DNA of 64,000 bases from Alcanivorax jadensis T9 (GTDB taxonomy: Bacteria > Pseudomonadota > Gammaproteobacteria > Pseudomonadales > Alcanivoracaceae): contig NZ_ARXU01000005.1 in assembly GCF_000756655.1 (NCBI RefSeq), positions 124,001 to 188,000 of the forward strand. Direction: 5' to 3'. Made by a program: the position numbers and the translations under genes. The first letter of the stretch is position 1; every line of letters begins with the position of its first letter. The notes under the pieces are model-generated. The model did no database searches. It was not told the DNA's origin and worked only from the letters and a program-made list of their open reading frames with translations. Positions 1 through 64,000 of this stretch are shown here, piece by piece.

Positions 1-45
1 GCGGACCGGAACAACGCTACGGTTTCTGTTAAGTACTCTTTTTAA
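1..45 (+). CDS. C-terminal end of a DUF1302-type outer membrane protein (partial)
   Basis: The window opens inside a reading frame that gives ADRNNATVSVKYSF and then TAA. A C-terminal strand ending in phenylalanine is the usual signature of an outer membrane beta-barrel. The gene just downstream is DUF1329, which in proteobacteria commonly follows a DUF1302 barrel, so this is inferred to be the end of that partner. Only 14 residues are visible, so the family call rests on context. Confidence 0.55.
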   Translation, partial: ADRNNATVSVKYSF

Positions 46-90
46 TTTTTTCCGGGTCGGGATTCCGGCCCGTTTATTCGGAGAGCAATC

Positions 91-1497
91 ATGTTGAAGA
101 AATTGACCGCCATGGGCAGCGCGCTTGCGCTGTCACTGAGCGTAGCGGCCAATGTGCAGGCTGCCGTGTCCGCACAGGAAGCGGCAAAGCTGGGCAAGTC
201 CCTGACCCCCTTCGGGGCCAACGTCAGCGGTAACGGCAAAGCCGTGTCCACTGGCCTTGGCATCCCTGATTGGACCGGCGGTATCCAGAAGAAGGATATC
301 CCCAAGGAATATACCCGGCCCGGCCAGCACCATCCGGACCCCTACAAGAATGACAAAGTGGTATTCACCATCACCGCCCAGAACCTGTCCAAATATGCCG
401 ACAAGGTGCCTGATGGTGTGCAGGGTATGCTGAAAACCTACCCGGATACCTTCAAACTCAATGTCTACCCAAGTCACCGCTCTACCTCTGCACCGCAGTG
501 GGTCTACGACAACACCAAGAGCAACGCCACTCGCGCCACTCTGGCGGAAACCGGCGTTGACAAGGCGTTTGGTGGGATTCCTTTCCCGATTCTGAGCGGT
601 AGCAATGAAGACAAAGCACAGCAGGCGATCTGGAACCACATTCTTCGCTGGCGTGGCCTGTATGTGGTGCGTCGTGCTTCCGAAGTAGCGGTGCAGCGTA
701 ACGGTGCCTACTCCCTGATTACTTCCCAGCAGGAAGTGTATTTCCGCTACTACGATCCCAAGTACAACTTCGACAGCCTGGACAACATCATTTTCTACTA
801 CCTGTCCTTCACCAAGGCGCCAGCGCGTTTGGCCGGTGGGGCCGTGTTGGTCCATGAAATGCTGGACCAGAAACAGATGCCGCGTCAGGCCTGGGGTTAT
901 AACGCTGGTCAGCGCCGTGTCCGTCGGGCGCCGAACCTGGCCTATGATACCCCCATCGCTGCTGCTGATGGTCTTCGTACCGCCGATGACACCGATATGT
1001 ATAACGGTGCCCCGGACAAGTACAACTGGAAACTGGTGCATGAAAAGCCGGTGGAAATGTTTATTCCCTATAACAATTACAAGATGGACAGCCCTGACGT
1101 GAAATACGAAACCCTGCTGCAACAGGGCCACGTCAACCCGGACTATCAGCGCTGGGAACTGCACCGTGTATGGGTCGTGGAAGCTAACCTGAAAGAAGGT
1201 GAGCGTCATATCTACGCCAAGCGCCGTTTCTACATTGATGCAGATTCCTGGCAGATCGCCGCCATCGACCAGTACGACCGCCGTGACGAACTGTGGCGCG
1301 TGAGCCTGGCCTACATCAAGAACTACTATGAAGTGCCAACCCAGTGGACCGCGCTGGATGTGTTCCATGATCTGCGTGCCCAGCGTTACCACGTACAGTT
1401 CCTGGATAACGAAGAGCCGTCCATTCTGGATTATAGCCAGCCGGTACCAGATGATCGTTACTTCCATCCGGCCGCATTGCGCCGCCGCGGACGGTAA
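91..1497 (+). CDS. DUF1329 family periplasmic/envelope protein
   Basis: 468 residues. Residues 1-24 form a signal peptide (charged start, hydrophobic core, AxA-type end at VQA), so the protein is exported. The mature part is rich in Tyr, Trp and Asp, with no enzyme motif that I recognise, and the length fits DUF1329. A GGAGAG ribosome binding site lies 6 bases before the ATG. It stands between the end of a DUF1302-like barrel and a YCF48-like/MMPL pair, a grouping seen in many Pseudomonas, Marinobacter and Alcanivorax genomes. The inferred role is a periplasmic carrier or adaptor for a hydrophobic substrate moved by the MMPL pump. The substrate is unknown. Confidence 0.85.
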   Translation: MLKKLTAMGSALALSLSVAANVQAAVSAQEAAKLGKSLTPFGANVSGNGKAVSTGLGIPDWTGGIQKKDIPKEYTRPGQHHPDPYKNDKVVFTITAQNLSKYADKVPDGVQGMLKTYPDTFKLNVYPSHRSTSAPQWVYDNTKSNATRATLAETGVDKAFGGIPFPILSGSNEDKAQQAIWNHILRWRGLYVVRRASEVAVQRNGAYSLITSQQEVYFRYYDPKYNFDSLDNIIFYYLSFTKAPARLAGGAVLVHEMLDQKQMPRQAWGYNAGQRRVRRAPNLAYDTPIAAADGLRTADDTDMYNGAPDKYNWKLVHEKPVEMFIPYNNYKMDSPDVKYETLLQQGHVNPDYQRWELHRVWVVEANLKEGERHIYAKRRFYIDADSWQIAAIDQYDRRDELWRVSLAYIKNYYEVPTQWTALDVFHDLRAQRYHVQFLDNEEPSILDYSQPVPDDRYFHPAALRRRGR

Positions 1498-1541
1498 TGA
1501 CAAGAAAAAGCTGACCGTTTAACGGCACAGCACTGGCAACG

Positions 1542-1593
1542 CGACCGGGAACCGACGGGCCATCATCTAGGGCTCCAAGTCCCCGGTCGTTTT
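1542..1593 (+). terminator. Possible hairpin with T-run between DUF1329 and YCF48 genes
   Basis: CGACCGGG at 1542-1549 pairs with CCCGGTCG at 1582-1589 and is followed by TTTT. The loop is long (about 32 bases), so this may be a weak terminator or attenuator that lowers expression of the downstream YCF48/MMPL genes rather than a true operon end. Confidence 0.3.
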
Positions 1594-1635
1594 GCAATTG
1601 GCTCCGTCAAGGAGCCTTCGGGAAGAGATGGGACA

Positions 1636-2727
1636 ATGAGAAAAACACTTTTGCTGGCTGTTGCAGCCATGCTGTCTGCCCCTTTGCAGGCACAGTTTAT
1701 TGATAACAAGTCGCCGCTGGTTACAGCCAACAACTATCTGGATCTGGCTAACGCCAATGGCCGGATTGTGGCGGTGGGTGACCGCGGCAAAATTCTTTAC
1801 TCCGATGATGATGGGGATCACTGGCAGGCAGCCAAAACCCCTGAAGAGGTGCTGCTGACAGCGGTTTGTTTTGCGGATGCCCGCAACGGCTGGGCCGTGG
1901 GCCATGATGCAGTGGTACTGGGTACCCGTGATGGCGGAGAAAGCTGGACGCTTCAGTACAGCGATCCGCTGGGTGGCAGTGATGATAGCGAGCCGGCTGA
2001 TGAGAGCATGGATGATCTGTCCATGGACGACATCTATGGCGACCCCTATGAGGACGATGCCTACGGGGATGATCTCTACAGCGATGATCCTTACGAGGAA
2101 GCCGCCGCTGCACCCGTCGATACCTCCGGTGCGCCGCTACTAGATGTGCACTGTGAAAGCCGTGACAAGGCAGTGGCAGTGGGTGGTTATGGTTATTATC
2201 TGGAAACCTCCAACGGCGGTGAGACCTGGAACAAACGCACCGCTGCACTGAGTAATAACGATGGTTGGCATCTGTACGGCTTTGCGGCCGCTCCCGCTAG
2301 CAACGATCGCTATCTGGTTGGTGAAAAGGGCGTCATCTTTCGCTCTTCGGACAAGGGCCAGAACTGGGAAGCGTTGACCAGTCCCTATGACGGGACCTTG
2401 TTCGGGGCCACCCCGATATCCGATTACCAGGTGTTGATCTACGGCCTGCAAGGCAATGTGTGGTTAACCGCCAATCGCGGCAGTAGCTGGGCCAAGGTGC
2501 CCACCAAGCTGACCCGTGGTGTGAATGACGGCACGGTACTGGAAGACGGCACGGTGGTGCTGGTTACCAATGCCGGCGGCATTCTCACCAGCCACGATGG
2601 TGGTCAAACCTTCTCCCTGCGGTTCCTTCCGGACCGTGAATCCATCTCCGCAATTTTGCCCCGAAAGGCAGGCGGCGTTCTTGTCGCCGGCCAGGGCGGA
2701 GTGCGTGTGATTGAAGACGTAAAATAA
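1636..2727 (+). CDS. YCF48-related / BNR-repeat beta-propeller, exported
   Basis: 363 residues with a signal peptide (residues 1-20, ending LQA-Q). Repeated blocks such as SxDxGxxWxxxxxP (SDDDGDHWQAAKTP, SSDKGQNWEALTSP, SHDGGQTFSLRFLP) are the BNR/Ycf48 propeller signature. A very acidic Asp/Tyr-rich stretch of about 45 residues (roughly 116-160) interrupts the propeller and is not typical of the family. The gene lies 10 bp upstream of the MMPL pump and is probably co-translated with it. Ycf48 itself helps assemble photosystem II in cyanobacteria. In heterotrophs the family often sits with MMPL pumps and probably acts as an assembly or substrate-handling factor in the periplasm. The function here is inferred. 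Confidence 0.85.
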   Translation: MRKTLLLAVAAMLSAPLQAQFIDNKSPLVTANNYLDLANANGRIVAVGDRGKILYSDDDGDHWQAAKTPEEVLLTAVCFADARNGWAVGHDAVVLGTRDGGESWTLQYSDPLGGSDDSEPADESMDDLSMDDIYGDPYEDDAYGDDLYSDDPYEEAAAAPVDTSGAPLLDVHCESRDKAVAVGGYGYYLETSNGGETWNKRTAALSNNDGWHLYGFAAAPASNDRYLVGEKGVIFRSSDKGQNWEALTSPYDGTLFGATPISDYQVLIYGLQGNVWLTANRGSSWAKVPTKLTRGVNDGTVLEDGTVVLVTNAGGILTSHDGGQTFSLRFLPDRESISAILPRKAGGVLVAGQGGVRVIEDVK

Positions 2728-2737
2728 GGGGCACAGC

Positions 2738-5119
2738 ATGTCAGGTCGTATTTCCAAAACCATTGCCGGCGGGCTGTTTTCCATTCGTCCCGTTGTGCTG
2801 CTGCTGTTTATTGCAGCGACTGTCTTCCTGGGCTTTCAGGCCAGCAAGATTCAGCTTAATACCGATATCCGCAAAATGGTCCCGCTGGGTCATCCCTATA
2901 TCCAGAACTTCCTGGAGCACAAGGATGATATGAGCCTGGGTAACGATGTGCGTGTCATCGTTGCAGAAACCCAGAGTGAGGATATCTTCAATCCTGAGTA
3001 TATGACGGCCCTGAAGGAAATCACCGACGAGGTGTTTGCCCTGGATGGCGTGGATCCCAGCAAAATCAGTTCCCTCTGGACCAGCAATGTACGCTGGAAT
3101 GAGGTAACCGAGCAGGGCTTCCAGGGTGGTGAAGTGATTCCCGCCGGTTACGATGGCAGCGAAGCGACGCTCGAAGATCTGCGCACCAATGTGCTTCGCT
3201 CAGGCCAGGTTGGCCGTCTGGTGGCGGATAACTTCCAGTCCAGTGTGGTGCATGCCCATTTGCTGGATGCGCTGGGTGAAAACGGCGTGGATATTCCCGT
3301 GCTGGCAGCGCGTCTTGAAGAGATTCGTGCTACCTATCAGGACAAGTATCCCAACGTTCGAATCCATATCGTCGGCCTGGCCAAAAAAGCCGGTGATGTG
3401 ATGGCCGCCGCAGAAGAAGTGGCCATGTTCTTCTTCTTCACTCTGGCTCTGATTGCAGTACTGCTGCTGCTGGATACCCGCTGTTTGCGCAGTGCAATGA
3501 CAGTGACCGTTTGCTCTTTTGTGGCGGTTATCTGGCAATTGGGGATTGTCAGTACGCTGGGCTTCACCATTGATCCTTATTCGATGCTGGTGCCGTTCCT
3601 GGTGTTTGCCATTGCGGTCTCCCATGGTGTGCAGATCGTCAACACCCTGGCGAACTACGCTGCAGAAGGGCAGACCCCACTGGATGCGGCGCGTAATACC
3701 TTCCAGTCCTTGTATGTACCGGGCATGGTGGCGCTGGTGTCAGATGCCATCGGCTTCCTGACGCTCTATATCATCGATGTGGGCGTGATCCGGGAACTGG
3801 CCATGGCGGCCAGTATCGGGGTGGCGGTGATTATCATCACCAACCTGATTGTGGTGCCGATGGTGCTTTCCTACCTGGGTGTCAGCGGTGCATCAGTGCG
3901 CAAGATTCAGGCGGGAGAGAAGAAAGAGCACCCGCTGGCCGGGCTGTTTGCCCGCTTTACCCGTAAGCCTTTGGCGGCTCTCTCCATTGTGATCGCAGTG
4001 GCCGGTTACGGGGTGGGCATCTACATGAGCCAGGATCTGAAAATCGGTGATCTGGACAAAGGTGCACCAGAGCTCTGGCCGGACCCGTGTGAAGAAATGG
4101 ATTGCCCGCGCGGTTATGAACCCAAGCCCCGCTATCGCTATAACCACGACGTGAATTTCCTGGTGTCCAACTACTCTGTCAGTGCGGATGTGCTGGTAGT
4201 GATGGGCAAGACGCCGGTGGAGTCCTGTAACACCTATCCCGCCATGCAGACCGTGGATGATTTGTCCTGGACCCTGCGCAATGTGGAGGGAGTGCAGGAT
4301 GTTGTTACCATCTCGTCGGCAACTAAACTGATCTCCACCAACATGAATGAAGGCTCCCTGAAATGGGCTACCATTTCCCGGGACCAGTATGCGCTCAACA
4401 ATGTCATGAGCTTCATGCCGGACAGCCTCTACAATCTGGACTGTTCCCTGGCCCCGGTGTACGTGTTCCTGGATGACCACAAGGCGGAAACCCTGGACCG
4501 TGTGACCGCAGCGGTGGCCGATTTCGCCGAGAAGCGGAACAATGAAGAGGTTATCGAGTTCAAGCTGGCGTCAGGTAATGCTGGCGTGGAAGCCGCCACC
4601 AACCAGACCATCGAGGCCAATCAGTATCCCATGCTTGCCCTGGTGTACGCGGTGGTATCGATTCTGGTGCTGATCGCCTTCCGCTCCATTCGTGCGGTGA
4701 TCTGTATCATCGTGCCGCTGGGGCTGACTTCCATCCTTTGCCAGGCGCTGATGGCGCATCTGGGCATTGGCGTGAAAGTGGCGACCCTGCCGGTGATTGC
4801 TCTGGGCGTCGGTATCGGTGTGGATTACGGGATTTATATCTACAGCAAACTGGCTCATTACCTGAAACAGGGTATGGATCTGGAATCCGCCTACCGGGAA
4901 ACTCTCAAGACTACAGGCAAGGCGGTGGCCTTTACGGGCATCACCCTGGCCGTGGGCGTGATCTTCTGGGCATTCAGTTCCATCAAGTTCCAGGCGGATA
5001 TGGGCATCCTGCTGACCTTCATGTTCCTGTGGAACATGATCGGTGCCCTGTGGCTGCTGCCCGCTCTGGGCTGCTTCCTGCTCAAGCCTGATGCGGCCCG
5101 CGCTCGTCAGAACAGCTAA
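2738..5119 (+). CDS. MMPL/RND-superfamily transporter
   Basis: 793 residues. There is an N-terminal membrane segment near residues 18-35, a large periplasmic loop, a block of membrane helices (about 225-390), a second membrane segment near 415 followed by a second periplasmic loop, and a closing helix block (about 630-785). This internally duplicated layout is the RND/MMPL plan, with GxxxD-type residues in the helix blocks (GVGIGVDYGIY near 690). RND pumps use the proton gradient to move hydrophobic molecules or lipids out of the inner membrane. The gene is the last of the DUF1302-DUF1329-YCF48-MMPL set and is followed by a strong terminator. Cys-containing stretches in the second loop (PDPCEEMDCPRG) may form a disulfide. 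The substrate cannot be read from sequence. Confidence 0.9.
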   Translation: MSGRISKTIAGGLFSIRPVVLLLFIAATVFLGFQASKIQLNTDIRKMVPLGHPYIQNFLEHKDDMSLGNDVRVIVAETQSEDIFNPEYMTALKEITDEVFALDGVDPSKISSLWTSNVRWNEVTEQGFQGGEVIPAGYDGSEATLEDLRTNVLRSGQVGRLVADNFQSSVVHAHLLDALGENGVDIPVLAARLEEIRATYQDKYPNVRIHIVGLAKKAGDVMAAAEEVAMFFFFTLALIAVLLLLDTRCLRSAMTVTVCSFVAVIWQLGIVSTLGFTIDPYSMLVPFLVFAIAVSHGVQIVNTLANYAAEGQTPLDAARNTFQSLYVPGMVALVSDAIGFLTLYIIDVGVIRELAMAASIGVAVIIITNLIVVPMVLSYLGVSGASVRKIQAGEKKEHPLAGLFARFTRKPLAALSIVIAVAGYGVGIYMSQDLKIGDLDKGAPELWPDPCEEMDCPRGYEPKPRYRYNHDVNFLVSNYSVSADVLVVMGKTPVESCNTYPAMQTVDDLSWTLRNVEGVQDVVTISSATKLISTNMNEGSLKWATISRDQYALNNVMSFMPDSLYNLDCSLAPVYVFLDDHKAETLDRVTAAVADFAEKRNNEEVIEFKLASGNAGVEAATNQTIEANQYPMLALVYAVVSILVLIAFRSIRAVICIIVPLGLTSILCQALMAHLGIGVKVATLPVIALGVGIGVDYGIYIYSKLAHYLKQGMDLESAYRETLKTTGKAVAFTGITLAVGVIFWAFSSIKFQADMGILLTFMFLWNMIGALWLLPALGCFLLKPDAARARQNS

Positions 5120-5150
5120 CTGACGCGCTGGTTTCTGTTGGTTATTTTCA

Positions 5151-5176
5151 AGCCCGGCTCTGCCGGGCTTTTTTTG
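5151..5176 (+). terminator. Rho-independent terminator after the MMPL gene
   Basis: AGCCCGGC, loop TCT, GCCGGGCT, then a run of Ts. This closes the envelope export operon. Confidence 0.9.
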
Positions 5177-5312
5177 TATTGGTAAAGTCTGGGCTATCTG
5201 GCAAACCCCCTGGTTCAGTTGGAGCCTTTTTCACAAGGCGAAGATTCCCGCCCAGCCAGATTCTCTAAGGCGGCGCGAGCTCGTACTACCCCAGGCTGTC
5301 CGACACAAAACA

Positions 5313-5341
5313 TCGAAGTGACGGGGTAGCTTGGCTATAAT
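5313..5341 (+). promoter_or_regulatory. Likely pyrD promoter
   Basis: A perfect TATAAT lies at 5336-5341, about 30 bases before the pyrD ATG. The region 17 bases upstream (TCGAAG) is a poor -35 match, so the call rests on the -10 box and position. The implied leader is only about 20-25 nt. Confidence 0.45.
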
Positions 5342-5371
5342 GCCGGCCATTATCACAATCCGGGTTGTCCC

Positions 5372-6382
5372 ATGCTGTACTCCCTTGCTCGCCCTCTGCT
5401 GTTTTCCTTGTCTGAAGAACATGCCCATGAGCTGACTCTGGCCATGCTGCGCAAGCGGGCGGGCAAACTGTGGCCAGGCAGTGTGCCGGCATCCCCGCGG
5501 GAAGTGATGGGCATTGAATTCCCCAATCCGGTGGGCCTGGCAGCGGGCCTGGACAAGAACGGTGACTGCATAGATGGTCTGGCGGATCTGGGTTTCGGTT
5601 TTATCGAGGTGGGCACGGTAACCCCGCGTCCGCAGCCGGGTAACCCCCAGCCCCGCCTGTTCCGTCTGCCCAGCGCCGAGGCGCTGATCAACCGCATGGG
5701 GTTCAACAATCTGGGGGTGGACTATCTGGTCGGTGCGGTTAAACAGAGCCGCTACAAGGGCGTGCTGGGTATCAATATCGGCAAGAACAAGGACACCCCG
5801 GTGGAAGACGCGGTTCAGGATTACCTGAGCTGTCAGCAGAAAGTCCACGCCTATGGGTCCTACCTGGTGGTGAATGTCTCCTCACCGAATACTCCCGGCC
5901 TGCGTAGCCTCCAGCACGGCGACGCGCTGAATGCATTGCTTGGCACCTTGCGCGAAGCTCAGACCCGTCTGGATGCGCAGCATCGTCGTCGGGTACCGTT
6001 GGTAATCAAGATTGCTCCGGACAACAGTGAAGAAGAGCTGCAGGCCATGGGCGAAGCGTTTGTGCAGCACGGCATCGACGGTGTTTGTGTGGGTAACACC
6101 ACCCTGTCTCGCGAAGGGGTACAGGGGCTCCCCAAGTTCGATGAGCAGGGTGGCCTTAGCGGTGCCCCCCTGAAACCCATTGCCAACCAGGCACTGGCTA
6201 CAATGAGCCAGACCCTGAAAGGGCGAATCCCGATAATCGGGGTAGGGGGTATCAATAGTGCCGCGGACGCGCTGGAGAAGCAGCAGCTGGGCGCCGACCT
6301 GGTACAGATTTACAGCGGCTTGATCTATCAGGGGCCGGGCTTGATCGGCGATATCGCCCGCGCCTGGCCCAAAGCTATCTAA
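5372..6382 (+). CDS. pyrD: Dihydroorotate dehydrogenase (quinone), class 2
   Basis: 336 residues, the usual length for class 2 PyrD. It oxidises dihydroorotate to orotate in pyrimidine synthesis, passing electrons through FMN to the quinone pool at the inner membrane. The N-terminal helix region ([13 protein letters not shown]) is the membrane-association segment of class 2. Visible motifs include [20 protein letters not shown], the [11 protein letters not shown] block with the catalytic Ser, KIAPD, and the C-terminal [19 protein letters not shown]-phosphate site. It is followed by rmf on the other strand and rlmL, the same order as in Pseudomonas. Confidence 0.97.
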
Positions 6383-6458
6383 CTAAGCTAAGAGCTATGC
6401 TGCTTGGATAGGGAAGGTCTGGAAAGTTCCGAGCCTTCGTGATTTCTTACGAAGCCGC

Positions 6459-6518
6459 TGTAGGAGCCCATGCTTGCATGGCGAACCGTGCGAAGCACGA
6501 CATCGTCCGAAGGACGAT
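6459..6518. repeat. REP-like interspersed element (variant copy)
   Basis: Starts TGTAGGAGCCCATGCTTGCATGGCGAAC and continues with small hairpins (CGTGC-GAA-GCACG and ATCGTCC-GAA-GGACGAT). The same core recurs near 16301, 20225 and 58395, so it belongs to a dispersed intergenic family. It lies downstream of pyrD between convergent genes, the usual place for REP elements. Confidence 0.75.
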
Positions 6519-6539
6519 CAAAGCTAGAAGCTGGAAATT

Positions 6540-6562
6540 AAAAAGGGCCCGGGAGGGGCCCT
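6540..6562 (-). terminator. Rho-independent terminator of rmf
   Basis: Read on the minus strand: GGGCCCC, TCCC, GGGCCC, then TTTTT. It lies about 50 bases beyond the rmf stop codon. Confidence 0.75.
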
Positions 6563-6611
6563 GTGAGTCGGCGCTTGATGCGCCGGCGGGGTGTTGAACG
6601 GGTTTAAGGTG

Positions 6612-6818
6612 TTAGCCGATATTTTTCAGGTTCTGAATGCTGGATACCCCCAGCATCCCATGTGCGAAATCGGTGCGACCTTCGCGCCAGCCGCCCATCC
6701 AGTTGGTGCGTGCACTGAGGGCGCCAAACGGGCATTCCTCACGAGATTTTCCATCCAGGCCGGCGTTGTATCCCCGGCTGTAGGCGCGGTCGTCTTTGTT
6801 TCTTTTTTGTCGCTTCAT
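6612..6818 (-). CDS. rmf: Ribosome modulation factor
   Basis: 68 residues starting MKRQKRNKDDRAYSRGYNAG, with the RMF core CPFGALSARTNWMGGWREGR. RMF binds 70S ribosomes and drives formation of inactive 100S dimers in stationary phase. The ATG at 6816-6818 is chosen over an upstream in-frame GTG because AAGGGA lies at good spacing before it and because known RMFs begin MKRQKR. The C-terminal tail (about 12 residues longer than E. coli RMF) is like that of pseudomonads. It is divergent from rlmL, with a 252-bp shared upstream region. In that space I see no clear promoter beyond AT-rich patches. Confidence 0.95.
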   Translation of the reverse strand: MKRQKRNKDDRAYSRGYNAGLDGKSREECPFGALSARTNWMGGWREGRTDFAHGMLGVSSIQNLKNIG

Positions 6819-7070
6819 AGACGCTTTCCCTTTCACAGATAGCGGTAGTGAAAATGACCCCTGGCAGAGAACAAGGCCAGTTATTGGGGTCGACTCATTC
6901 AGTATGGGAAAGCGCTGGGGTAGTGTCGAATATCATGTAGCAATATGGTTCGTGCCTGTTAAGCATATGACGTATAAAGGACAGCTTGACGACGATTTGT
7001 GTAACGCATTGAAAGTTAAATAGTTAATTTTACCGTTACGCATAAAACAGTCACTTACGAGGTATCAGTA

Positions 7071-9182
7071 ATGGAATTTGTGGCCACCAGCATGCCCGGT
7101 ATCGCCGAGTTGCTGGCCGATGAACTGTCGTCACTGGGCATATCGGTAACAGAAACCGGTCGTGCCCATGTGGCATTTACCGGCGGTACCGCGGATGCAC
7201 TTCGGGTCTGCCTGTGGTCGCGGCTGGCGGAACGGGTGCTGTTGTCCCTGGCGACCCTCGGGGTCACCCCGGATATCGCACCGGAAAAGCTGGCTGCCAG
7301 CCAGGACTGGCTGTCTCTGGTGGGCAATGATGCGCCGCTGCATATCCATCTTGAGCACGGACCGGGTGTTCGTGGTGATAACCGCATCAGCACCAAGCGC
7401 TTTATTCAGGCCCTGCCACCACAATTCACGGTATCCCGGGATGCCCGTGGCAGTTGCTGTATCCGTGCCCGGCTGGATCCCAATGAAGCCCATCTGTGGC
7501 TGGATCTGGCCGGCGATCCCTTGCATCGGCGTGGTTACCGGTTGGCCGGTGGTCGGGCGCCGCTTCGCGAAACTCTTGGCGCAGCCATGCTGTGGGCCGC
7601 CGGCTGGCGCCAGGGCAATCATCCGGCAGTGTTAATGGACCCGTTTTGCGGCTCCGGCACCCTGTTGATAGAAGCCGCGCAGATCGCCGCCGGCTGGGCA
7701 GCGGGTGCCCAGCGCCAGCATTATGGTTTCCAGCAGTGGCGGGCGTGTCGCCGTCAGCTCTGGCAGGATGCCATGGAGGAGGCCGCCGAAAGCGCCCGCC
7801 AGCCGCTTCCTGAGATGTCCCTGAAGGGATTCGACGTGGACGGCCGGGCTATCCAGCTGGCCCAGCAGAATGCCGAGCGGGCGGGGGTTCGTCAGGCCAT
7901 TCATTTTGAACGTCGGGAACTGGGCGCCCTGCGTTCCCGGGATTTTGCCGATCAGGGCCTGTTAGTAGCTAACCCGCCCTGGGGCGAGCGTCTGGATGAG
8001 CAGCAACAAGCTGGCTGGCTGCATTTCGCCCTGGGCCGGTTGCTGGCCAAACTGGCGCCGAACTGGCAAGCGGTGTTGTTGGGCGCCGACGCGGAAGTGA
8101 TGGATCGCTCCGGTATGGATCTGCAGAGCCAGTGGCGACTGAAGAACGGGCCGTTCAATAACTTCATTCGTCTGTACCACTCTCGCCAGCCAGCGCAAGT
8201 GGAGGTGGTGACGATTGCTGAGTCATCCGCCTTCGAGGTGCCGGAAGGGGCCCAGCCGCTGGTGAACCGCCTGCGCAAGAATGGCAAACACCTGCGCCGC
8301 TGGCTGGAACGCGAAGATATCCAGTGCTATCGCCTCTACGATCGGGATCTGCCCGAGTTCAATGTGGCCGTGGATATCTATGGCGATCAGGTACTGGTGC
8401 AGGAATTCAAGGCGCCGAAAACCGTGGACCCGGAGAAGGCCAAACAGCGACGGGATCTGGCAGTGACCGCTGTTCGCGCGGCCCTGGGTGTACATCGCGA
8501 ACAGGTGCACCTGCGAACCCGGGAGCGTCAGAAAGGCAATCAGCAGTACCAAAAGCTGGATGGCCAGGGGCGTTACCGGTTGGTGCGAGAAGGCCAGGCT
8601 CAGCTGCTCATCAACCTGCAGGACTATCTGGACACGGGTCTGTTCCTCGATCACCGTCCCACGCGGCTGAAAATTGCCGAGGAAGCCAGCGGCAAGCGCT
8701 TCCTCAACCTGTTTGCCTACACCGGCTCGGCCACCGTGCATGCGGCTGTTGGCGGCGCCAAGCGCACTGTTACCGTGGATGCTTCCAAGCGCTATCTGGA
8801 ATGGGCAGCCTGCAATCTGGCCGCCAACGGCTTCTCCACCGAGCAGCATGAGCTGGTGCGCGCCGATACCATGCGCTGGCTGGACGAATGCCAGGAACAG
8901 TTCGATCTGGTGTTCTGTGATCCTCCGACCTTTTCCAACAATAAGTCGCGCAGTGACTTCGTGGTGGAAGAGCACCATGGGGAGTTGATCCGCAAGATCA
9001 TGCGTCGGCTGGAGCCGGGCGGGGTACTGTATTTTTCCTGCAACTACCGGCGTTTCCAGCTCGACCCGAGTATCAGCAAATGGTATCAGGTAGAAGATAT
9101 TTCCCGCTGGAGCATCCCGGAAGATTTTCGCCGCAATGACAAGATTCATGTCTGCTATGCCATTCGGCATGTGGAGGACTGA
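7071..9182 (+). CDS. rlmL: Bifunctional 23S rRNA methyltransferase RlmKL
   Basis: 703 residues, the full length of the fused enzyme. The N-terminal THUMP region (about 45-150) precedes the m2G2445 methyltransferase half with DPFCGSGTLLIEAAQ (about 189) and NPPWGER (about 303). The C-terminal RlmK half (m7G2069) has LNLFAYTGSATVHAA (about 545) and the CDPPTFSNNK motif (about 618). Both halves appear intact. The enzyme modifies helix 74 of 23S rRNA during 50S assembly. The stop codon overlaps the start of the next gene by one base (TGATG), so the two are translationally coupled. Confidence 0.97.
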   Translation: MEFVATSMPGIAELLADELSSLGISVTETGRAHVAFTGGTADALRVCLWSRLAERVLLSLATLGVTPDIAPEKLAASQDWLSLVGNDAPLHIHLEHGPGVRGDNRISTKRFIQALPPQFTVSRDARGSCCIRARLDPNEAHLWLDLAGDPLHRRGYRLAGGRAPLRETLGAAMLWAAGWRQGNHPAVLMDPFCGSGTLLIEAAQIAAGWAAGAQRQHYGFQQWRACRRQLWQDAMEEAAESARQPLPEMSLKGFDVDGRAIQLAQQNAERAGVRQAIHFERRELGALRSRDFADQGLLVANPPWGERLDEQQQAGWLHFALGRLLAKLAPNWQAVLLGADAEVMDRSGMDLQSQWRLKNGPFNNFIRLYHSRQPAQVEVVTIAESSAFEVPEGAQPLVNRLRKNGKHLRRWLEREDIQCYRLYDRDLPEFNVAVDIYGDQVLVQEFKAPKTVDPEKAKQRRDLAVTAVRAALGVHREQVHLRTRERQKGNQQYQKLDGQGRYRLVREGQAQLLINLQDYLDTGLFLDHRPTRLKIAEEASGKRFLNLFAYTGSATVHAAVGGAKRTVTVDASKRYLEWAACNLAANGFSTEQHELVRADTMRWLDECQEQFDLVFCDPPTFSNNKSRSDFVVEEHHGELIRKIMRRLEPGGVLYFSCNYRRFQLDPSISKWYQVEDISRWSIPEDFRRNDKIHVCYAIRHVED

Positions 9183-9406
9183 TGAGCGTAGTGCTTTATA
9201 CCACGGTGGGCTGTCACCTCTGTGAACAGGCCTGTGAACTGGTCGCCATGGTGTCACCGGACCTTACGCTGACACTGGTTGATGTGGCCGAGGACGATGA
9301 GCTGCTGGCCCGCTATGGCGAACGCATTCCCGTGCTGATGAAAGAGGGGCGGGAGCTGGGTTGGCCATTCGGTCTACTGGATGTGCAGCAGTTTCTGGCA
9401 GGCTGA
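9182..9406 (+). CDS. Glutaredoxin-like (DUF836) small thioredoxin-fold protein
   Basis: 74 residues. It starts MSVVLYTTVGCHLCEQA, with a CxxC (CHLC) redox motif after the first beta strand, then a cis-Pro segment (ERIPVLM). This is the small glutaredoxin-like DUF836 family, which is thought to be a cytoplasmic thiol-disulfide protein of unknown partner. It is coupled to rlmL by a one-base overlap. Confidence 0.85.
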   Translation: MSVVLYTTVGCHLCEQACELVAMVSPDLTLTLVDVAEDDELLARYGERIPVLMKEGRELGWPFGLLDVQQFLAG

Positions 9407-9450
9407 GTGATTGATGCGGGCTTCACAGCGGCAAGATCATCATTGCTGTT

Positions 9451-9756
9451 ATGGAAACGATCAGCCCCAAAAAACTGCACAAGCGCAAGGCCGATGAAGT
9501 CGAGATTTTCTCGGCCTGCCTGTCCGTGTGCACCGTCAAAGTCCGCTTCGCGGATACCTGGTACTGGGTGACCGACGACAGCGGTAAAATCATGCGCTTC
9601 AATGGCCCCGAGCACGCCAATAACCAGCTTCAGACCCTGTCTACCGACTCCGCACATTTGCTCCATCATTCTGCCCATGCGGAAATGGTCGGTCAGCCGG
9701 AAGGGGAGGTGATCCCTCCGCTTCGTGTGCGCTTTCACTGGCGAAGCCAAGCCTGA
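9451..9756 (+). CDS. Hypothetical protein, possibly DUF6482-like
   Basis: 101 residues, starting METISPKKLHKRKADEVEIF. No signal peptide or membrane segment. The central part (KVRFADTWYWVTDDSGKIMRFNGPEHA) resembles small pseudomonad DUF6482 proteins in which a beta-rich domain precedes a conserved EHA segment, but I hold this weakly. It is the last gene of the rlmL transcript, ahead of a REP-like hairpin. Confidence 0.55.
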   Translation: METISPKKLHKRKADEVEIFSACLSVCTVKVRFADTWYWVTDDSGKIMRFNGPEHANNQLQTLSTDSAHLLHHSAHAEMVGQPEGEVIPPLRVRFHWRSQA

Positions 9757-9758
9757 CC

Positions 9759-9847
9759 TGTTGGAGTCTTGCTCGCAAGGGGAAGGCTTGAGCCTGGTGC
9801 CATTACCTGCTCAAGAGAGATTTCGCTTTGTGAGCAAAGCTCCAACG
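9759..9847. repeat. REP-like inverted element, second sub-family
   Basis: TGTTGGAGTCTTGCTCGCAAG at the left faces CTTTGTGAGCAAAGCTCCAAC at the right, giving an imperfect long hairpin between the convergent 9451 gene and tatD. It resembles Pseudomonas-type REPs and differs in sequence from the TGTAGGAGCTATGC family elsewhere in the window. Confidence 0.6.
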
Positions 9848-9861
9848 GTTTCGGGTTTCGG

Positions 9862-10683
9862 TTATCTGAACAGCACCCGCGCATTATCACTCGTCATACC
9901 CGCCACCCGGGCCACATCTTGTCCCCGTAAACTCGCCACCCGCTTACCTATCCAGGGTAACAATGAAGGCTCGTTGCGCCGCTTTTTCGGGGGCGCTTCC
10001 GGCAGATCCCGGGGTAGCAGATAGGGCGCGTCGGTTTCCAGCAGCAGCCGGTTATCGGGGATGTTGTGTACCAATTCCGCCAGCGGCTTGCCGCGGCGCT
10101 CATCGCACACCCAGCCGGTGATGCCAATGTGGCAATCCAGATCCAGATAATCAAAAAGCGCCTGGCGTGATCCGGTAAAGCAGTGCACGACCGCACCGAC
10201 AAGGTGATCCCGGTAGGCTTTCAAAATGGGCGCGAAGCGTTCGTGGGCATCGCGCTCGTGGAGAAACACCGGAAGCTGGTATTCCACTGCCAGGGCCAGC
10301 TGGGCCTCGAAGGCACGTTCCTGATCCGGGCGTGGGGAAAAGTCACGATTGAAATCCAGGCCCATTTCGCCGGCGGCTTTTACGCTGTGGTGGCTTAACA
10401 GTTCCCGCATCTCCTTTTCCAGGGCCGGGGAATAGAAGCGGGCGCTATGAGGGTGAAGGCCAGCGGTGGAAAACAGATCATCGTGCTGGCTGGCCAGCTC
10501 CATGGCCTGGCGGGATTCGTCCACATTAGTGCCGGTGAGAAGTTGCCAGTTCACCCCGGCAGAACGGGCCCGCTCAAGTACCTCATCCTGATCATCGCGG
10601 AACTGCTTGTCGGTCAGATTAACGCCGATATCAGCCCAATGGGGAATGTCGGTCTTGAAGTGAGTAGTGTGAGGTTCTTGCAT
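9862..10683 (-). CDS. tatD: TatD family 3'-5' exonuclease / DNase
   Basis: 273 residues, closely following E. coli TatD block by block: [62 protein letters not shown] and [14 protein letters not shown]. TatD is a metal-dependent TIM-barrel nuclease implicated in DNA repair after peroxide damage and DNA fragmentation. Here it is the third gene behind lexA, and its start overlaps the end of the DUF1499 gene by 53 bp. No tatABC genes are near. Confidence 0.95.
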
Positions 10684-11098
10684 CAGGGGCCTGCTCCGCC
10701 AGTTGTTCGCGCAGGGATTCTACCCGACGACGGTTGGCACCTAAATCCCAGTAGCCGACCCGTGATGCGGAGCGTACCTCTACCACGCCGTCTTCACGAA
10801 TATAGAATGTCACATCATCCACGAAACGCAGCAGTCGGCTGGAGAAGCGGGCCTGGATACGGGACTGGCCGACCACATCGAACTCGACGCGGTCAAGTTG
10901 CCGCAGCAGGGCCTGTAGGCGAGTCATGCTGGCCTGGCGAGTTTCTGCTACCTGCAGAGGCGCCACCCGGCGATCTTCGTCTTTGGCCAGGCTGGAGACG
11001 CAGTTGGGCGAATCCGGGCAGGGGGCGAGCAGATGCGTATCGGACATGGCGGCAACACTCATAAATAGCAGAATGGCACTAGAAAGAATTCGGATCAC
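10631..11098 (-). CDS. DUF1499 domain protein, exported
   Basis: 155 residues with a probable signal peptide ([20 protein letters not shown]). The [10 protein letters not shown] block, the HLLAPC opening and the beta-rich [17 protein letters not shown] segment mark DUF1499, a family of unknown function. It overlaps lexA by 20 bp upstream and tatD downstream, so it is very likely part of the LexA-controlled transcript. Whether DUF1499 has any role in DNA damage is unknown. Confidence 0.85.
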
Positions 11099-11693
11099 GG
11101 ATCAACCCCACGAAAATACCCTCGATGATCAGTTGATCAGCCGGCACCTTGATCGGCTCATAAGCCTCGTTAGCCGGTAACAGGGTGGCGCTGGACTTGT
11201 TTAACTTTAGGGTCTTTACCGTGACTTCTTCGTCAATGCGGGCAACCACGATCTCACCGGAACGGGCCACGTTGGATTTGCGTACGGCGATCAGGTCGCC
11301 ATCGAAGATGCCTGCCTCGATCATACTGTCGCCCTGTACCTTCAAGAGGTAAGTGGGGCGTTGCTTGAACAGCCCCTGGGGCACCGGCACGGTACGTTCC
11401 ACATTTTCGATGGCCTCGATGGGAACCCCGGCGGCCACTTTGCCGACTATCGGCAGTTCTTCTTCCGACCAGTAGGCGTTGTCGAGCAATTGAATGCCAC
11501 GGGAGCGGTCACTGTGGAGTTTGATAAAGCCCTTTCTTTCCAGGGCTCGCAAATGGTCAGAGGCGGCATTCTTGGACTGAAAGCCCATGATGTCGGCAAT
11601 TTCCGCGCGAGTGGGTGCCATACCGGTATCGGCGATGCATTCGCGGATACAGTCCAGCACCTGTTGCTGGCGATCGGTGAGTTTGCTGCTCAT
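11079..11693 (-). CDS. lexA: LexA repressor, SOS regulator
   Basis: 204 residues. The N-terminal winged helix (MSSKLTDRQQQVL, with recognition region GFQSKNAASDHLRALE) is followed by the self-cleavage site Ala-Gly in VAAGVP, the catalytic Ser in VQGDSM and the catalytic Lys in VTVKTLK. LexA represses DNA-damage genes until RecA-ssDNA triggers self-cleavage. The ATG at 11691-11693 is preferred over one four codons upstream because GGAGAAGG sits just before it and the family starts MxxLTxRQ. Neighbours are DUF1499 and tatD, instead of the sulA often found behind lexA. A LexA box upstream supports autoregulation. Confidence 0.97.
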   Translation of the reverse strand: MSSKLTDRQQQVLDCIRECIADTGMAPTRAEIADIMGFQSKNAASDHLRALERKGFIKLHSDRSRGIQLLDNAYWSEEELPIVGKVAAGVPIEAIENVERTVPVPQGLFKQRPTYLLKVQGDSMIEAGIFDGDLIAVRKSNVARSGEIVVARIDEEVTVKTLKLNKSSATLLPANEAYEPIKVPADQLIIEGIFVGLIRDPNSF

Positions 11694-11765
11694 AACCTTC
11701 TCCATGTTTCCCGCAGGATTTCGGTTCCATACCCGGGCGTCATCGACGCTTCTGGCTAACCAGGC

Positions 11766-11783
11766 TGTCAGCCAAGGCTGACA
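11766..11783. other. Perfect 18-bp palindrome upstream of lexA
   Basis: TGTCAGCC-AA-GGCTGACA lies 73 bp upstream of the lexA start and 34 bp from the SOS box. It does not fit the LexA consensus. It could be a second regulator's site or a leader hairpin. Confidence 0.4.
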
Positions 11784-11816
11784 AACAGTGCTACAAAACC
11801 GATGCTAGCATAGGTA

Positions 11817-11832
11817 CTGATAATATGAACAG
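11817..11832 (-). promoter_or_regulatory. LexA (SOS) box
   Basis: CTGATAATATGAACAG fits CTG-N10-CAG, the gammaproteobacterial LexA core. It is 124 bp upstream of lexA. A second half site (GAACAG) follows 10 bp further upstream. The box probably covers the lexA promoter and mediates autorepression of lexA-DUF1499-tatD. Confidence 0.75.
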
Positions 11833-12011
11833 TGCTATTTGAACAGTTGTGGCGGGCTGAATTTTACCAGTTTCGGGAGGATATCGTTGCCCTGTGGTAG
11901 CGGTGGCACTAGCATATTGCAGGGAGCATCTGAATGGTTGCGGGTCTTTGTGTTGATTCGCCCGGCAGGCGGAAGCTTCGATAATAATTCCATCAGACCT
12001 GGGGATAGTAG

Positions 12012-12662
12012 ATGGAGCAGGCCAATAATAATGACTTCGGCCAACAACGGATCCGGCAGCTGTTATCCGGTGTCCCGTTTTTCAATGAAATTGCCCGTGA
12101 TGATCAAAGCGAATTTGCCCAGCTTGAGCAGAATACCGGCCTTTGGGTAGCCGGTTCCGGTGACACTGTGATTCGTGCCGGGGATGTGGATTCCACCCTG
12201 TATTTCCTGCTGCGAGGGCAGCTTGAGGTGCTATCTGATACGACTGGAGACGCGCCGCTTTATTACGTATCGCCGGGGGAGGTTTTTGGCACTCTTTCCA
12301 TGTTGCTCGGTACTCCCCGCAGCGCCACGATCAAGGTGTCAGAGACGGCCCGCGAAGCGGTATTGGTGAGCCTGGATTTCAATGAATTCAACGAGGATGA
12401 CAGCCCTTATTCATTGAGTACCCGGCTGGCGTTCTTCCACATGATCGTTCACCACATCCGCTGGACCCTGGAAGTCAAACGTATGCAGTCGCCGGACCAT
12501 GAGCTGGTCCAGTCCATGCGCAAGCTACCGGTGTTTCATGGAGAAAAAGGCACCCGGGAAGAACTGGCCGCCCTCAAGGTTCAGGCCCAGGGACTGGCGG
12601 AGCTGCTATGTCGCTGGAACGAGGAAGGGCCGGAAGGGACAGGGGCGTTGCAGCTCACTTGA
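12012..12662 (+). CDS. Cyclic nucleotide-binding domain protein without DNA-binding domain
   Basis: 216 residues. Residues about 15-125 read as a Crp/cNMP-binding beta roll (LLSGVPFFNEI, DTVIRAGDVDSTLYFLLRGQLEVL, VSPGEVFGTLSMLLGTPRSATIKV). The Crp position for FGE-x-ALL is occupied by FGTLSML, and the Arg that holds the phosphate is present in PRSAT. The remaining 90 residues are helical and show no helix-turn-helix. It may be a cNMP-controlled adaptor, or a protein that uses the fold for another ligand. It stands alone behind a large repeat element. The partner is unknown. Confidence 0.8.
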   Translation: MEQANNNDFGQQRIRQLLSGVPFFNEIARDDQSEFAQLEQNTGLWVAGSGDTVIRAGDVDSTLYFLLRGQLEVLSDTTGDAPLYYVSPGEVFGTLSMLLGTPRSATIKVSETAREAVLVSLDFNEFNEDDSPYSLSTRLAFFHMIVHHIRWTLEVKRMQSPDHELVQSMRKLPVFHGEKGTREELAALKVQAQGLAELLCRWNEEGPEGTGALQLT

Positions 12663-12830
12663 AGGCAGTGAATAGTTAACAGTTTCGCGGAACAGGTTTT
12701 CTGTTTTGTGAACGTAAGAGGCCGCGTCCAGGGGATGGACGCGGCCTCTTACGTTTCAGTCAGGGATGCGCCGGCACGCGCGCTATTAGCTATTAGCTAT
12801 TAGCTATTCACTGTTAACTATTAACTGCCT
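12663..12830. repeat. Heptamer-arm inverted-repeat element, copy 1
   Basis: The left arm AGGCAGTGAATAGTTAACAG (12663-12682) pairs 19 of 20 with the right arm at 12811-12830. Read on the minus strand, the right side is built of 7-bp units: AGTTAAT, AGTTAAC, AGTGAAT, then AGCTAAT three times. The element starts directly at the TGA stop of the cNMP gene, and its other end covers the last codons and stop of the facing usp gene. A perfect 20-bp hairpin lies inside. Two related elements are at 16950 and 19299. Confidence 0.7.
12711..12755. terminator. Perfect 20-bp stem, 5-nt loop between convergent genes
   Basis: AACGTAAGAGGCCGCGTCCA, loop GGGGA, then the exact reverse complement. It is followed by only three Ts on the plus strand (and preceded by none of note on the other). 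It may act as a two-way terminator, but the stem is much longer than usual. Confidence 0.65.
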
Positions 12831-13267
12831 TTCTGATCGACCTTAACCGCCAGCACATCACAATGCGCCCCCGGTACCAGGCCGCGGGCAGTTGAGCCCA
12901 GTAGCAGGGCCAGGCCGCTGCGGGTGTGGCTGCCTACCACGATCAGGTCGGCGTCCAGTTTGTCGGCCTGATCGAGGATGGTCTTCTCGATGGAACCCAG
13001 CTCCACATGGACATTATCGGCGGGTATCTGGTAGCGGCCGGCATAGGTGTCGGCGGTTTCCCGGGCCTGTGTCATTAGCCCGCTTTGCAGGTCGGTCACA
13101 TCCATGGGCACATCGGCGCCATAGGCCAGTGCCAGTGGCTCGATCACATGGATCAGATGCAACTCTCCGTCGTTGCCGGAGAGCACCCCGGCCGCCCGGG
13201 ATAGCACCTGGGCAGACTCGTCACTGCAATCAATGGCGACCAGAATTCGGCGATAGGGGCTTGTCAC
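12821..13267 (-). CDS. Universal stress protein, UspA family
   Basis: 148 residues. It begins with TSPYRRILVAIDCSDESAQVLSRA and ends with the ATP-binding pattern VVGSHTRSGLALLLGSTARGLVPGAHCDVLAVK (G2xG9xG(S/T) type), so it should be an ATP-binding, single-domain Usp. The GTG at 13265-13267 is chosen because GGGAGAG lies just upstream and because the longer frame adds 30 unlikely residues. It is monocistronic, convergent with the cNMP gene, and divergent from topA. Confidence 0.92.
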   Translation of the reverse strand: MTSPYRRILVAIDCSDESAQVLSRAAGVLSGNDGELHLIHVIEPLALAYGADVPMDVTDLQSGLMTQARETADTYAGRYQIPADNVHVELGSIEKTILDQADKLDADLIVVGSHTRSGLALLLGSTARGLVPGAHCDVLAVKVDQKGS

Positions 13268-13538
13268 GGTTCTCTCCCTGAAATGGTGTCTTTTCCGCAG
13301 TATAACGCTCTTTGGGCGGCTTGCCAGAACCTGTTTCTCACTGGGAGGGTTGCCCAAGACCCTCTCTCTGGTCTACTACTAAAAAAGGACGGTCGGTGAC
13401 AGCAGAGCTTGACCCGGCCATACCGGCGCTGTCTAAATAGCGCCCGAAGAAGACTGGCGCCGCCTGTGTGACCGCCATATCGGGGCACTGTAGTCGGTGC
13501 GCTCTGTTCAACAAACCGCCGCCATTGAGAACCTGAGA

Positions 13539-16289
13539 ATGGGAAAAACTCTTGTTATTGTGGAGTCGCCTGCCAAGGCCAAGACCATCAACCGCTACCT
13601 GGGCGACGACTTCGTAGTGAAGTCCAGCGTCGGCCACGTACGCGATCTGCCGGTCAGTGGTGGCTCCAAGAAGAGCACCCCTCAGGAACGCGCCAAGGAA
13701 GCGGCCTACACCCGCTCCCTGCCCAAGGAGGAGCGCGAAGCCTATAAAAAGAAGAAGGCCAAGGCCCAGTTGATCAACCGTATGGGCGTGGACCCGGAAC
13801 ATGGCTGGAAGGCCCATTACGAGATTCTTCCCGGCAAGGAAAAGGTGATTGATGAACTCAAACGTCTTGCCGCGAAAGCCGACCGCATCTATCTCGCAAC
13901 GGATTTGGACCGCGAAGGGGAGGCGATTGCCTGGCACCTGCGGGAAGTGATCGGTGGTGACGATACCCGCTTTGACCGGGTGGTGTTCAACGAAATCACC
14001 AAGAAAGCCATCCAGGCCGCCTTCGAGCAGCCCGGCAAGCTGGACCTGAGCCGGGTGGAAGCCCAGCAGGCTCGCCGCTTCCTGGACCGGGTGGTGGGCT
14101 TCATGATCTCGCCGTTACTGTGGGAAAAGATTGCCCGTGGCCTGTCCGCCGGCCGGGTGCAGTCCGTCGCCGTGGAACTGGTGGTGGAGCGTGAGCGGGA
14201 AATCCGTGCCTTCATCCCGGAAGAATTCTGGGAAATGCACAGCGATACCCACAGCGAGCAGGGTGAAGCCCTGCGTCTGGAAGTGGCCAAACACAAGGGC
14301 GTGAACTTTCGCCCGGACAATGGTGACGACGCGGAGCAGCACCGCCAGGCGTTGCAGCAGGCCGGCACCCTCACCATCAGCCAGCGCGAGCAGCGACCCA
14401 CCCGGTCGAAGCCTTCCGCACCCTTTATTACCTCCACCCTGCAGCAGGCAGCCAGCACCCGCCTCGGTTTCGGGGTGAAGAAGACGATGATGATGGCCCA
14501 GCGCCTTTATGAGGCCGGCCATATCACCTATATGCGTACCGATTCCACCAACCTGAGCAGTGATGCGGTAGCCGCCTGCCGGGAATGGATTGGCGAGAAG
14601 CTGGGTGACAAATACCTGCCCGAGAAGCCGCTGTCCTACAGCAGCAAGGAAGGCGCTCAGGAAGCTCACGAAGCGATCCGCCCCTCTGATGTGCGCCGCA
14701 CTTCCGATTCTCTCAAGGATATGGAGCGTGATGCCCAGCGTCTGTACGAGCTGATTCGCCGTCAGTTCATTGCCTGTCAGATGCCGCCGGCGGAATACCT
14801 GAGCTCCACGCTCACCGCCACCGGCAATGACTACGAGTTGAAGGCCAAGGGTCGCATCATGAAATTCGACGGTTGGACCCGTATCCAGCCGCCGGCCTCG
14901 CGCAAGGGCCAGGAAGATACCCTGCTGCCGGATGTGAAAGAAGGCGACAAACTGACCATCAATCAGGTGGACATCGATCAGCATTTCACCAAACCGCCGG
15001 CACGCTTCACTGAGGCCAGCCTGGTGAAAGAGCTCGAGAAACGCGGCATCGGGCGCCCATCAACCTATGCAGCGATCATCTCCACCATCCAGGATCGTGG
15101 TTATGTGCGCCAGGATAACCGCCGTTTCTATGCGGAAAAGATGGGCGATATCGTCACCGACCGGTTGACGGAAAGCTTCCCCAATCTGATGGATTACAGC
15201 TTTACCGCCCGGATGGAAGAAACCCTGGATGAAATCGCCGAGGGCCGCCGCAACTGGCAGGATGTGCTCGACGATTTCTATCGCGATTTCGTGGGCAAAC
15301 TGGAAGCCGCCCAGGGCGAGGGTAGTGGCAAGCAGGCCATCGGCGGTATGCGTGCCAACCTGCCCACCGACACTGACATTGATTGCCCCAAGTGCGGCCG
15401 TCCCATGCAGATCCGCACCGGTTCCACCGGGGTCTTCCTGGGCTGCTCGGGCTACAGCTTGCCGCCGAAGGAGCGTTGCACCGCCACCCTGAATCTGCTG
15501 CCGGGCGAAGAAGCCGAGTCGGTCAATGCCGATGACGAGGAAGCGGAAGCCAAGGAACTGCGCAACAAGAAGCGTTGCCAGAAGTGCGGCACGGCCATGG
15601 AAAACTACCTGATCGACGAAAAGCGCAAGCTGCACATCTGCGGTAATAACCCGGACTGTGACGGCTACGTGATCGAGAAGGGCGAGTTCCGCATCAAGGG
15701 CTACGATGGCCCGGTGCTGGAGTGTGAAAAGTGTAGTCACGAGATGCAGTTGCGCACCGGCCGTTTTGGTAAGTTCTTCAAGTGCACCAACGAAGAGTGC
15801 GGAAATACGCGCAAACTGCTCAAGAGTGGCGAGCCGGCACCGCCGCGGGCGGACCCGATTCCCATGCCGCACCTCAAGTGCGAAAAATACGATGACGACC
15901 ACTATCTGCTGCGCGACGGTGCTTCCGGCCTGTTCATGGCGGCGAGCAAGTTCCCGAAAAACCGGGAAACCCGGCCACCGCTGATTCTGGAAATCCAGAG
16001 TGTTGCCGAGCAGCTCGATCCCAAGCACAAGTACCTGGCCGAGGCGCCAGCGAAAGACCCGGACGGCAATCCCGGGGTGCTGCGCTACAGCCGCAAGGCC
16101 AAAGAGCAGTACGTGATGAGCGAGATCGACGGCAAAGCCACTGGCTGGATGGCCTTCTATCGGGACGGCAAATGGGTCGAGGAACAGACCAAAAAGGCCC
16201 CGGCGAAGAAAAAAGCCGCCGCGAAGAAGAAAGCGGCAGCTAAAAAGAAGGCCCCGGCAAAGAAAAAGGCCGCCACCAAGAAATCCTGA
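13539..16289 (+). CDS. topA: DNA topoisomerase I with lysine-rich tail
   Basis: 916 residues from the ATG at 13539 (an upstream in-frame start gives 14 extra residues and lacks family support). TOPRIM domain begins [16 protein letters not shown], with the [11 protein letters not shown] metal motif. The active-site Tyr331 lies in ITYMRTDST. Three C4 zinc ribbons follow ([30 protein letters not shown]). After these come two further C-terminal domains. The last 32 or so residues are a tail of [12 protein letters not shown] repeats, like histone H1 or AlgP tails. The enzyme relaxes negative supercoils. It sits upstream of a DUF6586 gene, as in Pseudomonas. Confidence 0.98.
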
Positions 16290-16300
16290 CCGCCGTTATT

Positions 16301-16375
16301 TGTAGGAGCTATGCTTGCATGGCGAACCGGCTCGCGACGGCCATGTTTTTTCGCCATGCGAGCATAGCTCCTACG
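16301..16375. repeat. REP-like inverted pair after topA
   Basis: TGTAGGAGCTATGCTTGCAT at the left faces ATGCGAGCATAGCTCCTAC at the right, with TTTTTT in the loop. This is two REP-like units head to head (BIME-like), forming a long hairpin that may also stop topA transcription. The same core recurs at 6459, 20225 and 58395. Confidence 0.85.
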
Positions 16376-16418
16376 GTCAGGTTAATCCGTTATACCCATA
16401 GTATCTGCGAGTCTTCTC

Positions 16419-16949
16419 ATGTCCCGAATGGTCCGAGAAAATGCCGTCAGTGGTCTGCGTGAGCGGATCTACTTTGCTCAGGCCCTGCTGCGCCAGCTCA
16501 CCCGTGAACAGGCGGGTGCGGTGCCTGCGGTACGCCTGGCCCTGCGCGGTGCCGTGGTATTTCATCTTTATTCGGCGCTGGTCGGTCTGGCTCGCCAGTC
16601 TGCCAGCACTTATCAGGTAGCTGGTGCCGACCATTTGTTCAGCCTGGCCGCCCTGGTTCAGGCGTTTCGTGACTCTGAAGTGGAAGCACCGGAAATGGCC
16701 ATCCTCGGCCAGGCACTGGCCGACCGCGCAGACCTGATCGCCTGGCTGGACGGTGAGATGCAGAACGCCATGGGCGCTGCCGGCCTGGCCCGCCGCCCAA
16801 CCCCACCCAGCGACGCCAACGCCCTCAACCTGATGGCGGAAGACCGCTATGCCCCCCTGGCAGAAGGCGACATGGAGCGCCTGAGCAACGCCATCCAGCG
16901 GGTCAGCGAGCTGGTGGAGCATTGTGTGGGGTATCTGGAAGAGTGGTGA
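16419..16949 (+). CDS. DUF6586 family protein
   Basis: 176 residues, starting MSRMVRENAVSGLRERIYFAQ. It is mostly helical and Ala/Leu-rich, with no signal peptide or enzyme motif. Length, helical content and position directly behind topA match the pseudomonad DUF6586 protein encoded next to topA. The function is unknown. Its TGA stop marks the start of a heptamer-arm element. Confidence 0.75.
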   Translation: MSRMVRENAVSGLRERIYFAQALLRQLTREQAGAVPAVRLALRGAVVFHLYSALVGLARQSASTYQVAGADHLFSLAALVQAFRDSEVEAPEMAILGQALADRADLIAWLDGEMQNAMGAAGLARRPTPPSDANALNLMAEDRYAPLAEGDMERLSNAIQRVSELVEHCVGYLEEW

Positions 16950-17112
16950 AGGCAGTTGTCAGTTGATAGTGGACAGTTGATAGCTACGCGATTGAATGCG
17001 GTCTGCGCCTTTAACGCATGAGCCCGCGCCCATACCCTAGGCGCGGCCTAATGCGCTGGAAATTAAAGCATTACTCTGAACGCGAGCTATCAACTGTCCA
17101 CTATCAACTGCC
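16950..17112. repeat. Heptamer-arm inverted-repeat element, copy 2
   Basis: The 26-bp arms at 16960-16985 and 17085-17110 are perfectly complementary. The left arm reads in 7-bp steps: AGTTGAT, AGTGGAC, AGTTGAT, AGCT. The element begins AGGCAGTTG right after the TGA of the DUF6586 gene, the same opening as copy 1 (AGGCAGTGA). The interior of about 100 bases contains its own weaker hairpins and shows no ORF. The interior is unlike that of copy 1. Confidence 0.75.
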
Positions 17113-17223
17113 AACTAATTTTGGCCCCTTCAGCATCCCCCTTTCCGTTATCCTCCCTATCATGGTAAACACACTGTTACCCATAGCGGTGTGATCAACA
17201 CAACAACCAAACCGAGGTTCACC

Positions 17224-18012
17224 ATGAAAGTTCGCCTGCTGCTGGCCGGCCTGGCTCTGGCCTGTGCCGTTCCTGTTCTCCACGCCCAGACGCCGGAAGA
17301 GAAAGGCCTGGAAATTGCCCGTGAAGCGGATCGTCGCGGGGAAGGGTTTGGTGACTTTCAGGCCGACATGCGCATGGTGCTGATCACCCAGCGCGGCGAT
17401 ACCTCGGAGCGGGAGCTGCGGGTCAGTACCCTGGAAGGGACGGGCGAGGAGGGTGACAAGAGCCTGACCATCTTCGATACCCCTCGCGATGTGCGTGGCA
17501 CCGCCTTGCTCACCTACAGTTACAAGACTGGTGATGATGATCAGTGGCTGTATCTTCCTGCCCTGCGCCGGGTGAAGACCATCGCCTCGCGCAACAAGTC
17601 CGGCCCCTTCATGGGCAGCGAATTCAGCTTTGAGGACATGCGCGGCCAGGAAGTGGAGAAATACACCTACAAATACCTGCGTGACGAGCCCTGCAGCGAG
17701 CTGACCTGCTTTGTCATGGAGCGGTATCCCACCGATGAGAATTCCGGCTACACCAAGCAGATCGCCTGGATCGACCAGAAGGAGTATCGGACCTGGAAAG
17801 TGGAGTACTACGACCGCAAGGAAAGCCACCTGAAAACGCTCACCATGAGTGACTTCGCCCGGTACCAGGACAAATTCTGGCAGCCCGGCAAGATGGCCAT
17901 GGTCAATCACCAGACCGGCAAGGCCACCGACTTGTTCTGGAGCAACTACCGCTACGACACCGGTCTGAGCGAAGCGGACTTCAACCAGAACAGCCTGAAA
18001 CGGGCCCGTTGA
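17224..18012 (+). CDS. LolA-like outer membrane lipoprotein-sorting protein
   Basis: 262 residues from the ATG at 17224 (GAGG before it; a longer frame would put residues ahead of the signal peptide). Signal peptide MKVRLLLAGLALACAVPVLHA. The body has the COG2834 pattern: ADMRMVLITQRGD, DVRGTALLTYSY, QWLYLPALRRVKTI, GSEFSFEDM. These proteins have the LolA/LolB half-barrel fold and are thought to carry lipid-like substrates across the periplasm for MMPL pumps. It is followed by a barrel protein with overlapping codons. No pump gene is adjacent. Confidence 0.88.
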   Translation: MKVRLLLAGLALACAVPVLHAQTPEEKGLEIAREADRRGEGFGDFQADMRMVLITQRGDTSERELRVSTLEGTGEEGDKSLTIFDTPRDVRGTALLTYSYKTGDDDQWLYLPALRRVKTIASRNKSGPFMGSEFSFEDMRGQEVEKYTYKYLRDEPCSELTCFVMERYPTDENSGYTKQIAWIDQKEYRTWKVEYYDRKESHLKTLTMSDFARYQDKFWQPGKMAMVNHQTGKATDLFWSNYRYDTGLSEADFNQNSLKRAR

Positions 18013-19298
18013 TCGTGCTGTTGCGACAAACCCTGGTGGCATTGCTGGTGCTGCCTAGCCTGGCCGCTGGCTGGGAGTTTCGTGGCGAAACCGGCCTGGA
18101 AGGACGTTATTTCACCCAGGCTTCTCCTTACGAGGCGGCGGACTATTCAACTAATAGTTCCCTGTATCTGAAAGGCGAGGTCTTCCACGAGTGGAACAAC
18201 CGGGACGACCAGTTCATCTTTATTCCCTATGCGCGGGTTGACGAAAACGATAGCGAGCGCACCCATGCAGATATCCGCGAGCTGTCCTGGATTCACGTGG
18301 GTAGCGGCTGGGAATCCCGGGTAGGGATTCGCAAGGTGTTCTGGGGCGTCACGGAAGGGCGTCACCTGGTGGATATCATCAACCAGACCGACCTGGTGGA
18401 CCAGGTGGATGGCGAGGAAAAGCTCGGCCAGCCCATGCTGAACCTGTCCACGGTACGTGACTGGGGTATCGTCGACCTGTTCGTGCTGCCGGGCTTTCGT
18501 GAGCGTACCTACGCCGGGGAAGAGGGCAGACCGCGTACACCGTTGCCGGTGTCCGACCATGCTCGTTACGAATCCGGTGCCGAAGACAAGCGCGTGGATG
18601 TGGCATTCCGCTACCAGCAGTATTTCAATAATGGCTTGGAGCTGGCCCTCTCCCATTTCTCCGGCACCAGCCGCGAGCCATTACTGCTTCCGGAAGCGCT
18701 CAGCCCCCAGCAGTTGCAAAGCCTGCTGCTCACCGGCAGCTTGCCCGCCGGCAGCGATCCGGAGCTGGTACCGCTGTATAACGTGATTGACCAGACCGGC
18801 CTGGAGCTGCAATACCTGAACAACGGCTGGCTGTGGAAGCTGGAAGCCATTACCCGCTCCGGGCAGGGGGATCGCTTTACCGCGCTGGATGGCGGCTTCG
18901 AATATACCCAGGTGGGCGTCCTCGACAGTGCCGCGGACCTGGGCTGGCTGCTCGAATACCTGTGGGAAGATCGGGATGCGTTACTGGCGTCGCCTTTCCA
19001 GGATGATGTCCTGTTGGCGACCCGATTCACCTTCAACGATGTGGCGTCTACGGAGATTCTCGCCGGTGTGATCTACGATCTGGAGAATGACGAGAAGGCC
19101 ATCAACCTGGAATCCAGCCGCCGCTTCGGCAATAACCTCAAGGCCAGCCTGGAGGCCCGCTTTTATACTGATACTGCGAAACCTCTCTCCGCCTCGGAAC
19201 TGTACCTGTCAGCCCTGCAGGGCAGGGCGGAAAATCCGGGCCTGAGCCCGGTCAGCCGCTCGGACTTCATCCAGGCGGAAGTGGTGTATTACTTCTGA
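18009..19298 (+). CDS. Outer membrane beta-barrel protein (DUF1302-like)
   Basis: 429 residues with a signal peptide (VALLVLPSLAAG) and a C-terminal strand ending VVYYF, typical of outer membrane barrels. Alternating polar/hydrophobic strands run throughout. The start is either TTG at 18009, overlapping the previous stop (TTGA), or GTG at 18015; both imply translational coupling to the LolA-like gene. With that gene it repeats the plan of the DUF1302/DUF1329 pair at the start of the window. The family is not certain. It could also be an alginate-export-like porin. Confidence 0.75.
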   Translation: MIVLLRQTLVALLVLPSLAAGWEFRGETGLEGRYFTQASPYEAADYSTNSSLYLKGEVFHEWNNRDDQFIFIPYARVDENDSERTHADIRELSWIHVGSGWESRVGIRKVFWGVTEGRHLVDIINQTDLVDQVDGEEKLGQPMLNLSTVRDWGIVDLFVLPGFRERTYAGEEGRPRTPLPVSDHARYESGAEDKRVDVAFRYQQYFNNGLELALSHFSGTSREPLLLPEALSPQQLQSLLLTGSLPAGSDPELVPLYNVIDQTGLELQYLNNGWLWKLEAITRSGQGDRFTALDGGFEYTQVGVLDSAADLGWLLEYLWEDRDALLASPFQDDVLLATRFTFNDVASTEILAGVIYDLENDEKAINLESSRRFGNNLKASLEARFYTDTAKPLSASELYLSALQGRAENPGLSPVSRSDFIQAEVVYYF

Positions 19299-19511
19299 AG
19301 AGAGTTCAAAGTTCAAAGTTGAAAGTTCAAAAGCGCGGGCTGGTTATGGTGCCACCGGACACAGGCCAGAGCCGCGCCGCACGGATAAAGAAAAAAGATA
19401 TTCATCCGAATGGCCGAGTGAGGTAGCCAACTGGGTTTTATGAGTGGCGTCGCGGCGCCGAGGGTCAATGTTTAGCGCAAGCCCCCGCCCGCGCTTTGTA
19501 ACTTGCAACTG
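19299..19511. repeat. Heptamer-arm inverted-repeat element, copy 3
   Basis: Directly after a TGA stop come AGAG and then four 7-bp units: AGTTCAA, AGTTCAA, AGTTGAA, AGTTCAA (19303-19330), then AAGCGCGGGC. The right arm at 19487-19510, read in reverse, gives AGTTGCA, AGTTACA, AAGCGCGGGC, so 20 of 24 bases pair. The interior (about 145 bases) has no ORF and no likeness to the other copies. This covers most of the gap upstream of psrA. Confidence 0.65.
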
Positions 19512-19533
19512 TCCCCTTGACCCCCTTCACACC

Positions 19534-19560
19534 CAAACGTATGTTTGAAACGTATGTTTT
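19534..19560 (+). promoter_or_regulatory. Two tandem PsrA operators
   Basis: CAAACGTATGTTTG at 19534-19547 and GAAACGTATGTTTT at 19547-19560 are back-to-back copies with a 13-bp period. Both fit the known PsrA motif (G/C)AAAC-N(2-4)-GTTT(G/C). They lie 18 bases before the psrA start, as expected for autorepression. Confidence 0.85.
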
Positions 19561-19578
19561 GAACACAGGGCAGGGCGC

Positions 19579-20214
19579 ATGGCACAGGCGGGCACGGTAG
19601 ACCGGATTCTGGATACCGCAGAGGTATTGTTTGCCCAGAAGGGCTTTGCGGAGACCAGCCTGCGTGCTATTACCAGCAAGGCCGGAGTGAACCTGGCCGC
19701 GGTGAACTACCATTTTGGTTCCAAGGAAGCACTGATACAGGCGGTATTCGAGCGCTTCCTGACGCCGTTCAGTGCGGCACTCGGTGCCAAGCTGGATGAA
19801 ATGGAAGCGACCGGCACCCCGGACACGCCGGAAAACGTGCTCGGCATCGTGTTTCGTCTGGCCCTGGGCACCCACCCGGAAGACCCGCAGCGCGCCGCCA
19901 TCTTCTTTCGTCTCTCCGGGCAGGCCTACAGTCAGCCTCAGGGGCACTTGCGTGACTATCTGCACACACACTACGGCGCCGTCTTTAAACGCCTGCAGGA
20001 GCACTTACAGCGAGCGGTGCCGAGCGTACCGCCCATGGAATTGTTCTGGCGCGTTCAATTCAGTCTGGGCGCCGTGATCTTTACCCTGTCCGGCATGCAG
20101 TCCCTGCAGGCTATCAGCAAGGCCGATTTCAACCTGGATGTGAGCACCGCGGATATCACCCGGCGGCTGCTGCCGTTTCTGGTCGGAGGCATCCAGGCCG
20201 ATGTACCGGAATAA
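19579..20214 (+). CDS. psrA: TetR-family fatty-acid-responsive regulator PsrA
   Basis: 211 residues. The HTH region (RILDTAEVLFAQKGFAETSLRAITSKAGVNLAAVNYHFGSKEALIQAVF) is nearly that of Pseudomonas PsrA. The C-terminal ligand domain keeps the RVPPLELFWRV-like block (SVPPMELFWRVQFSLGAVIF). PsrA represses fatty-acid oxidation genes and itself, is released by long-chain fatty acids, and activates rpoS in Pseudomonas. The two PsrA-type operators just upstream fit this. The following nagZ also matches the Pseudomonas order. In an alkane or lipid user it is a likely master switch for beta-oxidation. Confidence 0.93.
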   Translation: MAQAGTVDRILDTAEVLFAQKGFAETSLRAITSKAGVNLAAVNYHFGSKEALIQAVFERFLTPFSAALGAKLDEMEATGTPDTPENVLGIVFRLALGTHPEDPQRAAIFFRLSGQAYSQPQGHLRDYLHTHYGAVFKRLQEHLQRAVPSVPPMELFWRVQFSLGAVIFTLSGMQSLQAISKADFNLDVSTADITRRLLPFLVGGIQADVPE

Positions 20215-20224
20215 CCCGCTTTTC

Positions 20225-20330
20225 TGTAGGAGCTATGCTTGCATGGCGAACTGAGCGTAGCGAAGGTAATGTTCTAGCTGGCTGATCCCTGCGGCCAAAC
20301 GGTTTTTCGCCCTTCAAGCATAGCGCCTAC
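20225..20330. repeat. REP-like inverted pair after psrA
   Basis: TGTAGGAGCTATGCTTGCAT at the left and CAAGCATAGCGCCTAC at the right, about 106 bases end to end, with a diverged middle. It fills the gap between psrA and the L,D-transpeptidase gene. Confidence 0.8.
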
Positions 20331-20341
20331 AAAAGGATGGT

Positions 20342-20812
20342 ATGGAACTGATCATCAACCTCTCTGAACAATGGCTGGAACTGCGCGGTGAGCGCACCGA
20401 GCGTTTTCCCGTGTCCTCCGCCCGCAACGGGGCAGGGCAGGCCATGGGCAGCGAAGCCACGCCGCTGGGTCAGCATCTGGTAAGGGCCCGTTTCGGCGAC
20501 GGTCTACCGGAAGGTGCGGTGTTCAGCGGGCGCAAATTCTCTGGAGAGATCTGCGATGCGGCCAGGGTCCGTGAGCATCCGCAACGGGATTGGGTACTCA
20601 CCCGCATCCTCTGGCTGGGGGGCATGGAACCCGGCCACAATCTGGGCGGTGACGTGGATAGTTTCCGACGCTTTATTTATATTCACGGCACACCCGACAG
20701 TGAGCCCATGGGGACGCCTGCCTCCCATGGCTGCATACGCATGCGCAATGCGGATATGATTCGCGTCTTCGATCAAGTGCCTGTGGGCGCCGCTGTCACC
20801 ATTACCGAATAA
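20342..20812 (+). CDS. YkuD-type L,D-transpeptidase without signal peptide
   Basis: 156 residues. The catalytic signature is complete: His115 in YIHGTPD and the SHGCIRM block with Cys131 and Arg133. Such enzymes form 3-3 crosslinks or anchor lipoproteins in the periplasm, but here the chain starts directly with the first beta strand (MELIINLSEQWLEL) and has no signal peptide or membrane helix. It is followed 11 bp later by nagZ, a cytoplasmic muropeptide-recycling enzyme. A cytoplasmic action on recycled peptides is therefore possible. This is inference. Confidence 0.88.
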   Translation: MELIINLSEQWLELRGERTERFPVSSARNGAGQAMGSEATPLGQHLVRARFGDGLPEGAVFSGRKFSGEICDAARVREHPQRDWVLTRILWLGGMEPGHNLGGDVDSFRRFIYIHGTPDSEPMGTPASHGCIRMRNADMIRVFDQVPVGAAVTITE

Positions 20813-20823
20813 CCAGGATTGCC

Positions 20824-21837
20824 ATGCCATCCGTTTCCCCCCTGCTGATGCTCGATCTGGAAGGTCTCCAGGTCAGCGATGTGGAGAAAGACTTGCTCAG
20901 CCACCCGGGTACCGGTGGGCTGATTCTCTTTACCCGTAACTACCAGGACCGGCAGCAGCTTGCTGAGCTGGTTCGCCAGATTCGCGCGGTACGGCCAGAG
21001 ATACTGATCGCCGTAGACCAGGAAGGGGGGCGCGTACAGCGTTTCCGTGACGGGTTCGTGCGCCTGCCGCCCATGGCCGCCCTGGGGCGTCGTTACGACC
21101 AGACCCCGCAGTTAGCGATGGCGGAAGCCTCCCTGGTCGGTGAGCTGATGGCCTCTGAGCTGACCGAGCTGGATATTGATCTCAGCTTTGCGCCGGTGCT
21201 GGACCTGGACTACGGCACCAGCACGGTAATCGGAGACCGCAGCTTCCATGGCGATGCGGATGCCATGATCGCCCTGGCCGGTGCCTTTATCGACGGCATG
21301 AGTGCCGCCGGCATGGCAGCCACTGGCAAGCACTTCCCCGGCCACGGCCACGTGGTAGCGGATTCCCATCTGGAGTTGCCGGTGGACCCGCGCCCGCTGG
21401 CCGAAATCGAAGCGGCTGACTTGCGACCTTTTGTGGCGCTGGCACAAAAGCTGGACGGCATCATGCCTGCCCACGTGATCTACAGCGCGGTAGAAAACCA
21501 GACCGCCGGTTTTTCCCGCTACTGGCTGCAGACCCGCTTGCGCGAGCAAATGGGTTTTCGCGGCGTGATCTTCTCCGATGATCTGTCCATGGCCGGTGCC
21601 CACGGCGTGGGCGGCTATGCGGAGCGGGCCCGGGCGGCGCTGGAAGCCGGTTGCGATATGGTGCTGGCCTGCAACAACCGCACAGGGGCCGAACAGGTGC
21701 TGGATTTCCTTGCCGGCACTCCCTTCAGCGGCCAGGTGCCGGCCAGCGGCCTGCGCGCCCGTTCGCGTCGCCCCATGGAAACCACCAAACGACACGCTGC
21801 CACGGAGCTGGCGGCGGCATTGACTGAACCTCGCTAA
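20824..21837 (+). CDS. nagZ: Beta-N-acetylglucosaminidase NagZ
   Basis: 337 residues, glycoside hydrolase family 3, cytoplasmic. Visible are the GLILFTRNY opening, IAVDQEGGRVQRF, the KHFPGHG catalytic loop with DSHLELP, and VIFSDDLSMAGA with the nucleophile Asp. It removes GlcNAc from GlcNAc-anhydroMurNAc peptides during cell-wall recycling and so influences AmpC induction where that exists. Its position behind psrA matches Pseudomonas. Confidence 0.97.
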   Translation: MPSVSPLLMLDLEGLQVSDVEKDLLSHPGTGGLILFTRNYQDRQQLAELVRQIRAVRPEILIAVDQEGGRVQRFRDGFVRLPPMAALGRRYDQTPQLAMAEASLVGELMASELTELDIDLSFAPVLDLDYGTSTVIGDRSFHGDADAMIALAGAFIDGMSAAGMAATGKHFPGHGHVVADSHLELPVDPRPLAEIEAADLRPFVALAQKLDGIMPAHVIYSAVENQTAGFSRYWLQTRLREQMGFRGVIFSDDLSMAGAHGVGGYAERARAALEAGCDMVLACNNRTGAEQVLDFLAGTPFSGQVPASGLRARSRRPMETTKRHAATELAAALTEPR

Positions 21838-21845
21838 GGACTCAC

Positions 21846-23003
21846 ATGAACTGGGACTGGAACCAACTGCTGCAATGGCCGAACGTGGAGACCCCCACGG
21901 ATATCTGGCTGACTCAATTGTTCATCATCGTACTGTGTACGGTGTCGGTGAACTTCATCCTGATGCGCGTCATCGATGTGCTTGACCGGTTGATCAACAA
22001 GACGGAAACCCTGTGGGACGATGCTCTGCTGGAAGCAGCGCGGATTCCGCTGCGGCTGGTGTTCTGGGTCATTGGTTTGTCGATCTCCGTGGAGCTGCTG
22101 CAGGCAGTGACCGAGCAAGCCAATGAACTGTTCGACCTGGCTCCCAAAGTCCGTCAGATCGCCTTCATCATCATCATTGCCATGTTCCTTAACCGGTTTA
22201 TCTCCTACACGGAGAAAAATCTGATCGACGCCTCGCGCATGCGTAAACCCATGGACAAGTCCACCGCCGCGGCGGTAGCTAAATTGCTGCGGGTGTCGGT
22301 GATCATCACTTCCTTGCTGATCATCCTGCAGACCATGGGCTACAGCGTGTCGGGGGTGCTGGCTTTCGGCGGTATCGGTGGCATGGCGGTGGCCTTTGCC
22401 GCCAAGGATCTGCTCGCCAACTTCTTCGGCGGCATGATGGTGTACCTGGACAAGCCGTTTCGGATCGGGGACTGGGTGCGGTCACCGGACCGTTCTATCG
22501 AAGGTACCGTGGAGCATATCGGCTGGCGGCTGACCTGTATCCGCACCTTTGACCAGCGTCCGTTGTATATCCCCAATGCCATGTTCACCACGGTGGTGCT
22601 GGAAAACCCGTCACGCATGTTTAATCGTCGTATCAACGAGAAGATCGGTATCCGCTATGACGACTGGCAGAAAATGCCGGGCATTGTGGCGGAAGTGAAA
22701 CAGATGCTGATCGACCACGAAGAGCTGGAAACCGACAGCCGTACCCTGATCGTCAACTTCGACAGCTATGGCGCGTCGCACCTGGAGTTCTTTATCTACA
22801 CCTTCACCAAGACCACCCAGTGGGTGCGTTACCATGAGATCAAGCAGGATGTGCTGATGAAGATCATGGCCATCGTCAACGAGCACGGGGCGGAGTTTGC
22901 CTTCCCCACTCGCACCCTGCATCTTGTCAGCCACAACGACGATCATCCCGCCACGGGTCTGGAAAACGACAACACTGAGGACGCACAGCATGTCCATCGC
23001 TGA
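21846..23003 (+). CDS. MscS-type mechanosensitive ion channel
   Basis: 385 residues. Hydrophobic segments lie near 25-45, 60-80, 95-115 and 145-165. The pore helix and beta domain of MscS are clear: GVLAFGGIGGMAVAFAAKDLLANFFGGMMVYLDKPFRIGDWV (about 172-215), then YIPNAMFTTVVLENPSRM. The C-terminal alpha/beta domain follows. The channel opens on osmotic downshock. The end of the gene overlaps hpt by 14 bp, so they share a transcript. Confidence 0.95.
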   Translation: MNWDWNQLLQWPNVETPTDIWLTQLFIIVLCTVSVNFILMRVIDVLDRLINKTETLWDDALLEAARIPLRLVFWVIGLSISVELLQAVTEQANELFDLAPKVRQIAFIIIIAMFLNRFISYTEKNLIDASRMRKPMDKSTAAAVAKLLRVSVIITSLLIILQTMGYSVSGVLAFGGIGGMAVAFAAKDLLANFFGGMMVYLDKPFRIGDWVRSPDRSIEGTVEHIGWRLTCIRTFDQRPLYIPNAMFTTVVLENPSRMFNRRINEKIGIRYDDWQKMPGIVAEVKQMLIDHEELETDSRTLIVNFDSYGASHLEFFIYTFTKTTQWVRYHEIKQDVLMKIMAIVNEHGAEFAFPTRTLHLVSHNDDHPATGLENDNTEDAQHVHR

Positions 23004-23556
23004 GGAGCTGCAACAGGAACTGATGCGGGTACGCCGCGAGGCCATCGAGCTGCATTCTGCCGATCAGGTTCAGGAAGCCATCGCCAAGCTGGCCTTCGCG
23101 GTCACCGAAGCTTACTCGGGCAAGGTGCCGGTGATGCTGACCGTCATGAACGGGGGGATGATCTTCGCTGCCGAGTTGGTCAAGCGCCTGGATATTCCGC
23201 TGGAGATGGATTACCTCCACGCCAGTCGTTATCTGGGGGAAACCAGTGGCGGCGATGTGGAGTGGATTGTCACCCCCAATGCCAGCCTGGCCGGGCGGGA
23301 TGTGCTGATTGTGGATGACATTCTTGATGTGGGTACCACCTTGCTGTCCATCATCGACGCCTGCAAGGCTCAGGGTGCTGCCTCGGTGAAGACCTGTGTG
23401 CTGGTGGACAAGCAGCATGACCGCAAGGCAAAGCCGGGCCTGAAAGCCGACTTCACGGCCCTGGACGCGGCGGATTATTATCTTTTCGGCATGGGTATGG
23501 ACTACAAGGGTTTCTGGCGTAATGCGCCGGGGATCTACGCGGTAAAGGAACACTGA
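22990..23556 (+). CDS. hpt: Hypoxanthine-guanine phosphoribosyltransferase
   Basis: 188 residues from the ATG at 22990 (GAGGA upstream; the longer frame runs through mscS codons). The PRPP-binding motif VLIVDDILDVGTTL and the upstream hood segment (YLHASRYLGETSGGDVEW) mark a purine phosphoribosyltransferase. It converts hypoxanthine or guanine plus PRPP to IMP or GMP. The next gene, 2 bp away, releases hypoxanthine from methylthioinosine, so the pair forms a salvage step. Confidence 0.92.
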   Translation: MSIAEELQQELMRVRREAIELHSADQVQEAIAKLAFAVTEAYSGKVPVMLTVMNGGMIFAAELVKRLDIPLEMDYLHASRYLGETSGGDVEWIVTPNASLAGRDVLIVDDILDVGTTLLSIIDACKAQGAASVKTCVLVDKQHDRKAKPGLKADFTALDAADYYLFGMGMDYKGFWRNAPGIYAVKEH

Positions 23557-23558
23557 GT

Positions 23559-24299
23559 ATGTTGGCGTTTATTGGCGGCACCGGTCTTACGCGCATGGAT
23601 AATCTGCGCATCATCCGCAGACAGGCGATTTCCACCCGCTTTGGCGATCCGTCCGCTGCGGTAGTGGAAGGGGAGCTGGATGGCCAGAACGTGCTGTTCC
23701 TGGCCCGCCATGGCGACCCCCATGTACTGCTGCCTCATCAGGTGAACTATCGGGCCAATATGACGGCCCTGAAAGAGGCGGGTGCCACCGCCATTGTGGC
23801 GGTGAACGCGGTAGGCGGCATCACTGCCCAGGCCCCCACCGGCGCCCTGGTGTTGCCCGACCAGATTATCGACTACACCTGGGGCCGAGAGATGACCCTG
23901 TTCGACGACCCGGCGGAGCCGCTGGTGCACGTGGACTTCAGCTGGCCGTTCGATAGCGCTTTGCGCAATGGCCTGAAGGAAAAACTGGCTGCGTCGGAGC
24001 TGAAATGGAACGACGGCGGCTGCTATGCGGCTACTCAGGGACCACGGCTGGAAACCGCCGCAGAAATCATTCGCCTGGAGCGTGACGGTTGCGACATCGT
24101 CGGTATGACCGGCATGCCCGAAGCGGTGCTGGCCCGGGAGTTGGCATTGCCCTATGCCATGCTGTCGCTGGTGGTGAATCCGGCAGCGGGCAAATCCAGC
24201 CATGAGATCACCATGGCGGAAATCGAAGCTGTCATTCACGATGGCATGGCCAATGTGTGCCGGGTGTTGACGGATTTTGCCGGTGGCTACACCGCCTGA
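23559..24299 (+). CDS. S-methyl-5'-thioinosine phosphorylase
   Basis: 246 residues. Nucleoside phosphorylase fold, MTAP subgroup: FIGGTGL, RHGDPHVLLPHQVNYRAN, AVNAVGGI, TQGPRLETAAE and the MTGMPEAVLARE substrate block. In Pseudomonas the homologous protein splits methylthioinosine, not methylthioadenosine, to hypoxanthine and methylthioribose-1-phosphate. Its neighbour hpt supports this assignment. MTAP activity cannot be excluded from sequence alone. Confidence 0.9.
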   Translation: MLAFIGGTGLTRMDNLRIIRRQAISTRFGDPSAAVVEGELDGQNVLFLARHGDPHVLLPHQVNYRANMTALKEAGATAIVAVNAVGGITAQAPTGALVLPDQIIDYTWGREMTLFDDPAEPLVHVDFSWPFDSALRNGLKEKLAASELKWNDGGCYAATQGPRLETAAEIIRLERDGCDIVGMTGMPEAVLARELALPYAMLSLVVNPAAGKSSHEITMAEIEAVIHDGMANVCRVLTDFAGGYTA

Positions 24300-24307
24300 T
24301 TATCACG

Positions 24308-24330
24308 GCCGCTGCCGAGCAGCGGCTTTT
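24308..24330 (+). terminator. Short terminator hairpin after MTI phosphorylase
   Basis: GCCGCTGC, CGA, GCAGCGGC, TTTT. The T-run is short and the ribosome binding site of the next gene follows at once, so readthrough is likely. Confidence 0.5.
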
Positions 24331-24347
24331 GGAAGGAGCTTCGCACA

Positions 24348-25373
24348 GTGACCCTGCTGATCATCTTCGCCGCCGTCTCCATCGGCTTTTCCTTTCTTTG
24401 CTCGATTCTGGAAGCGGCATTACTGTCGATTACGCCGAGTTTCATCGCCGGCCTGCGGGAAACACGGCCCAAGCTCTATGAGACGCTCCGTTCCTACAAG
24501 GACGATATCGACAAACCCCTGTCCGCCATTCTCACCCTCAATACGGTCGCCCATACCGTAGGGGCTACCGGGGTCGGCGCCCAGGTGGCGGTGGTGTTTG
24601 GCGAAGCCTGGCTCGGCGCGGCCTCCGCGGTGATGACCCTGGCCATTCTGGTGTTGTCGGAAATTATCCCCAAGACCATTGGGGCGAAATACTGGCGCGC
24701 TCTGGCGCCCATGCTGCCGCCGGTTCTGCAGTTCATCATGATCGCTCTGATGCCCTTTGTGTGGCTGTCCAAGCTGATTACCAGCCGCATTGGTGGTGGC
24801 GAGCACGATGTGGACGTGCGGGCGGAAATCCGCGCCCTGGCTGACATGGGCAAGGATCAGGATGCTCTGGACGACAACGAATTCCAGGTGATCCAGAACG
24901 TCCTGCGCCTGCACGACATCAAGGTCGGCACCATCATGACCCCGCGCACGGTTTGTCGCACGGTGACCCCGGAGATGACCGTGGCCGAATTTCTGGAAAA
25001 AGAGAAAGACCAGCCTTTTTCCCGCTTCCCGGTGATGACGGAGAAGGGCGAGGGCAAAGGCTATATCCACAAATCTGACCTGCTGGGCTGCAACCCGGAG
25101 CAGACCATGAGCGTACTGGCCCACGAAGTGCCTCTGGTCCATACCGGGATGGGGATCGACAAGCTGTTTCACGCCATGTTGGCCCAGCGCCAGCACATGG
25201 CGGTGGTCTATGACGAGCACGGCACCTGGGTAGGGCTGATCACGTTGGAGGATATTCTGGAAAGTATTCTCGGCCGTGAGATCATGGACGAAACCGATCA
25301 CGTGGCAGACCTGCGACTCTATGCCCGCCAGCGCTGGAGCCGGCGGTTGAAAAAGCAGGAAAAGCCACAATAG
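24348..25373 (+). CDS. CNNM/CorC-type DUF21 + CBS domain membrane protein
   Basis: 341 residues, GTG start with GGAAGGAG before it. Residues 1-165 contain the DUF21 membrane domain (helices near 1-25, 70-100, 110-140). Residues 185-320 hold a CBS pair (VGTIMTPRTVCRTV, AVVYDEHGTWVGLITLEDILESILG). Related proteins export Mg2+/Co2+ or confer metal tolerance. The CorC_HlyC C-terminal domain usual in longer members is missing, so this is the short form. Confidence 0.9.
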   Translation: MTLLIIFAAVSIGFSFLCSILEAALLSITPSFIAGLRETRPKLYETLRSYKDDIDKPLSAILTLNTVAHTVGATGVGAQVAVVFGEAWLGAASAVMTLAILVLSEIIPKTIGAKYWRALAPMLPPVLQFIMIALMPFVWLSKLITSRIGGGEHDVDVRAEIRALADMGKDQDALDDNEFQVIQNVLRLHDIKVGTIMTPRTVCRTVTPEMTVAEFLEKEKDQPFSRFPVMTEKGEGKGYIHKSDLLGCNPEQTMSVLAHEVPLVHTGMGIDKLFHAMLAQRQHMAVVYDEHGTWVGLITLEDILESILGREIMDETDHVADLRLYARQRWSRRLKKQEKPQ

Positions 25374-25405
25374 GAAGTAACAAGCCAGATTGAGGAGAAG
25401 CAACC

Positions 25406-26374
25406 ATGACCGAGATCTACAAGGACAACAGCGAAACCATTGGCAAGACCCCGCTGGTGCAAATCAACCGCATTAGCCAGGGAAAAATTCTCGCCAAGCT
25501 GGAATCACGCAACCCGGCGGGTAGCGTGAAATGTCGTATTGGCAGCTCCATGATCTGGGACGCGGAAAAGAGCGGCAAACTGAAACCCGGCATGACCCTG
25601 GTGGAACCCACCAGCGGCAACACCGGTATTGCCCTGGCTTACGTGGCAGCGGCGCGGGGGTACGACCTGACCCTGACCATGCCCGACACCATGAGCCTGG
25701 AGCGGCGTAAAATCCTCAAGGCTCTGGGCGCCAAGCTGGTGCTTACACCCGGCGCCAAAGGCATGCCTGGAGCTATTGCCAAAGCCGAGGAACTGGTCAG
25801 CGAGAATCCGGACACGTTCCTGATGCTGCAGCAATTCAACAACCCGGCCAACCCGGAAATCCACGAGAAAACCACCGGCCCGGAAATCTGGGATGCGACC
25901 GGTGGCGATATTGACGTCCTGGTGAGTGGTGTGGGCACTGGTGGCACTATCACCGGGGTATCGCGCTACATCAAGAACCAGAAGGGCAAGGCCATTACCT
26001 CAATTGCCGTAGAGCCGGATTCCTCCACCATGATCAGCGCAGCCCTGAAAGGGGATGAGCCCACCCATGGCCCGCACAAGATCCAGGGCATCGGTGCCGG
26101 CTTTGTGCCGAAGAACCTGGATCTGTCTGTGGTGGATCGTTGTGAGCAAGTGAGCAACGAAGACGCCATGGCATGGGCCCACAAACTGATGCAGGAAGAG
26201 GGCATTCTTGCTGGCATCTCCTGCGGGGCAGCCATGTGTGTGGCGGACCGTATCAGCCAGCTGCCGGAATTCGAGGGCAAGACCATTGTGGTGGTACTGC
26301 CAGACTCCGGCGAACGCTACCTGACCTCCCCGTTGTTTGCGGATATGTTCAGTGACCAGGAGCTGAACCAGTAG
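25406..26374 (+). CDS. cysK: Cysteine synthase A (O-acetylserine sulfhydrylase)
   Basis: 322 residues, co-linear with E. coli Cys[28 protein letters not shown] with the PLP Lys, the substrate loop [20 protein letters not shown], and the phosphate-binding [16 protein letters not shown]. It makes cysteine from O-acetylserine and sulfide. The C-terminal residues follow CysK and not CysM. There is good spacing from an AGGAG ribosome site upstream, and no cys regulon genes adjoin. Confidence 0.96.
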
Positions 26375-26410
26375 GGAACGGCTTGCTGGCGATCTTCACC
26401 CTGCGATGGT

Positions 26411-26458
26411 CGCCAGCCGCAACGCTGGCGGGCTTTGCCCGCCGGCGCTGTACAGCGC
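26411..26458 (+). other. Overlapping alternative hairpins after cysK
   Basis: CGCCAGC (26411-26417) can pair with GCTGGCG (26424-26430). That same right arm overlaps GGCGGGC (26427-26433), which pairs with GCCCGCC (26437-26443). GCGCTG-TA-CAGCGC follows. The first two stems exclude each other, like an attenuator, but there is no T-run. Confidence 0.35.
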
Positions 26459-26527
26459 TGGCCCTGTGCCGTATAAATGCAAATTATTGAGTTAAGAAAA
26501 CCGTTGGCAAAGCGGTCTGGGGGAAGC

Positions 26528-26791
26528 ATGAAAGCACCAATATTGTTGTTGGGCAGTCTGGTTTTACTGGCCGGTTGCTATGGAGATAGTAGTGATGTGA
26601 GCCGTAGCGGTGAGGTGGAAAACCGCCCGCCACTGGGCCAGCAGCAGCCAGCTGCACGGCTGGTACCCGCCGACGAACAGATGGCCAGTGGTCGTTACCG
26701 CACTGATATTCAGGTCGCCAACGGCGCCCAGACGGTATCCTCCAGCAGTGAAAATTACACCACCACTGCGGAAGTCTCCGTGATCCGCTAA
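26528..26791 (+). CDS. Small lipoprotein, unknown function
   Basis: 87 residues from the ATG at 26528 (GGGGGAAG upstream). The signal peptide ends in a lipobox, LLAGC, with Cys16 as the lipidation site. The mature part is polar, rich in Gln, Ser and Pro, and shows no known domain. +2 is Tyr, so outer membrane sorting is expected. Monocistronic. Confidence 0.75.
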   Translation: MKAPILLLGSLVLLAGCYGDSSDVSRSGEVENRPPLGQQQPAARLVPADEQMASGRYRTDIQVANGAQTVSSSSENYTTTAEVSVIR

Positions 26792-26917
26792 TCACCAAAC
26801 CCGAATCCTCCCACGCTCTTTTTGGGCGGATCAGCCGTCGGCGACATTCACCGTTCAACTGCGATGGCCTCAGCCTCTGATCCCCGCTATCCTTGCGGCC
26901 GGTAACCGGAGGGCCCC

Positions 26918-28108
26918 ATGGCAGTCAGTACAGAAGTGGATATCGTCGTTATCGGCGCCGGAGCGGCTGGACTGATGTGTGCTGCCACGGCTGCCTATCA
27001 GGGCCATCGGGTACTGTTGCTGGATCACGCCAACAAGGCGGGCAAGAAAATCCTCATGTCCGGCGGTGGTCGGTGCAACTTCACCAATCTGAATACCACC
27101 CCGGAACATTTCGTTTCCGCCAACCCCCATTTCTGCAAATCCGCCCTCAAGCGTTACAGCCCCTGGCACTTCGTGGAGCTGGTGGAGCGCCATGGTATCG
27201 AGCATGTGGAAAAGGCGGCGGGGCAACTGTTCTGCGCAGAATCTTCCAAGGATATTCTCGGCATCCTGCTCACCGAGTGTGACTGGGCCGGTGCGGAGAT
27301 TTCGCTGAAGACTCAGATTCGCCGGGTGGAGCGGGCGGGGCAGGGCTTTGTGCTCACTACTTCCGCTGGCGTCATTCGTTGCGCCAAACTGGTGGTGGCC
27401 TGCGGGGGGCTGTCGATTCCCACCATGGGGGCCTCGGGCTTCGGCTATCAGCTTGCTGAGCAATTCGGGCTCAGTGTGCTGCCCACCCGTGCCGGGCTGG
27501 TACCGTTCACGCTACAGCCGGATGACAAGGCCTGGCTGTCCGCTTTGTCCGGTATCAGTACCGAGGTGGTGGCAGAGGCCGGTGGCACCCACTTTGCCGA
27601 GCCCATGCTGATCACCCACCGGGGCCTGTCTGGTCCAGCCATGTTGCAGGTCTCCAGTTTCTGGGCACCGGGCCAGCCGGTGACTGTGGACTGGCTACCC
27701 GGTGTTGCCCATCCTTTCGCCGATCTGGTCGCCGAGCGCAACCAGCATCCCAACCGTGGCATGGAGCGGTGGCTGCGCCAGTATTTCTCGCAACGGCTGG
27801 CTGGGGCCCTGGTGGAGCGGTTTGGCTGGCAGGGCAACCTGCAGCAGTTCAGCAACGAGCGCCTCAGTGGTCTGGCAGCCACCCTCAAGGGCTGGCAATT
27901 CAAACCCTCGGGCACGGAAGGCTATCGCACCGCAGAGGTTACCCTGGGCGGGGTCGACACCGATGCCATCTCTTCCAAGACCTTTGAAGTGAACACCGTA
28001 CCGGGGCTGCACTTCATTGGTGAGGTCCTCGATGTCACCGGTCAGCTCGGTGGCTTCAACTTCCAGTGGGCCTGGGCCAGCGGTTGGTGCACGGGGTTGG
28101 CGTTGTAG
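26918..28108 (+). CDS. HI0933/YhiN family FAD-dependent oxidoreductase
   Basis: 396 residues. The FAD-binding motif VIGAGAAGLMCA is at residues 9-20, followed by LLLDHANKAGKKILMSGGGRCNFTN, the family's hallmark, and ends GEVLDVTGQLGGFNFQWAWASGW. The reaction is not settled; members have been linked to tRNA or flavin chemistry without firm proof. The gene stands alone. Confidence 0.93.
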   Translation: MAVSTEVDIVVIGAGAAGLMCAATAAYQGHRVLLLDHANKAGKKILMSGGGRCNFTNLNTTPEHFVSANPHFCKSALKRYSPWHFVELVERHGIEHVEKAAGQLFCAESSKDILGILLTECDWAGAEISLKTQIRRVERAGQGFVLTTSAGVIRCAKLVVACGGLSIPTMGASGFGYQLAEQFGLSVLPTRAGLVPFTLQPDDKAWLSALSGISTEVVAEAGGTHFAEPMLITHRGLSGPAMLQVSSFWAPGQPVTVDWLPGVAHPFADLVAERNQHPNRGMERWLRQYFSQRLAGALVERFGWQGNLQQFSNERLSGLAATLKGWQFKPSGTEGYRTAEVTLGGVDTDAISSKTFEVNTVPGLHFIGEVLDVTGQLGGFNFQWAWASGWCTGLAL

Positions 28109-28274
28109 AGTTTGCCAGCCCGCTGAGAGGCATGGCCTCACCGCCGGAGGCTTCGGATAAACCGTATTTCGCGGTCGGCTCTGTAGGTAAGTCATCCTGG
28201 GGCAAGCCTGTAGCCCACCAGTCCATTCCCTGACACAATGATCCCCAACACCTCGGGCAAAACAAGGATGCACG

Positions 28275-28658
28275 ATGAACCTCGAGAAGGTGGTTTTTGG
28301 TTTTTTCATTCTGCTTGCGCTGACGCTTAACTTCGGGTTCTTCTACGGGGAGATTGATAACCCGCAGCACCATGACGTTTATGAGTTGTTTGCGGCCCTG
28401 GTGGTCAGCCTGATAGCCACCGTGCTCAAGTTCGGTGAACGCACGCAGATTGGCGCTGTGTTGTTGGCTTCCTCCCTGGTGGCAGATCTTCAGTTAATCG
28501 TGGCCGCCATTGTCTGGGCGGTCGCGGTGCATGTGCTTGAAGTCGGGCTGACGCCGGCGGTAATGGCGTCCATTGTGTCCCTGTCAGGTGGCGCCCTGTT
28601 GGCCAACCTGGTATCCGCCGTGCTGTTGACGGTGGAAACCATCACCCTGCAGCGATAA
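28275..28658 (+). CDS. DUF6394 family membrane protein
   Basis: 127 residues with four hydrophobic segments (about 5-25, 37-55, 60-80, 95-120). This small protein precedes the K+ channel/TrkA-type gene by 5 bp; the same pairing is known for DUF6394. It may be a channel accessory subunit. The His-rich loop NPQHHD between helices 1 and 2 is notable. Confidence 0.75.
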   Translation: MNLEKVVFGFFILLALTLNFGFFYGEIDNPQHHDVYELFAALVVSLIATVLKFGERTQIGAVLLASSLVADLQLIVAAIVWAVAVHVLEVGLTPAVMASIVSLSGGALLANLVSAVLLTVETITLQR

Positions 28659-28663
28659 TTGCC

Positions 28664-30382
28664 ATGCCCTCTGTCGTTCCCATGATCCTGCGGCGCATGC
28701 GTGTGCCACTGGTGGTGCTGATTGTGGCGTACAGCATCGCCACCGTGGGTTTCACTCTGATTCCCGGCGTGGATGATCAGGGTAACCCCTGGCGGATGAG
28801 TTTCTTCGAAGCCTTCTACGTGGTCAGCTACACCGGTAGCACCATTGGCTTCGGTGAGGTGCCATACGATTTTTCCGGTGGCCAGCGCATGTGGACCATG
28901 GTCAGTATTTATCTGACCGTGTTCTCCTGGCTGTATTCCGTGGGCATCATTATTTCCCTGCTGCAGGACAAGAATTTCCGGCAGGAACTGAGCCGAGTGC
29001 AATTGCAGCGCAGCCTGCGCCGCTTTCGTGAACCCTTCTATGTGATCTGCGGCTACGGTGATACCGGCAAACTACTGACCCGGTCTTTGCTCAGTCGAGG
29101 CATGCGGGTGGTCATCGTGGACAAGGACCCGGAAGCCATTGATTCTCTGCGCATCAAGGATCAGGGGCTGTATGTGCCGGGTTTTACGGTGGATGCGGAA
29201 ATCCCCGGGAACCTGGTCAAGGCCGGCCTCAAGCACCCGCTGTGCCGTGGCGTACTGGCGGTGACCGACAACAATCACACCAATTTGAAAATCGCCACTA
29301 CGGTGAAATTGCTGAACAAACACAGCCAGGTGTTCTGTCGCGCCGGTAGCGAAGAAAATGCCAACAATATGTTGTCCTTCGGCACTGATCTGGTGGTCAA
29401 TCCCTATCAGGATTTTGCCCGTCGTCTGTTGTTGGGCATCCGCCAGCCGGATACCCACCGGGTGTATGATTGGCTCACCTCCTTGCCCGGTGCCGGCTTG
29501 CCGGAGCGGCCAATGCCTCCCCAGGGTCGCTGGATACTGTGTGGTTTCGGCCCTTTTGGGCGCGCTGTGTACGAGGCGCTCAGCAAGGAGGCGGGTATTG
29601 ATCTGGTGGTGGTGACGCCACACCCGAATCAGCCGGATGTGCCTGCTGGCAGCGTGGAAGGGAAGGGCACGGAAGCTGTGACTCTGCGTGAAGCGGGTAT
29701 CGACAAGGCCGTGGCCCTGGTGGTGGCGACACCGGATGATGCCGATAACCTGTCAGTCATGATGACGGCGCGCGAATTGAACAGCAGTATTTACATGGTG
29801 GCCTTGCAGAACCGCCTGCATAACCGCCTGTTGTTTCAGGCCGTTAATCCTGAATTGCCCGTGCAAACCAGCTTTCTGGTGGCCAGTCGTTTCCTGTCTG
29901 TGCTCAATGCGCCTCTGTTGAAAGAGTTTCTCCAGGAGGCAGAGAAACAGGGTAATGAGTGGAATGAGCAACTGCTGGAGCGTATGGCCGGGATCACGAC
30001 CACGATCACCCCGGAAAGCTGGCACGTGCAGATAGGCGATGAAGAGACCCCCGCAGTGACCCTGGCTCTGCGTCTGGGGGAGCCGGTTACCCTGGGCAAC
30101 CTGTGTCGTAGTCCCCGTCATCGGCTCACTTGTCTGGATGCCATTCCCCTGATGCTGCGCCGCAATGGCCGCAATACTCTTCTGCCCGATGAAACGGAAA
30201 AGCTGGAGCCTGGTGACCGCTTGCTGTTTTGCGGCACGGACAAGGCCAATAATCTGATGCAATGGAGCCTGCGCCACCTCAACGCCTTGCGTTACGTGCA
30301 GACGGGCCATCAGCGACCGGATGGCCTGGTCTGGCGCTGGCTGGCCAAACGCCGGGCAGCACCGGTGGACGTGCGGGAATAG
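28664..30382 (+). CDS. Potassium channel with two RCK/TrkA domains
   Basis: 572 residues. Two membrane helices (about 12-32 and 82-106) flank a pore loop with the selectivity filter TIGFGE at 60-65. Two Rossmann RCK domains follow: YVICGYGDTGKLL (about 126) and WILCGFGPFGRAV (about 288). A TrkA_C-like region ends the chain. Such channels are gated by nucleotides or ions on the RCK ring. The filter is the less common GFG and not GYG. It is probably co-expressed with the DUF6394 gene. Confidence 0.93.
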   Translation: MPSVVPMILRRMRVPLVVLIVAYSIATVGFTLIPGVDDQGNPWRMSFFEAFYVVSYTGSTIGFGEVPYDFSGGQRMWTMVSIYLTVFSWLYSVGIIISLLQDKNFRQELSRVQLQRSLRRFREPFYVICGYGDTGKLLTRSLLSRGMRVVIVDKDPEAIDSLRIKDQGLYVPGFTVDAEIPGNLVKAGLKHPLCRGVLAVTDNNHTNLKIATTVKLLNKHSQVFCRAGSEENANNMLSFGTDLVVNPYQDFARRLLLGIRQPDTHRVYDWLTSLPGAGLPERPMPPQGRWILCGFGPFGRAVYEALSKEAGIDLVVVTPHPNQPDVPAGSVEGKGTEAVTLREAGIDKAVALVVATPDDADNLSVMMTARELNSSIYMVALQNRLHNRLLFQAVNPELPVQTSFLVASRFLSVLNAPLLKEFLQEAEKQGNEWNEQLLERMAGITTTITPESWHVQIGDEETPAVTLALRLGEPVTLGNLCRSPRHRLTCLDAIPLMLRRNGRNTLLPDETEKLEPGDRLLFCGTDKANNLMQWSLRHLNALRYVQTGHQRPDGLVWRWLAKRRAAPVDVRE

Positions 30383-30461
30383 TCGCCGGTAGTTGCTTGC
30401 CTGCTTGCCGTGGTTCCCGGCACTTCCTATGATCGTTGCTGCAGACTATGGGCGAGACTGA

Positions 30462-32153
30462 GTGGAAGACGACAACAATAACGATGCGCTGATCGGTAAA
30501 ATCTACGAAACAGCGCTGTCCCCCGGCGACTGGGTCGAGTTGCTGGATACCATTGCCGGCTGGACGGATAGCCGGCCGCCATCCGCCGATCCCGGCAGCT
30601 CTCTGGCAACGCGACAGACTTCCAGCGAAGTGGATCAACTGATTGACCACCTGGAACGGGCGGTGCGTAGCAGTGCCTACATGCATGCCCTGGAAGATCG
30701 TACCCAGGTGCTCAATGCCATGTACAACCAGATGCCCTGGCCCATGCTGATGCTGGATGATGGCATGCAGGTACTGGAATGCAATCCAGTGGCCAGGCTG
30801 GTGCTGGCGGATGGCCCGGTGCAGTTGCATGAAGACGGCAGCCTGCTGTTTGCCGATCGGGAATTGAAACAGGCCCTGGACCGCATCAACCGGATGGCTG
30901 AGGGCCGTGAAACCCGCTTGATCAGTTCTCCCCAGGACGGGGTGTCCCTGTTATGTCTGCCGGTGCAGAAATCCGATGCGCCGGGGACAATTTCCCAGCT
31001 GCGTACTATCGTCTGGGTGTTGGCGGGCCATAGCGTGGTGACGCCATCCCCGGAGATGCTTCGCTCCCTGTTTAATATCTCCCAGGCGGAATCCCGCCTG
31101 CTGCACCTGCTGTGCAAAATCGGCAACCTGAGCCAGAGCGCCAAACTGCTGAATGTCAGCATTCACACCGCCCGTACCCAGCTCAAATCCACTATGGCAA
31201 AACTCAATGCCAACAGCCAGGTACAGCTGGTCAGTCACGCCATGGGCCATGCTCTGGTGCAAGCAGCGAAACTGCCACAAATCCAGCAGGAACAGGAATA
31301 CACCCTGAGCCTGCCAGATCGTCGAGTGCTTAGCTGGTACGAATATGGCGACCCCAATGGCCGCTCGGTACTCACCCTGGACAACCTGGGTGCGGCCATG
31401 CCGGATCATGGCTACTTTGATGGCTGGTATCGTGAAAAAGGGCTACGCATGATCATGATCGTGCGGCCCGGCTACGGCATTTCCACCTACAAGGCGGGTA
31501 TGGAATTCCGGGATTTTGGCCCGGATATTCTCGCCTTGTGTGAGCATCTGGACCTGAATCGTCCACCCATGGCGGCCTACTGTGGGGGAGGCCCCTATGC
31601 CCTCTGTGCGGCAGCGCTATACCCGGACATTTTCGATCGACTTGGCCTGTTGGCCAGCACTGTTCCTATCGAGCACTTCGAATTGGACAAGCTGGACCCG
31701 CTGCACAACATGTTCTTGCGTCTTTTCCGTCGTGACCCGAGGCTATTTGTGTTGGTAGGGCGGTTGGGCATACGCGGGGTGCAGAAGGCGCCAGAAAAAT
31801 TCTTCGCCATGATTGCAAAAGGGTTGTGCGATCAAGACAAGGCTGTGCTGGGTAATCCGGATCTGTTGCAGCGCACCATCAAATCCATGCGTCGCAGTCA
31901 TTTCCAGGGTGCCCGCATTATGATTGATGAGTATCTACGCATGCAGCATCCCTGGCAGGTGGACCTGGGCAAGATTACCGTGCCGGTCATGCAGTGGCAC
32001 GGCGAAGACGACCGGATTATTTCCATCGGCAGCGCCCGCGGCCTGGCGAGTGATTTGCCCGGCGTGGCGTTTCGCAGTTTCCCGGGACTGGGGCGCTTTA
32101 TGGTCTATCCGATGTGGAAGGCGTTTCTTACAGAGTTGCTGGAACTGGACTGA
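30462..32153 (+). CDS. LuxR-type regulator fused to a degenerate alpha/beta-hydrolase domain
   Basis: 563 residues, GTG start. Residues about 85-190 look like a PAS-type sensor (MPWPMLMLDDGMQVLECNPVAR). Residues about 203-265 form a LuxR/GerE helix-turn-helix (SAKLLNVSIHTARTQLKSTMAKL). Residues about 285-563 are an alpha/beta-hydrolase fold. In the nucleophile elbow the usual Ser is Cys374 (AAYCGGGPYAL). The acid is present (HGEDDRI), but the catalytic His position reads Arg545 (GLGRF). The fold therefore probably binds a ligand without normal hydrolysis. The start (GTG) has only a weak ribosome site. It stands alone, and no target gene is obvious. Confidence 0.85.
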   Translation: MEDDNNNDALIGKIYETALSPGDWVELLDTIAGWTDSRPPSADPGSSLATRQTSSEVDQLIDHLERAVRSSAYMHALEDRTQVLNAMYNQMPWPMLMLDDGMQVLECNPVARLVLADGPVQLHEDGSLLFADRELKQALDRINRMAEGRETRLISSPQDGVSLLCLPVQKSDAPGTISQLRTIVWVLAGHSVVTPSPEMLRSLFNISQAESRLLHLLCKIGNLSQSAKLLNVSIHTARTQLKSTMAKLNANSQVQLVSHAMGHALVQAAKLPQIQQEQEYTLSLPDRRVLSWYEYGDPNGRSVLTLDNLGAAMPDHGYFDGWYREKGLRMIMIVRPGYGISTYKAGMEFRDFGPDILALCEHLDLNRPPMAAYCGGGPYALCAAALYPDIFDRLGLLASTVPIEHFELDKLDPLHNMFLRLFRRDPRLFVLVGRLGIRGVQKAPEKFFAMIAKGLCDQDKAVLGNPDLLQRTIKSMRRSHFQGARIMIDEYLRMQHPWQVDLGKITVPVMQWHGEDDRIISIGSARGLASDLPGVAFRSFPGLGRFMVYPMWKAFLTELLELD

Positions 32154-32213
32154 TTCAGAACAGGCGTGAATTTGTCGACGATGCAGTGCGTTTCAGCAGA
32201 CGCCCTTACCTTG

Positions 32214-32645
32214 TCATGCAAGATCGGCAAACTGCTCTCGAAACGCCGTTGGCACGGGCATGATTGCGTGGCTCTGATGATCGAAAAAGACAAAGCCCTG
32301 CTTGGCTAACACTACCAGCTGACCGCCAGGCTGTTTGCTGACCCGGAAAATCAGATCGGCCCCGTACTTGTTGAAATCCATCAATCCCACTTCGAACTGA
32401 AGATCATCTTGAGCGAAACTTTCCGTCTTGTAGGTGGCCACCAGGTCAGTCACCACAATGCTCTGCTTGTCGGTATCGAACTGGTCGAAGCCGATATGGC
32501 AGAAAAACCGGTAACGGGCTTCGGAGAGCAGTGAGATCATCTGGTCGTTGCCCACATGTTTACCGGTATTCAGGTCTGTCATGCGCACATTGATGGTGTG
32601 GGTGTAGATGAACTGCTCGGGCAGATCAAGTTGAACGCGAGCCAT
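32214..32645 (-). CDS. Hotdog-fold acyl-CoA thioesterase
   Basis: 143 residues from the ATG at 32643-32645, which has GGAG upstream; the longer frame adds 29 unlikely residues. The 4HBT pattern is visible: VRMTDLNTGKHVGNDQMISLLSEARYRFF, then DLVATYKTESFAQDDL and VLAKQGFVFFD. The catalytic Asp/Asn of the YbgC/FadM type would be the Asp in MTDLN. It would cleave acyl-CoA in the cytoplasm. The substrate is not evident. Confidence 0.87.
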   Translation of the reverse strand: MARVQLDLPEQFIYTHTINVRMTDLNTGKHVGNDQMISLLSEARYRFFCHIGFDQFDTDKQSIVVTDLVATYKTESFAQDDLQFEVGLMDFNKYGADLIFRVSKQPGGQLVVLAKQGFVFFDHQSHAIMPVPTAFREQFADLA

Positions 32646-32840
32646 ACTGCAGTCTCCAGCGGGGAAGGAGAGGAGTGTAGCAAGGTCTATCGGGTTTAGT
32701 GAAAAAGGATTATGTATTGGGCGGAGTGGCATTCTGGCAACACATGCACCAGCTCAGGAAGTGGTCTGAAAGCACCGTGCCATGGAAGAACGTATGGTAC
32801 GGAGCAGCAATGGTGCTGCTCCATACCCACGACGTGATGG

Positions 32841-33200
32841 TTAAACGTTCAGGTCAGCTTCAACCGATTGGCAATTGCGCCGAGCCAGTGCCAGATTGGA
32901 TTTTGCCTTGTCCAGCACCAGGTACATGAACAGACCTTCATTTTTCGCCACCGGACGGATGATGTGATATTGGGTTCCCAGTGTGATCAGAATATCCTCG
33001 ATGGTGTCTTTGAGTCCCAGTGATTTCATGGTTTTAAGCTTGGCACGAACCACCTCGGTGTTGCCGGCGGCGGCCAACTCAAGATCCAGTCCGGTCCCAT
33101 CCTGACCCAGCACCATGCCACTGTTTGAATCAACAATAGCGGCACACATTGCACCATCGGATTCCAACAGGGTTTTCAGACTCTCAGTAACGTTGCCCAT
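32841..33200 (-). CDS. Roadblock/LC7 domain protein (2nd)
   Basis: 119 residues, no signal peptide. The fold reads as a roadblock/MglB-type alpha/beta longin-like domain: LLESDGAMCAAIVDSNSGMVLGQ, ILITLGTQYHIIRPV and LFMYLVLDKAKSNLALARR. These domains dimerise and regulate small GTPases. It is the last gene of the GTPase operon, 41 bp after the first roadblock gene. The two roadblock proteins are different in sequence, so they are unlikely to be a recent duplicate. Confidence 0.82.
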   Translation of the reverse strand: MGNVTESLKTLLESDGAMCAAIVDSNSGMVLGQDGTGLDLELAAAGNTEVVRAKLKTMKSLGLKDTIEDILITLGTQYHIIRPVAKNEGLFMYLVLDKAKSNLALARRNCQSVEADLNV

Positions 33201-33241
33201 AACTAACTCCTATTATTTTATATTTTCCCTAAAGAGGGGAA

Positions 33242-33652
33242 CTAACTGGCTGCTTTCAATGATTCCGATAGAGCTGCACAACAGTTTTTGGCGCCCCAGA
33301 TCAGTTGCCCGAGCTTGGAGGCGTCATTGGCGACTACGGCCAATGCCAGGGGAGGTGAGCTGTTGGGCACTTTCATCACGGCCACAACGCCCTCCTCGGA
33401 TTCGACAATCAGGCGGCTGCACTCAGAAATGCCCGCTTCTTTTGCTATTGCCGAGCTGATTGCCGCAAGGGAGCTTCCCATTGCGGCAAGCCGGCTGGCT
33501 TTCCCCTTATCGTTTTCCAACGTGGCTATTTCAAAGCCATCACTGCTCAATAGCACGGCAGAGGTGATCCCCGGGGTGGAGTCTTGCAGGATGTGTAGCT
33601 GTTTCTGCGCCATTGCCACGGCAGAATCGCTAAGAGGGTTCCTGTCTTTCAT
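33242..33652 (-). CDS. Roadblock/LC7 domain protein (1st), CvnB/MglB-like
   Basis: 136 residues. TPGITSAVLLSSDGFEIATLE, AAMGSSLAAISSAIAKEAGI and SRLIVESEEGVVAVMKV match the MglB/CvnB roadblock pattern closely (actinobacterial CvnB has the same A-x-GSS-L segment). In Myxococcus MglB is the GAP of MglA. Here the gene overlaps the GTPase gene by 4 bp (ATGA), so the two are translationally coupled, implying a complex. Confidence 0.85.
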   Translation of the reverse strand: MKDRNPLSDSAVAMAQKQLHILQDSTPGITSAVLLSSDGFEIATLENDKGKASRLAAMGSSLAAISSAIAKEAGISECSRLIVESEEGVVAVMKVPNSSPPLALAVVANDASKLGQLIWGAKNCCAALSESLKAAS

Positions 33653-34200
33653 ACTTGCATCAGTTCCATTTCGTTGGCTTCGATCTGACAGAGGAGGGTT
33701 TCAACCAGAAGCAGAACGTCTTCACACTCCCTGACGTCCACGGAAATCACTGGGACAAACAGATGTTTGGCTGCCAGTTTTTCCGTAACCCGGTCGATAC
33801 GTGTGAAGTCATCACTGGAAATCCGGCCAATACCAATAACCAGAGGCGTTTCCCCGTTGTTGGAAAAAGCGTTGGTGTAAAGTTCCAGGTGTTCTTCAAG
33901 GTCCGGGTGTTCGCCGTTCAGCAGGAGGATAACTCCTGCTGCATTGGTAGCCAGAATTGGCCACATGAACTGAAAACGCTCTTGCCCTGGTGTGCCGTAA
34001 AGGCGCACGCCACTACCGTCAGGCAGGCTGATATAACCGTAATCCAGACCGGCGGTCGTCATTTCCTTGTTGCACTGCTCTAAATCAGTGTTTATCACAT
34101 CCGTGGAGACACATTCCTGATCACTGAGTTGAGTGATTGCCGTAGTCTTACCGGCGCCCATCGGGCCGGTGAAAAGGATTTTGAATTCGTTGCTTATCAT
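33649..34200 (-). CDS. Small Ras-like GTPase, CvnD/COG2229-type
   Basis: 183 residues. P-loop GPMGAGKTT at residues 12-20, followed by the switch 2 block LYGTPGQERFQFMWPIL with the GTPGQxRFxFMW pattern of Streptomyces CvnD. The base-recognition NKxD motif is replaced by GIGRISSDD, also usual in this group. It should switch between GDP and GTP forms, controlled by the roadblock proteins. The gene begins 4 bp after the 323-residue gene and runs into the first roadblock gene. Confidence 0.9.
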   Translation of the reverse strand: MISNEFKILFTGPMGAGKTTAITQLSDQECVSTDVINTDLEQCNKEMTTAGLDYGYISLPDGSGVRLYGTPGQERFQFMWPILATNAAGVILLLNGEHPDLEEHLELYTNAFSNNGETPLVIGIGRISSDDFTRIDRVTEKLAAKHLFVPVISVDVRECEDVLLLVETLLCQIEANEMELMQV

Positions 34201-34204
34201 TATT

Positions 34205-35176
34205 TCAGCTCAATCCCAGACGTGTTCTCAGGCCTTTGATCATCCCACCGAGGCGATGGTGTTCCGCGCCAGCTTGTACTGATGGGGCTATAGCAGAGGG
34301 CGGTCTCACCTGACTGACCAGTAACCCGCTAATTTCACAAGCATTGATGAAGTGATAAAGCGCCTTGTCATCACAATGTGAAAGTGTCTTCAGCTCTGAC
34401 AGCGTCAGTGCACGGCGGGTCATCAGGGCACACAAGGAGAGCAACTGCCGGGATTTATTCAGCGCTGCAGCACTGGGCCAACGGCTCAATTTGAAATGGC
34501 TGTCTTCATCCAGCCAGGGCAGCAGGTCATTGCAATGGTTAGCTCCGGTTAGCCAGGCGAGCTCAAACAGTGGCCGTGGCACCATGCCCTCGGAAACGGG
34601 TTCGCTGCTGGGGCTTAAAGGGCTAAAAGACACTGGGCCTGCGGACAAGGCGTGTAGCAATGCGGGCCGTGCGTAAAACCGGTGGCTTCCGGGTTTTACC
34701 AGTAAAAGGCCTTCCGGACTTTGGCTGCTGTACAGTTCAGTCGACCCCTTGTTATTGATAACCCGGTATAAACTGGCACAAAAATCGACGCTAGGTAGTG
34801 ATGAGTTTCCTTCTGATTCAGACACTTCACGATTATGCTCAGCATGACTGGATGAAGTATCCAAAGATCGCAGTACCTCATCCAACACATCCAGCAGCTG
34901 CATGACTCGAAATGGGTGTGGCAGCGCAAAAGCGGATGCTGGTTTTTCCTCAGAGCTGGGGTAAATGACGATACAGGGTTTTTGGCTCAGGTCGTCCTGG
35001 CTGGTTTGTGCCTCTTGCAGACTGGACACCATGAGAACATCCGCCATCGCAGGTGTTGCCTGGCTCCAGTGTACTGAGGAACGGCCATCAATGATTTTCA
35101 GCATGGAAAGACAGGCACTGACCGTGTCTTCTCCCAATCCGATAAATCCAAGACGCTGTGTTTGCATTTGTGCCAT
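34205..35176 (-). CDS. Unrecognised 323-residue protein, first gene of the GTPase operon
   Basis: I do not recognise the family. The first 95 residues (LGFIGLGEDTVSACLSMLKIIDG, ADVLMVSSLQEA, PCIVIYPSSEE, FRVMQLLDVLDEVLRSL) alternate strand and helix as in a response-regulator receiver or flavodoxin fold, but the phospho-acceptor Asp is not clear. A linker of about 45 residues, rich in Ser and Glu, leads to a C-terminal helical part (TLSELKTLSHCDDKALYHFINACEISGLL) that could be a winged helix. No membrane segment. As the first gene it may be the input or output of the GTPase switch. Confidence 0.75.
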   Translation of the reverse strand: MAQMQTQRLGFIGLGEDTVSACLSMLKIIDGRSSVHWSQATPAMADVLMVSSLQEAQTSQDDLSQKPCIVIYPSSEEKPASAFALPHPFRVMQLLDVLDEVLRSLDTSSSHAEHNREVSESEGNSSLPSVDFCASLYRVINNKGSTELYSSQSPEGLLLVKPGSHRFYARPALLHALSAGPVSFSPLSPSSEPVSEGMVPRPLFELAWLTGANHCNDLLPWLDEDSHFKLSRWPSAAALNKSRQLLSLCALMTRRALTLSELKTLSHCDDKALYHFINACEISGLLVSQVRPPSAIAPSVQAGAEHHRLGGMIKGLRTRLGLS

Positions 35177-35550
35177 CCGAGATCCGGTAGTACCGGTTAC
35201 TGCAATAGTGGCGAAAACTGCTGATCGCCATCAGTTAGTGATCTATGTCTCAATTATTAGTAGCGGGACGCCCAGCAGGGCAAAGGGATCGCGACAGGCG
35301 GAGACTTTCAAGGGATGAGTTGATGTTGCGATCACGTCATATTGACCGTCTTTGTTGGCGGTTTTCTGAAGCGAAGGAACGATTTTTTTATAACAGGATG
35401 ATTAATAAGGAAAATATTATTATTTGAAAAAATAAGTGACGTTGGTTGTGAGGTAACGAAATAAATGTACGCCTTTTCCTACATTTGCCATTCACTTGTA
35501 AGACATTGCTTACCGATGGTTGAAATTTCTCCCTCTGTTATCTCTGGAAG
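35177..35550. other. AT-rich intergenic region upstream of the GTPase operon
   Basis: 374 bases with no convincing gene. The part at about 35380-35480 is strongly AT-rich (TTTTTTTATAAC, AATATTATTATTTG) in contrast to the GC-rich surroundings. It holds the promoter of the GTPase operon on the minus strand. Candidate AT-rich -10 sequences are present, but none is decisive. Confidence 0.5.
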
Positions 35551-37086
35551 CTAGCCGATTCCGCCATAACGAACCCCGGCCAGGGCAGCCATTTCCCGAT
35601 CAAAGGTTGCCAGGTCTTCCAGGGTAAATTGATTCAGATGGTGGTGGCCGCAGGCGCGGGCCATGACTTGCATCAGCTCTGTTGAGGCATGGAAGAAGTT
35701 GGCCAGCCGGTGGGCAGCGTGGTCCACGTCCAGACGTTTTCGCAATTCCTCGTTCTGGGTGGCGATGCCGGCGGGGCATTGGTTGGTATTGCACATGCGG
35801 GCGCCAACGCAGCCAATGGCCTGCATGGCGCTGTTGGACAGGGCAATACCATCGGCCCCCAGGGCCAGAGCTTTGACGAAATCCATGGGCATGCGCAGGC
35901 CGCCGGTGATCATCAGAGTGACGTTGCCGCTGGCGCCCTGGTCATCCAGATAGCGGCGGGCGCGGGCCAGGGCGGGGATGGTGGGCACGCTGATGTGGTC
36001 GCGGAACATGGCGGGTGCAGCCCCGGTGCCGCCGCCCCGGCCATCCAGAATGATGTAGTCGGCGCTGGCATCCAGGGCGAACTGGATGTCTCTTTCGATA
36101 TGGTTAGCGCTCAGTTTGAACCCCACCGGTATGCCGCCGGACACTTCCCGCACCCGGTCGGCGAAACGTTTGAAATCATCGCTGCTGTGCAGCTCCCTGA
36201 AGGTGGCAGGGGAGATGGCCGGCTGGCCTTCGGGAATGTGGCGCACCTGGGAAATCTTGCCCACGTTCTTGTTGGCAGGCAGATGGCCGCCGGTGCCGGT
36301 CTTGGCGCCCTGGCCACCCTTGAAGTGAAACGCCTGCACCTTCTTCAGATGGTCCTCGGTATAGCCAAACATGGCGCTGGCCAACTCGTAAAAATAGCGG
36401 GAATTGGCGGCCTGTTCTTCCGGCAGCATGCCGCCCTCGCCGGAACAGATGCCGGTGCCGGCCAGGTCTGCGCCCCGTGCCAGTGACACCTTCGCCTCCT
36501 CGGAAAGTGCACCGAAGCTCATGTCCGAGACCATCAGGGGAATCGCCAGCGTTAGCGGTTTGTCCGCTCTGGGACCGATCATCAGTTCGGTGCCTACGGG
36601 TTGGTCATCCAGCAGCGGTTGGGTGGCCATCTGCGCCACCATGATCTGGATATCATCCCATTTGGGCAGGCAGTCACGGGGGACGCCCATGGCGGTCATG
36701 GGGCCATGATGGCCGACTTTATCGAGCCCGTTTTCCGCCAGGTCGTGGATCAGGGCCACGTTGGGTTCCTCTGCGGTGGCCTTGGGCTGTGGCATGCCGT
36801 CCCGCTGGATACTCTCCGGGCCGGGGCCTTCTTCGCCGACCTGGTCTTTGCTGAACCGGGCGTGGGTGCCATCGCAATAGGGGAAGTTGCCGCTATGCTT
36901 GCACATGCACAGGTAGCCTTCGTCCTTGTCGGCTTCGAAGCCGAGGGGCGTGATATCGGTGCCCGCATGGGAGCCATCGCAGAAGGGCTGGTTGGCGGAA
37001 CGACCGCAGCGGCAGAAGTGGTAGGTTTCACAGGGTTTGAGTTCGGTTTTCCGGGGCTTGATATCGGCGATGACGGGCTTGGACAT
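35551..37086 (-). CDS. CDGSH iron-sulfur domains fused to glutamate-synthase-like FMN domain
   Basis: 511 residues. The N-terminal 80 residues hold two CDGSH (mitoNEET-type) [2Fe-2S] motifs, CRCGRSANQPFCDGSH and CMCKHSGNFPYCDGTH. Residues about 125-500 are the FMN-binding TIM-barrel of glutamate synthase (GltB2): MSFGALSEEAKVSLARGA, GICSGEGG, KGGQGAKTGTGGHLP, ILDGRGGGTGAAP and GCVGARMCNTNQCPAGIATQ, whose Cys residues form the 3Fe-4S type cluster. The glutamine amidotransferase half is missing, so an alternative electron-transfer or amination role is likely. It has a long intergenic region on either side and no obvious operon partner. Confidence 0.9.
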   Translation of the reverse strand: MSKPVIADIKPRKTELKPCETYHFCRCGRSANQPFCDGSHAGTDITPLGFEADKDEGYLCMCKHSGNFPYCDGTHARFSKDQVGEEGPGPESIQRDGMPQPKATAEEPNVALIHDLAENGLDKVGHHGPMTAMGVPRDCLPKWDDIQIMVAQMATQPLLDDQPVGTELMIGPRADKPLTLAIPLMVSDMSFGALSEEAKVSLARGADLAGTGICSGEGGMLPEEQAANSRYFYELASAMFGYTEDHLKKVQAFHFKGGQGAKTGTGGHLPANKNVGKISQVRHIPEGQPAISPATFRELHSSDDFKRFADRVREVSGGIPVGFKLSANHIERDIQFALDASADYIILDGRGGGTGAAPAMFRDHISVPTIPALARARRYLDDQGASGNVTLMITGGLRMPMDFVKALALGADGIALSNSAMQAIGCVGARMCNTNQCPAGIATQNEELRKRLDVDHAAHRLANFFHASTELMQVMARACGHHHLNQFTLEDLATFDREMAALAGVRYGGIG

Positions 37087-37239
37087 GGTGGCTCCTGGCT
37101 GGCACTGCGGGCTGGGATACTTCGATCATGCCAGCGGTGGCGGGGGAGTCAACGCTTTGGACAGGGCAGGATAGAGAGCGCTCGCCATTCGACTCTGCCT
37201 GCCTTACCGCGCGGCAGGAAGAGTCGAGTGACGCGCTTG

Positions 37240-38091
37240 CTAGCGGTTCGATTCGATGTTTCGAACCAGGCGGTGAATCTTTTCGCTGCGATCCAGCAGC
37301 GCATCGCTGAGTGGGCTCATCACCCCCCGCAGCATGGACAAGGGTTTCCAGCGGGCCGGGGCAATAATGGCAGCGGAACGGGTTGTCAGGCCGGCAACCA
37401 GGGCAGTGGCAATTTCCTCGGGCTGCACCTGCTTTCTCAGAACGGCGGGGAAGGCGCTTTCAATCAGCTCGGAGGCGGTGGCATGGCCACCGAAGGCCAG
37501 CTCGGTGATAGGTGTTGCCGTCCAGCCGGGGTAGAGCACGCTGGCGCTGGCGCCGGTACCGGCCAGTTCAGCCCGCAAGGCTCTGCCGAGCATTTCCACT
37601 GCCGCCTTGGAGGCGGCGTAGGGCGCATTGACCATGCCGTTGACGAACGAATAGATCGAGGAGGTGATGATAATCTGGCCATGATTTCGCTGAACCTCCG
37701 GCAGGGCCGCACGAAGAGTGCGCCAGACGCCGAACAGATCCACGTCGATAATTTTTTCGAACTCGGCCTCATCGCAGCTGGCGATAGTCGCCGGGTTGTT
37801 CCGCCAGGCAATGCCGGCGTTGGCAAAGGCGATATCCAGCCGGCCAAAGTGCTCCACGGTTTGCAGAACGACAGCTTTTGAGGCGGCTGCATCCGTTACG
37901 TCGAGAGGCAAGGCGAGTACCCGTGCGGGATCAAATTCTGCGGCAAGCAAGTCCAGGGACTGCTGGGATAAATCCGTCAGCACCAGGTTGGCCCCTTTTG
38001 TGTAAAGCGCTCGAGCGCTGGCAGCACCAATCCCGCCGGTTGCGCCGGTGATGAGAACCACCTTGCCATTCAGGTCATACTTCTTGCCCAC
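37240..38091 (-). CDS. Short-chain dehydrogenase/reductase
   Basis: 283 residues from the GTG at 38089-38091 (GGGAG upstream). Classical SDR motifs: TGATGGIGAA near the start, NAG in FANAGIA, Ser in TSSIYS and YAASK. NAD(P)-dependent. The C-terminal extension (about 40 residues rich in Arg) resembles SDRs of the alkane/acyl-alcohol users. The substrate is unknown. A Met 13 codons upstream is a possible alternative start. It is divergent from a second SDR gene. Confidence 0.88.
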   Translation of the reverse strand: MGKKYDLNGKVVLITGATGGIGAASARALYTKGANLVLTDLSQQSLDLLAAEFDPARVLALPLDVTDAAASKAVVLQTVEHFGRLDIAFANAGIAWRNNPATIASCDEAEFEKIIDVDLFGVWRTLRAALPEVQRNHGQIIITSSIYSFVNGMVNAPYAASKAAVEMLGRALRAELAGTGASASVLYPGWTATPITELAFGGHATASELIESAFPAVLRKQVQPEEIATALVAGLTTRSAAIIAPARWKPLSMLRGVMSPLSDALLDRSEKIHRLVRNIESNR

Positions 38092-38342
38092 GTGCTGATC
38101 TCCCTGTAAGTCGTTGCGTCCGGTAACCATGACAGCGGTCACCGGTGAGTCAAAACAAGCACAGAACCATACCACTGATGCTCAGTGAGAGTCCTGTGGG
38201 ATTCAGTAGCCACCGGCCTCAAGCCGACCCGTGAGTTTTCCTTCATCGTGTGGCGTCAAACGATTGGCCCAGCAGGAAGGGGTGATGGTAGCCGGTGCCG
38301 TGCACAATCATTTTCATCGCAACCACAGGAAAGGATTTTCTC

Positions 38343-39251
38343 ATGGGCAAATCAACCTGGCGGCCGGAGATGATGGCAGACCTCACCGGCAAGACGATTC
38401 TGGTAACCGGCGCCAACAGCGGCATCGGCCTGGAAGCGGTGAAACTGTTCGCCGGCAAAGGGGCCGAAGTGATCATGGCCTGCCGTAATGTGGACAAGGC
38501 CAAAGCGGCCGCGGAGGCGGTGAAAGCCATGGTGGCTGACGCCAGGCTGGTGATTATGGCGCTGGATCTGGCTGATCTTGCCTCGGTAAAGGCGTTTGCC
38601 GAGGCGGTAAAGCAGCGCTTTTCAAGGCTGGATGTGTTGCTCAACAACGCTGGCCTGATGGCGCCGCCATTGCAGCGAACCCGGGATGGTTTCGAAATGC
38701 AGTTCGGCACCAATCACTTGGGACATTTTGCGCTGACCGGCCAGCTTGTTGAGCTTCTCGAGTTTGCCAGCGATCCACGGATTGTGCAGATATCCAGCCT
38801 GGCCCATCGGGGCGGTAAGTTGATGTGGGGGAATCTCAATGCGGAAAAAAACTATTCCCGTTGGCCCTTCTATTGTCAGAGCAAGCTGGCCAACCTGATT
38901 TTCGCCAGGGACCTGCAGCGTCGGCTGCAGGCATCGGGGTCGAACATCAGGGTAATGGCCGCTCACCCCGGCTATTCCGCTACCCACCTTCAGGATACGG
39001 TGCCCGGTGGAGGCCTGTTCAACAAGATCATGGCTCAGTCTGCTCAGATGGGGTGCCTGCCCGGCGTTATGGCCGCCACCAGCGATGCGGTGGAGGCGGG
39101 CGGTTATTACGGCCCGGAGGGAAAGGTGATGGAATTACGCGGCTATCCGGCCCCGGCCTTTGCCCGCAAGATCACTGACAATCAGGCCGTTGCACAGCGG
39201 TTGTGGGAAGAATCGGAGCGGTTGACCGGGGTACATTATCTTAACGATTAG
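38343..39251 (+). CDS. Short-chain dehydrogenase/reductase (retinol-dehydrogenase-like)
   Basis: 302 residues from the ATG at 38343 (AAAGGA upstream). TGANSGIGLEA, DVLLNNAGLM, NHLGHFALT, SSLAHRGG and YCQSKLANLIF are the SDR blocks of the retinol-dehydrogenase/WWOX-like group. NADP preference is likely from the Arg in ACRNVDKA. It may act on lipophilic alcohols or aldehydes. Divergent partner: the SDR at 37240. Confidence 0.9.
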   Translation: MGKSTWRPEMMADLTGKTILVTGANSGIGLEAVKLFAGKGAEVIMACRNVDKAKAAAEAVKAMVADARLVIMALDLADLASVKAFAEAVKQRFSRLDVLLNNAGLMAPPLQRTRDGFEMQFGTNHLGHFALTGQLVELLEFASDPRIVQISSLAHRGGKLMWGNLNAEKNYSRWPFYCQSKLANLIFARDLQRRLQASGSNIRVMAAHPGYSATHLQDTVPGGGLFNKIMAQSAQMGCLPGVMAATSDAVEAGGYYGPEGKVMELRGYPAPAFARKITDNQAVAQRLWEESERLTGVHYLND

Positions 39252-39354
39252 ACTGTTTGTCTGATGTTGAGGGGTGTTATTCCCCGGGCGTAGGTAATTT
39301 CCCGTTTTTCCCCTAGAATCTGCGGCTGACTATCAATCTCGGAGTAAGTATCCC

Positions 39355-40077
39355 ATGGGCCGCGCCTATCAGAACCGTAAAGAATCCATGGCGAAAACCT
39401 CGGACATGAAGGCCAAGGTTTACAGCCGCTATGGTCGAGAGATTTATGTGTGCGCCAAGGCCGGTGGCCTGGATCCATCTGCCAATCTGGCCCTGCGTGG
39501 TCTGATTGACCGGGCCAAGAAGGATCAGGTGCCTGGCCATGTGATCGATAAAGCCATCGACAAGGCCAAAGGCGGCGGCGGTGAAGATTTTGCCCCGGCT
39601 CGTTACGAGGGTTATGGCCCTGGCGGCTGCATGGCGATCATCGAGTGTCTTACCGACAATCCCAACCGTACTTTCGGCGATGTGCGCGTGGCGTTCACCA
39701 AGACCAAGTGCAAGATCGGTACCCAGGGCACCGTGGCTCACATGTTCGATCATGCGGCGATTTTCGTGTTCCGTCATGATGACGAAGAAGCGGTGCTGGA
39801 AGCACTGATGGACGCGGATGTGGATGTCACCGATATCGAAAGCGAAGACGGCATGCTCACTGTGTTCACCCCCAACACAGAATATGCCAAGGCCCGCCAG
39901 GCGCTTGCTGGCGCTTTCGAAGGTATCGACTTCGAGGTGGATGAAATCCAGTTTATTCCGCAGAGTTTCACCACGGTGAGCGGCGATGACCGGGAGCTGT
40001 TCGATAAATTCCTGGCCATGCTCAACGATCTGGACGATGTGCAGAACGTGTATCACAACGTAGATTTGGCCGAATAA
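39355..40077 (+). CDS. YebC/PmpR family protein
   Basis: 240 residues. Begins [31 protein letters not shown] and has the YebC pattern [21 protein letters not shown] and a C-terminal alpha/beta domain. Members bind DNA as transcription regulators (PmpR) or assist translation past proline runs. The N-terminus is the variant shared by the YebC paralogue of gammaproteobacteria that is not in the ruv operon. A GGAG site precedes the start. Confidence 0.92.
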
Positions 40078-40142
40078 ATTTGATGTCTCTTCCGCCTGGA
40101 CCACTTACTGGGCGGGTGCCCGACTGTTTGATTTGATCGGCC

Positions 40143-40736
40143 TTAACGAGTGATTCGCACCAGCATGCCGAACATGGGGTGGTCGAAGTAATAGACTTCA
40201 TGGCCGGTGAGGCGACGGCTTTCGTCGATATCCACGTAGAAACGCTGGCCGTTACTCTGGGTATTGAACCAGATGCGTGGCTCCACGTGGACGTAGCGGG
40301 ATTCGCTGAAGTGCAGTGTGCCTTCCAGTTCTGGCACGTTGCCGTCACCCGTTGTCAGGGTCTGACCACCGCTCAGATACACTGGCAGAGTGTCGCTCTT
40401 GTCACCAATGGGCTGGCTCCAGGCCTTGTGGTAAAGCTGTCGGTAATCACCGGTGCCGGCCATGCGCTCCATCATGTATTGCAGCACGGTCTCGTCTTCC
40501 GGCAGAGGTTGCCAGGCACCGCGGGACAGTGCGTCCGGGTCGGCGTATTCGCTGGCTTCCGGTGCGCCAATAGTCACTGACCGGGAGGCGTAGCGAGGTT
40601 GCAAATCGGCGGGCCAGATTTCTTCGCTGCTGCCGTGATCACGGGCGAATATCAGGACCTCAACGTTGTACCAGCTCTGGGCAATGACAGGGGTGGCCAT
40701 GAGGGCCAGCACAGCCAAAAAGAATGCGCGAAGCAT
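40143..40736 (-). CDS. CsiV-like exported protein
   Basis: 197 residues with a signal peptide (MLRAFFLAVLALMATPVIAQ). The WYNVEVLIFAR opening and the closing RRLTGHEVYYFDHPMFGMLVRI are the CsiV signature. CsiV of Vibrio binds peptidoglycan and is needed for growth on D-amino acids. In Pseudomonas the homologue is next to mfd, as here (248 bp downstream of mfd's stop). Confidence 0.87.
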   Translation of the reverse strand: MLRAFFLAVLALMATPVIAQSWYNVEVLIFARDHGSSEEIWPADLQPRYASRSVTIGAPEASEYADPDALSRGAWQPLPEDETVLQYMMERMAGTGDYRQLYHKAWSQPIGDKSDTLPVYLSGGQTLTTGDGNVPELEGTLHFSESRYVHVEPRIWFNTQSNGQRFYVDIDESRRLTGHEVYYFDHPMFGMLVRITR

Positions 40737-40984
40737 CGGGATCTCCTCTGGTGGCCTGTATGCAGGCCTTATCTTGATACTGACGTGGAGGTGTGCCCCT
40801 CCTGCTGCCTGTCGGATGCTCCGCTGGGGGCGGAGAATCCGGTGATTTCCTTACACCTGTACGCCTTGGCTGTGACAAGGCGACACCCTGGAAATTGCAC
40901 CCACGTCATTTTTTATTTCAACGACTATAACCAGTTCACATCGCCAATTCACGATTAACCGCCTGGCCGGTCGTTTTTCACGAA

Positions 40985-43900
40985 TTAGCTGCCGGTGTCC
41001 TGCTTGATGCTCTGGGCTGCAAGGCGCTTGAGCAGGGCCTCTACCACCTCGATACGTTCCTCTGGCGTTTCACTGCCTTCCACAAAACGCAGTGCATTGG
41101 CACCCTCGAGCTTGTAGCGGTTGGGGCCGGACTGGACCAGTTTTACGATGGTCAGCGGATCCACCGGGGTGCGCTCGCCGAATTCCAGCTTGCCGCCGCC
41201 GGCGTGAGCATCGAGTCGAGTGATGCCCAGGCGGTCCGCCTGCTGGCGCAGTTCGGTGACCGCAAACAGGTTTTTCACCGGTGCCGGCAGCAGGCCGAAG
41301 CGATCGATCATTTCTACCTGCAGTTCTTTCAGGCCATTGCGGGTCTTGCAGCCGGCAATGCGCTTGTAGAGGGTCAGGCGGCCGAACACGTCAGGCAGGT
41401 AATCCTCAGGGATCAGAGCGGGGATACGCAGGTTCAGTTCCGGACCACCGCTGAGCGGTTTTTCCACGTCCGGTTGTTCGCCCCGTTTCAGAGCTTCCAC
41501 CGCCTGTTCCAGCATTTCCATGTAGAGGCTGAAACCGATGGTGTGGATGTTACCGTGCTGCTCTTCGCCGAGCAGTTCCCCGGCGCCACGGATTTCCAGA
41601 TCCTGGCTGGCCAGCATGAAGCCGGCGCCCAGGTCGGTGGCCTGTTCGATGGCCTCCAGGCGCTTGAGTGCGTCCTTGCTCATCGCCTTGGGGCTGGGGG
41701 TGATCAGGTAGGCGTAGGCCTGGTGATGGCTGCGGCCCACGCGGCCTCGTAACTGATGCAGCTGTGCCAGGCCGAGCTTGTCGGCCCGGTCGATGATGAT
41801 GGTGTTGGCGCTGGGCACGTCGATGCCGGTTTCGATGATGGTGGAACAGACCAGCACATTGAAGCGCCGGTGATAGAAGTCGCTCATCACCGCTTCCAGT
41901 TCCCGCTCGCGCATCTGCCCGTGGGCAATGCCGACGCGGGCGTCAGGGACCAGTTTGCGGATGTCGGCCGCGGTCCTGTCCATGGTGTCGATATCGTTGT
42001 GCAGATAGTACACCTGACCGCCACGAAGCAGCTCGCGGAGCAAGGCTTCCTTGATGGTGGTGTCGTTGTGCTGCTGCACGAAGGTTTTTACCGACAGGCG
42101 TTTTTGCGGTGGGGTGGCGATGATGGAAATGTCGCGCATGCCGCTAAAGGCCATATTCAGGGTACGGGGGATCGGAGTGGCGGTGAGGGTGAGGATGTCG
42201 CATTCAGCGCGCATCTGTTTGAGGCGCTCCTTGTGACGCACCCCGAAGCGGTGTTCCTCGTCCACGATGATCAGCCCGAGGTCGCTGAAGGAGACGGTTT
42301 CCTGCAGCAACTGGTGGGTGCCGATCAGGATATCCACCTTGCCTTCCTTCAGACGCTTCAGCACCTGGGTCTTGTCCTTGGCACTGCGGAAGCGTGACAG
42401 CACTTCGATGTTCACCGGCCAGTCGGCAAAGCGGTCAGTGAAGGACTCGTAATGCTGCTGGGCGAGCAGGGTGGTGGGCACCAGCACCGCCACCTGGGTC
42501 TGGTTTTCCACTGCCACGAAGGCGGCGCGCATGGCCACTTCGGTCTTGCCGAAGCCCACATCACCGCACACCAGCCGATCCATGGGCTGGCTGGACTGCA
42601 TGTCGGCAATCACCGAGGCAATGGCGGCCTGCTGGTCCGGGGTTTCCTCGAAGGGGAAGCCGGCACTGAAGCGCTCGTAATCGGTCATGTCCACGTCGAA
42701 CTGCTTGCCCTGGCGGGCTTCGCGGCGGGCGTAGGTGTTGAGCAGCTCCGCGGCCACATCGTGGATCTTTTCTGCGGCCTTCTGCCGTGCCTTGCTCCAC
42801 TGCTCGGTGCCCAGCCGGTTGAGCGGGGCGGTATCGCCGCCGCCGTAGCGGCTGATCAGGTGCAGGGAGGACACCGGCACGTAGAGCTTGTCGCCGCCGG
42901 CATATTCCAGTAGCAGGAACTCGTGTTGCTGGCGGTCCACTTCCATATGGATCAGGCCCAGATAGCGGCCCACGCCATGCTCCATGTGCACTACCGGGGA
43001 GCCTTCGGTGAGCTCGCCCAGGGAGCGGAAGGCCTGCTCGGCGGCGCCGTCGTCGCTGCTGGATTTGCGGCGCCGGCGTTGCAGAACCCGTTCGCCGTAG
43101 AGGTCGTTCTCGGTGACTACCAGCAGTTCATGTTCGGGGGCGTAGAAGCCCGCATCCAGCTCGCCGCGGGTCAGGCTCCAGCGCTCTGGCTGGGCGATAA
43201 AGTCCGGCCAGTTGTCTTTCAGGGCCGGCTGGATGCCGATTTTCTGCATCAATTCCAGCAGGGCTTCCCGGCGGCCGGCGGTTTCTGCACAGAGCAGAAT
43301 GCGGGTGTCCGGATGGGCGTCGGAGAAAGTGTGCAGCAGGGCCAGCGGGTTGCTGGCGCGCACATCGGCTGTGAGCGCCGGCATGCTGGCCACGTCGAAG
43401 TGAATGGCGTTGTCGCTATCCGCCTGTCGGGCACGGGGGTGCTGTTTGAGAGAAGCTGCCAGTTCTTCCGGGCGCAGGTACAACTTCCAGGGCGTCAGAA
43501 TCGGCCGGTGGATATCGTGGCGGCGGGATTCATAGCGCTGTTCCACGTCGGCCCAGAAGTGCTCCACGGCGCTCTGGCAGTCGGCTAGCTCCACCAGTCG
43601 CACATCGTCGGGCAGGTAGTCGAACAGGGTGGCCATGTTCTCGAAGAACAGCGGCAGGTAGTACTCCAGCCCCGGCGCGGACAGGCCGTCGGACACATCC
43701 TGATAGAGCGGCACGCCGCGGGTGTCCACGTCGAAGGTGTCGCGAAAGGCGGTGCGGAAACGGCTGATGCCGTCGGCGCTGAGCGGGTATTCCGCCGCCG
43801 GCAGCAGGGTGATGTCATCCACCTTGCCGGTGGAGCGCTGGCTTTCCGCGTCGAACAGGCGCAGGGATTCGATTTCGTCGTCGAACAGCTCAATGCGGAA

Positions 43901-44464
43901 GGGTTGATCGGCGCCCATGGGGAAGATATCCATGATGGCGCCGCGCACGGCGAATTCGCCGTGTTCGTAAACGTTATCCCGCTGTCGGTAGCCGCAGGAC
44001 ACCAGGCGGCTGCGGGTGGCTTCCATATCGAAGGTGTCGCCCACTTTGAGCATGAAGCTGTTGCCGGTGATGTGCAGTGGCGGGGCCAGCCGCTGCATCA
44101 GGGTATTTATTGGCACTACCAGGATGCCCTTGTGACTGATGGGCAACTGGTGCAACACGCGGATGCGATCGCTGATGATGTCCTGGTGGGGGCTGAACAG
44201 GTCGTAGGGCAGGGTTTCCCAGTCCGGAAACAGCATTACCGGCGTATCGTTGCCCTGATCCCCGCTACCGGTCAGGTAGAACTCCAGCGAGTCGGCAAGG
44301 TGTTGTGCGCGACTGCTGTTGGGAGCCAGCACCACAAACAGATGATCCTGGCTGCGTGCCAGTTCGGCCAGCACGGCAGCCATGCTGCCGCTGTCCAGCC
44401 CGGCCCAGTCTTTGTAGTGCTCGCGGCCGGTGGGGAAGAGGCTGCTGTCGGGGAGTAACTTCAT
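40985..44464 (-). CDS. mfd: Transcription-repair coupling factor Mfd
   Basis: 1159 residues from the ATG at 44462-44464. All domains are present: UvrB-like N-terminal region, RNA polymerase-interacting domain (MEHGVGRYLGLIHM), RecG-like translocase with Walker A GDVGFGKTEVAMRA and the DEEHRFG box, and the C-terminal D7 domain. Mfd removes stalled RNA polymerase and recruits UvrA. An upstream in-frame start would add 15 residues. Neither start has a strong ribosome site. Confidence 0.97.
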   Translation of the reverse strand: MKLLPDSSLFPTGREHYKDWAGLDSGSMAAVLAELARSQDHLFVVLAPNSSRAQHLADSLEFYLTGSGDQGNDTPVMLFPDWETLPYDLFSPHQDIISDRIRVLHQLPISHKGILVVPINTLMQRLAPPLHITGNSFMLKVGDTFDMEATRSRLVSCGYRQRDNVYEHGEFAVRGAIMDIFPMGADQPFRIELFDDEIESLRLFDAESQRSTGKVDDITLLPAAEYPLSADGISRFRTAFRDTFDVDTRGVPLYQDVSDGLSAPGLEYYLPLFFENMATLFDYLPDDVRLVELADCQSAVEHFWADVEQRYESRRHDIHRPILTPWKLYLRPEELAASLKQHPRARQADSDNAIHFDVASMPALTADVRASNPLALLHTFSDAHPDTRILLCAETAGRREALLELMQKIGIQPALKDNWPDFIAQPERWSLTRGELDAGFYAPEHELLVVTENDLYGERVLQRRRRKSSSDDGAAEQAFRSLGELTEGSPVVHMEHGVGRYLGLIHMEVDRQQHEFLLLEYAGGDKLYVPVSSLHLISRYGGGDTAPLNRLGTEQWSKARQKAAEKIHDVAAELLNTYARREARQGKQFDVDMTDYERFSAGFPFEETPDQQAAIASVIADMQSSQPMDRLVCGDVGFGKTEVAMRAAFVAVENQTQVAVLVPTTLLAQQHYESFTDRFADWPVNIEVLSRFRSAKDKTQVLKRLKEGKVDILIGTHQLLQETVSFSDLGLIIVDEEHRFGVRHKERLKQMRAECDILTLTATPIPRTLNMAFSGMRDISIIATPPQKRLSVKTFVQQHNDTTIKEALLRELLRGGQVYYLHNDIDTMDRTAADIRKLVPDARVGIAHGQMRERELEAVMSDFYHRRFNVLVCSTIIETGIDVPSANTIIIDRADKLGLAQLHQLRGRVGRSHHQAYAYLITPSPKAMSKDALKRLEAIEQATDLGAGFMLASQDLEIRGAGELLGEEQHGNIHTIGFSLYMEMLEQAVEALKRGEQPDVEKPLSGGPELNLRIPALIPEDYLPDVFGRLTLYKRIAGCKTRNGLKELQVEMIDRFGLLPAPVKNLFAVTELRQQADRLGITRLDAHAGGGKLEFGERTPVDPLTIVKLVQSGPNRYKLEGANALRFVEGSETPEERIEVVEALLKRLAAQSIKQDTGS

Positions 44465-44563
44465 TAAGACCCGTGTCCTGCGTGTTCGGTGGGTGCGTAT
44501 TGTAGCCAAGGGTGACGGTGCCGTCAGTGCCGGCTAGACTGCCGGTCTGATTGGGGAGGATGC

Positions 44564-44851
44564 ATGATTACATTACAACAATGGAAAGATTGTGAAGGAC
44601 AGGCGTTTACGCTGGAAAATGGCGATAGCCTGACCTTGGCGGAAGTGACGATGCCGATCTCGCCGGAGGGGTGGGAATGTTTCTCCCTGTTGTTTGCGGG
44701 GCAGGTGCAATTGGAGCAGGGCGCCACTGTCATGCGTAACGACGTGCTTGGTGAGACATCGGTGTTTGTGGTACCGGTGGGGCCGTTGGGCGCCAGTGAT
44801 GGTACCTACCATTTCGAAGCGGTGTTCAATCGTCAGGTTGCCAGCGCATAA
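44564..44851 (+). CDS. DUF6916 family protein
   Basis: 95 residues with no signal peptide. FSLLFAGQVQLEQGATVMRNDVLGETSVFVVPVGPLGASDGTYHFEAVFN follows the DUF6916 pattern of small beta-rich proteins. Such genes tend to occur with tail-collar genes, and here it converges on the tail-collar operon, with 26 bp overlap of its end with the acetyltransferase gene. The function is unknown. Confidence 0.75.
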   Translation: MITLQQWKDCEGQAFTLENGDSLTLAEVTMPISPEGWECFSLLFAGQVQLEQGATVMRNDVLGETSVFVVPVGPLGASDGTYHFEAVFNRQVASA

Positions 44852-45299
44852 GCAGGTAGACACCCTTGTCTGCCTGTTCCACAAAGCCCAGCCGCTCATA
44901 GAGCCGTCGTGCCGGGTTATTGGTTTCCACGTGAATAGTCAGGGGCTTGCCGGCCCGGCGAGCCCGGGCCTGCAGGGCGGCGAGAACCTGTGACCCCAGG
45001 CCGCTGCCACGAAAGGCCGGCAGCAGGGCAATATCCACGATGCGGATTTCCTGCTCCCAATCGGACAGGTACAGCCGCCCGGCTGTCTCCCCGCTTAACT
45101 CAATCAGATGACGCTCCGCTTCCGGATAATGCAGCAGGTAGTGTTCGTGCTGCGCCTTGGCCTGCATGGCCAAAAAGGCATCCTGCTGCCCCTGGGGCCA
45201 GCCGGTCTGCGCCACTTCTTCCTGGCGGGTGCTGGTGTAGATGGCCAGTAACATCGGTGTGTCGCTGTCACTGGCCGGGCGTAAACGGTAGCTGTGCAT
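44826..45299 (-). CDS. GNAT family N-acetyltransferase
   Basis: 157 residues. GNAT motifs: RIVDIALLPAFRGSGLGSQVLAALQARARRAGKPL (acetyl-CoA loop) and ARRLYERLGF. The start overlaps the stop of the preceding tail-collar gene (TAATG), so it is the last gene of the collagen/collar operon. It may modify one of the operon's products. The substrate is unknown. Confidence 0.88.
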   Translation of the reverse strand: MHSYRLRPASDSDTPMLLAIYTSTRQEEVAQTGWPQGQQDAFLAMQAKAQHEHYLLHYPEAERHLIELSGETAGRLYLSDWEQEIRIVDIALLPAFRGSGLGSQVLAALQARARRAGKPLTIHVETNNPARRLYERLGFVEQADKGVYLLMRWQPDD

Positions 45300-45715
45300 T
45301 ACGAGCGGGAAGGGTAAATGCCGAACAGGGCCACAATGAAGTGCACAAAGAGCTGGGGGGTCAGCGATTCCTGGTTGTTCGAATGCGCCTGCCAGGTTTG
45401 TTGGGTTTTCCCCAGGCCGCGATCAATGCTGACGCTGGTAGTGGCAGCAACGGCACCACTGGCATTGCTGCCACTTTTGGCGCCCAGACGAGCCTGAGGA
45501 AGTCCCGGGCCCGTGCCGGCGTGTACCGGAGAGCGTCCCCGACAATCCGGTAGACCGAATGTGGTTCTGCCATCACCGCCATAAATGGTGCCAAACAAGG
45601 AAAACAGCGCATCATTCTGTGATACGGCCAATAGTTGGCCATCGCAGAGTGCCCAGCCTCGCGGAGCAAAATTGCCGGCAAACATGCGAATTTCACCTAC
45701 AAAGGGTTCTGACAT
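45299..45715 (-). CDS. Phage tail collar domain protein (3rd)
   Basis: 138 residues. It starts MSEPFVGEIRMFAGNFAPRGWALCDGQLL, then GTIYGGDGRTTFGLPDCRGR and closes FIVALFGIYPSRS. This is the tail-collar (MdpB, microcystin-dependent protein) family. No signal peptide. Its two neighbours have the same layout, with different central regions. Confidence 0.9.
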   Translation of the reverse strand: MSEPFVGEIRMFAGNFAPRGWALCDGQLLAVSQNDALFSLFGTIYGGDGRTTFGLPDCRGRSPVHAGTGPGLPQARLGAKSGSNASGAVAATTSVSIDRGLGKTQQTWQAHSNNQESLTPQLFVHFIVALFGIYPSRS

Positions 45716-45723
45716 AGGAGCCT

Positions 45724-46134
45724 CTAGCTTCTGCTTGGGAAAAGCCCTTGCAGGGCAATGGCAAAGTTAAGCGCGATAGAATCCATCTGCGCACCATGGG
45801 TGGCAACCAGGGTGTTATTCAAGGTGCTGCCCAGATTGCGATCCAGGGTCAGGCTGTCCAGGGTGTCTCCATCATCGGCAGGCCCGGTTGTGTTCGCCGT
45901 TCCCCCTTTAGTGCCCTGATTGATGCTACCCGCTCCCGGATGCATGGGCGTGCGGCCGCGCAGGTCCGGAAGTGCAAAGCTGGTTCTGCCGTCGCCACCG
46001 TAGGTAGTGCCCAGCAGAGAATAAAGGGACTGGTTTTGATTGATCGGCAAGATTTGTCCATCGCAGAAGGCCCAACCGCGGGGCGCAAAGTTGAAGCCGT
46101 AAATGCGGATTTCGGCGAGAAAGGGTTCGCTCAT
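45724..46134 (-). CDS. Phage tail collar domain protein (2nd)
   Basis: 136 residues from the ATG at 46132-46134, with GGAG upstream; this start matches MSEPF in both neighbours. Key blocks: GFNFAPRGWAFCDGQILPI, GTTYGGDGRTSFALPDLRGR, FAIALQGLFPSRS. The family closely resembles the tip of phage tail fibres. 9 bp from the next collar gene. Confidence 0.9.
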   Translation of the reverse strand: MSEPFLAEIRIYGFNFAPRGWAFCDGQILPINQNQSLYSLLGTTYGGDGRTSFALPDLRGRTPMHPGAGSINQGTKGGTANTTGPADDGDTLDSLTLDRNLGSTLNNTLVATHGAQMDSIALNFAIALQGLFPSRS

Positions 46135-46147
46135 CAGTAAAAGACTC

Positions 46148-46561
46148 CTAGCCTCTGGATGGGTATAGCCCTTGCAGAGCAATGATGAAATTCAGACCCA
46201 GATAAGGATGGCGCTGATCGCCAGCGGGTATTTTGGCGGCGATAGTGCGGGTGGTCTGGCTATTGCCCAGGTTACGGTCGGGCGTGACGTTCTGTACAAC
46301 CTCTACCGGGTTGTTCTCGGCCACCTGACCAAGGCGATAACTTGGCAGTCCGGGGCCTCTGCCGGGATGTGCGGGCGCTCGGCCTTGCAGATTGGGTAAG
46401 GCCACTGTGGTACGACCATCCCCGCCATAAGTGGTGCCGATCAGGCTGAACAGGGCGGTATTCTGACTGATAGGCAAGAGTTGCCCGTTGCAAAAGGCCC
46501 AGCTGCGAGGGGCGAAATTACCCGCAAAGATGCGAATTTCAGCAATAAAAGGTTCGCTCAT
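46148..46561 (-). CDS. Phage tail collar domain protein (1st)
   Basis: 137 residues: NFAPRSWAFCNGQLLPI, GTTYGGDGRTTVALPNLQGR, FIIALQGLYPSRG. Sequences of the three collar proteins diverge most in residues about 70-115, where partner or ligand contact would be expected. 8 bp downstream of the Tat propeller gene. Confidence 0.9.
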   Translation of the reverse strand: MSEPFIAEIRIFAGNFAPRSWAFCNGQLLPISQNTALFSLIGTTYGGDGRTTVALPNLQGRAPAHPGRGPGLPSYRLGQVAENNPVEVVQNVTPDRNLGNSQTTRTIAAKIPAGDQRHPYLGLNFIIALQGLYPSRG

Positions 46562-46568
46562 AGTGGCC

Positions 46569-47342
46569 TCACACGCTGATCAGCAGGTTACTGCCCGGTT
46601 GCCAGCTCAGATGAGCCAGCTGCTGGGCGCTGGTTTGGGGGAGTGCCAGTACCGGTGTAGCTCGGTCAGCCCAGCAGAGCTGCTTCTGGCAACGATCCAT
46701 GATCAATAGCTGGTCGTTCACGGCGGTCAAGCCGCTGGGCATGGTTAATGTGCTGACTTCACTGCCCAGGCTGTCGCCTGTCAGGGTGAAGTGGTGCAGT
46801 CGCCGATCGCCGAGGGTGAGCAGGGTGATGCGCTCTGCGGTTTTGGCCAGAGAGGCGGGACCATTCAGGGGCCGGTCGCTTTGCAGCCAGACTCTGGATT
46901 CATTGCGCAGATGCAGTCGCATCAGGCGATGGCCGTGTACATCTGCGATCAAAGCGTGGTCACCATTGAGCACAAAGTCGGCAGGTTCCTGCAGATCGGT
47001 CAGATCAATATGGCGGGCCTGGCTACCGTCGGGCCGGAACCAGCTTAGCCGACGCTGGCTGCGGTCCAGCAGGACAGCGTTATCCCCATCCAGGGCCGCG
47101 GCAACGATGCGGGTTTCGTGGGGAGCGCCGGTGTCTAGACTGATGGTGCTGCCGTTGCGATACCACTGGGCTTGGCGGCCATGGTCGGTGATCTGCAGCC
47201 TCTGGTTCTCGCCGAGGGCAATCGCCCGCGCTGCACTGACCAGTTCCACGCGGGCTGCCGTGGTGCCGGCGACCAAGGGTGTGCTGAGCAGGATCCCGGC
47301 CGCGCCGCCAGCCGCGATAAACTGCCGTCGCGTGATAGCCAT
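46569..47342 (-). CDS. Tat-exported beta-propeller-like protein
   Basis: 257 residues from the ATG at 47340-47342, whose first codon overlaps the collagen gene's stop (TAATG). The N-terminus MAITRRQFIAAGGAAGILLSTPLVA carries a twin-arginine signal (TRRQF). The rest is short strand repeats with regular Asp/Gly turns (VAAALDGDNAVLLDRSQRRLSWFRPDGS, LNGDHALIADVHGHRLMRL), as in NHL/YVTN propellers. Export in folded form suggests a cofactor or an assembly role. No known enzyme motif. Confidence 0.8.
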   Translation of the reverse strand: MAITRRQFIAAGGAAGILLSTPLVAGTTAARVELVSAARAIALGENQRLQITDHGRQAQWYRNGSTISLDTGAPHETRIVAAALDGDNAVLLDRSQRRLSWFRPDGSQARHIDLTDLQEPADFVLNGDHALIADVHGHRLMRLHLRNESRVWLQSDRPLNGPASLAKTAERITLLTLGDRRLHHFTLTGDSLGSEVSTLTMPSGLTAVNDQLLIMDRCQKQLCWADRATPVLALPQTSAQQLAHLSWQPGSNLLISV

Positions 47343-48559
47343 TAGTTGGCTACCGCGCAAGTAATGGTAATGGCGGTAGGCGTGGCGGCCGCGCCAGTCT
47401 GCCAGGTTTCGCAACTGCCGCTCCAGGCGCCGGCGGCACTGGGGTAGCTGTTGGTAATGTAGCTATTGCTGGCACACTGAACGCCACCGGCCAGTACTAC
47501 GCCACTGTCACATTGGCAGCTTGTCGCACTGGTGCAGGCCTTCTGGGCTACATTGCTGGTACTGAATGTGCCGGCTGGGCCGGTCATGCCGGTGAGCCCT
47601 ATAGGGCCCTGGTTACCTGTGTCGCCTTTGGGGCCTGCGGGACCGGCGATGCCTTGCGGTCCGGCTTCACCCTGAGGTCCTTGATTGCCGGTATCGCCCT
47701 TGGGGCCGATAGGTCCAACGGGGCCTTGGTCTCCAGTGTTGCCTTTAGGACCAGTGGGCCCAGCGATACCTTGCGGTCCGACTGCGCCTTGTGGGCCTGT
47801 ATTACCGGTATCCCCTTTGGGACCGATAGGACCGATGGGGCCCTGGCTGCCAGTCTCGCCTTTGGGGCCAATGGGGCCGGCGATGCCTTGTGGTCCAGCT
47901 TCACCCTGTGGACCTTGGGGGCCCGGTGCGCCCGCCGGACCGGGTTGCCCCGTATCACCCTGGGGCCCAGTGGGGCCGGCTTCACCAGTGTCACCTTTGG
48001 GGCCGACCAAGCCGCTGTCCGGGCCTACCCACTCACCATTTTCATTGATCAAAAGCTGATCGGCGACGCTTACCGTGCGCGGAGTGATATCCCCGTTGAC
48101 CTGCTCGGCTTCGCGGGCCTGCAGGGCATAGGGCACGCTGCCGGTGGTGACGACAAGGCGCGGAGACATTTCACTGTCGCCATTAATCGCCAGCCCCAGT
48201 TCTACCTGATTGCTTTCCAGCAGGTCATCGGGCAGGGGGTTGCTGTCGCTATCACCCAACACCAGGCTGTATCGGCCGTTCTCAACGCTGACGGTCATGT
48301 CTTCGGTCCAGAGGACTGCGCCAAGACCGAGGGGATCGGTGTTGGTCCCTCCATCATTCTGGTAGTCGGTCGTCCGCCCGGATAGATCGTAAAGGGTTGT
48401 GGTCAGCGTGTAGGTGCCATGCAGGGGCAACTGGCTGGAGCGATCGCTGAGATAGCCTTGTATGACCAGGCGTGATGGAACGGTGGCTTGCACGGCCTGA
48501 GAGAAAAGCAACATGCAGAGCGCCATGGCCGCCAGGCCACCGCGGAGAAGCTGAAACAT
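47342..48559 (-). CDS. Secreted collagen-like protein
   Basis: 405 residues. Signal peptide 1-25 (ALCMLLFSQAVQA). N-terminal beta domain about 28-150 (YLSDRSSQLPLHGTYTLTTTLYD). Then about 49 uninterrupted Gly-X-Y triplets at residues 183-329, with Pro in many X positions and a higher-order repeat of 13 triplets (39 residues, 117 bp). Last comes a Cys-rich domain (six Cys in about 65 residues). The Gly-X-Y run should form a triple helix. The operon order is collagen, Tat propeller, three collar proteins and GNAT, which suggests an exported surface fibre with collar-type tips. Confidence 0.9.
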   Translation of the reverse strand: MFQLLRGGLAAMALCMLLFSQAVQATVPSRLVIQGYLSDRSSQLPLHGTYTLTTTLYDLSGRTTDYQNDGGTNTDPLGLGAVLWTEDMTVSVENGRYSLVLGDSDSNPLPDDLLESNQVELGLAINGDSEMSPRLVVTTGSVPYALQAREAEQVNGDITPRTVSVADQLLINENGEWVGPDSGLVGPKGDTGEAGPTGPQGDTGQPGPAGAPGPQGPQGEAGPQGIAGPIGPKGETGSQGPIGPIGPKGDTGNTGPQGAVGPQGIAGPTGPKGNTGDQGPVGPIGPKGDTGNQGPQGEAGPQGIAGPAGPKGDTGNQGPIGLTGMTGPAGTFSTSNVAQKACTSATSCQCDSGVVLAGGVQCASNSYITNSYPSAAGAWSGSCETWQTGAAATPTAITITCAVAN

Positions 48560-48840
48560 CGAATTGTCCCCCCGAAGGCGATCTAGGCGCCCCCTTTGTC
48601 TATTTGTGCATATAGTAAACAGTGTGACTCAGTGCAAACAAGCGCTATAGGTGATGTTTTCTCTGGCGTCGTGCCAAGAAGGTGGCCGAGACCGCAATGG
48701 TGTTGTCAATTCCCTGGGCTGTCTCTGAGCGCGCGGAACCCCCGGCAGGTTGAGCCGATTCGTGATTTGACCTCAAATTTTAGCGGGCTTGCGGTTACCA
48801 TGACCCGTTATTGATTGTGTTTTGCGCTGAGGATACGTCT

Positions 48841-49719
48841 ATGAATGCATCGGTTCGGGAGCTGATGACGCTGTTTGATCTGGAACAGCTCGAGAATAAT
48901 TTGTTTAGAGGTCAGAGCCAGGCCAATGGCCAGCAGAGTGTGTTTGGCGGCCTGGTGGCCGGTCAGGCGTTGCTGGCGGCCTCGAAAACCGTGCCGACGG
49001 ACCGGTCGGTGCACTCTCTTCATGCCTATTTTCTGCGGGCCGGGGATTTCACCAAACCCATCGTCTATGACGTGGACCGCATTCGAGACGGCAGGAGTTT
49101 TACCACCCGCCGGGTCAACGCTATCCAGCATGGCCGGCCGATTTTCTCGCTGGCGGCGTCGTATCAGGTTGAAGAAGAGGGCGTTGCCCATCAGGTGCCC
49201 ATGCCGGAGGTGGCCGGTCCGGAAGGTCTCGAGAATGACGAGGCAGCCCGACAGAAGCTGGTGGCCCGGTTGCCGGAACAGTATCGCGAGGCGTTTCTGC
49301 AAGACCGGCCGGTAGAGTTCCGCCCGGTGACCCCCCGTGATCCGATTTCTTCCCAGCCGGAACCGCCGTTGCGGGAGGTCTGGTTCAAGGTGGTCGATTC
49401 TGTCGACGCAGACCCCATGACCCAGCGGGCCTTGTTGGCTTATTGCTCGGATTTCGGGCTGATGGGGACGGCCATGCTGCCCCACGGCATGAATTTCTGG
49501 CAGCCCCATGTGCAGTGCGCCAGCATTGATCACGCCATGTGGTTCCACGGGGATTTCCGCATTGATGAATGGCTGCTCTATCGTAGCGAGAGCCCCTTTG
49601 CCGGTGGCTCCCGGGGCATGAACTTCGGCTCCATCTATCGTCAAGACGGCACCCTGGTGGCATCTGTGGCCCAGGAAGGGCTGATGCGCCTGCACCGCTC
49701 GGATAGCCCGGCGGCATGA
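48841..49719 (+). CDS. tesB: Acyl-CoA thioesterase II
   Basis: 292 residues from the ATG at 48841 (GAGGA upstream). Double hotdog fold: VFGGLVAGQALLAASKTV, SLHAYFLRAGD, then the second domain with MWFHGDFRIDEWLLYRSESPFAGGSRGM. The catalytic Asp/Gln/Thr set of TesB is consistent (SIDHAMWFH). It hydrolyses medium and long acyl-CoAs. Overlaps the next gene by 4 bp (ATGA). Confidence 0.95.
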   Translation: MNASVRELMTLFDLEQLENNLFRGQSQANGQQSVFGGLVAGQALLAASKTVPTDRSVHSLHAYFLRAGDFTKPIVYDVDRIRDGRSFTTRRVNAIQHGRPIFSLAASYQVEEEGVAHQVPMPEVAGPEGLENDEAARQKLVARLPEQYREAFLQDRPVEFRPVTPRDPISSQPEPPLREVWFKVVDSVDADPMTQRALLAYCSDFGLMGTAMLPHGMNFWQPHVQCASIDHAMWFHGDFRIDEWLLYRSESPFAGGSRGMNFGSIYRQDGTLVASVAQEGLMRLHRSDSPAA

Positions 49720-50303
49720 GCAAGCTGATCCCTCTGCTGGAAGAGGTGAGGGCCTGCCGGCTGTGCGAGGCCCGTCTGCCTCTGGGGCCGCGCCCGGTGG
49801 TGCGCGCCGGGGAGGGGGCCCGGCTGCTGATCGTGGGGCAGGCGCCAGGCACTAGGGTCCATGAAACCGGCATTCCCTGGAATGATCCTTCCGGGGACCG
49901 GCTGCGCGACTGGCTACAAATGGACCGGGAGGCCTTCTATGACGAAAACCGCATTGCCATTATGCCCATGGGGTTTTGTTATCCGGGTCGCGGCAAGGGG
50001 GGCGATCTGCCGCCCCGCCCGGAATGTGCCCCCCAGTGGCATGAACAGTTGCTGGCGGAGCTGCCGGATCTGCAGCTGACCCTGCTGGTGGGGCAGTACG
50101 CCCAGAAGTACTACCTGCCGGAGCCGGGCAAGACCCTGTCAGACAATGTTCGTGATTTCGCCCGGGCCCTGCAGCATGGCTACTTCCCGCTGCCTCATCC
50201 GAGCCCGCGAAACCGGTTATGGCTGCGCCAGCGGCCCTGGTTCGAGGAGGAGGTGTTGCCGGTGTTGCGTGAACGTGTGAAACGGTTGGGAGCCTTTGTA
50301 TAA
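49716..50303 (+). CDS. Uracil-DNA glycosylase family protein (COG1573), Fe-S type
   Basis: 195 residues. VGQAPGTRVHETGIPWNDPSG is the motif 1 region and LPHPSPRN the C-terminal motif. Cys14, Cys17, Cys88 and Cys104 have the CxxC ... C-x15-C spacing of the [4Fe-4S] family 4 glycosylases. It should excise uracil from DNA, or be a related specialist. The usual GEAPG motif reads GQAPG, and the Asp/Asn chemistry should be tested. Coupled to tesB by overlap. Confidence 0.85.
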   Translation: MSKLIPLLEEVRACRLCEARLPLGPRPVVRAGEGARLLIVGQAPGTRVHETGIPWNDPSGDRLRDWLQMDREAFYDENRIAIMPMGFCYPGRGKGGDLPPRPECAPQWHEQLLAELPDLQLTLLVGQYAQKYYLPEPGKTLSDNVRDFARALQHGYFPLPHPSPRNRLWLRQRPWFEEEVLPVLRERVKRLGAFV

Positions 50304-50712
50304 GTCCTTGCGCGCTCAGCGGGGTCTGAAGGGTGCAGCTGTTGTGGTTTGTCGTGACGGACAGGGTGGGCTCCTTTCCTATCGACAAAGCGCAGCAGAT
50401 GTGCCCTTCAGGCCTCGCCCTCCGGGGCTTTCAGGGCGGCCCATCATCTGGGCGCACTTTTGAGCGCAGGCGGGTTGCCAGTCGATAAAGGGCAACAACG
50501 TGTGTGGGCCGGCCTGTAAGCCTGAGTGTGCAAGGAGTTATGCAAAGGCTCCCATGTGAAACCGTAATATCCCCGCCATTTGGGTGGATAAACGCGGCGT
50601 TTGGCGATATTATTCGCGCCCCAAACTCCACCGCCGGTGAACGTTGAAACCGGGCATTTCGGTGCCAGCCACGGTTTTCTTCACCCGAACCCAACCTGAG
50701 AGGGGCATCTCC
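50304..50712. other. 409-bp leader region of the long GAPDH gene
   Basis: I see no gene. The region contains GC-rich inverted stretches around 50400-50450 (CCTCGCCCTCCGGGGCTTTCAGGGCGG) and no clear promoter. There is a candidate AT-rich patch (GCGATATTATTCGCG) near 50605. GTG-start spacing fits a ribosome site (GAGAGG) at 50698. It may be a long regulated leader. Confidence 0.4.
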
Positions 50713-52152
50713 GTGAACAAACTGGAAGACCACTTCGGACGCTGGAAGAACCGCGAAGAAATCGCAGAAGCCATGATCCCGATGATCGGCAAGCTGCATC
50801 GCGAAAAGAACATCACTACTACAGTTTACAGCCGCTCCCTGGTCAACAAGTCTGTTATCCAGATCCTGAAAGCCCATCGTTTCGTCAAGCAGGTCGAAGA
50901 TTCCGAGCTGTCCGTGGTGGATTCCTTCCCGGTTCTGCAGGAAGTGAACAAGCTGGACCTGGGCCCATGCCGCATTGATATCGGCAAACTGGCGGTAGAG
51001 TACAAGAAAGATAATCGCGGCCTGTCCATTGAGGACTATGTCCGTGAAGAGCTGGCTGAAGCGGTCAATAACAAGGGGCCAGAGCCCAGCTCCACGGACG
51101 TGGTGCTGTATGGTTTTGGCCGTATCGGCCGTATCTTGGCCCGTTTGCTGATCGAGAAAGCGGGTTCCGGCGATGGCCTGCGCCTGAAGGCCATCGTGGT
51201 GCGCGAATCCGGCAAGGGCGACTTGCAGAAGCGTGCCAGCCTGCTGCGTCGTGATTCTGTGCACGGCCCGTTTGCCGGCACCATCGCCGTGGATGAAGAC
51301 GAAAACGCCATCATCGCCAACGGCAACTTCATCAAGGTGATCTACTCCAGCGATCCGTCTTCCATCGATTACACCGAGTACGGCATCAACAATGCTGTGG
51401 TGATCGACAACACCGGTAAGTGGCGCGATTCGGAAGGCCTGTCCCAGCACCTGCAGTGCAAGGGCGTTGCCCGCGTGATGCTGACTGCGCCGGGCAAAGG
51501 CGATATGAAAAACATTGTTCATGGTGTGAACAATGACATGATCGAAGACAGCGACAAGATCATTTCCGCTGCCAGCTGCACCACCAATGCCATCGTACCG
51601 CCGCTGAAAGCTCTGGAAGACAAATTCGGCATCGAATACGGCCACGTGGAAACCGTGCACTCCTACACCAACGACCAGAACCTGCTGGATAACTTCCATA
51701 AAGGTCCCCGTCGTGGTCGCTCCGCGCCCCTGAATATGGTGCTGACCGAAACCGGTGCGGCGACGGCTGCTGCCAAGGCGCTGCCGTCCCTGCAGGGCAA
51801 GCTCACCGGCAACTCCATCCGGGTGCCCACTCCGAACGTGTCCATGGCGATCCTCAACCTGACCCTGGGCAAGGAAACCACCCTGGAAGAGCTTAACGAG
51901 TACCTGCGCTGGGTGAGCCTGCACTCTCCGCTGCAGCGTCAGGTGGACTTCGTGAGCAGCCCGGATGCGGTATCTACCGACTTCGTCGGTTCCCGTCACG
52001 CTTCCGTGATTGATGCGGAGGCTACCATTGTCAGTGGGCGTCATTGCGTACTGTACGTGTGGTACGACAACGAGTTCGGTTACAGCTGCCAGGTACTGCG
52101 TATCCTGCAGCAGATCTCCGGGGTGGAATACCCGGCGTACCCGAAGGACTGA
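50713..52152 (+). CDS. Glyceraldehyde-3-phosphate dehydrogenase, long form
   Basis: 479 residues from the GTG at 50713. The first about 125 residues are a helical extension absent in ordinary GAPDH (about 330). The GAPDH proper then begins VVLYGFGRIGRILARLLIEK with the NAD loop, the active-site SAASCTTNA (Cys289), and the phosphate-binding HSYTNDQNLLD and GAATAAAKALP. This long class is found in pseudomonads, where it works with the short enzymes. It is likely gluconeogenic, but direction cannot be told from sequence. A strong terminator follows. Confidence 0.92.
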   Translation: MNKLEDHFGRWKNREEIAEAMIPMIGKLHREKNITTTVYSRSLVNKSVIQILKAHRFVKQVEDSELSVVDSFPVLQEVNKLDLGPCRIDIGKLAVEYKKDNRGLSIEDYVREELAEAVNNKGPEPSSTDVVLYGFGRIGRILARLLIEKAGSGDGLRLKAIVVRESGKGDLQKRASLLRRDSVHGPFAGTIAVDEDENAIIANGNFIKVIYSSDPSSIDYTEYGINNAVVIDNTGKWRDSEGLSQHLQCKGVARVMLTAPGKGDMKNIVHGVNNDMIEDSDKIISAASCTTNAIVPPLKALEDKFGIEYGHVETVHSYTNDQNLLDNFHKGPRRGRSAPLNMVLTETGAATAAAKALPSLQGKLTGNSIRVPTPNVSMAILNLTLGKETTLEELNEYLRWVSLHSPLQRQVDFVSSPDAVSTDFVGSRHASVIDAEATIVSGRHCVLYVWYDNEFGYSCQVLRILQQISGVEYPAYPKD

Positions 52153-52168
52153 ACTGCGTTTGAAAAGA

Positions 52169-52191
52169 AGCCCGCGCTGCGGGCTTTTTTT
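52169..52191 (+). terminator. Rho-independent terminator after the GAPDH gene
   Basis: AGCCCGC, GCT, GCGGGCT, then seven Ts. Confidence 0.9.
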
Positions 52192-52420
52192 CGGTGCATA
52201 ACCGGGTTTTCTTTTGCACCAAAGTAGTTCTGTGCGACGAAAGACGGGTCGCACGGTGCTGGCGAACGGGCAGGTGCGTCTTTATAATGGCGCCGCCGGC
52301 TGATGCCGGCTCCCAAGTGCAAATTCCGGTTTTAGCGAACATCCACGGCATTTCCCGCTTTTCGGGGCTTGCAGGCGGATGTGCCTCGACTTCAGCAACA
52401 CGCAACGTGGGCGAGAAACT

Positions 52421-53767
52421 ATGATTAAAGTCAGGAAGGGCCTGGATCTGCCCATCACTGGTGCACCGCGCCAGGCGATTGAGGAAGGCCACCAGGTTCG
52501 TTCTGTTGCCGTGCTCGGCGGTGACTATGTGGGCATGAAACCCACCATGGAGGTCCGCGAGGGAGACGTGGTCAAGAAAGGCCAGTTGATCTTCACGGAC
52601 AAGAAAACCGAGGGTGTGAAATACACCGCTCCTGCCGCCGGCAAGGTGGTGGCGATCAATCGTGGCCACAAGCGCGTCCTTCAATCTGTAGTGATTGAAG
52701 TGGCCGAGCAGGAAGACGAAGTCACCTTTGATTCCTACAGCCCTGAGCAGATCGCCGGCCTGGGCCGTGAAGCGGTACAGCAGCAGCTGGTGGACTCTGG
52801 CGAGTGGACCTTGTTGCGGACTCGCCCCTTCGGCAAGGTACCTGCGCCGGGTAGCACCCCGAATTCCATTTTCGTTTCCGTTCTTGATACCAATCCGCTG
52901 GCCCAGGAGCCGGCACTGGTGATCAAGGAAAACGAACAGGCTTTCCGTCACGGTCTTGCCGTGTTGAGCCGTCTTACCGATGGTCCGGTATGGGTATGTC
53001 GTGGCCCCAATACCGACCTGCCGAGCTTCGCCGGTGGCCAGGTACGTGAAGAAGCCTTTGCCGGCAAACACCCGGCGGGCAATGTGGGTACACACATTCA
53101 TCACCTGGATCCGGTTAGCCTGAAAAAGATTGTCTGGTCTGTGGGTTATCAGGACGTGATTGCCATCGGTAAATTGTTCACCGAAGGCAAGATCTACTCC
53201 TCCCGGGTAGTGGCTCTGGCCGGCCCGCAGGTTAAAACGCCTCGTTCCCTGCGTACCCGGGTGGGTGCCAGCACCGACGACTTCGCCCAGGGCGAACTGA
53301 AAGAAGGTGACAATCGCCTGATCAGTGGTTCCGTCTTTGGCGGCCACAATGCCCAGGGTCCGGTGGCTTTCCTTAGCCGCACCGGTAACCAGGTAACGGC
53401 GTTGTGCGAAGGCCATAAGCGCGAATTGCTGGGCTACATCTCCCCTGGCGTGAATCGCTTCTCGGTGCTGAACATCTACCTGTCCAAGCTGATGCCGGGC
53501 AAGCGTTTCAACTTCACCACCACCACCAACGGTTCCGAGCGGGCCATGGTGCCGGTGGGGGCCTACGAGGAAGTGATGCCGCTGGATATCCTGCCGACTC
53601 AGTTGCTGCGTGCGCTGATCGTTGGGGATACCGACAGTGCCACGGCACTGGGCGCGCTCGAGCTGGTGGAAGAAGACCTGGCCCTGTGTACCTTCGTGTG
53701 CCCGGGCAAATACGAGTACGGTCCGATTCTGCGCGACAATCTCACCACCATTGAAGCGGAGAGCTGA
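52421..53767 (+). CDS. nqrA: Na+-translocating NADH:quinone reductase subunit A
   Basis: 448 residues from the ATG at 52421 (GAGAAA upstream). It begins [18 protein letters not shown] and has [20 protein letters not shown]. NqrA is the peripheral subunit that binds the quinone site with NqrB. First of six nqr genes in the order A-B-C-D-E-F. The upstream gap (52192-52420) should hold the operon promoter. I see no decisive motif there. Confidence 0.97.
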
Positions 53768-53769
53768 GC

Positions 53770-55002
53770 ATGGGCATGAGAAGTTTTCTGGACAACAAGG
53801 TCGCCCCGCATTTCCACGAGGGTGGCAAGTTCGAGAAGTATTACACCTTCTACGAAATGTTCGACACCATGCTGTACACCCCGGATTCGGTGACCCGGTC
53901 CTCTGCGCATGTACGCGATGGTATCGATCTGAAACGGATCATGATGACGGTGTGGTTCTGCGCCTTCCCGGCGATTTTGTTCGGGCTGTGGAACACCGGT
54001 TATCAGGCCAACCTGCAAATCGCTGAAGGCTTCAGCCCGATTCCCGGCTGGCGCAGTGATCTGGTGATGGCGCTGGCAGGCTTTGATGCGGCCAGCCTCT
54101 GGTCGAACCTGCTACACGGCATGGTCTACTATGTGCCGATTCTGATTGTGGTCTACCTGGGTGGTTTCATCTGGGAGGGCCTGTTCGCCTGGAAGCGCGG
54201 CCACGAAGTGAACGAAGGTTTCTTCGTGACGGGTATCCTGTTTACCCTGATTCTTCCTCCGGCTATTCCCCTTTGGCAGGTATTCCTGGGTATTTCCTTT
54301 GGTGTGGTCATCGGTAAGGAAGTGTTCGGGGGTACTGGCAAGAACTTCCTCAACCCGGCGCTGGTCGGGCGGGCGTTCCTGTTCTTCGCCTATCCGGCAG
54401 AAATGTCCGGGGATGCGGTATGGACCGCGGTGGATAACTTCTCCGGGGCGACCCCATTGGCGTTGGCCGCTGCCGGTCAACTGGACTTCGCCAGCAATCT
54501 GACTGCCGATGCCGGTGCCAATATCTCCTGGATGCAGACCTTCCTGGGCGGTATTCAGGGCTCCATCGGTGAGACATCAACACTGGCGATTCTGATTGGT
54601 GGCGCGGCGTTGCTGCTTACCAAAGTGGCCTCCTGGCGCATCGTACTGGGTGTATTCCTGGGTATGGTGGCGCTCAGTACTCTGCTGAATGCGGTGGGCT
54701 CAGCTACCAACCCCATGTTCGCCATGCCTTGGTACTGGCACCTGACCGTGGGCAGCTTTGCCTTCGGCATGATCTACATGGCCACTGACCCTGTGTCGGC
54801 CTCCATGACCAATGTGGGCAAGTACATCTTCGGTGCTCTGATCGGTGTCATGATCGTATTGATCCGGGTGGTGAACCCGGCGTTCCCGGAGGGCGTGATG
54901 ATGGCAATCCTGTTCTCCAACCTGTGTGCGCCGTTGATCGACCACTTTGTTGTGCAGGCGAATGTTCGTCGCCGCCTGCGCCGGACCGGGGGAGAAGTGT
55001 AA
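53770..55002 (+). CDS. nqrB: Na+-NQR subunit B
   Basis: 410 residues, many membrane helices. The covalent FMN site is in FSGATPLAL, with Thr228 as the acceptor. It binds riboflavin and quinone and is the channel subunit. Starts 3 bp after nqrA. Confidence 0.97.
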   Translation: MGMRSFLDNKVAPHFHEGGKFEKYYTFYEMFDTMLYTPDSVTRSSAHVRDGIDLKRIMMTVWFCAFPAILFGLWNTGYQANLQIAEGFSPIPGWRSDLVMALAGFDAASLWSNLLHGMVYYVPILIVVYLGGFIWEGLFAWKRGHEVNEGFFVTGILFTLILPPAIPLWQVFLGISFGVVIGKEVFGGTGKNFLNPALVGRAFLFFAYPAEMSGDAVWTAVDNFSGATPLALAAAGQLDFASNLTADAGANISWMQTFLGGIQGSIGETSTLAILIGGAALLLTKVASWRIVLGVFLGMVALSTLLNAVGSATNPMFAMPWYWHLTVGSFAFGMIYMATDPVSASMTNVGKYIFGALIGVMIVLIRVVNPAFPEGVMMAILFSNLCAPLIDHFVVQANVRRRLRRTGGEV

Positions 55003-55800
55003 ATGTCAGCAAATAAAGAAAGTGTCGGCAAAACGCTGCTGGTTGCCTTTCTGGTCTGTGTGGTTTGCGGTGTGGTGGTTGCCACCGCTGCGGTAAGCCT
55101 GCGACCGGTACAGAGCAAGAACCAGCTGCTGGACAAACGCATGAACATCCTGCAGGCCGCTGGTCTGTACCAGCCCGGTGTGGATGTGAACGAGGTATTC
55201 AAAAGCATTGAACGCCGCTTTGTTGACATCGACACCGGTGAATACGTAGAGATGCCGGAATCCTATGACCAGCGCAAGGCAGCCAAGGACCCCCAGCGGT
55301 CCGAACGCCTCAGCGGGAAAGAGGATATTGCCGGTATCAAGTCCCAGGCGAACGTTGCAGAAGTGTTCCTGGCCCGCGGTGATAACGGTGACCTGAGCCG
55401 CATCATCCTCCCGGTGCATGGCTATGGCCTGTGGTCCACCTTGTATGGTTTCCTGGCCCTGGAGCCGGATGCCAACACCGTTTCCGGTCTGGGTTTCTAT
55501 GAACACGGCGAAACCCCTGGCCTCGGCGGCGAAGTGGACAACCCGAAATGGAAAGCCCTGTGGGAAGGTAAAAAGCTTTATGGTGAGCAGGGTGAAGTAG
55601 AAATCCAGGTGGTCAAAGGCGCCGTGGACAGCAAGACGCCGAACGCCGAACACAAGGTGGATGGCCTTGCCGGCGCGACCCTGACCAGCAACGGTGTCAG
55701 TAACCTGCTGCGCTTTTGGGTCGGTGAAAACGGTTTCGGTCCTTACCTCAAGCGCATGCAGCAAGGTGAAGTGGTCGAACAGCAGGAAGGAGACGCGTAA
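55003..55800 (+). CDS. nqrC: Na+-NQR subunit C
   Basis: 265 residues, one N-terminal membrane helix ([20 protein letters not shown]), periplasmic FMN domain with the acceptor site [11 protein letters not shown] (Thr226). The gene begins directly after nqrB's stop and overlaps nqrD by one base. Confidence 0.97.
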
Positions 55801-56465
55801 TGGCGGAGAAAACGAAGGACATCCTTTTAGGTCCGATTTTCGACAACAACCCCATCGCGCTGCAGATCCTCGGTATCTGCTCCGCCCTGGCGGTAACCAG
55901 TAACCTGAGCACGACGGTGACGATGTGTATTGCATTGACTACCGTCACCGCGTTCTCGAACTTTTTCGTCAGCTCGATTCGCAATTACATTCCGTCCAGC
56001 ATCCGTATCATCGTGCAGATGACCATTATTGCCTCGCTGGTAATCGTGGTTGACCAGTTCCTGAAAGCCTATGCCTATGGCATTTCCAAGCAGCTGTCGG
56101 TGTTCGTGGGGCTGATCATCACCAACTGTATCGTGATGGGCCGGGCGGAAGCCTTTGCCATGAAGAACCCGCCGATCCCGTCCTTCCTGGATGGTGTGGG
56201 CAATGGTTTGGGCTACTCGGTGATACTGCTGGGTCTGGGTTTCATTCGTGAACTGCTGGGTGCCGGCAGCCTGTTCGGACAGCAGATCCTGACCAAGGCC
56301 GCTGACGGCGGCTGGTTCGTGACCAACGGCATGATGCTGTTGCCGCCCAGCGCCTTCTTCCTGATCGGTCTGTTCATCTGGGCGATCCGGGTCTGGAAGC
56401 CTGAGCAGGTAGAAGAGGATACCTTCAAGATGAAGCCACACACCCGTGTCAGCGACGCGTTTTAA
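55800..56465 (+). CDS. nqrD: Na+-NQR subunit D
   Basis: 221 residues, six membrane helices, including the start [28 protein letters not shown]. NqrD and NqrE are inverted-topology homologues that hold a Fe-S site between them (Cys in GICSAL). Conserved in all Na+-NQR. Confidence 0.96.
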
Positions 56466-56477
56466 CGGAGACGAGTA

Positions 56478-57098
56478 ATGTTTGAACATTATCTGAGCCT
56501 GTTCGTCCGCGCCGTCTTTGTTGAAAACATGGCGCTGGCTTTCTTCCTGGGCATGTGTACCTTTATTGCCGTGTCCAAGAAGATCCAGACCTCTCTGGGT
56601 CTGGGTATTGCGGTGATTGTGGTACTGACCATCACCGTGCCGGTGAACAACCTGATACTGACTTACCTGTTGGACGAGAACGCCCTGGCCTGGACCGGGA
56701 TTGAGTCCCTGGCTAGCCTGGACCTGCGTTTCCTGGGCCTGCTCAGCTATATTGGCGTTATCGCCGCGCTGGTGCAGATCCTGGAAATGACCCTGGACAA
56801 GTATGTGCCCAGTCTCTACAACGCCCTGGGCATCTTCCTGCCGCTGATTACCGTGAACTGCGCCATTCTGGGTGCGTCCCTGTTCATGGTGGAGCGTGAC
56901 TATACCTTTGGTGAGTCCATGGTGTATGGCGTCGGGGCCGGGGTTGGCTGGGCGCTGGCGATTACGCTGCTGGCCGGTATTCGCGAGAAGCTGAAATACA
57001 GCGACGTGCCAGATGGCCTGAAAGGTCTGGGCATCACCTTCATCACCGTGGGGCTGATGTCTCTGGGCTTCATGTCTTTTTCCGGCGTGCAGCTGTAA
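56478..57098 (+). CDS. nqrE: Na+-NQR subunit E
   Basis: 206 residues, six membrane helices: [35 protein letters not shown], with the Cys that pairs with NqrD in the Fe-S site. 12 bp after nqrD. Confidence 0.96.
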
Positions 57099-57114
57099 GC
57101 GAAGGGGTTGAATC

Positions 57115-58344
57115 ATGAGTTTTGAGATTATTCTCGGTGTGGTCATGTTCACCGCCATTGTACTGGCACTGGTGGCGGTGATCTTGATGGCCCGCTCCCG
57201 GCTGGTAGCCAGCGGGAACGTGCACATCAACATCAACAGTGATGAAGAAAAATCCATCGACGCCCCGGCTGGCGCCAAGCTGCTGGGTACCCTGGCCAAC
57301 CAGGGTATCTTTCTGTCTTCCGCCTGTGGTGGTGGTGGCACCTGTGCCCAGTGTAAGTGTCAGGTTCTGGAAGGTGGTGGCGATATCCTGCCTACCGAAG
57401 AGGGACACTTCACCAAGGGCGAGATTCGCGACGGCTGGCGCCTAAGCTGCCAGGTGAACGTGAAGCAGGACATGAAGATCGAAGTACCGGAAGAGTTCTT
57501 CGGTGTGAAGAAGTGGGAGTGCGAGGTTATCGCCAACGATAACGTGGCCACTTTCATTAAAGAGCTGACTCTGAAGCTGCCGGAAGGCGAGAACGTGGAT
57601 TTCCGCGCCGGTGGTTATGTGCAGCTGGAAGCGCCGCCGTTCGACGTGAAATTCTCTGATTTCGATATCAGCGAAGAGTACCGGGGAGACTGGGAGCGCT
57701 TTAATTTCTTCGATCTGAACTGCAAGAACAACGAGGAAGTGATTCGCGCCTACTCCATGGCGAACTATCCGGAAGAGAAAGGCATCCTCAAGTTCAATAT
57801 CCGGATCGCCACTCCGCCTCCGGGCTCCAAGGATATCCAGCCTGGGATCATGAGCTCCTATGTCTTCAACCTGAAACCGGGTGACAAGATCACTGTGTTC
57901 GGTCCCTTCGGCGAGTTCTTTGCCAAGAAGACCGATGCGGAAATGGTCTTCATCGGTGGTGGTGCCGGCATGGCGCCCATGCGTAGTCATATCTTCGATC
58001 AGCTCAAACGTTTGAACTCCAAGCGCAAGATCAGCTTCTGGTACGGTGCCCGTAGCTGGCGTGAAACGTTCTACAATGATGAATATGACATGCTGGCCAG
58101 CGAGAATGACAACTTCGAATGGCATTTGGCGTTGTCTGATCCCCAGCCTGAAGATAACTGGGACGGCCTCACCGGCTTTATCCATAACGTGCTGTACGAG
58201 CAGTATCTGAAGGACCATCCGGCGCCGGAAGACTGTGAGTACTACATGTGTGGGCCGCCGATGATGAACGCCTCGGTGATCAAGATGCTTGATGACCTGG
58301 GTGTGGAACCGGAAAACATCCTGCTGGATGACTTCGGCGGATAA
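57115..58344 (+). CDS. nqrF: Na+-NQR subunit F
   Basis: 409 residues. N-terminal helix ([22 protein letters not shown]), [2Fe-2S] domain with Cys71, Cys77 and Cys80 plus one near 112 (RLSCQV), then FAD domain ([11 protein letters not shown]) and NADH domain ([15 protein letters not shown]) ending in LDDFGG. It takes electrons from NADH into the complex. Followed by a terminator. Confidence 0.97.
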
Positions 58345-58349
58345 CACCA

Positions 58350-58377
58350 AAAACGCCGACCTGCGGGTCGGCGTTTT
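58350..58377 (+). terminator. Terminator of the nqr operon
   Basis: AAAACGCCGACC, loop TGCG, GGTCGGCGTTTT. The T-run is four and then G, with more Ts after, giving a good terminator. Confidence 0.9.
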
Positions 58378-58394
58378 GTTGTTAAGCTTTTTTA

Positions 58395-58420
58395 TGTAGG
58401 AGCTATGCTTGCATGGCGAA
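58395..58420. repeat. REP-like element (single unit) between nqrF and apbE
   Basis: TGTAGGAGCTATGCTTGCAT followed by GGCGAAC. Only one unit is visible. It lies between the nqr terminator and the apbE start. Confidence 0.75.
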
Positions 58421-58513
58421 CGGGACGGTAAGTTCCGGGTAGCGAGGTTCGCCTCGCGTTGGCCTTTGCCAGAGTGTTTCCTGCAGAACGTTGAACTACC
58501 TTGGATTAAAGGT

Positions 58514-59524
58514 ATGGCCCGTCTCGTTTTTGCTCTTGTCGTTCTTTCCGTTGCACTGCTCACCGCCTGCGATGACAGCAAAAACCGCCTGTCCGTTCTC
58601 AGCGGCCCGACCATGGGCACCACCTGGAGTGTGAAGTTCAGCGGCACACCCAAGGAAGGCGTAGAAGATCTGAAAGCGGATATCGAGGCGGCGCTGGAGC
58701 AGGTCAACGCAGAAATGAGCACCTATCGGCCGGAGTCCAATCTGAGCCGTTTCAATGCGGCGCAAGCCGGCACGTTGATGGCGTTGCCGGAGGATACGGT
58801 CAAGGTTCTGTCTGTGGCGTTCGGTATTTCCTCGAAAACTGGCGGGGCCTATGACGTGACGGTGGGGCCACTGGTCAATCTGTGGGGGTTTGGCCCGGAC
58901 CCGGACCGTTTTGAGCCGCCGTCAGAGGACGAGATCAACGCTGCCATGGCGCGGGTGGGTTGGCAGCAGTTGCTGTTGAATGACAATGAGCTTCTGCAGC
59001 CCGGCAATGTGTACGTGGACCTGTCCTCCATTGCCAAAGGCTTTGCCGTGGACAAGGTGGCAGAATTGCTGGAAAGCCAGGGTTTGAAAAACTACCTGGT
59101 GGAAGTGGGTGGCGAGTTGCGCGGTAGTGGCAGCAAGCCCTATGGTCAGCCCTGGCGGGTGGCCGTGGAACGCCCGATTGCCGGCGTGCGGGAAGTGGAA
59201 CAGGTAGTGGTATTGAAAGACATGGCCGTGGCTACCAGCGGCGATTACCGCAACTTCTTCGAATCTGATGGGCAACTGTATTCACATACCCTGGATCCGA
59301 GAACCGGTTATCCTGTGGACCATATGCTGGCATCGGTGTCGGTGCTGCACGAAAGCGCCATGATGGCGGACGGCCTGTCCACCGCCATGACAGTGCTGGG
59401 TCCGGAGGCCGGTATGGCGTTTGCCAAACAGCACGAACTGGCCGTGTTTTTTATTGTCAGAAAGGGTGAGGGCGTAGAAGAAATTTCCACGCCTGCCTTC
59501 GATGCAATCGTGGAGGAGAAATAA
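58514..59524 (+). CDS. apbE: FAD:protein FMN transferase (ApbE), lipoprotein
   Basis: 336 residues from the ATG at 58514 (AAAGG upstream). The signal ends in a lipobox, LLTAC. The fold has GPTMGTTWSVKF, MSTYRPESNLSRFN, DLSSIAKGFAVDKVAE, VEVGGELRGSG and the metal-binding HTLDPRTGYPV. It attaches FMN to the Thr in SGAT-type sites of NqrB and NqrC, both in this window, from the periplasmic side. Its genes follow the nqr terminator as a separate unit. Confidence 0.95.
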   Translation: MARLVFALVVLSVALLTACDDSKNRLSVLSGPTMGTTWSVKFSGTPKEGVEDLKADIEAALEQVNAEMSTYRPESNLSRFNAAQAGTLMALPEDTVKVLSVAFGISSKTGGAYDVTVGPLVNLWGFGPDPDRFEPPSEDEINAAMARVGWQQLLLNDNELLQPGNVYVDLSSIAKGFAVDKVAELLESQGLKNYLVEVGGELRGSGSKPYGQPWRVAVERPIAGVREVEQVVVLKDMAVATSGDYRNFFESDGQLYSHTLDPRTGYPVDHMLASVSVLHESAMMADGLSTAMTVLGPEAGMAFAKQHELAVFFIVRKGEGVEEISTPAFDAIVEEK

Positions 59525-59525
59525 C

Positions 59526-59762
59526 ATGTTGATGACCATTATGGCCGCAGTGATCTTTATCGGCCTGCTTTTCTCGGCCATGGCGGTCGGCGTGATTCTC
59601 TCCAACAAGCCGATCAAGGGCTCCTGTGGTGGCCTGGCCACACTGGGTATGAAAGAGGGTTGCGAAATCTGCGGTGGTGACCGGGGCAAGTGCGAGGAAA
59701 ACACCCAGAAGGTGGACGGTGAAAAAGCCGCGGCCTTGGGCAAAGACGTGATGAAGATGTGA
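59526..59762 (+). CDS. nqrM: Na+-NQR maturation factor NqrM
   Basis: 78 residues: one N-terminal helix (TIMAAVIFIGLLFSAMAVGVI), then CGGLATLGM...CEICGGDRGKCEE with four Cys residues. NqrM is needed for inserting the iron site between NqrD and NqrE. Start at 59526, 1 bp after the apbE stop, so coupled. Complete with apbE and nqrA-F. Confidence 0.95.
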   Translation: MLMTIMAAVIFIGLLFSAMAVGVILSNKPIKGSCGGLATLGMKEGCEICGGDRGKCEENTQKVDGEKAAALGKDVMKM

Positions 59763-59783
59763 TGCCACATCCGCCCAGCAAGA

Positions 59784-59808
59784 AGCCCGCCGCGCGCGGG
59801 CTTTTTTT
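59784..59808 (+). terminator. Terminator after nqrM
   Basis: AGCCCGC, CGCGC, GCGGGCT and a run of seven Ts. Confidence 0.9.
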
Positions 59809-59837
59809 GTGTCTGGCTCGTCGGGACAGGAAAAACA

Positions 59838-59980
59838 TTTTTTACCACAGAGGGCACAGGGTTCACTGAGAAAAAGAAAACACTAGGGTTGAAGTTCGTG
59901 GGGAGAATTATTTCATGCTAACGCGCCGCAGGAGGGATCAGGTTTTACCTCTGTGGCTCTGTGCCCTCTGTGATAAAAAA
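59838..59980. repeat. Intergenic inverted repeat with CACAGAGG-type arms
   Basis: TTTTTTACCACAGAGGGCAC at the left pairs (21 of 22 bases) with the right arm at 59959-59980 (GTGCCCTCTGTGATAAAAAA). About 100 bases lie between, with no ORF. It resembles the CACAGAG intergenic repeats common in many proteobacteria. It fills the gap after nqrM. Confidence 0.65.
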
Positions 59981-59999
59981 CCATACCCCCAACACCAGG

Positions 60000-61097
60000 C
60001 TAAACACTCAACACCACCGCCGTGCGCAGCTTGGCCTGGCCGTACTTGCGCATCTGGTCGAACTTTTCCCGGGTGATCGGCACATGCTGGCAGTCCAAAG
60101 GGGCCTGGTCCTCGCCCGGGTCCGGGTCGTGAATATAAAAGCATTCCTCATCGCTGCCACTGATGGCCACCCAGTGCGGGGCCTTGCGGCCATCCAGGCG
60201 CCAGGTGCTGATCAACACCAGCACGATGTTGCCGGCGGTGATGGCGTCGTCCAGATCCGCGGCACTGAAATCTTCGTAACAGACCGGCAGGGATTGCGCC
60301 TTGCAGGCCTCCACGAAATAGTTGTGCAGGGTGGTGATCACTGCCTTCTTTTCAGGGTCACGCACAGAGTCTACAAACAACGGGCCGGTCTGATTGCACC
60401 AGACACGCGCCTCAAGGCCTCGCTGACGAGCGGCCAGGGCCAGGCCCATGGGGTGGCAGCCGCCATGGCCGGCGGTCATGAAAATGGTGGTGGCTTCCCG
60501 CCACAACAGCAGCTCTTCGGTGGTGCTGGGGGGTTGCTGCTTGAGCGCCGCAAGGGCCATCATCAGACAGGCCGGCCCGCAGGTGAATGGCGTGGTCTGC
60601 TGTACCCAGGGCAGATGTAGCCGTTCCGCGTTGTCAGGCAGGTAGAGGAGACGCTTCTGGTAGCGCAGGGCATCCTGGTGGTCTTCGTAGTAATCCGGCG
60701 TCTGCGCAAAAAGACGGTAGCCACGTTTTTCGTACAGGGCGATAGCGGCAGCGTTATCCTTGCGTACTTCCAGGCGCAGATAGGGGCGGCGTTGTTGCAG
60801 CGCGTAGTCTTCTGCAGCTTCCATGAGTTTTTCCCCCAGATTCCGTCCCCGTTGCTTTGGATCCACGGCGATGGAATAGAGTCGCGCCAGCCGGGTGCCC
60901 GGTTGCAACAGCACCAGCACATATCCTGCCAGGGCATTGTCATCATCAAGGGCGACGATCAGACCGCTGTGTTGGCGTTTGAGCCATTTACGGAAGCTGC
61001 GTCGGGAAAGACGGTCCGATGAGAAACAGCGCTGTTCCAGCGCGGTGAGGGCGTCCAGATCATCGGTGGTGGCGGGGCGTAGCTGAAAGCGGTACAT
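60000..61097 (-). CDS. GNAT acetyltransferase fused to C39-like peptidase domain
   Basis: 365 residues from the ATG at 61095-61097. N-terminal GNAT domain (LRPATTDDLDALTALEQRCF, LYSIAVDPKQRGRNLGEKLMEAAED, NAAAIALYEKRGY). C-terminal domain of a papain/C39-type fold: TPFTCGPACLMMAL has the Cys, and HWVAISGSDEECFYIHDPDPG has the His and Asp. All three candidate catalytic residues are present. Such GNAT/C39 fusions in other bacteria lie with RimK-type ATP-grasp ligases in peptide-making clusters. No ligase is seen in this window. Confidence 0.87.
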   Translation of the reverse strand: MYRFQLRPATTDDLDALTALEQRCFSSDRLSRRSFRKWLKRQHSGLIVALDDDNALAGYVLVLLQPGTRLARLYSIAVDPKQRGRNLGEKLMEAAEDYALQQRRPYLRLEVRKDNAAAIALYEKRGYRLFAQTPDYYEDHQDALRYQKRLLYLPDNAERLHLPWVQQTTPFTCGPACLMMALAALKQQPPSTTEELLLWREATTIFMTAGHGGCHPMGLALAARQRGLEARVWCNQTGPLFVDSVRDPEKKAVITTLHNYFVEACKAQSLPVCYEDFSAADLDDAITAGNIVLVLISTWRLDGRKAPHWVAISGSDEECFYIHDPDPGEDQAPLDCQHVPITREKFDQMRKYGQAKLRTAVVLSV

Positions 61098-61217
61098 AAA
61101 GCGGTTTCCAGAAGATGCCCCAGCATAAGGCAGGGAGCCGGCAGATCGCCAGTGGTATTGCGGCTGTGGTGACAGAATGTCTGTCACGGCATACTGGTGG
61201 AAATTTGGAGGGTGGAA

Positions 61218-62387
61218 ATGCAGAAACAGGACCCGGTTCGTGGGTTGATATTGTCCGGGGGCGGCGCCCGTGGCGCCTATCAGGTCGGGGTGCTGGCAGC
61301 GATTGCAGAATTGCTGCCTCGCGGGGAGCCAAACCCGTTCCCGATTATCTGCGGTACCTCCGCGGGGGCGATCAATGCGGCGTCACTTGCCGCCAATGCC
61401 GGTAATTTTCGCACGGCGATTCGTGGGCTGGAGCGAGTCTGGGCCAATATTACCGCTGAACAGGTCTATCGCACGGATACCTATGCGTTGCTGAAAGCCG
61501 TGGTTCGCTGGCTGTTTTCCGGTGTCACTACTGGCAAGACGCCGGAACGCAGTGCTCTGCTGGACAATATGCCGTTGCAGCGCCTGCTTACCCTGGTGAT
61601 CAATTTTCGCCGTATTCGAGATAACCTGGATCAGGGCCATTTGCGTGCGCTGGCAATCACCGCATCCGGTTATGCCACTGGCGAGTCGGTGAGTTTTTTC
61701 CAGGGTGACAGTGAACTGCCGGAATGGGTGAGAGCGCGTCGCAAGGGCAAGCGCTCCGACATCGAAGTGCAGCATCTGCTGGGGTCTGCGGCAATCCCTA
61801 TCCTGTTTCCTGCCAGCAAGGTGGACGGTGCCTATTACGGTGACGGCGCTCTGCGGCAACTGGCGCCATTGAGCCCGGCATTGCATCTGGGGGCCTCCCG
61901 GCTGCTGGTGATCGGGGTGTCCGGTAATATGACGGCGGGCCATCAGCGTCAGTTAAGCGGTTATCCATCAATGGCCCAGGTGCTCGGCCATGTGCTCAAC
62001 AGCGTCTTTGTGGATACCCTGGAAGGGGATGTGGAGCGTCTGGAAAGGATCAACCGGACCCTGTCTGCCATGAGCGAGCGCTCCCGGCGCAAGCATGGTA
62101 TTCAGTTGCGACAGGTGGATGTGCTGAAGATCTACCCGTCCCGACCCATTGACGAAATTGCCGCCGAACACATCAAGGAATTGCCGCGGGCGTTGCGTTT
62201 CTTCCTGCGAGGTTCCGGTGCCACCCGGTCGCCGGGGGCCAGTGCCATGAGTTATCTGTTGTTCGAGCCGGGGTTCACCCGCAGCCTGATCGAGATGGGC
62301 CGCAAGGATGCCATGGCGCGCAAGGAAGAAATTCTGGCGTTTTTCGCGGATCAGCCACTCAGTGCGGCGGTTTCCGAAGAGGAATAA
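61218..62387 (+). CDS. Patatin-like phospholipase
   Basis: 389 residues from the ATG at 61218 (GGAG 7 bases upstream). Oxyanion motif LSGGGARGAYQVGVL, nucleophile elbow ICGTSAGAINA (GTSAG, Ser) and DGA in YYGDGALRQ (the catalytic Asp), so the Ser-Asp dyad is complete. No signal peptide, so cytoplasmic or membrane-attached. The C-terminal 150 residues are the DUF3734-like extension of bacterial patatins. Its end overlaps the convergent GDPD gene by 37 bp. Confidence 0.92.
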   Translation: MQKQDPVRGLILSGGGARGAYQVGVLAAIAELLPRGEPNPFPIICGTSAGAINAASLAANAGNFRTAIRGLERVWANITAEQVYRTDTYALLKAVVRWLFSGVTTGKTPERSALLDNMPLQRLLTLVINFRRIRDNLDQGHLRALAITASGYATGESVSFFQGDSELPEWVRARRKGKRSDIEVQHLLGSAAIPILFPASKVDGAYYGDGALRQLAPLSPALHLGASRLLVIGVSGNMTAGHQRQLSGYPSMAQVLGHVLNSVFVDTLEGDVERLERINRTLSAMSERSRRKHGIQLRQVDVLKIYPSRPIDEIAAEHIKELPRALRFFLRGSGATRSPGASAMSYLLFEPGFTRSLIEMGRKDAMARKEEILAFFADQPLSAAVSEEE

Positions 62388-63154
62388 CGGGGGCTGCGCC
62401 GGAAGTGGCTGACGAAGCTGGTGGGGTAATCGGTAATGATGCCATCCACCTGCAGTTGGGCCAGCCGGTCCGCTTCGGTGAGATCGTTCACCGTCCACAC
62501 CGACACCTTGAGGCCGCGTTTGCGCGCCCGGCGCATTAATGCCGGGGTCACCAGCGAGTAGTGGGGCATCAGCCAGTTGCAGCCCAGGCCGTGGGCCCGG
62601 CGGGTGGGTTGCAGGTAGCGGTACTGGCACACATAGCCCCGTTCCACATCCGGCGCCATGGTGCCGATCATGCGCAGAAAGCCGGTATGGCTGGAGGTCA
62701 CCACCACCCGCGATTGCAATTGCTGCTCATGGATCATATGAGTGAGGCGATGAGCCAGCTGATGCAGCACCACCCGATCCGCCCCTTTTACCTCGAACTG
62801 GAAGCGCATGGCCGGGCCGCAAAGCTCCACCACTTCCTGCAGGGACGGAATCCCCGTGGGGCTGTGCCAGCCGGGGGTATTGCGGCGAGCATCCATGGTG
62901 CCCAGCTGCGAGCGGGTGTATTGGCGCACATCGCCGCGCATGCCGGTGGTGCGGGTAACGTCACTGTCGTGCAGCACGATCAGATGGCCGTCGGCGGATA
63001 GCCTGACGTCCAGTTCCATTTCCGTGACACCGGCTTCCAGTGCAACCTGAAAACTGGCCAGGGTATTTTCCGGGGCTTCGCCGCGTGCGCCCCGGTGACC
63101 GACCAGTGTCGGGTGGCGAGGTGCTGTGCTGGGTGCTGTCATCGCGATAGTCAT
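62351..63154 (-). CDS. Glycerophosphodiester phosphodiesterase
   Basis: 267 residues from the ATG at 63152-63154 (MTIAMTAPS; a second ATG four codons on is possible). GDPD motifs: LVGHRGARGEAPENTLASFQVALEAG, ELDVRLSADGHLIVLHDSDVTRTT, FEVKG, VWTVNDLTEADRL and DGIITDYP. It splits glycerophosphodiesters to glycerol-3-phosphate. Together with the adjacent patatin gene it could work in phospholipid turnover. Confidence 0.92.
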   Translation of the reverse strand: MTIAMTAPSTAPRHPTLVGHRGARGEAPENTLASFQVALEAGVTEMELDVRLSADGHLIVLHDSDVTRTTGMRGDVRQYTRSQLGTMDARRNTPGWHSPTGIPSLQEVVELCGPAMRFQFEVKGADRVVLHQLAHRLTHMIHEQQLQSRVVVTSSHTGFLRMIGTMAPDVERGYVCQYRYLQPTRRAHGLGCNWLMPHYSLVTPALMRRARKRGLKVSVWTVNDLTEADRLAQLQVDGIITDYPTSFVSHFRRSPRYSSSETAALSG

Positions 63155-63168
63155 ACCACTATTGTTTG

Positions 63169-63438
63169 AAGAACCTGTTTGGGATCTATACGCGGCCGCG
63201 TTGCTGCTGAAAATGGCGCCAGGCAAGGCGTGAACCGCAGGGCCTGACGGGTCAAGTTCAAGGTTCACAACACAGCATGGCGCCATTTTCAGCAGTAACC
63301 CGAAGGGCCGGGCCCCTTTTTCCGCCAGCCCGAGATTGCGCTTGTTTATGTAGAGCGACTACACGGCACAATCGCAATCACGACCTGGCGAAAAAATTGA
63401 CTCCGGCGCGGCCGCGTATAGATCCCAAACAGGTTCTT
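63169..63438. repeat. 270-bp nested inverted-repeat element with perfect 32-bp ends
   Basis: The left arm 63169-63200 (AAGAACCTGTTTGGGATCTA then TACGCGGCCGCG) is the exact reverse complement of 63407-63438. Inside, TTGCTGCTGAAAATGGCGCC (63201-63221) pairs 20 of 21 with 63278-63298, and 63320-63340 pairs imperfectly with 63373-63392, with GTAG-AGCGA-CTAC at its tip. No ORF. It lies in the shared upstream region of the GDPD and sulfotransferase genes. It looks like a MITE or a structured RNA/DNA unit. No clear target-site duplication was seen. Confidence 0.85.
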
Positions 63439-63546
63439 GGAGAAAGATGACAGCGCTATGACTCGGAGACAAGAGGCAAAATTGTCATTTTTATGACATG
63501 GGCGAGGCGTAGCGTGCACGCTGCATGGAATAGCCGGGAGAACGGT

Positions 63547-64000
63547 TTGGCAGTACTGAAACGCTATGTGCATTTTTTTGTGATGAGCTGGCTGCCGGCC
63601 TACGATGGTCGGGCAGGGCGGTTTTCCCTGCAGCGGCTGCTGGTGATGGCGCTGTTCTGGCCCCTGTTTCTGCTGGTGCAGGCCATCAATGGCTTGGGCC
63701 TGTTGCTGGATTATTTGCTGTTTCCTGATTTTCGTCGCGTCCAGGTGCGTGAGCCGCTTTTTGTGGTGGGCGTGCCCCGCAGCGGTACCACCTTCCTGCA
63801 TCGCCTGCTGGCCATGGACGAACGCTTTACCACCACGGCCCTGTGGGAACTACTGTTTGCCCCGTCGATTACCCAGCGCTCTTTCTGGACCGCTATTGCC
63901 CGCCTTGATGGATGGATTGGCCGGCCGGCGGGGCGCTTGCTGTTATGGATCGAGCGGCGTCTGCTCGGAGGTTTGGATGGCGTGCACAAGACCGGGCTGC
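63547..64000 (+). CDS. Sulfotransferase family protein (N-terminal part, cut by window end)
   Basis: An open frame runs to the window end: LAVLKRYVHFFVMSWLPAYDG, a hydrophobic stretch (LLVMALFWPLFLLVQAINGLG), then VVGVPRSGTTFLHRLLAMDERF. The last is the PAPS-binding loop of sulfotransferases (GxPRSGTTxL). The TTG at 63547 is preferred (GGGAG upstream), but an ATG at 63493 is in frame. The group occurs in lipid- and sterol-type sulfation. The substrate is unknown. 151 residues are visible. Confidence 0.85.
   Translation, partial: MAVLKRYVHFFVMSWLPAYDGRAGRFSLQRLLVMALFWPLFLLVQAINGLGLLLDYLLFPDFRRVQVREPLFVVGVPRSGTTFLHRLLAMDERFTTTALWELLFAPSITQRSFWTAIARLDGWIGRPAGRLLLWIERRLLGGLDGVHKTGL

Follow-up and report, generated by a model that had tools for sequence, protein, structure and literature searches.

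A Group 3 MglA-type operon of Alcanivorax jadensis joins a Ras-type GTPase and two roadblock proteins to a partner that may dock at the membrane

An operon of Alcanivorax jadensis T9 that encodes a Ras-type GTPase, two different roadblock proteins and a 323-residue partner raises the question of what such a module controls and where in the cell it would act. We analyzed it within a window of 64,000 nucleotides (contig NZ_ARXU01000005.1 of assembly GCF_000756655.1, positions 124,001 to 188,000 of the forward strand), and all coordinates given here count from the first nucleotide of this window. Four tightly coupled genes on the minus strand at 32841–35176 had been described in a first-pass annotation, and the open reading frame (ORF) list reproduces both coordinates and spacings exactly. 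The partner gene comes first (A323; 34205..35176, 323 aa) and is followed after a 4-bp gap by the GTPase gene (33649..34200, 183 aa), which overlaps by 4 bp the gene of the first roadblock/LC7 protein, RB1 (33242..33652, 136 aa). A 41-bp gap then leads to the gene of a second, highly conserved roadblock protein, RB2 (32841..33200, 119 aa). Because its homologues align from Met4 of the window protein, the true start of A323 may be at 35167.

The operon is flanked upstream, at 374 bp, by a CDGSH/glutamate-synthase-like gene and downstream, at 108 bp, by a thioesterase-like gene; these neighbors are present in 4 and 3, respectively, of the 16 operon loci of the family, where the flanks available are short. 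The 108-bp gap beyond RB2 contains a strong hairpin on the minus strand at 32791..32831 (−35.6 kcal/mol, z −6.05, from an RNA fold of 32760–32845), and the terminator scan called no U-tract terminator in this gap. This hairpin may close the operon and end its transcript.

Among family models, Pfam ATP_bind_1 matched the GTPase above its cut-off, with Roc, Ras and NCBIfam small_GTP below theirs. A search of the GTPase profile against structures returned Sec4 and Rab first, with MglA at 6e-9 (best 60 of 504 matches), and the original Ras-type call stands on these results. The G-motifs were compared with those of relatives by pattern searches over the matched ranges, using the best 80 of 572 confirmed matches. 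The P-loop of the window protein reads GPMGAGKTT, and GxxGxGKTT occurs in 60 of these 80 best relatives. At G2, threonine replaces the intrinsic arginine finger in a TT pair (EMTTAGLDYG), a pattern found in all of the best 80, and G3 reads LYGTPGQERF (GTPGQ in 74 of the best 80, G.PG[QH] in 80). G4 reads IGIGRISS and is without [NT]KxD, which only 3 of the best 80 possess; at G5 the sequence is VDVRE, with the DVR conforming to a DxR found in 80 of the best 80. The locus L158 possibly encodes a natural fusion of GTPase and roadblock; this remains tentative because its C-terminal half matches Robl_LC7 below the cut-off (E 0.0067) and gives no match to the RB1 or RB2 profiles. A defense system was also considered and rejected: PADLOC matches were weak and confined to the P-loop part of the GTPase, and the other three proteins had none.

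Two different roadblock proteins had been proposed, and both assignments hold. RB1 matches Pfam Robl_LC7 (E 8e-10) and carries the Asp-Gly pair D38 G39 in the alignment. Its profile matches structures of the mycobacterial Rv3364c, archaeal roadblocks, LAMTOR2 and CvnB5. RB2 alone has no Robl_LC7 match in Pfam, and its 53 relatives yield weak matches to Robl_LC7 in 4 and to LAMTOR5 in 11 (best LAMTOR5 E 4.5e-4). Comparison of RB2 with RB1 reached 1.3 percent with narrow profiles and 47.6 percent with a wider RB1 profile (hhalign), and a search of PDB sequences with the A2 profile returned no roadblock chain. The roadblock identity of RB2 was settled by the fold search, since this matched MglB: the AlphaFold model (pLDDT 93.6) has as its best Foldseek match the MglB of the MglA-MglB complex 3t12 (E 8e-7, TM 0.84) and superposes on MglB of Thermus and Myxococcus with TM 0.8–0.85 for the best. 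The predicted fold of RB2 is that of an MglB/roadblock protein.

A323 had been set down as unrecognized, and it indeed has no Pfam match in the window, but it can be dissected into four parts. Profile-profile comparison and AlphaFold both delimit a receiver-like domain (residues ~4–110) and a winged helix (~224–290); a middle region (~128–222) lies between them, and a basic amphipathic helix (307–323) ends the protein. The AlphaFold model, built on 74 sequences, has a pLDDT of 87.6 and a pTM of 0.60, with low confidence at ~114–126 and modest confidence beyond 290. Using hhalign, the N-terminal part matched a profile of 27 receivers from the same genome (92 percent, E 6.6e-7, in an alignment that begins after strand 1) and the C-terminal part matched 17 MarR winged helices (95 percent, E 2.6e-8), whereas four cross-controls gave 0.1–0.3 percent. 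When the full-length model was searched against the PDB by fold, nothing matched at E 0.001 or lower. The hits at a probability of 0.99 included PleD and a bacteriophytochrome response regulator, whose TM values were low across the entire model.

The receiver-like domain departs from a working receiver at its phospho-acceptor column, the end of strand 3, where the window protein has Ser51 and the 74 homologues have Asp in 32 and Asn in 18. With serine at this position, phosphorylation of A323 by the usual route is unlikely. Receivers that can be phosphorylated have an acidic pair after strand 1; in the window protein this strand, which lies ahead of the receiver profile alignment, ends at Gly13-Leu14 and is followed by Glu16-Asp17, and position 18 is acidic in 43/74 homologues. 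All 74 homologues keep the proline that follows the conserved-lysine position. From its sequence, the domain is better read as a protein-binding pseudo-receiver. The middle region is missing from shorter homologues (length range 0–121). For this region, PATAN/DUF4388 fell outside the 25 best-represented of the 43 Pfam families matched by the 74 homologues at E 0.5, and 114 genomes of the class yielded no DUF4388 at E 1e-6 that could have served for comparison. A roadblock fold for the middle region found no support: hhalign gave 0.2–0.4 percent against the RB1 and RB2 profiles.

Homologues of A323 match the HTH models TrmB (8 of 74, best E 1.4e-4) and HTH_20, ArsR and MarR (2–3 each). Lysine and arginine make up 6.3 percent of the putative recognition helix, the third of the winged helix-turn-helix, compared with 17.6 percent in a small comparison set, 17 MarR-type proteins from the genus; the corresponding values for aspartate and glutamate are 9.8 and 13.9 percent. 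The low share of basic residues argues softly against DNA reading, as a third helix with few basic residues need not keep a winged helix-turn-helix protein from binding DNA.

The most conserved stretch of A323 is its last 17 residues, with a mean pairwise identity of 0.74 among 15 family members and 0.32 among the 74 homologues; the next-best part reaches 0.60 and 0.24. The linker ahead of this tail varies from 10 to 80 residues and has mean identities of 0.19 and 0.10 in the same two sets. By an amphipathicity cut-off set in the analysis script, 63 of 74 A323 homologues end in a basic amphipathic segment, compared with 17 of 291 control ORFs, a set selected through homology across loci in which some ORFs may be spurious. 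Such a segment is found in 0/83 GTPases, 6/66 RB1 and 0/40 RB2 proteins, and in 15 percent of shuffled tails. Since A323 has no strongly hydrophobic segment (maximum KD19 1.27), the tail alone would have to bring it to a membrane. The tail, which may resemble the MinD helix that targets the membrane, has the look of an element made for membrane contact, although helices of this basic amphipathic kind also have proteins or nucleic acid among their ligands.

Whether these four genes belong together was addressed by their conservation. Of the 46 genomes examined from the family, 16 carry the complete operon in the same order, namely 15 of 17 within the genus and 1 in another genus. With dN/dS of ~0.06–0.12 for all four genes (against a single relative, L003, with synonymous sites near saturation), purifying selection appears to act on each of them, and given this and their retention together in 16 of 46 genomes the arrangement is not a matter of chance. 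Identities to the window proteins in ten more distant members of the genus (L006–L009, L011–L016) are 38–49 percent for A323, 64–71 for the GTPase, 55–76 for RB1 and 81–84 for RB2, which makes RB2 the best preserved at greater distances. RB1 equals or slightly exceeds it in the two closest relatives, and dN against L003 is 0.065 for RB1 and 0.074 for RB2.

Among named relatives, the best 80 of 572 confirmed matches come from beta- and gammaproteobacterial groups or from hosts labeled only Proteobacteria, with relatives from Acinetobacter, Moraxella and Pseudomonas among the matches listed. Within 3 kb of the GTPase, an A323 homologue was found in 71 (E 1e-3) or 75 (E 0.05) of these best 80 loci with family-only profiles, and in 76 with a profile widened on the same loci. 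The counts for a roadblock gene are 74, 75 and 75. At least two roadblocks occur in 49 of the best 80 loci with the widened profiles, some loci ending at a contig edge. Of the 4 loci without A323 under the widened profile, L052 and L082 end at a contig edge; no roadblock was found within 3 kb in 5 of the best 80, namely the contig-cut L115 and four Acinetobacter loci (L111, L114, L125 and L128, the last from a MAG). The commonest order among these loci is A-G-R1-R2, while three Acinetobacter loci have G-R1-A-R2; entries with 'A-A' may represent two matched pieces of one A323 gene. Clustering of neighboring ORFs in the best 80 loci (45 largest clusters, compared without annotation or gene names) gave no recurrent cluster outside the operon in more than 10, apart from clusters that overlap or oppose operon genes and a small additional gene that 16 loci have. 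The first-pass annotation had held that its reading would fall if the roadblock proteins did not fold as such or if the four genes were not conserved together. Those checks were run in part, and the family match of RB1, the predicted fold of RB2 and the linkage in 46 genomes and 80 loci gave no ground for refuting it. The polarity or signaling role that the first-pass annotation suggested stays an inference.

To which class does this operon belong? According to the available text of Wuichet and Sogaard-Andersen (2014; PMC4316618), Group 3 MglA systems comprise MglA, one or two MglB proteins and a conserved 'unknown' first-gene protein with a receiver-like N-terminus, a variable linker and a winged helix-turn-helix C-terminus. 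They are described there as almost restricted to beta- and gammaproteobacteria, including Neisseria, Stenotrophomonas and Xanthomonas, and their MglA as having GTPGQ, a threonine in G2, a deviant G4 and DAR in G5. Every Group 3 feature that could be tested was found in the window (GTPGQ, TT in G2, a deviant G4, a D-x-R G5, two MglB homologues and an adjacent receiver-like/winged-helix protein), so we regard the operon as a further member of this known class, which its sequence fits by gene set, G-motifs, host clade and partner. Group 1 MglA, by the same source, has an arginine finger and TVPGQ, with partners encoded elsewhere in Myxococcus; the window GTPase has TT and GTPGQ instead. What is new here is the conserved tail of A323, its K/R-poor recognition helix and a testable reinterpretation of the system, the class itself being already known. 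The available part of PMC4316618 mentions neither the conserved amphipathic tail nor short forms without the middle region.

The operon had instead been framed as a kinase-less conservon, a label that proves misleading given that a separate published class has an A323-type protein as its first gene. It is true that the conservons CvnABCD (Group 2) share with the operon a GTPase, a roadblock protein and G-motif features. In the available text of PMC4316618, Groups 2 and 3 have GTPGQ and deviant G4 and G5 motifs in common, and the matches of the RB1 profile to CvnB5 and Rv3364c point the same way. One could therefore imagine a degenerate actinobacterial-type conservon that lost CvnA and CvnC and recruited an unrelated first gene. 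The earlier observation that both are absent was confirmed: neither a histidine kinase (CvnA) nor a DUF742 protein (CvnC) was matched among the seven proteins scanned at 30462–37086. Because these two defining genes are absent among the seven proteins scanned, the conservon reading fails, and we consider it highly improbable; the operon differs further in its two roadblocks and its different first gene, and the same arrangement recurs in the named beta- and gammaproteobacterial relatives (best 80 of 572). In addition, the accessible part of PMC4316618 reports Group 3 as a separate clade when MglA proteins are arranged in a tree, and as having a conserved first gene peculiar to it.

Two other readings accept the class and differ over what its proteins do. 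RB1 might be the only roadblock serving the GTPase, with RB2 a separate adaptor, comparable to MglC, that has its task elsewhere and shares no more than its expression with the GTPase. Across the genus RB2 is indeed more conserved than the GTPase (81–98 against 64–97 percent identity to the window); it is encoded far from the GTPase on the same contig in G235, and the drafts G168, G213, G328 and G377 have the two genes on separate contigs. Against this, a strong RB2 match without a strong GTPase match occurs in only 1 of 390 genomes of the order, compared with 39 that have both and 11 that have the GTPase alone, 2 of which carry a weak RB2 match, and a separate role for RB2 seems to us improbable. 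The strongest rival is the role suggested in the available text of PMC4316618, namely that A323 is a DNA-binding transcription regulator under the control of the GTPase and roadblocks, with gene expression as the output. The receiver-like and winged-helix architecture is what this proposal would lead one to expect, and so are the matches of A323 homologues to TrmB and other HTH models. It is weakened by the K/R-poor third helix, by an acceptor position that is serine in the window and aspartate in fewer than half of the homologues, and by the fact that the most conserved part of A323 is its basic amphipathic tail. Because of this tail and the K/R-poor recognition helix, we favor a membrane-tethered scaffold over transcription control, which we judge unlikely on balance.

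The membrane-scaffold reading, for which we see about an even chance, describes a Group 3 MglA/MglB system in which the GTPase would act as a nucleotide-dependent switch. RB1 and RB2, as homodimers or as a heterodimer, would form its regulatory platform, serving as GAP, scaffold or both. A323 would be the partner protein of the system, a scaffold of pseudo-receiver and winged helix. For the winged helix, a role in binding seems more likely than the reading of DNA, and the C-terminal basic amphipathic helix, to judge by its sequence, would dock the assembly on the inner membrane. The module would most likely set the place or the timing at which a surface machine works, type IV pili being one example. 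Against this reading stand four Acinetobacter loci without a roadblock gene within 3 kb by the profiles used, and the finding that, with the exceptions given above, no ORF cluster outside the operon recurs in more than 10 of the best 80 loci. A working model is available in the Myxococcus MglA/MglB system with RomR/RomX and RomY, which in the accessible part of PMC9481161 combines a Ras-type GTPase, a roadblock GAP, a receiver-containing partner and a second protein that stimulates the GAP; its GTPase, unlike that of the operon, is of Group 1.

The link to a surface machine draws on two observations. In Snodgrassella, as described in the available text of PMC11112851 (2024), soft-agar colony edges and gut colonization both changed when a Group 3 organism carried a missense mutation in an orphan mglB. 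Its Group 3 mgl locus resembles the operon in having one mglA and two coupled roadblock genes, but the selected change there lies in a third, orphan mglB. This was the one study found with a phenotype for Group 3, and together with PMC4316618 the only literature found that bears directly on the class. Furthermore, a PilT-family gene is present in 50 of 50 genomes with a strong GTPase match, compared with 338 of 390 overall (Fisher p 6e-4). We keep this co-occurrence as weak because relatedness confounds the count; the PilT family is also near-universal, and an E. coli control matches as well.

Finally, the architecture invites comparison with a eukaryotic system. Ragulator (LAMTOR1-5) with the Rag GTPases likewise combines several different roadblock proteins with a GTPase. 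The operon shares with it the different roadblocks and the GTPase, relatives of RB2 that weakly match LAMTOR5 (11/53) and possibly a membrane-anchored scaffold; it differs in showing no LAMTOR1 homologue, and the likeness may be general to the roadblock fold. A bacterial counterpart, in which A323 anchored by its tail would carry an RB1-RB2 heterodimer that recruits or traps the Ras-type GTPase at an inner-membrane site, accords with these results but appears rather unlikely to us. If true, it would make the widespread Group 3 class a membrane-positioned switch rather than a transcription system, and Ragulator-Rag would gain a useful bacterial point of comparison in a membrane scaffold with two roadblocks and a Ras-type GTPase. 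The class is spread over beta- and gammaproteobacteria, including Acinetobacter, Moraxella and Pseudomonas relatives; the conserved amphipathic tail offers a simple discriminator between a 'membrane switch' and a 'transcription regulator'.

Two genes near the operon in the window encode composite proteins. The gene at 35551-37086 specifies a CDGSH/glutamate-synthase-like protein, which carries two CDGSH iron-sulfur motifs and a glutamate-synthase-like FMN domain in one chain. The product of the gene at 30462-32153 possesses a weak LuxR-type helix-turn-helix in the middle of the protein and a C-terminal alpha/beta hydrolase domain, and is a regulator-enzyme fusion of an unusual kind.

The receiver-like N-terminal domain of A323, the 323-residue protein of the operon, also has a separate paralogue of roughly 102 residues, found on contig 13 of the same genome (L046:1510-1818) and likewise present in loci L044, L047, and L048. 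This stand-alone form has neither the winged helix nor the C-terminal tail, and it is flanked by genes that, named by eye from their sequences, encode a patatin-like phospholipase and an AraC-type regulator. A Pfam scan of the L046 copy returned no match.

Three Thiotrichaceae/Thiomargarita records (L086, L112, and L123) have two genes of the operon's GTPase family at the locus, and in L086 and L112 A323 lies between them. In four Acinetobacter loci (L111, L114, L125, and L128), A323 and the GTPase are present, and a profile search found no roadblock gene within 3 kb.

An additional small gene sits between the two roadblock genes, RB1 and RB2, at L056:6913-7347, and its cluster has members in 16 loci (L056 and 15 others). 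The L056 copy had no match in a Pfam scan. In six loci, an ORF in this position weakly matches the RB2 profile (E 5e-5 to 4e-2), and the small gene is possibly a third roadblock.

Finally, the GTPase ORFs in genomes of one family (f38) are long, at 318-361 residues, and in some are arranged in tandem. At L158:1438-2469, the C-terminal half of the GTPase has a weak, below-cut-off match to a roadblock domain (E 0.0067). This protein may be a natural fusion of the switch to its regulator.
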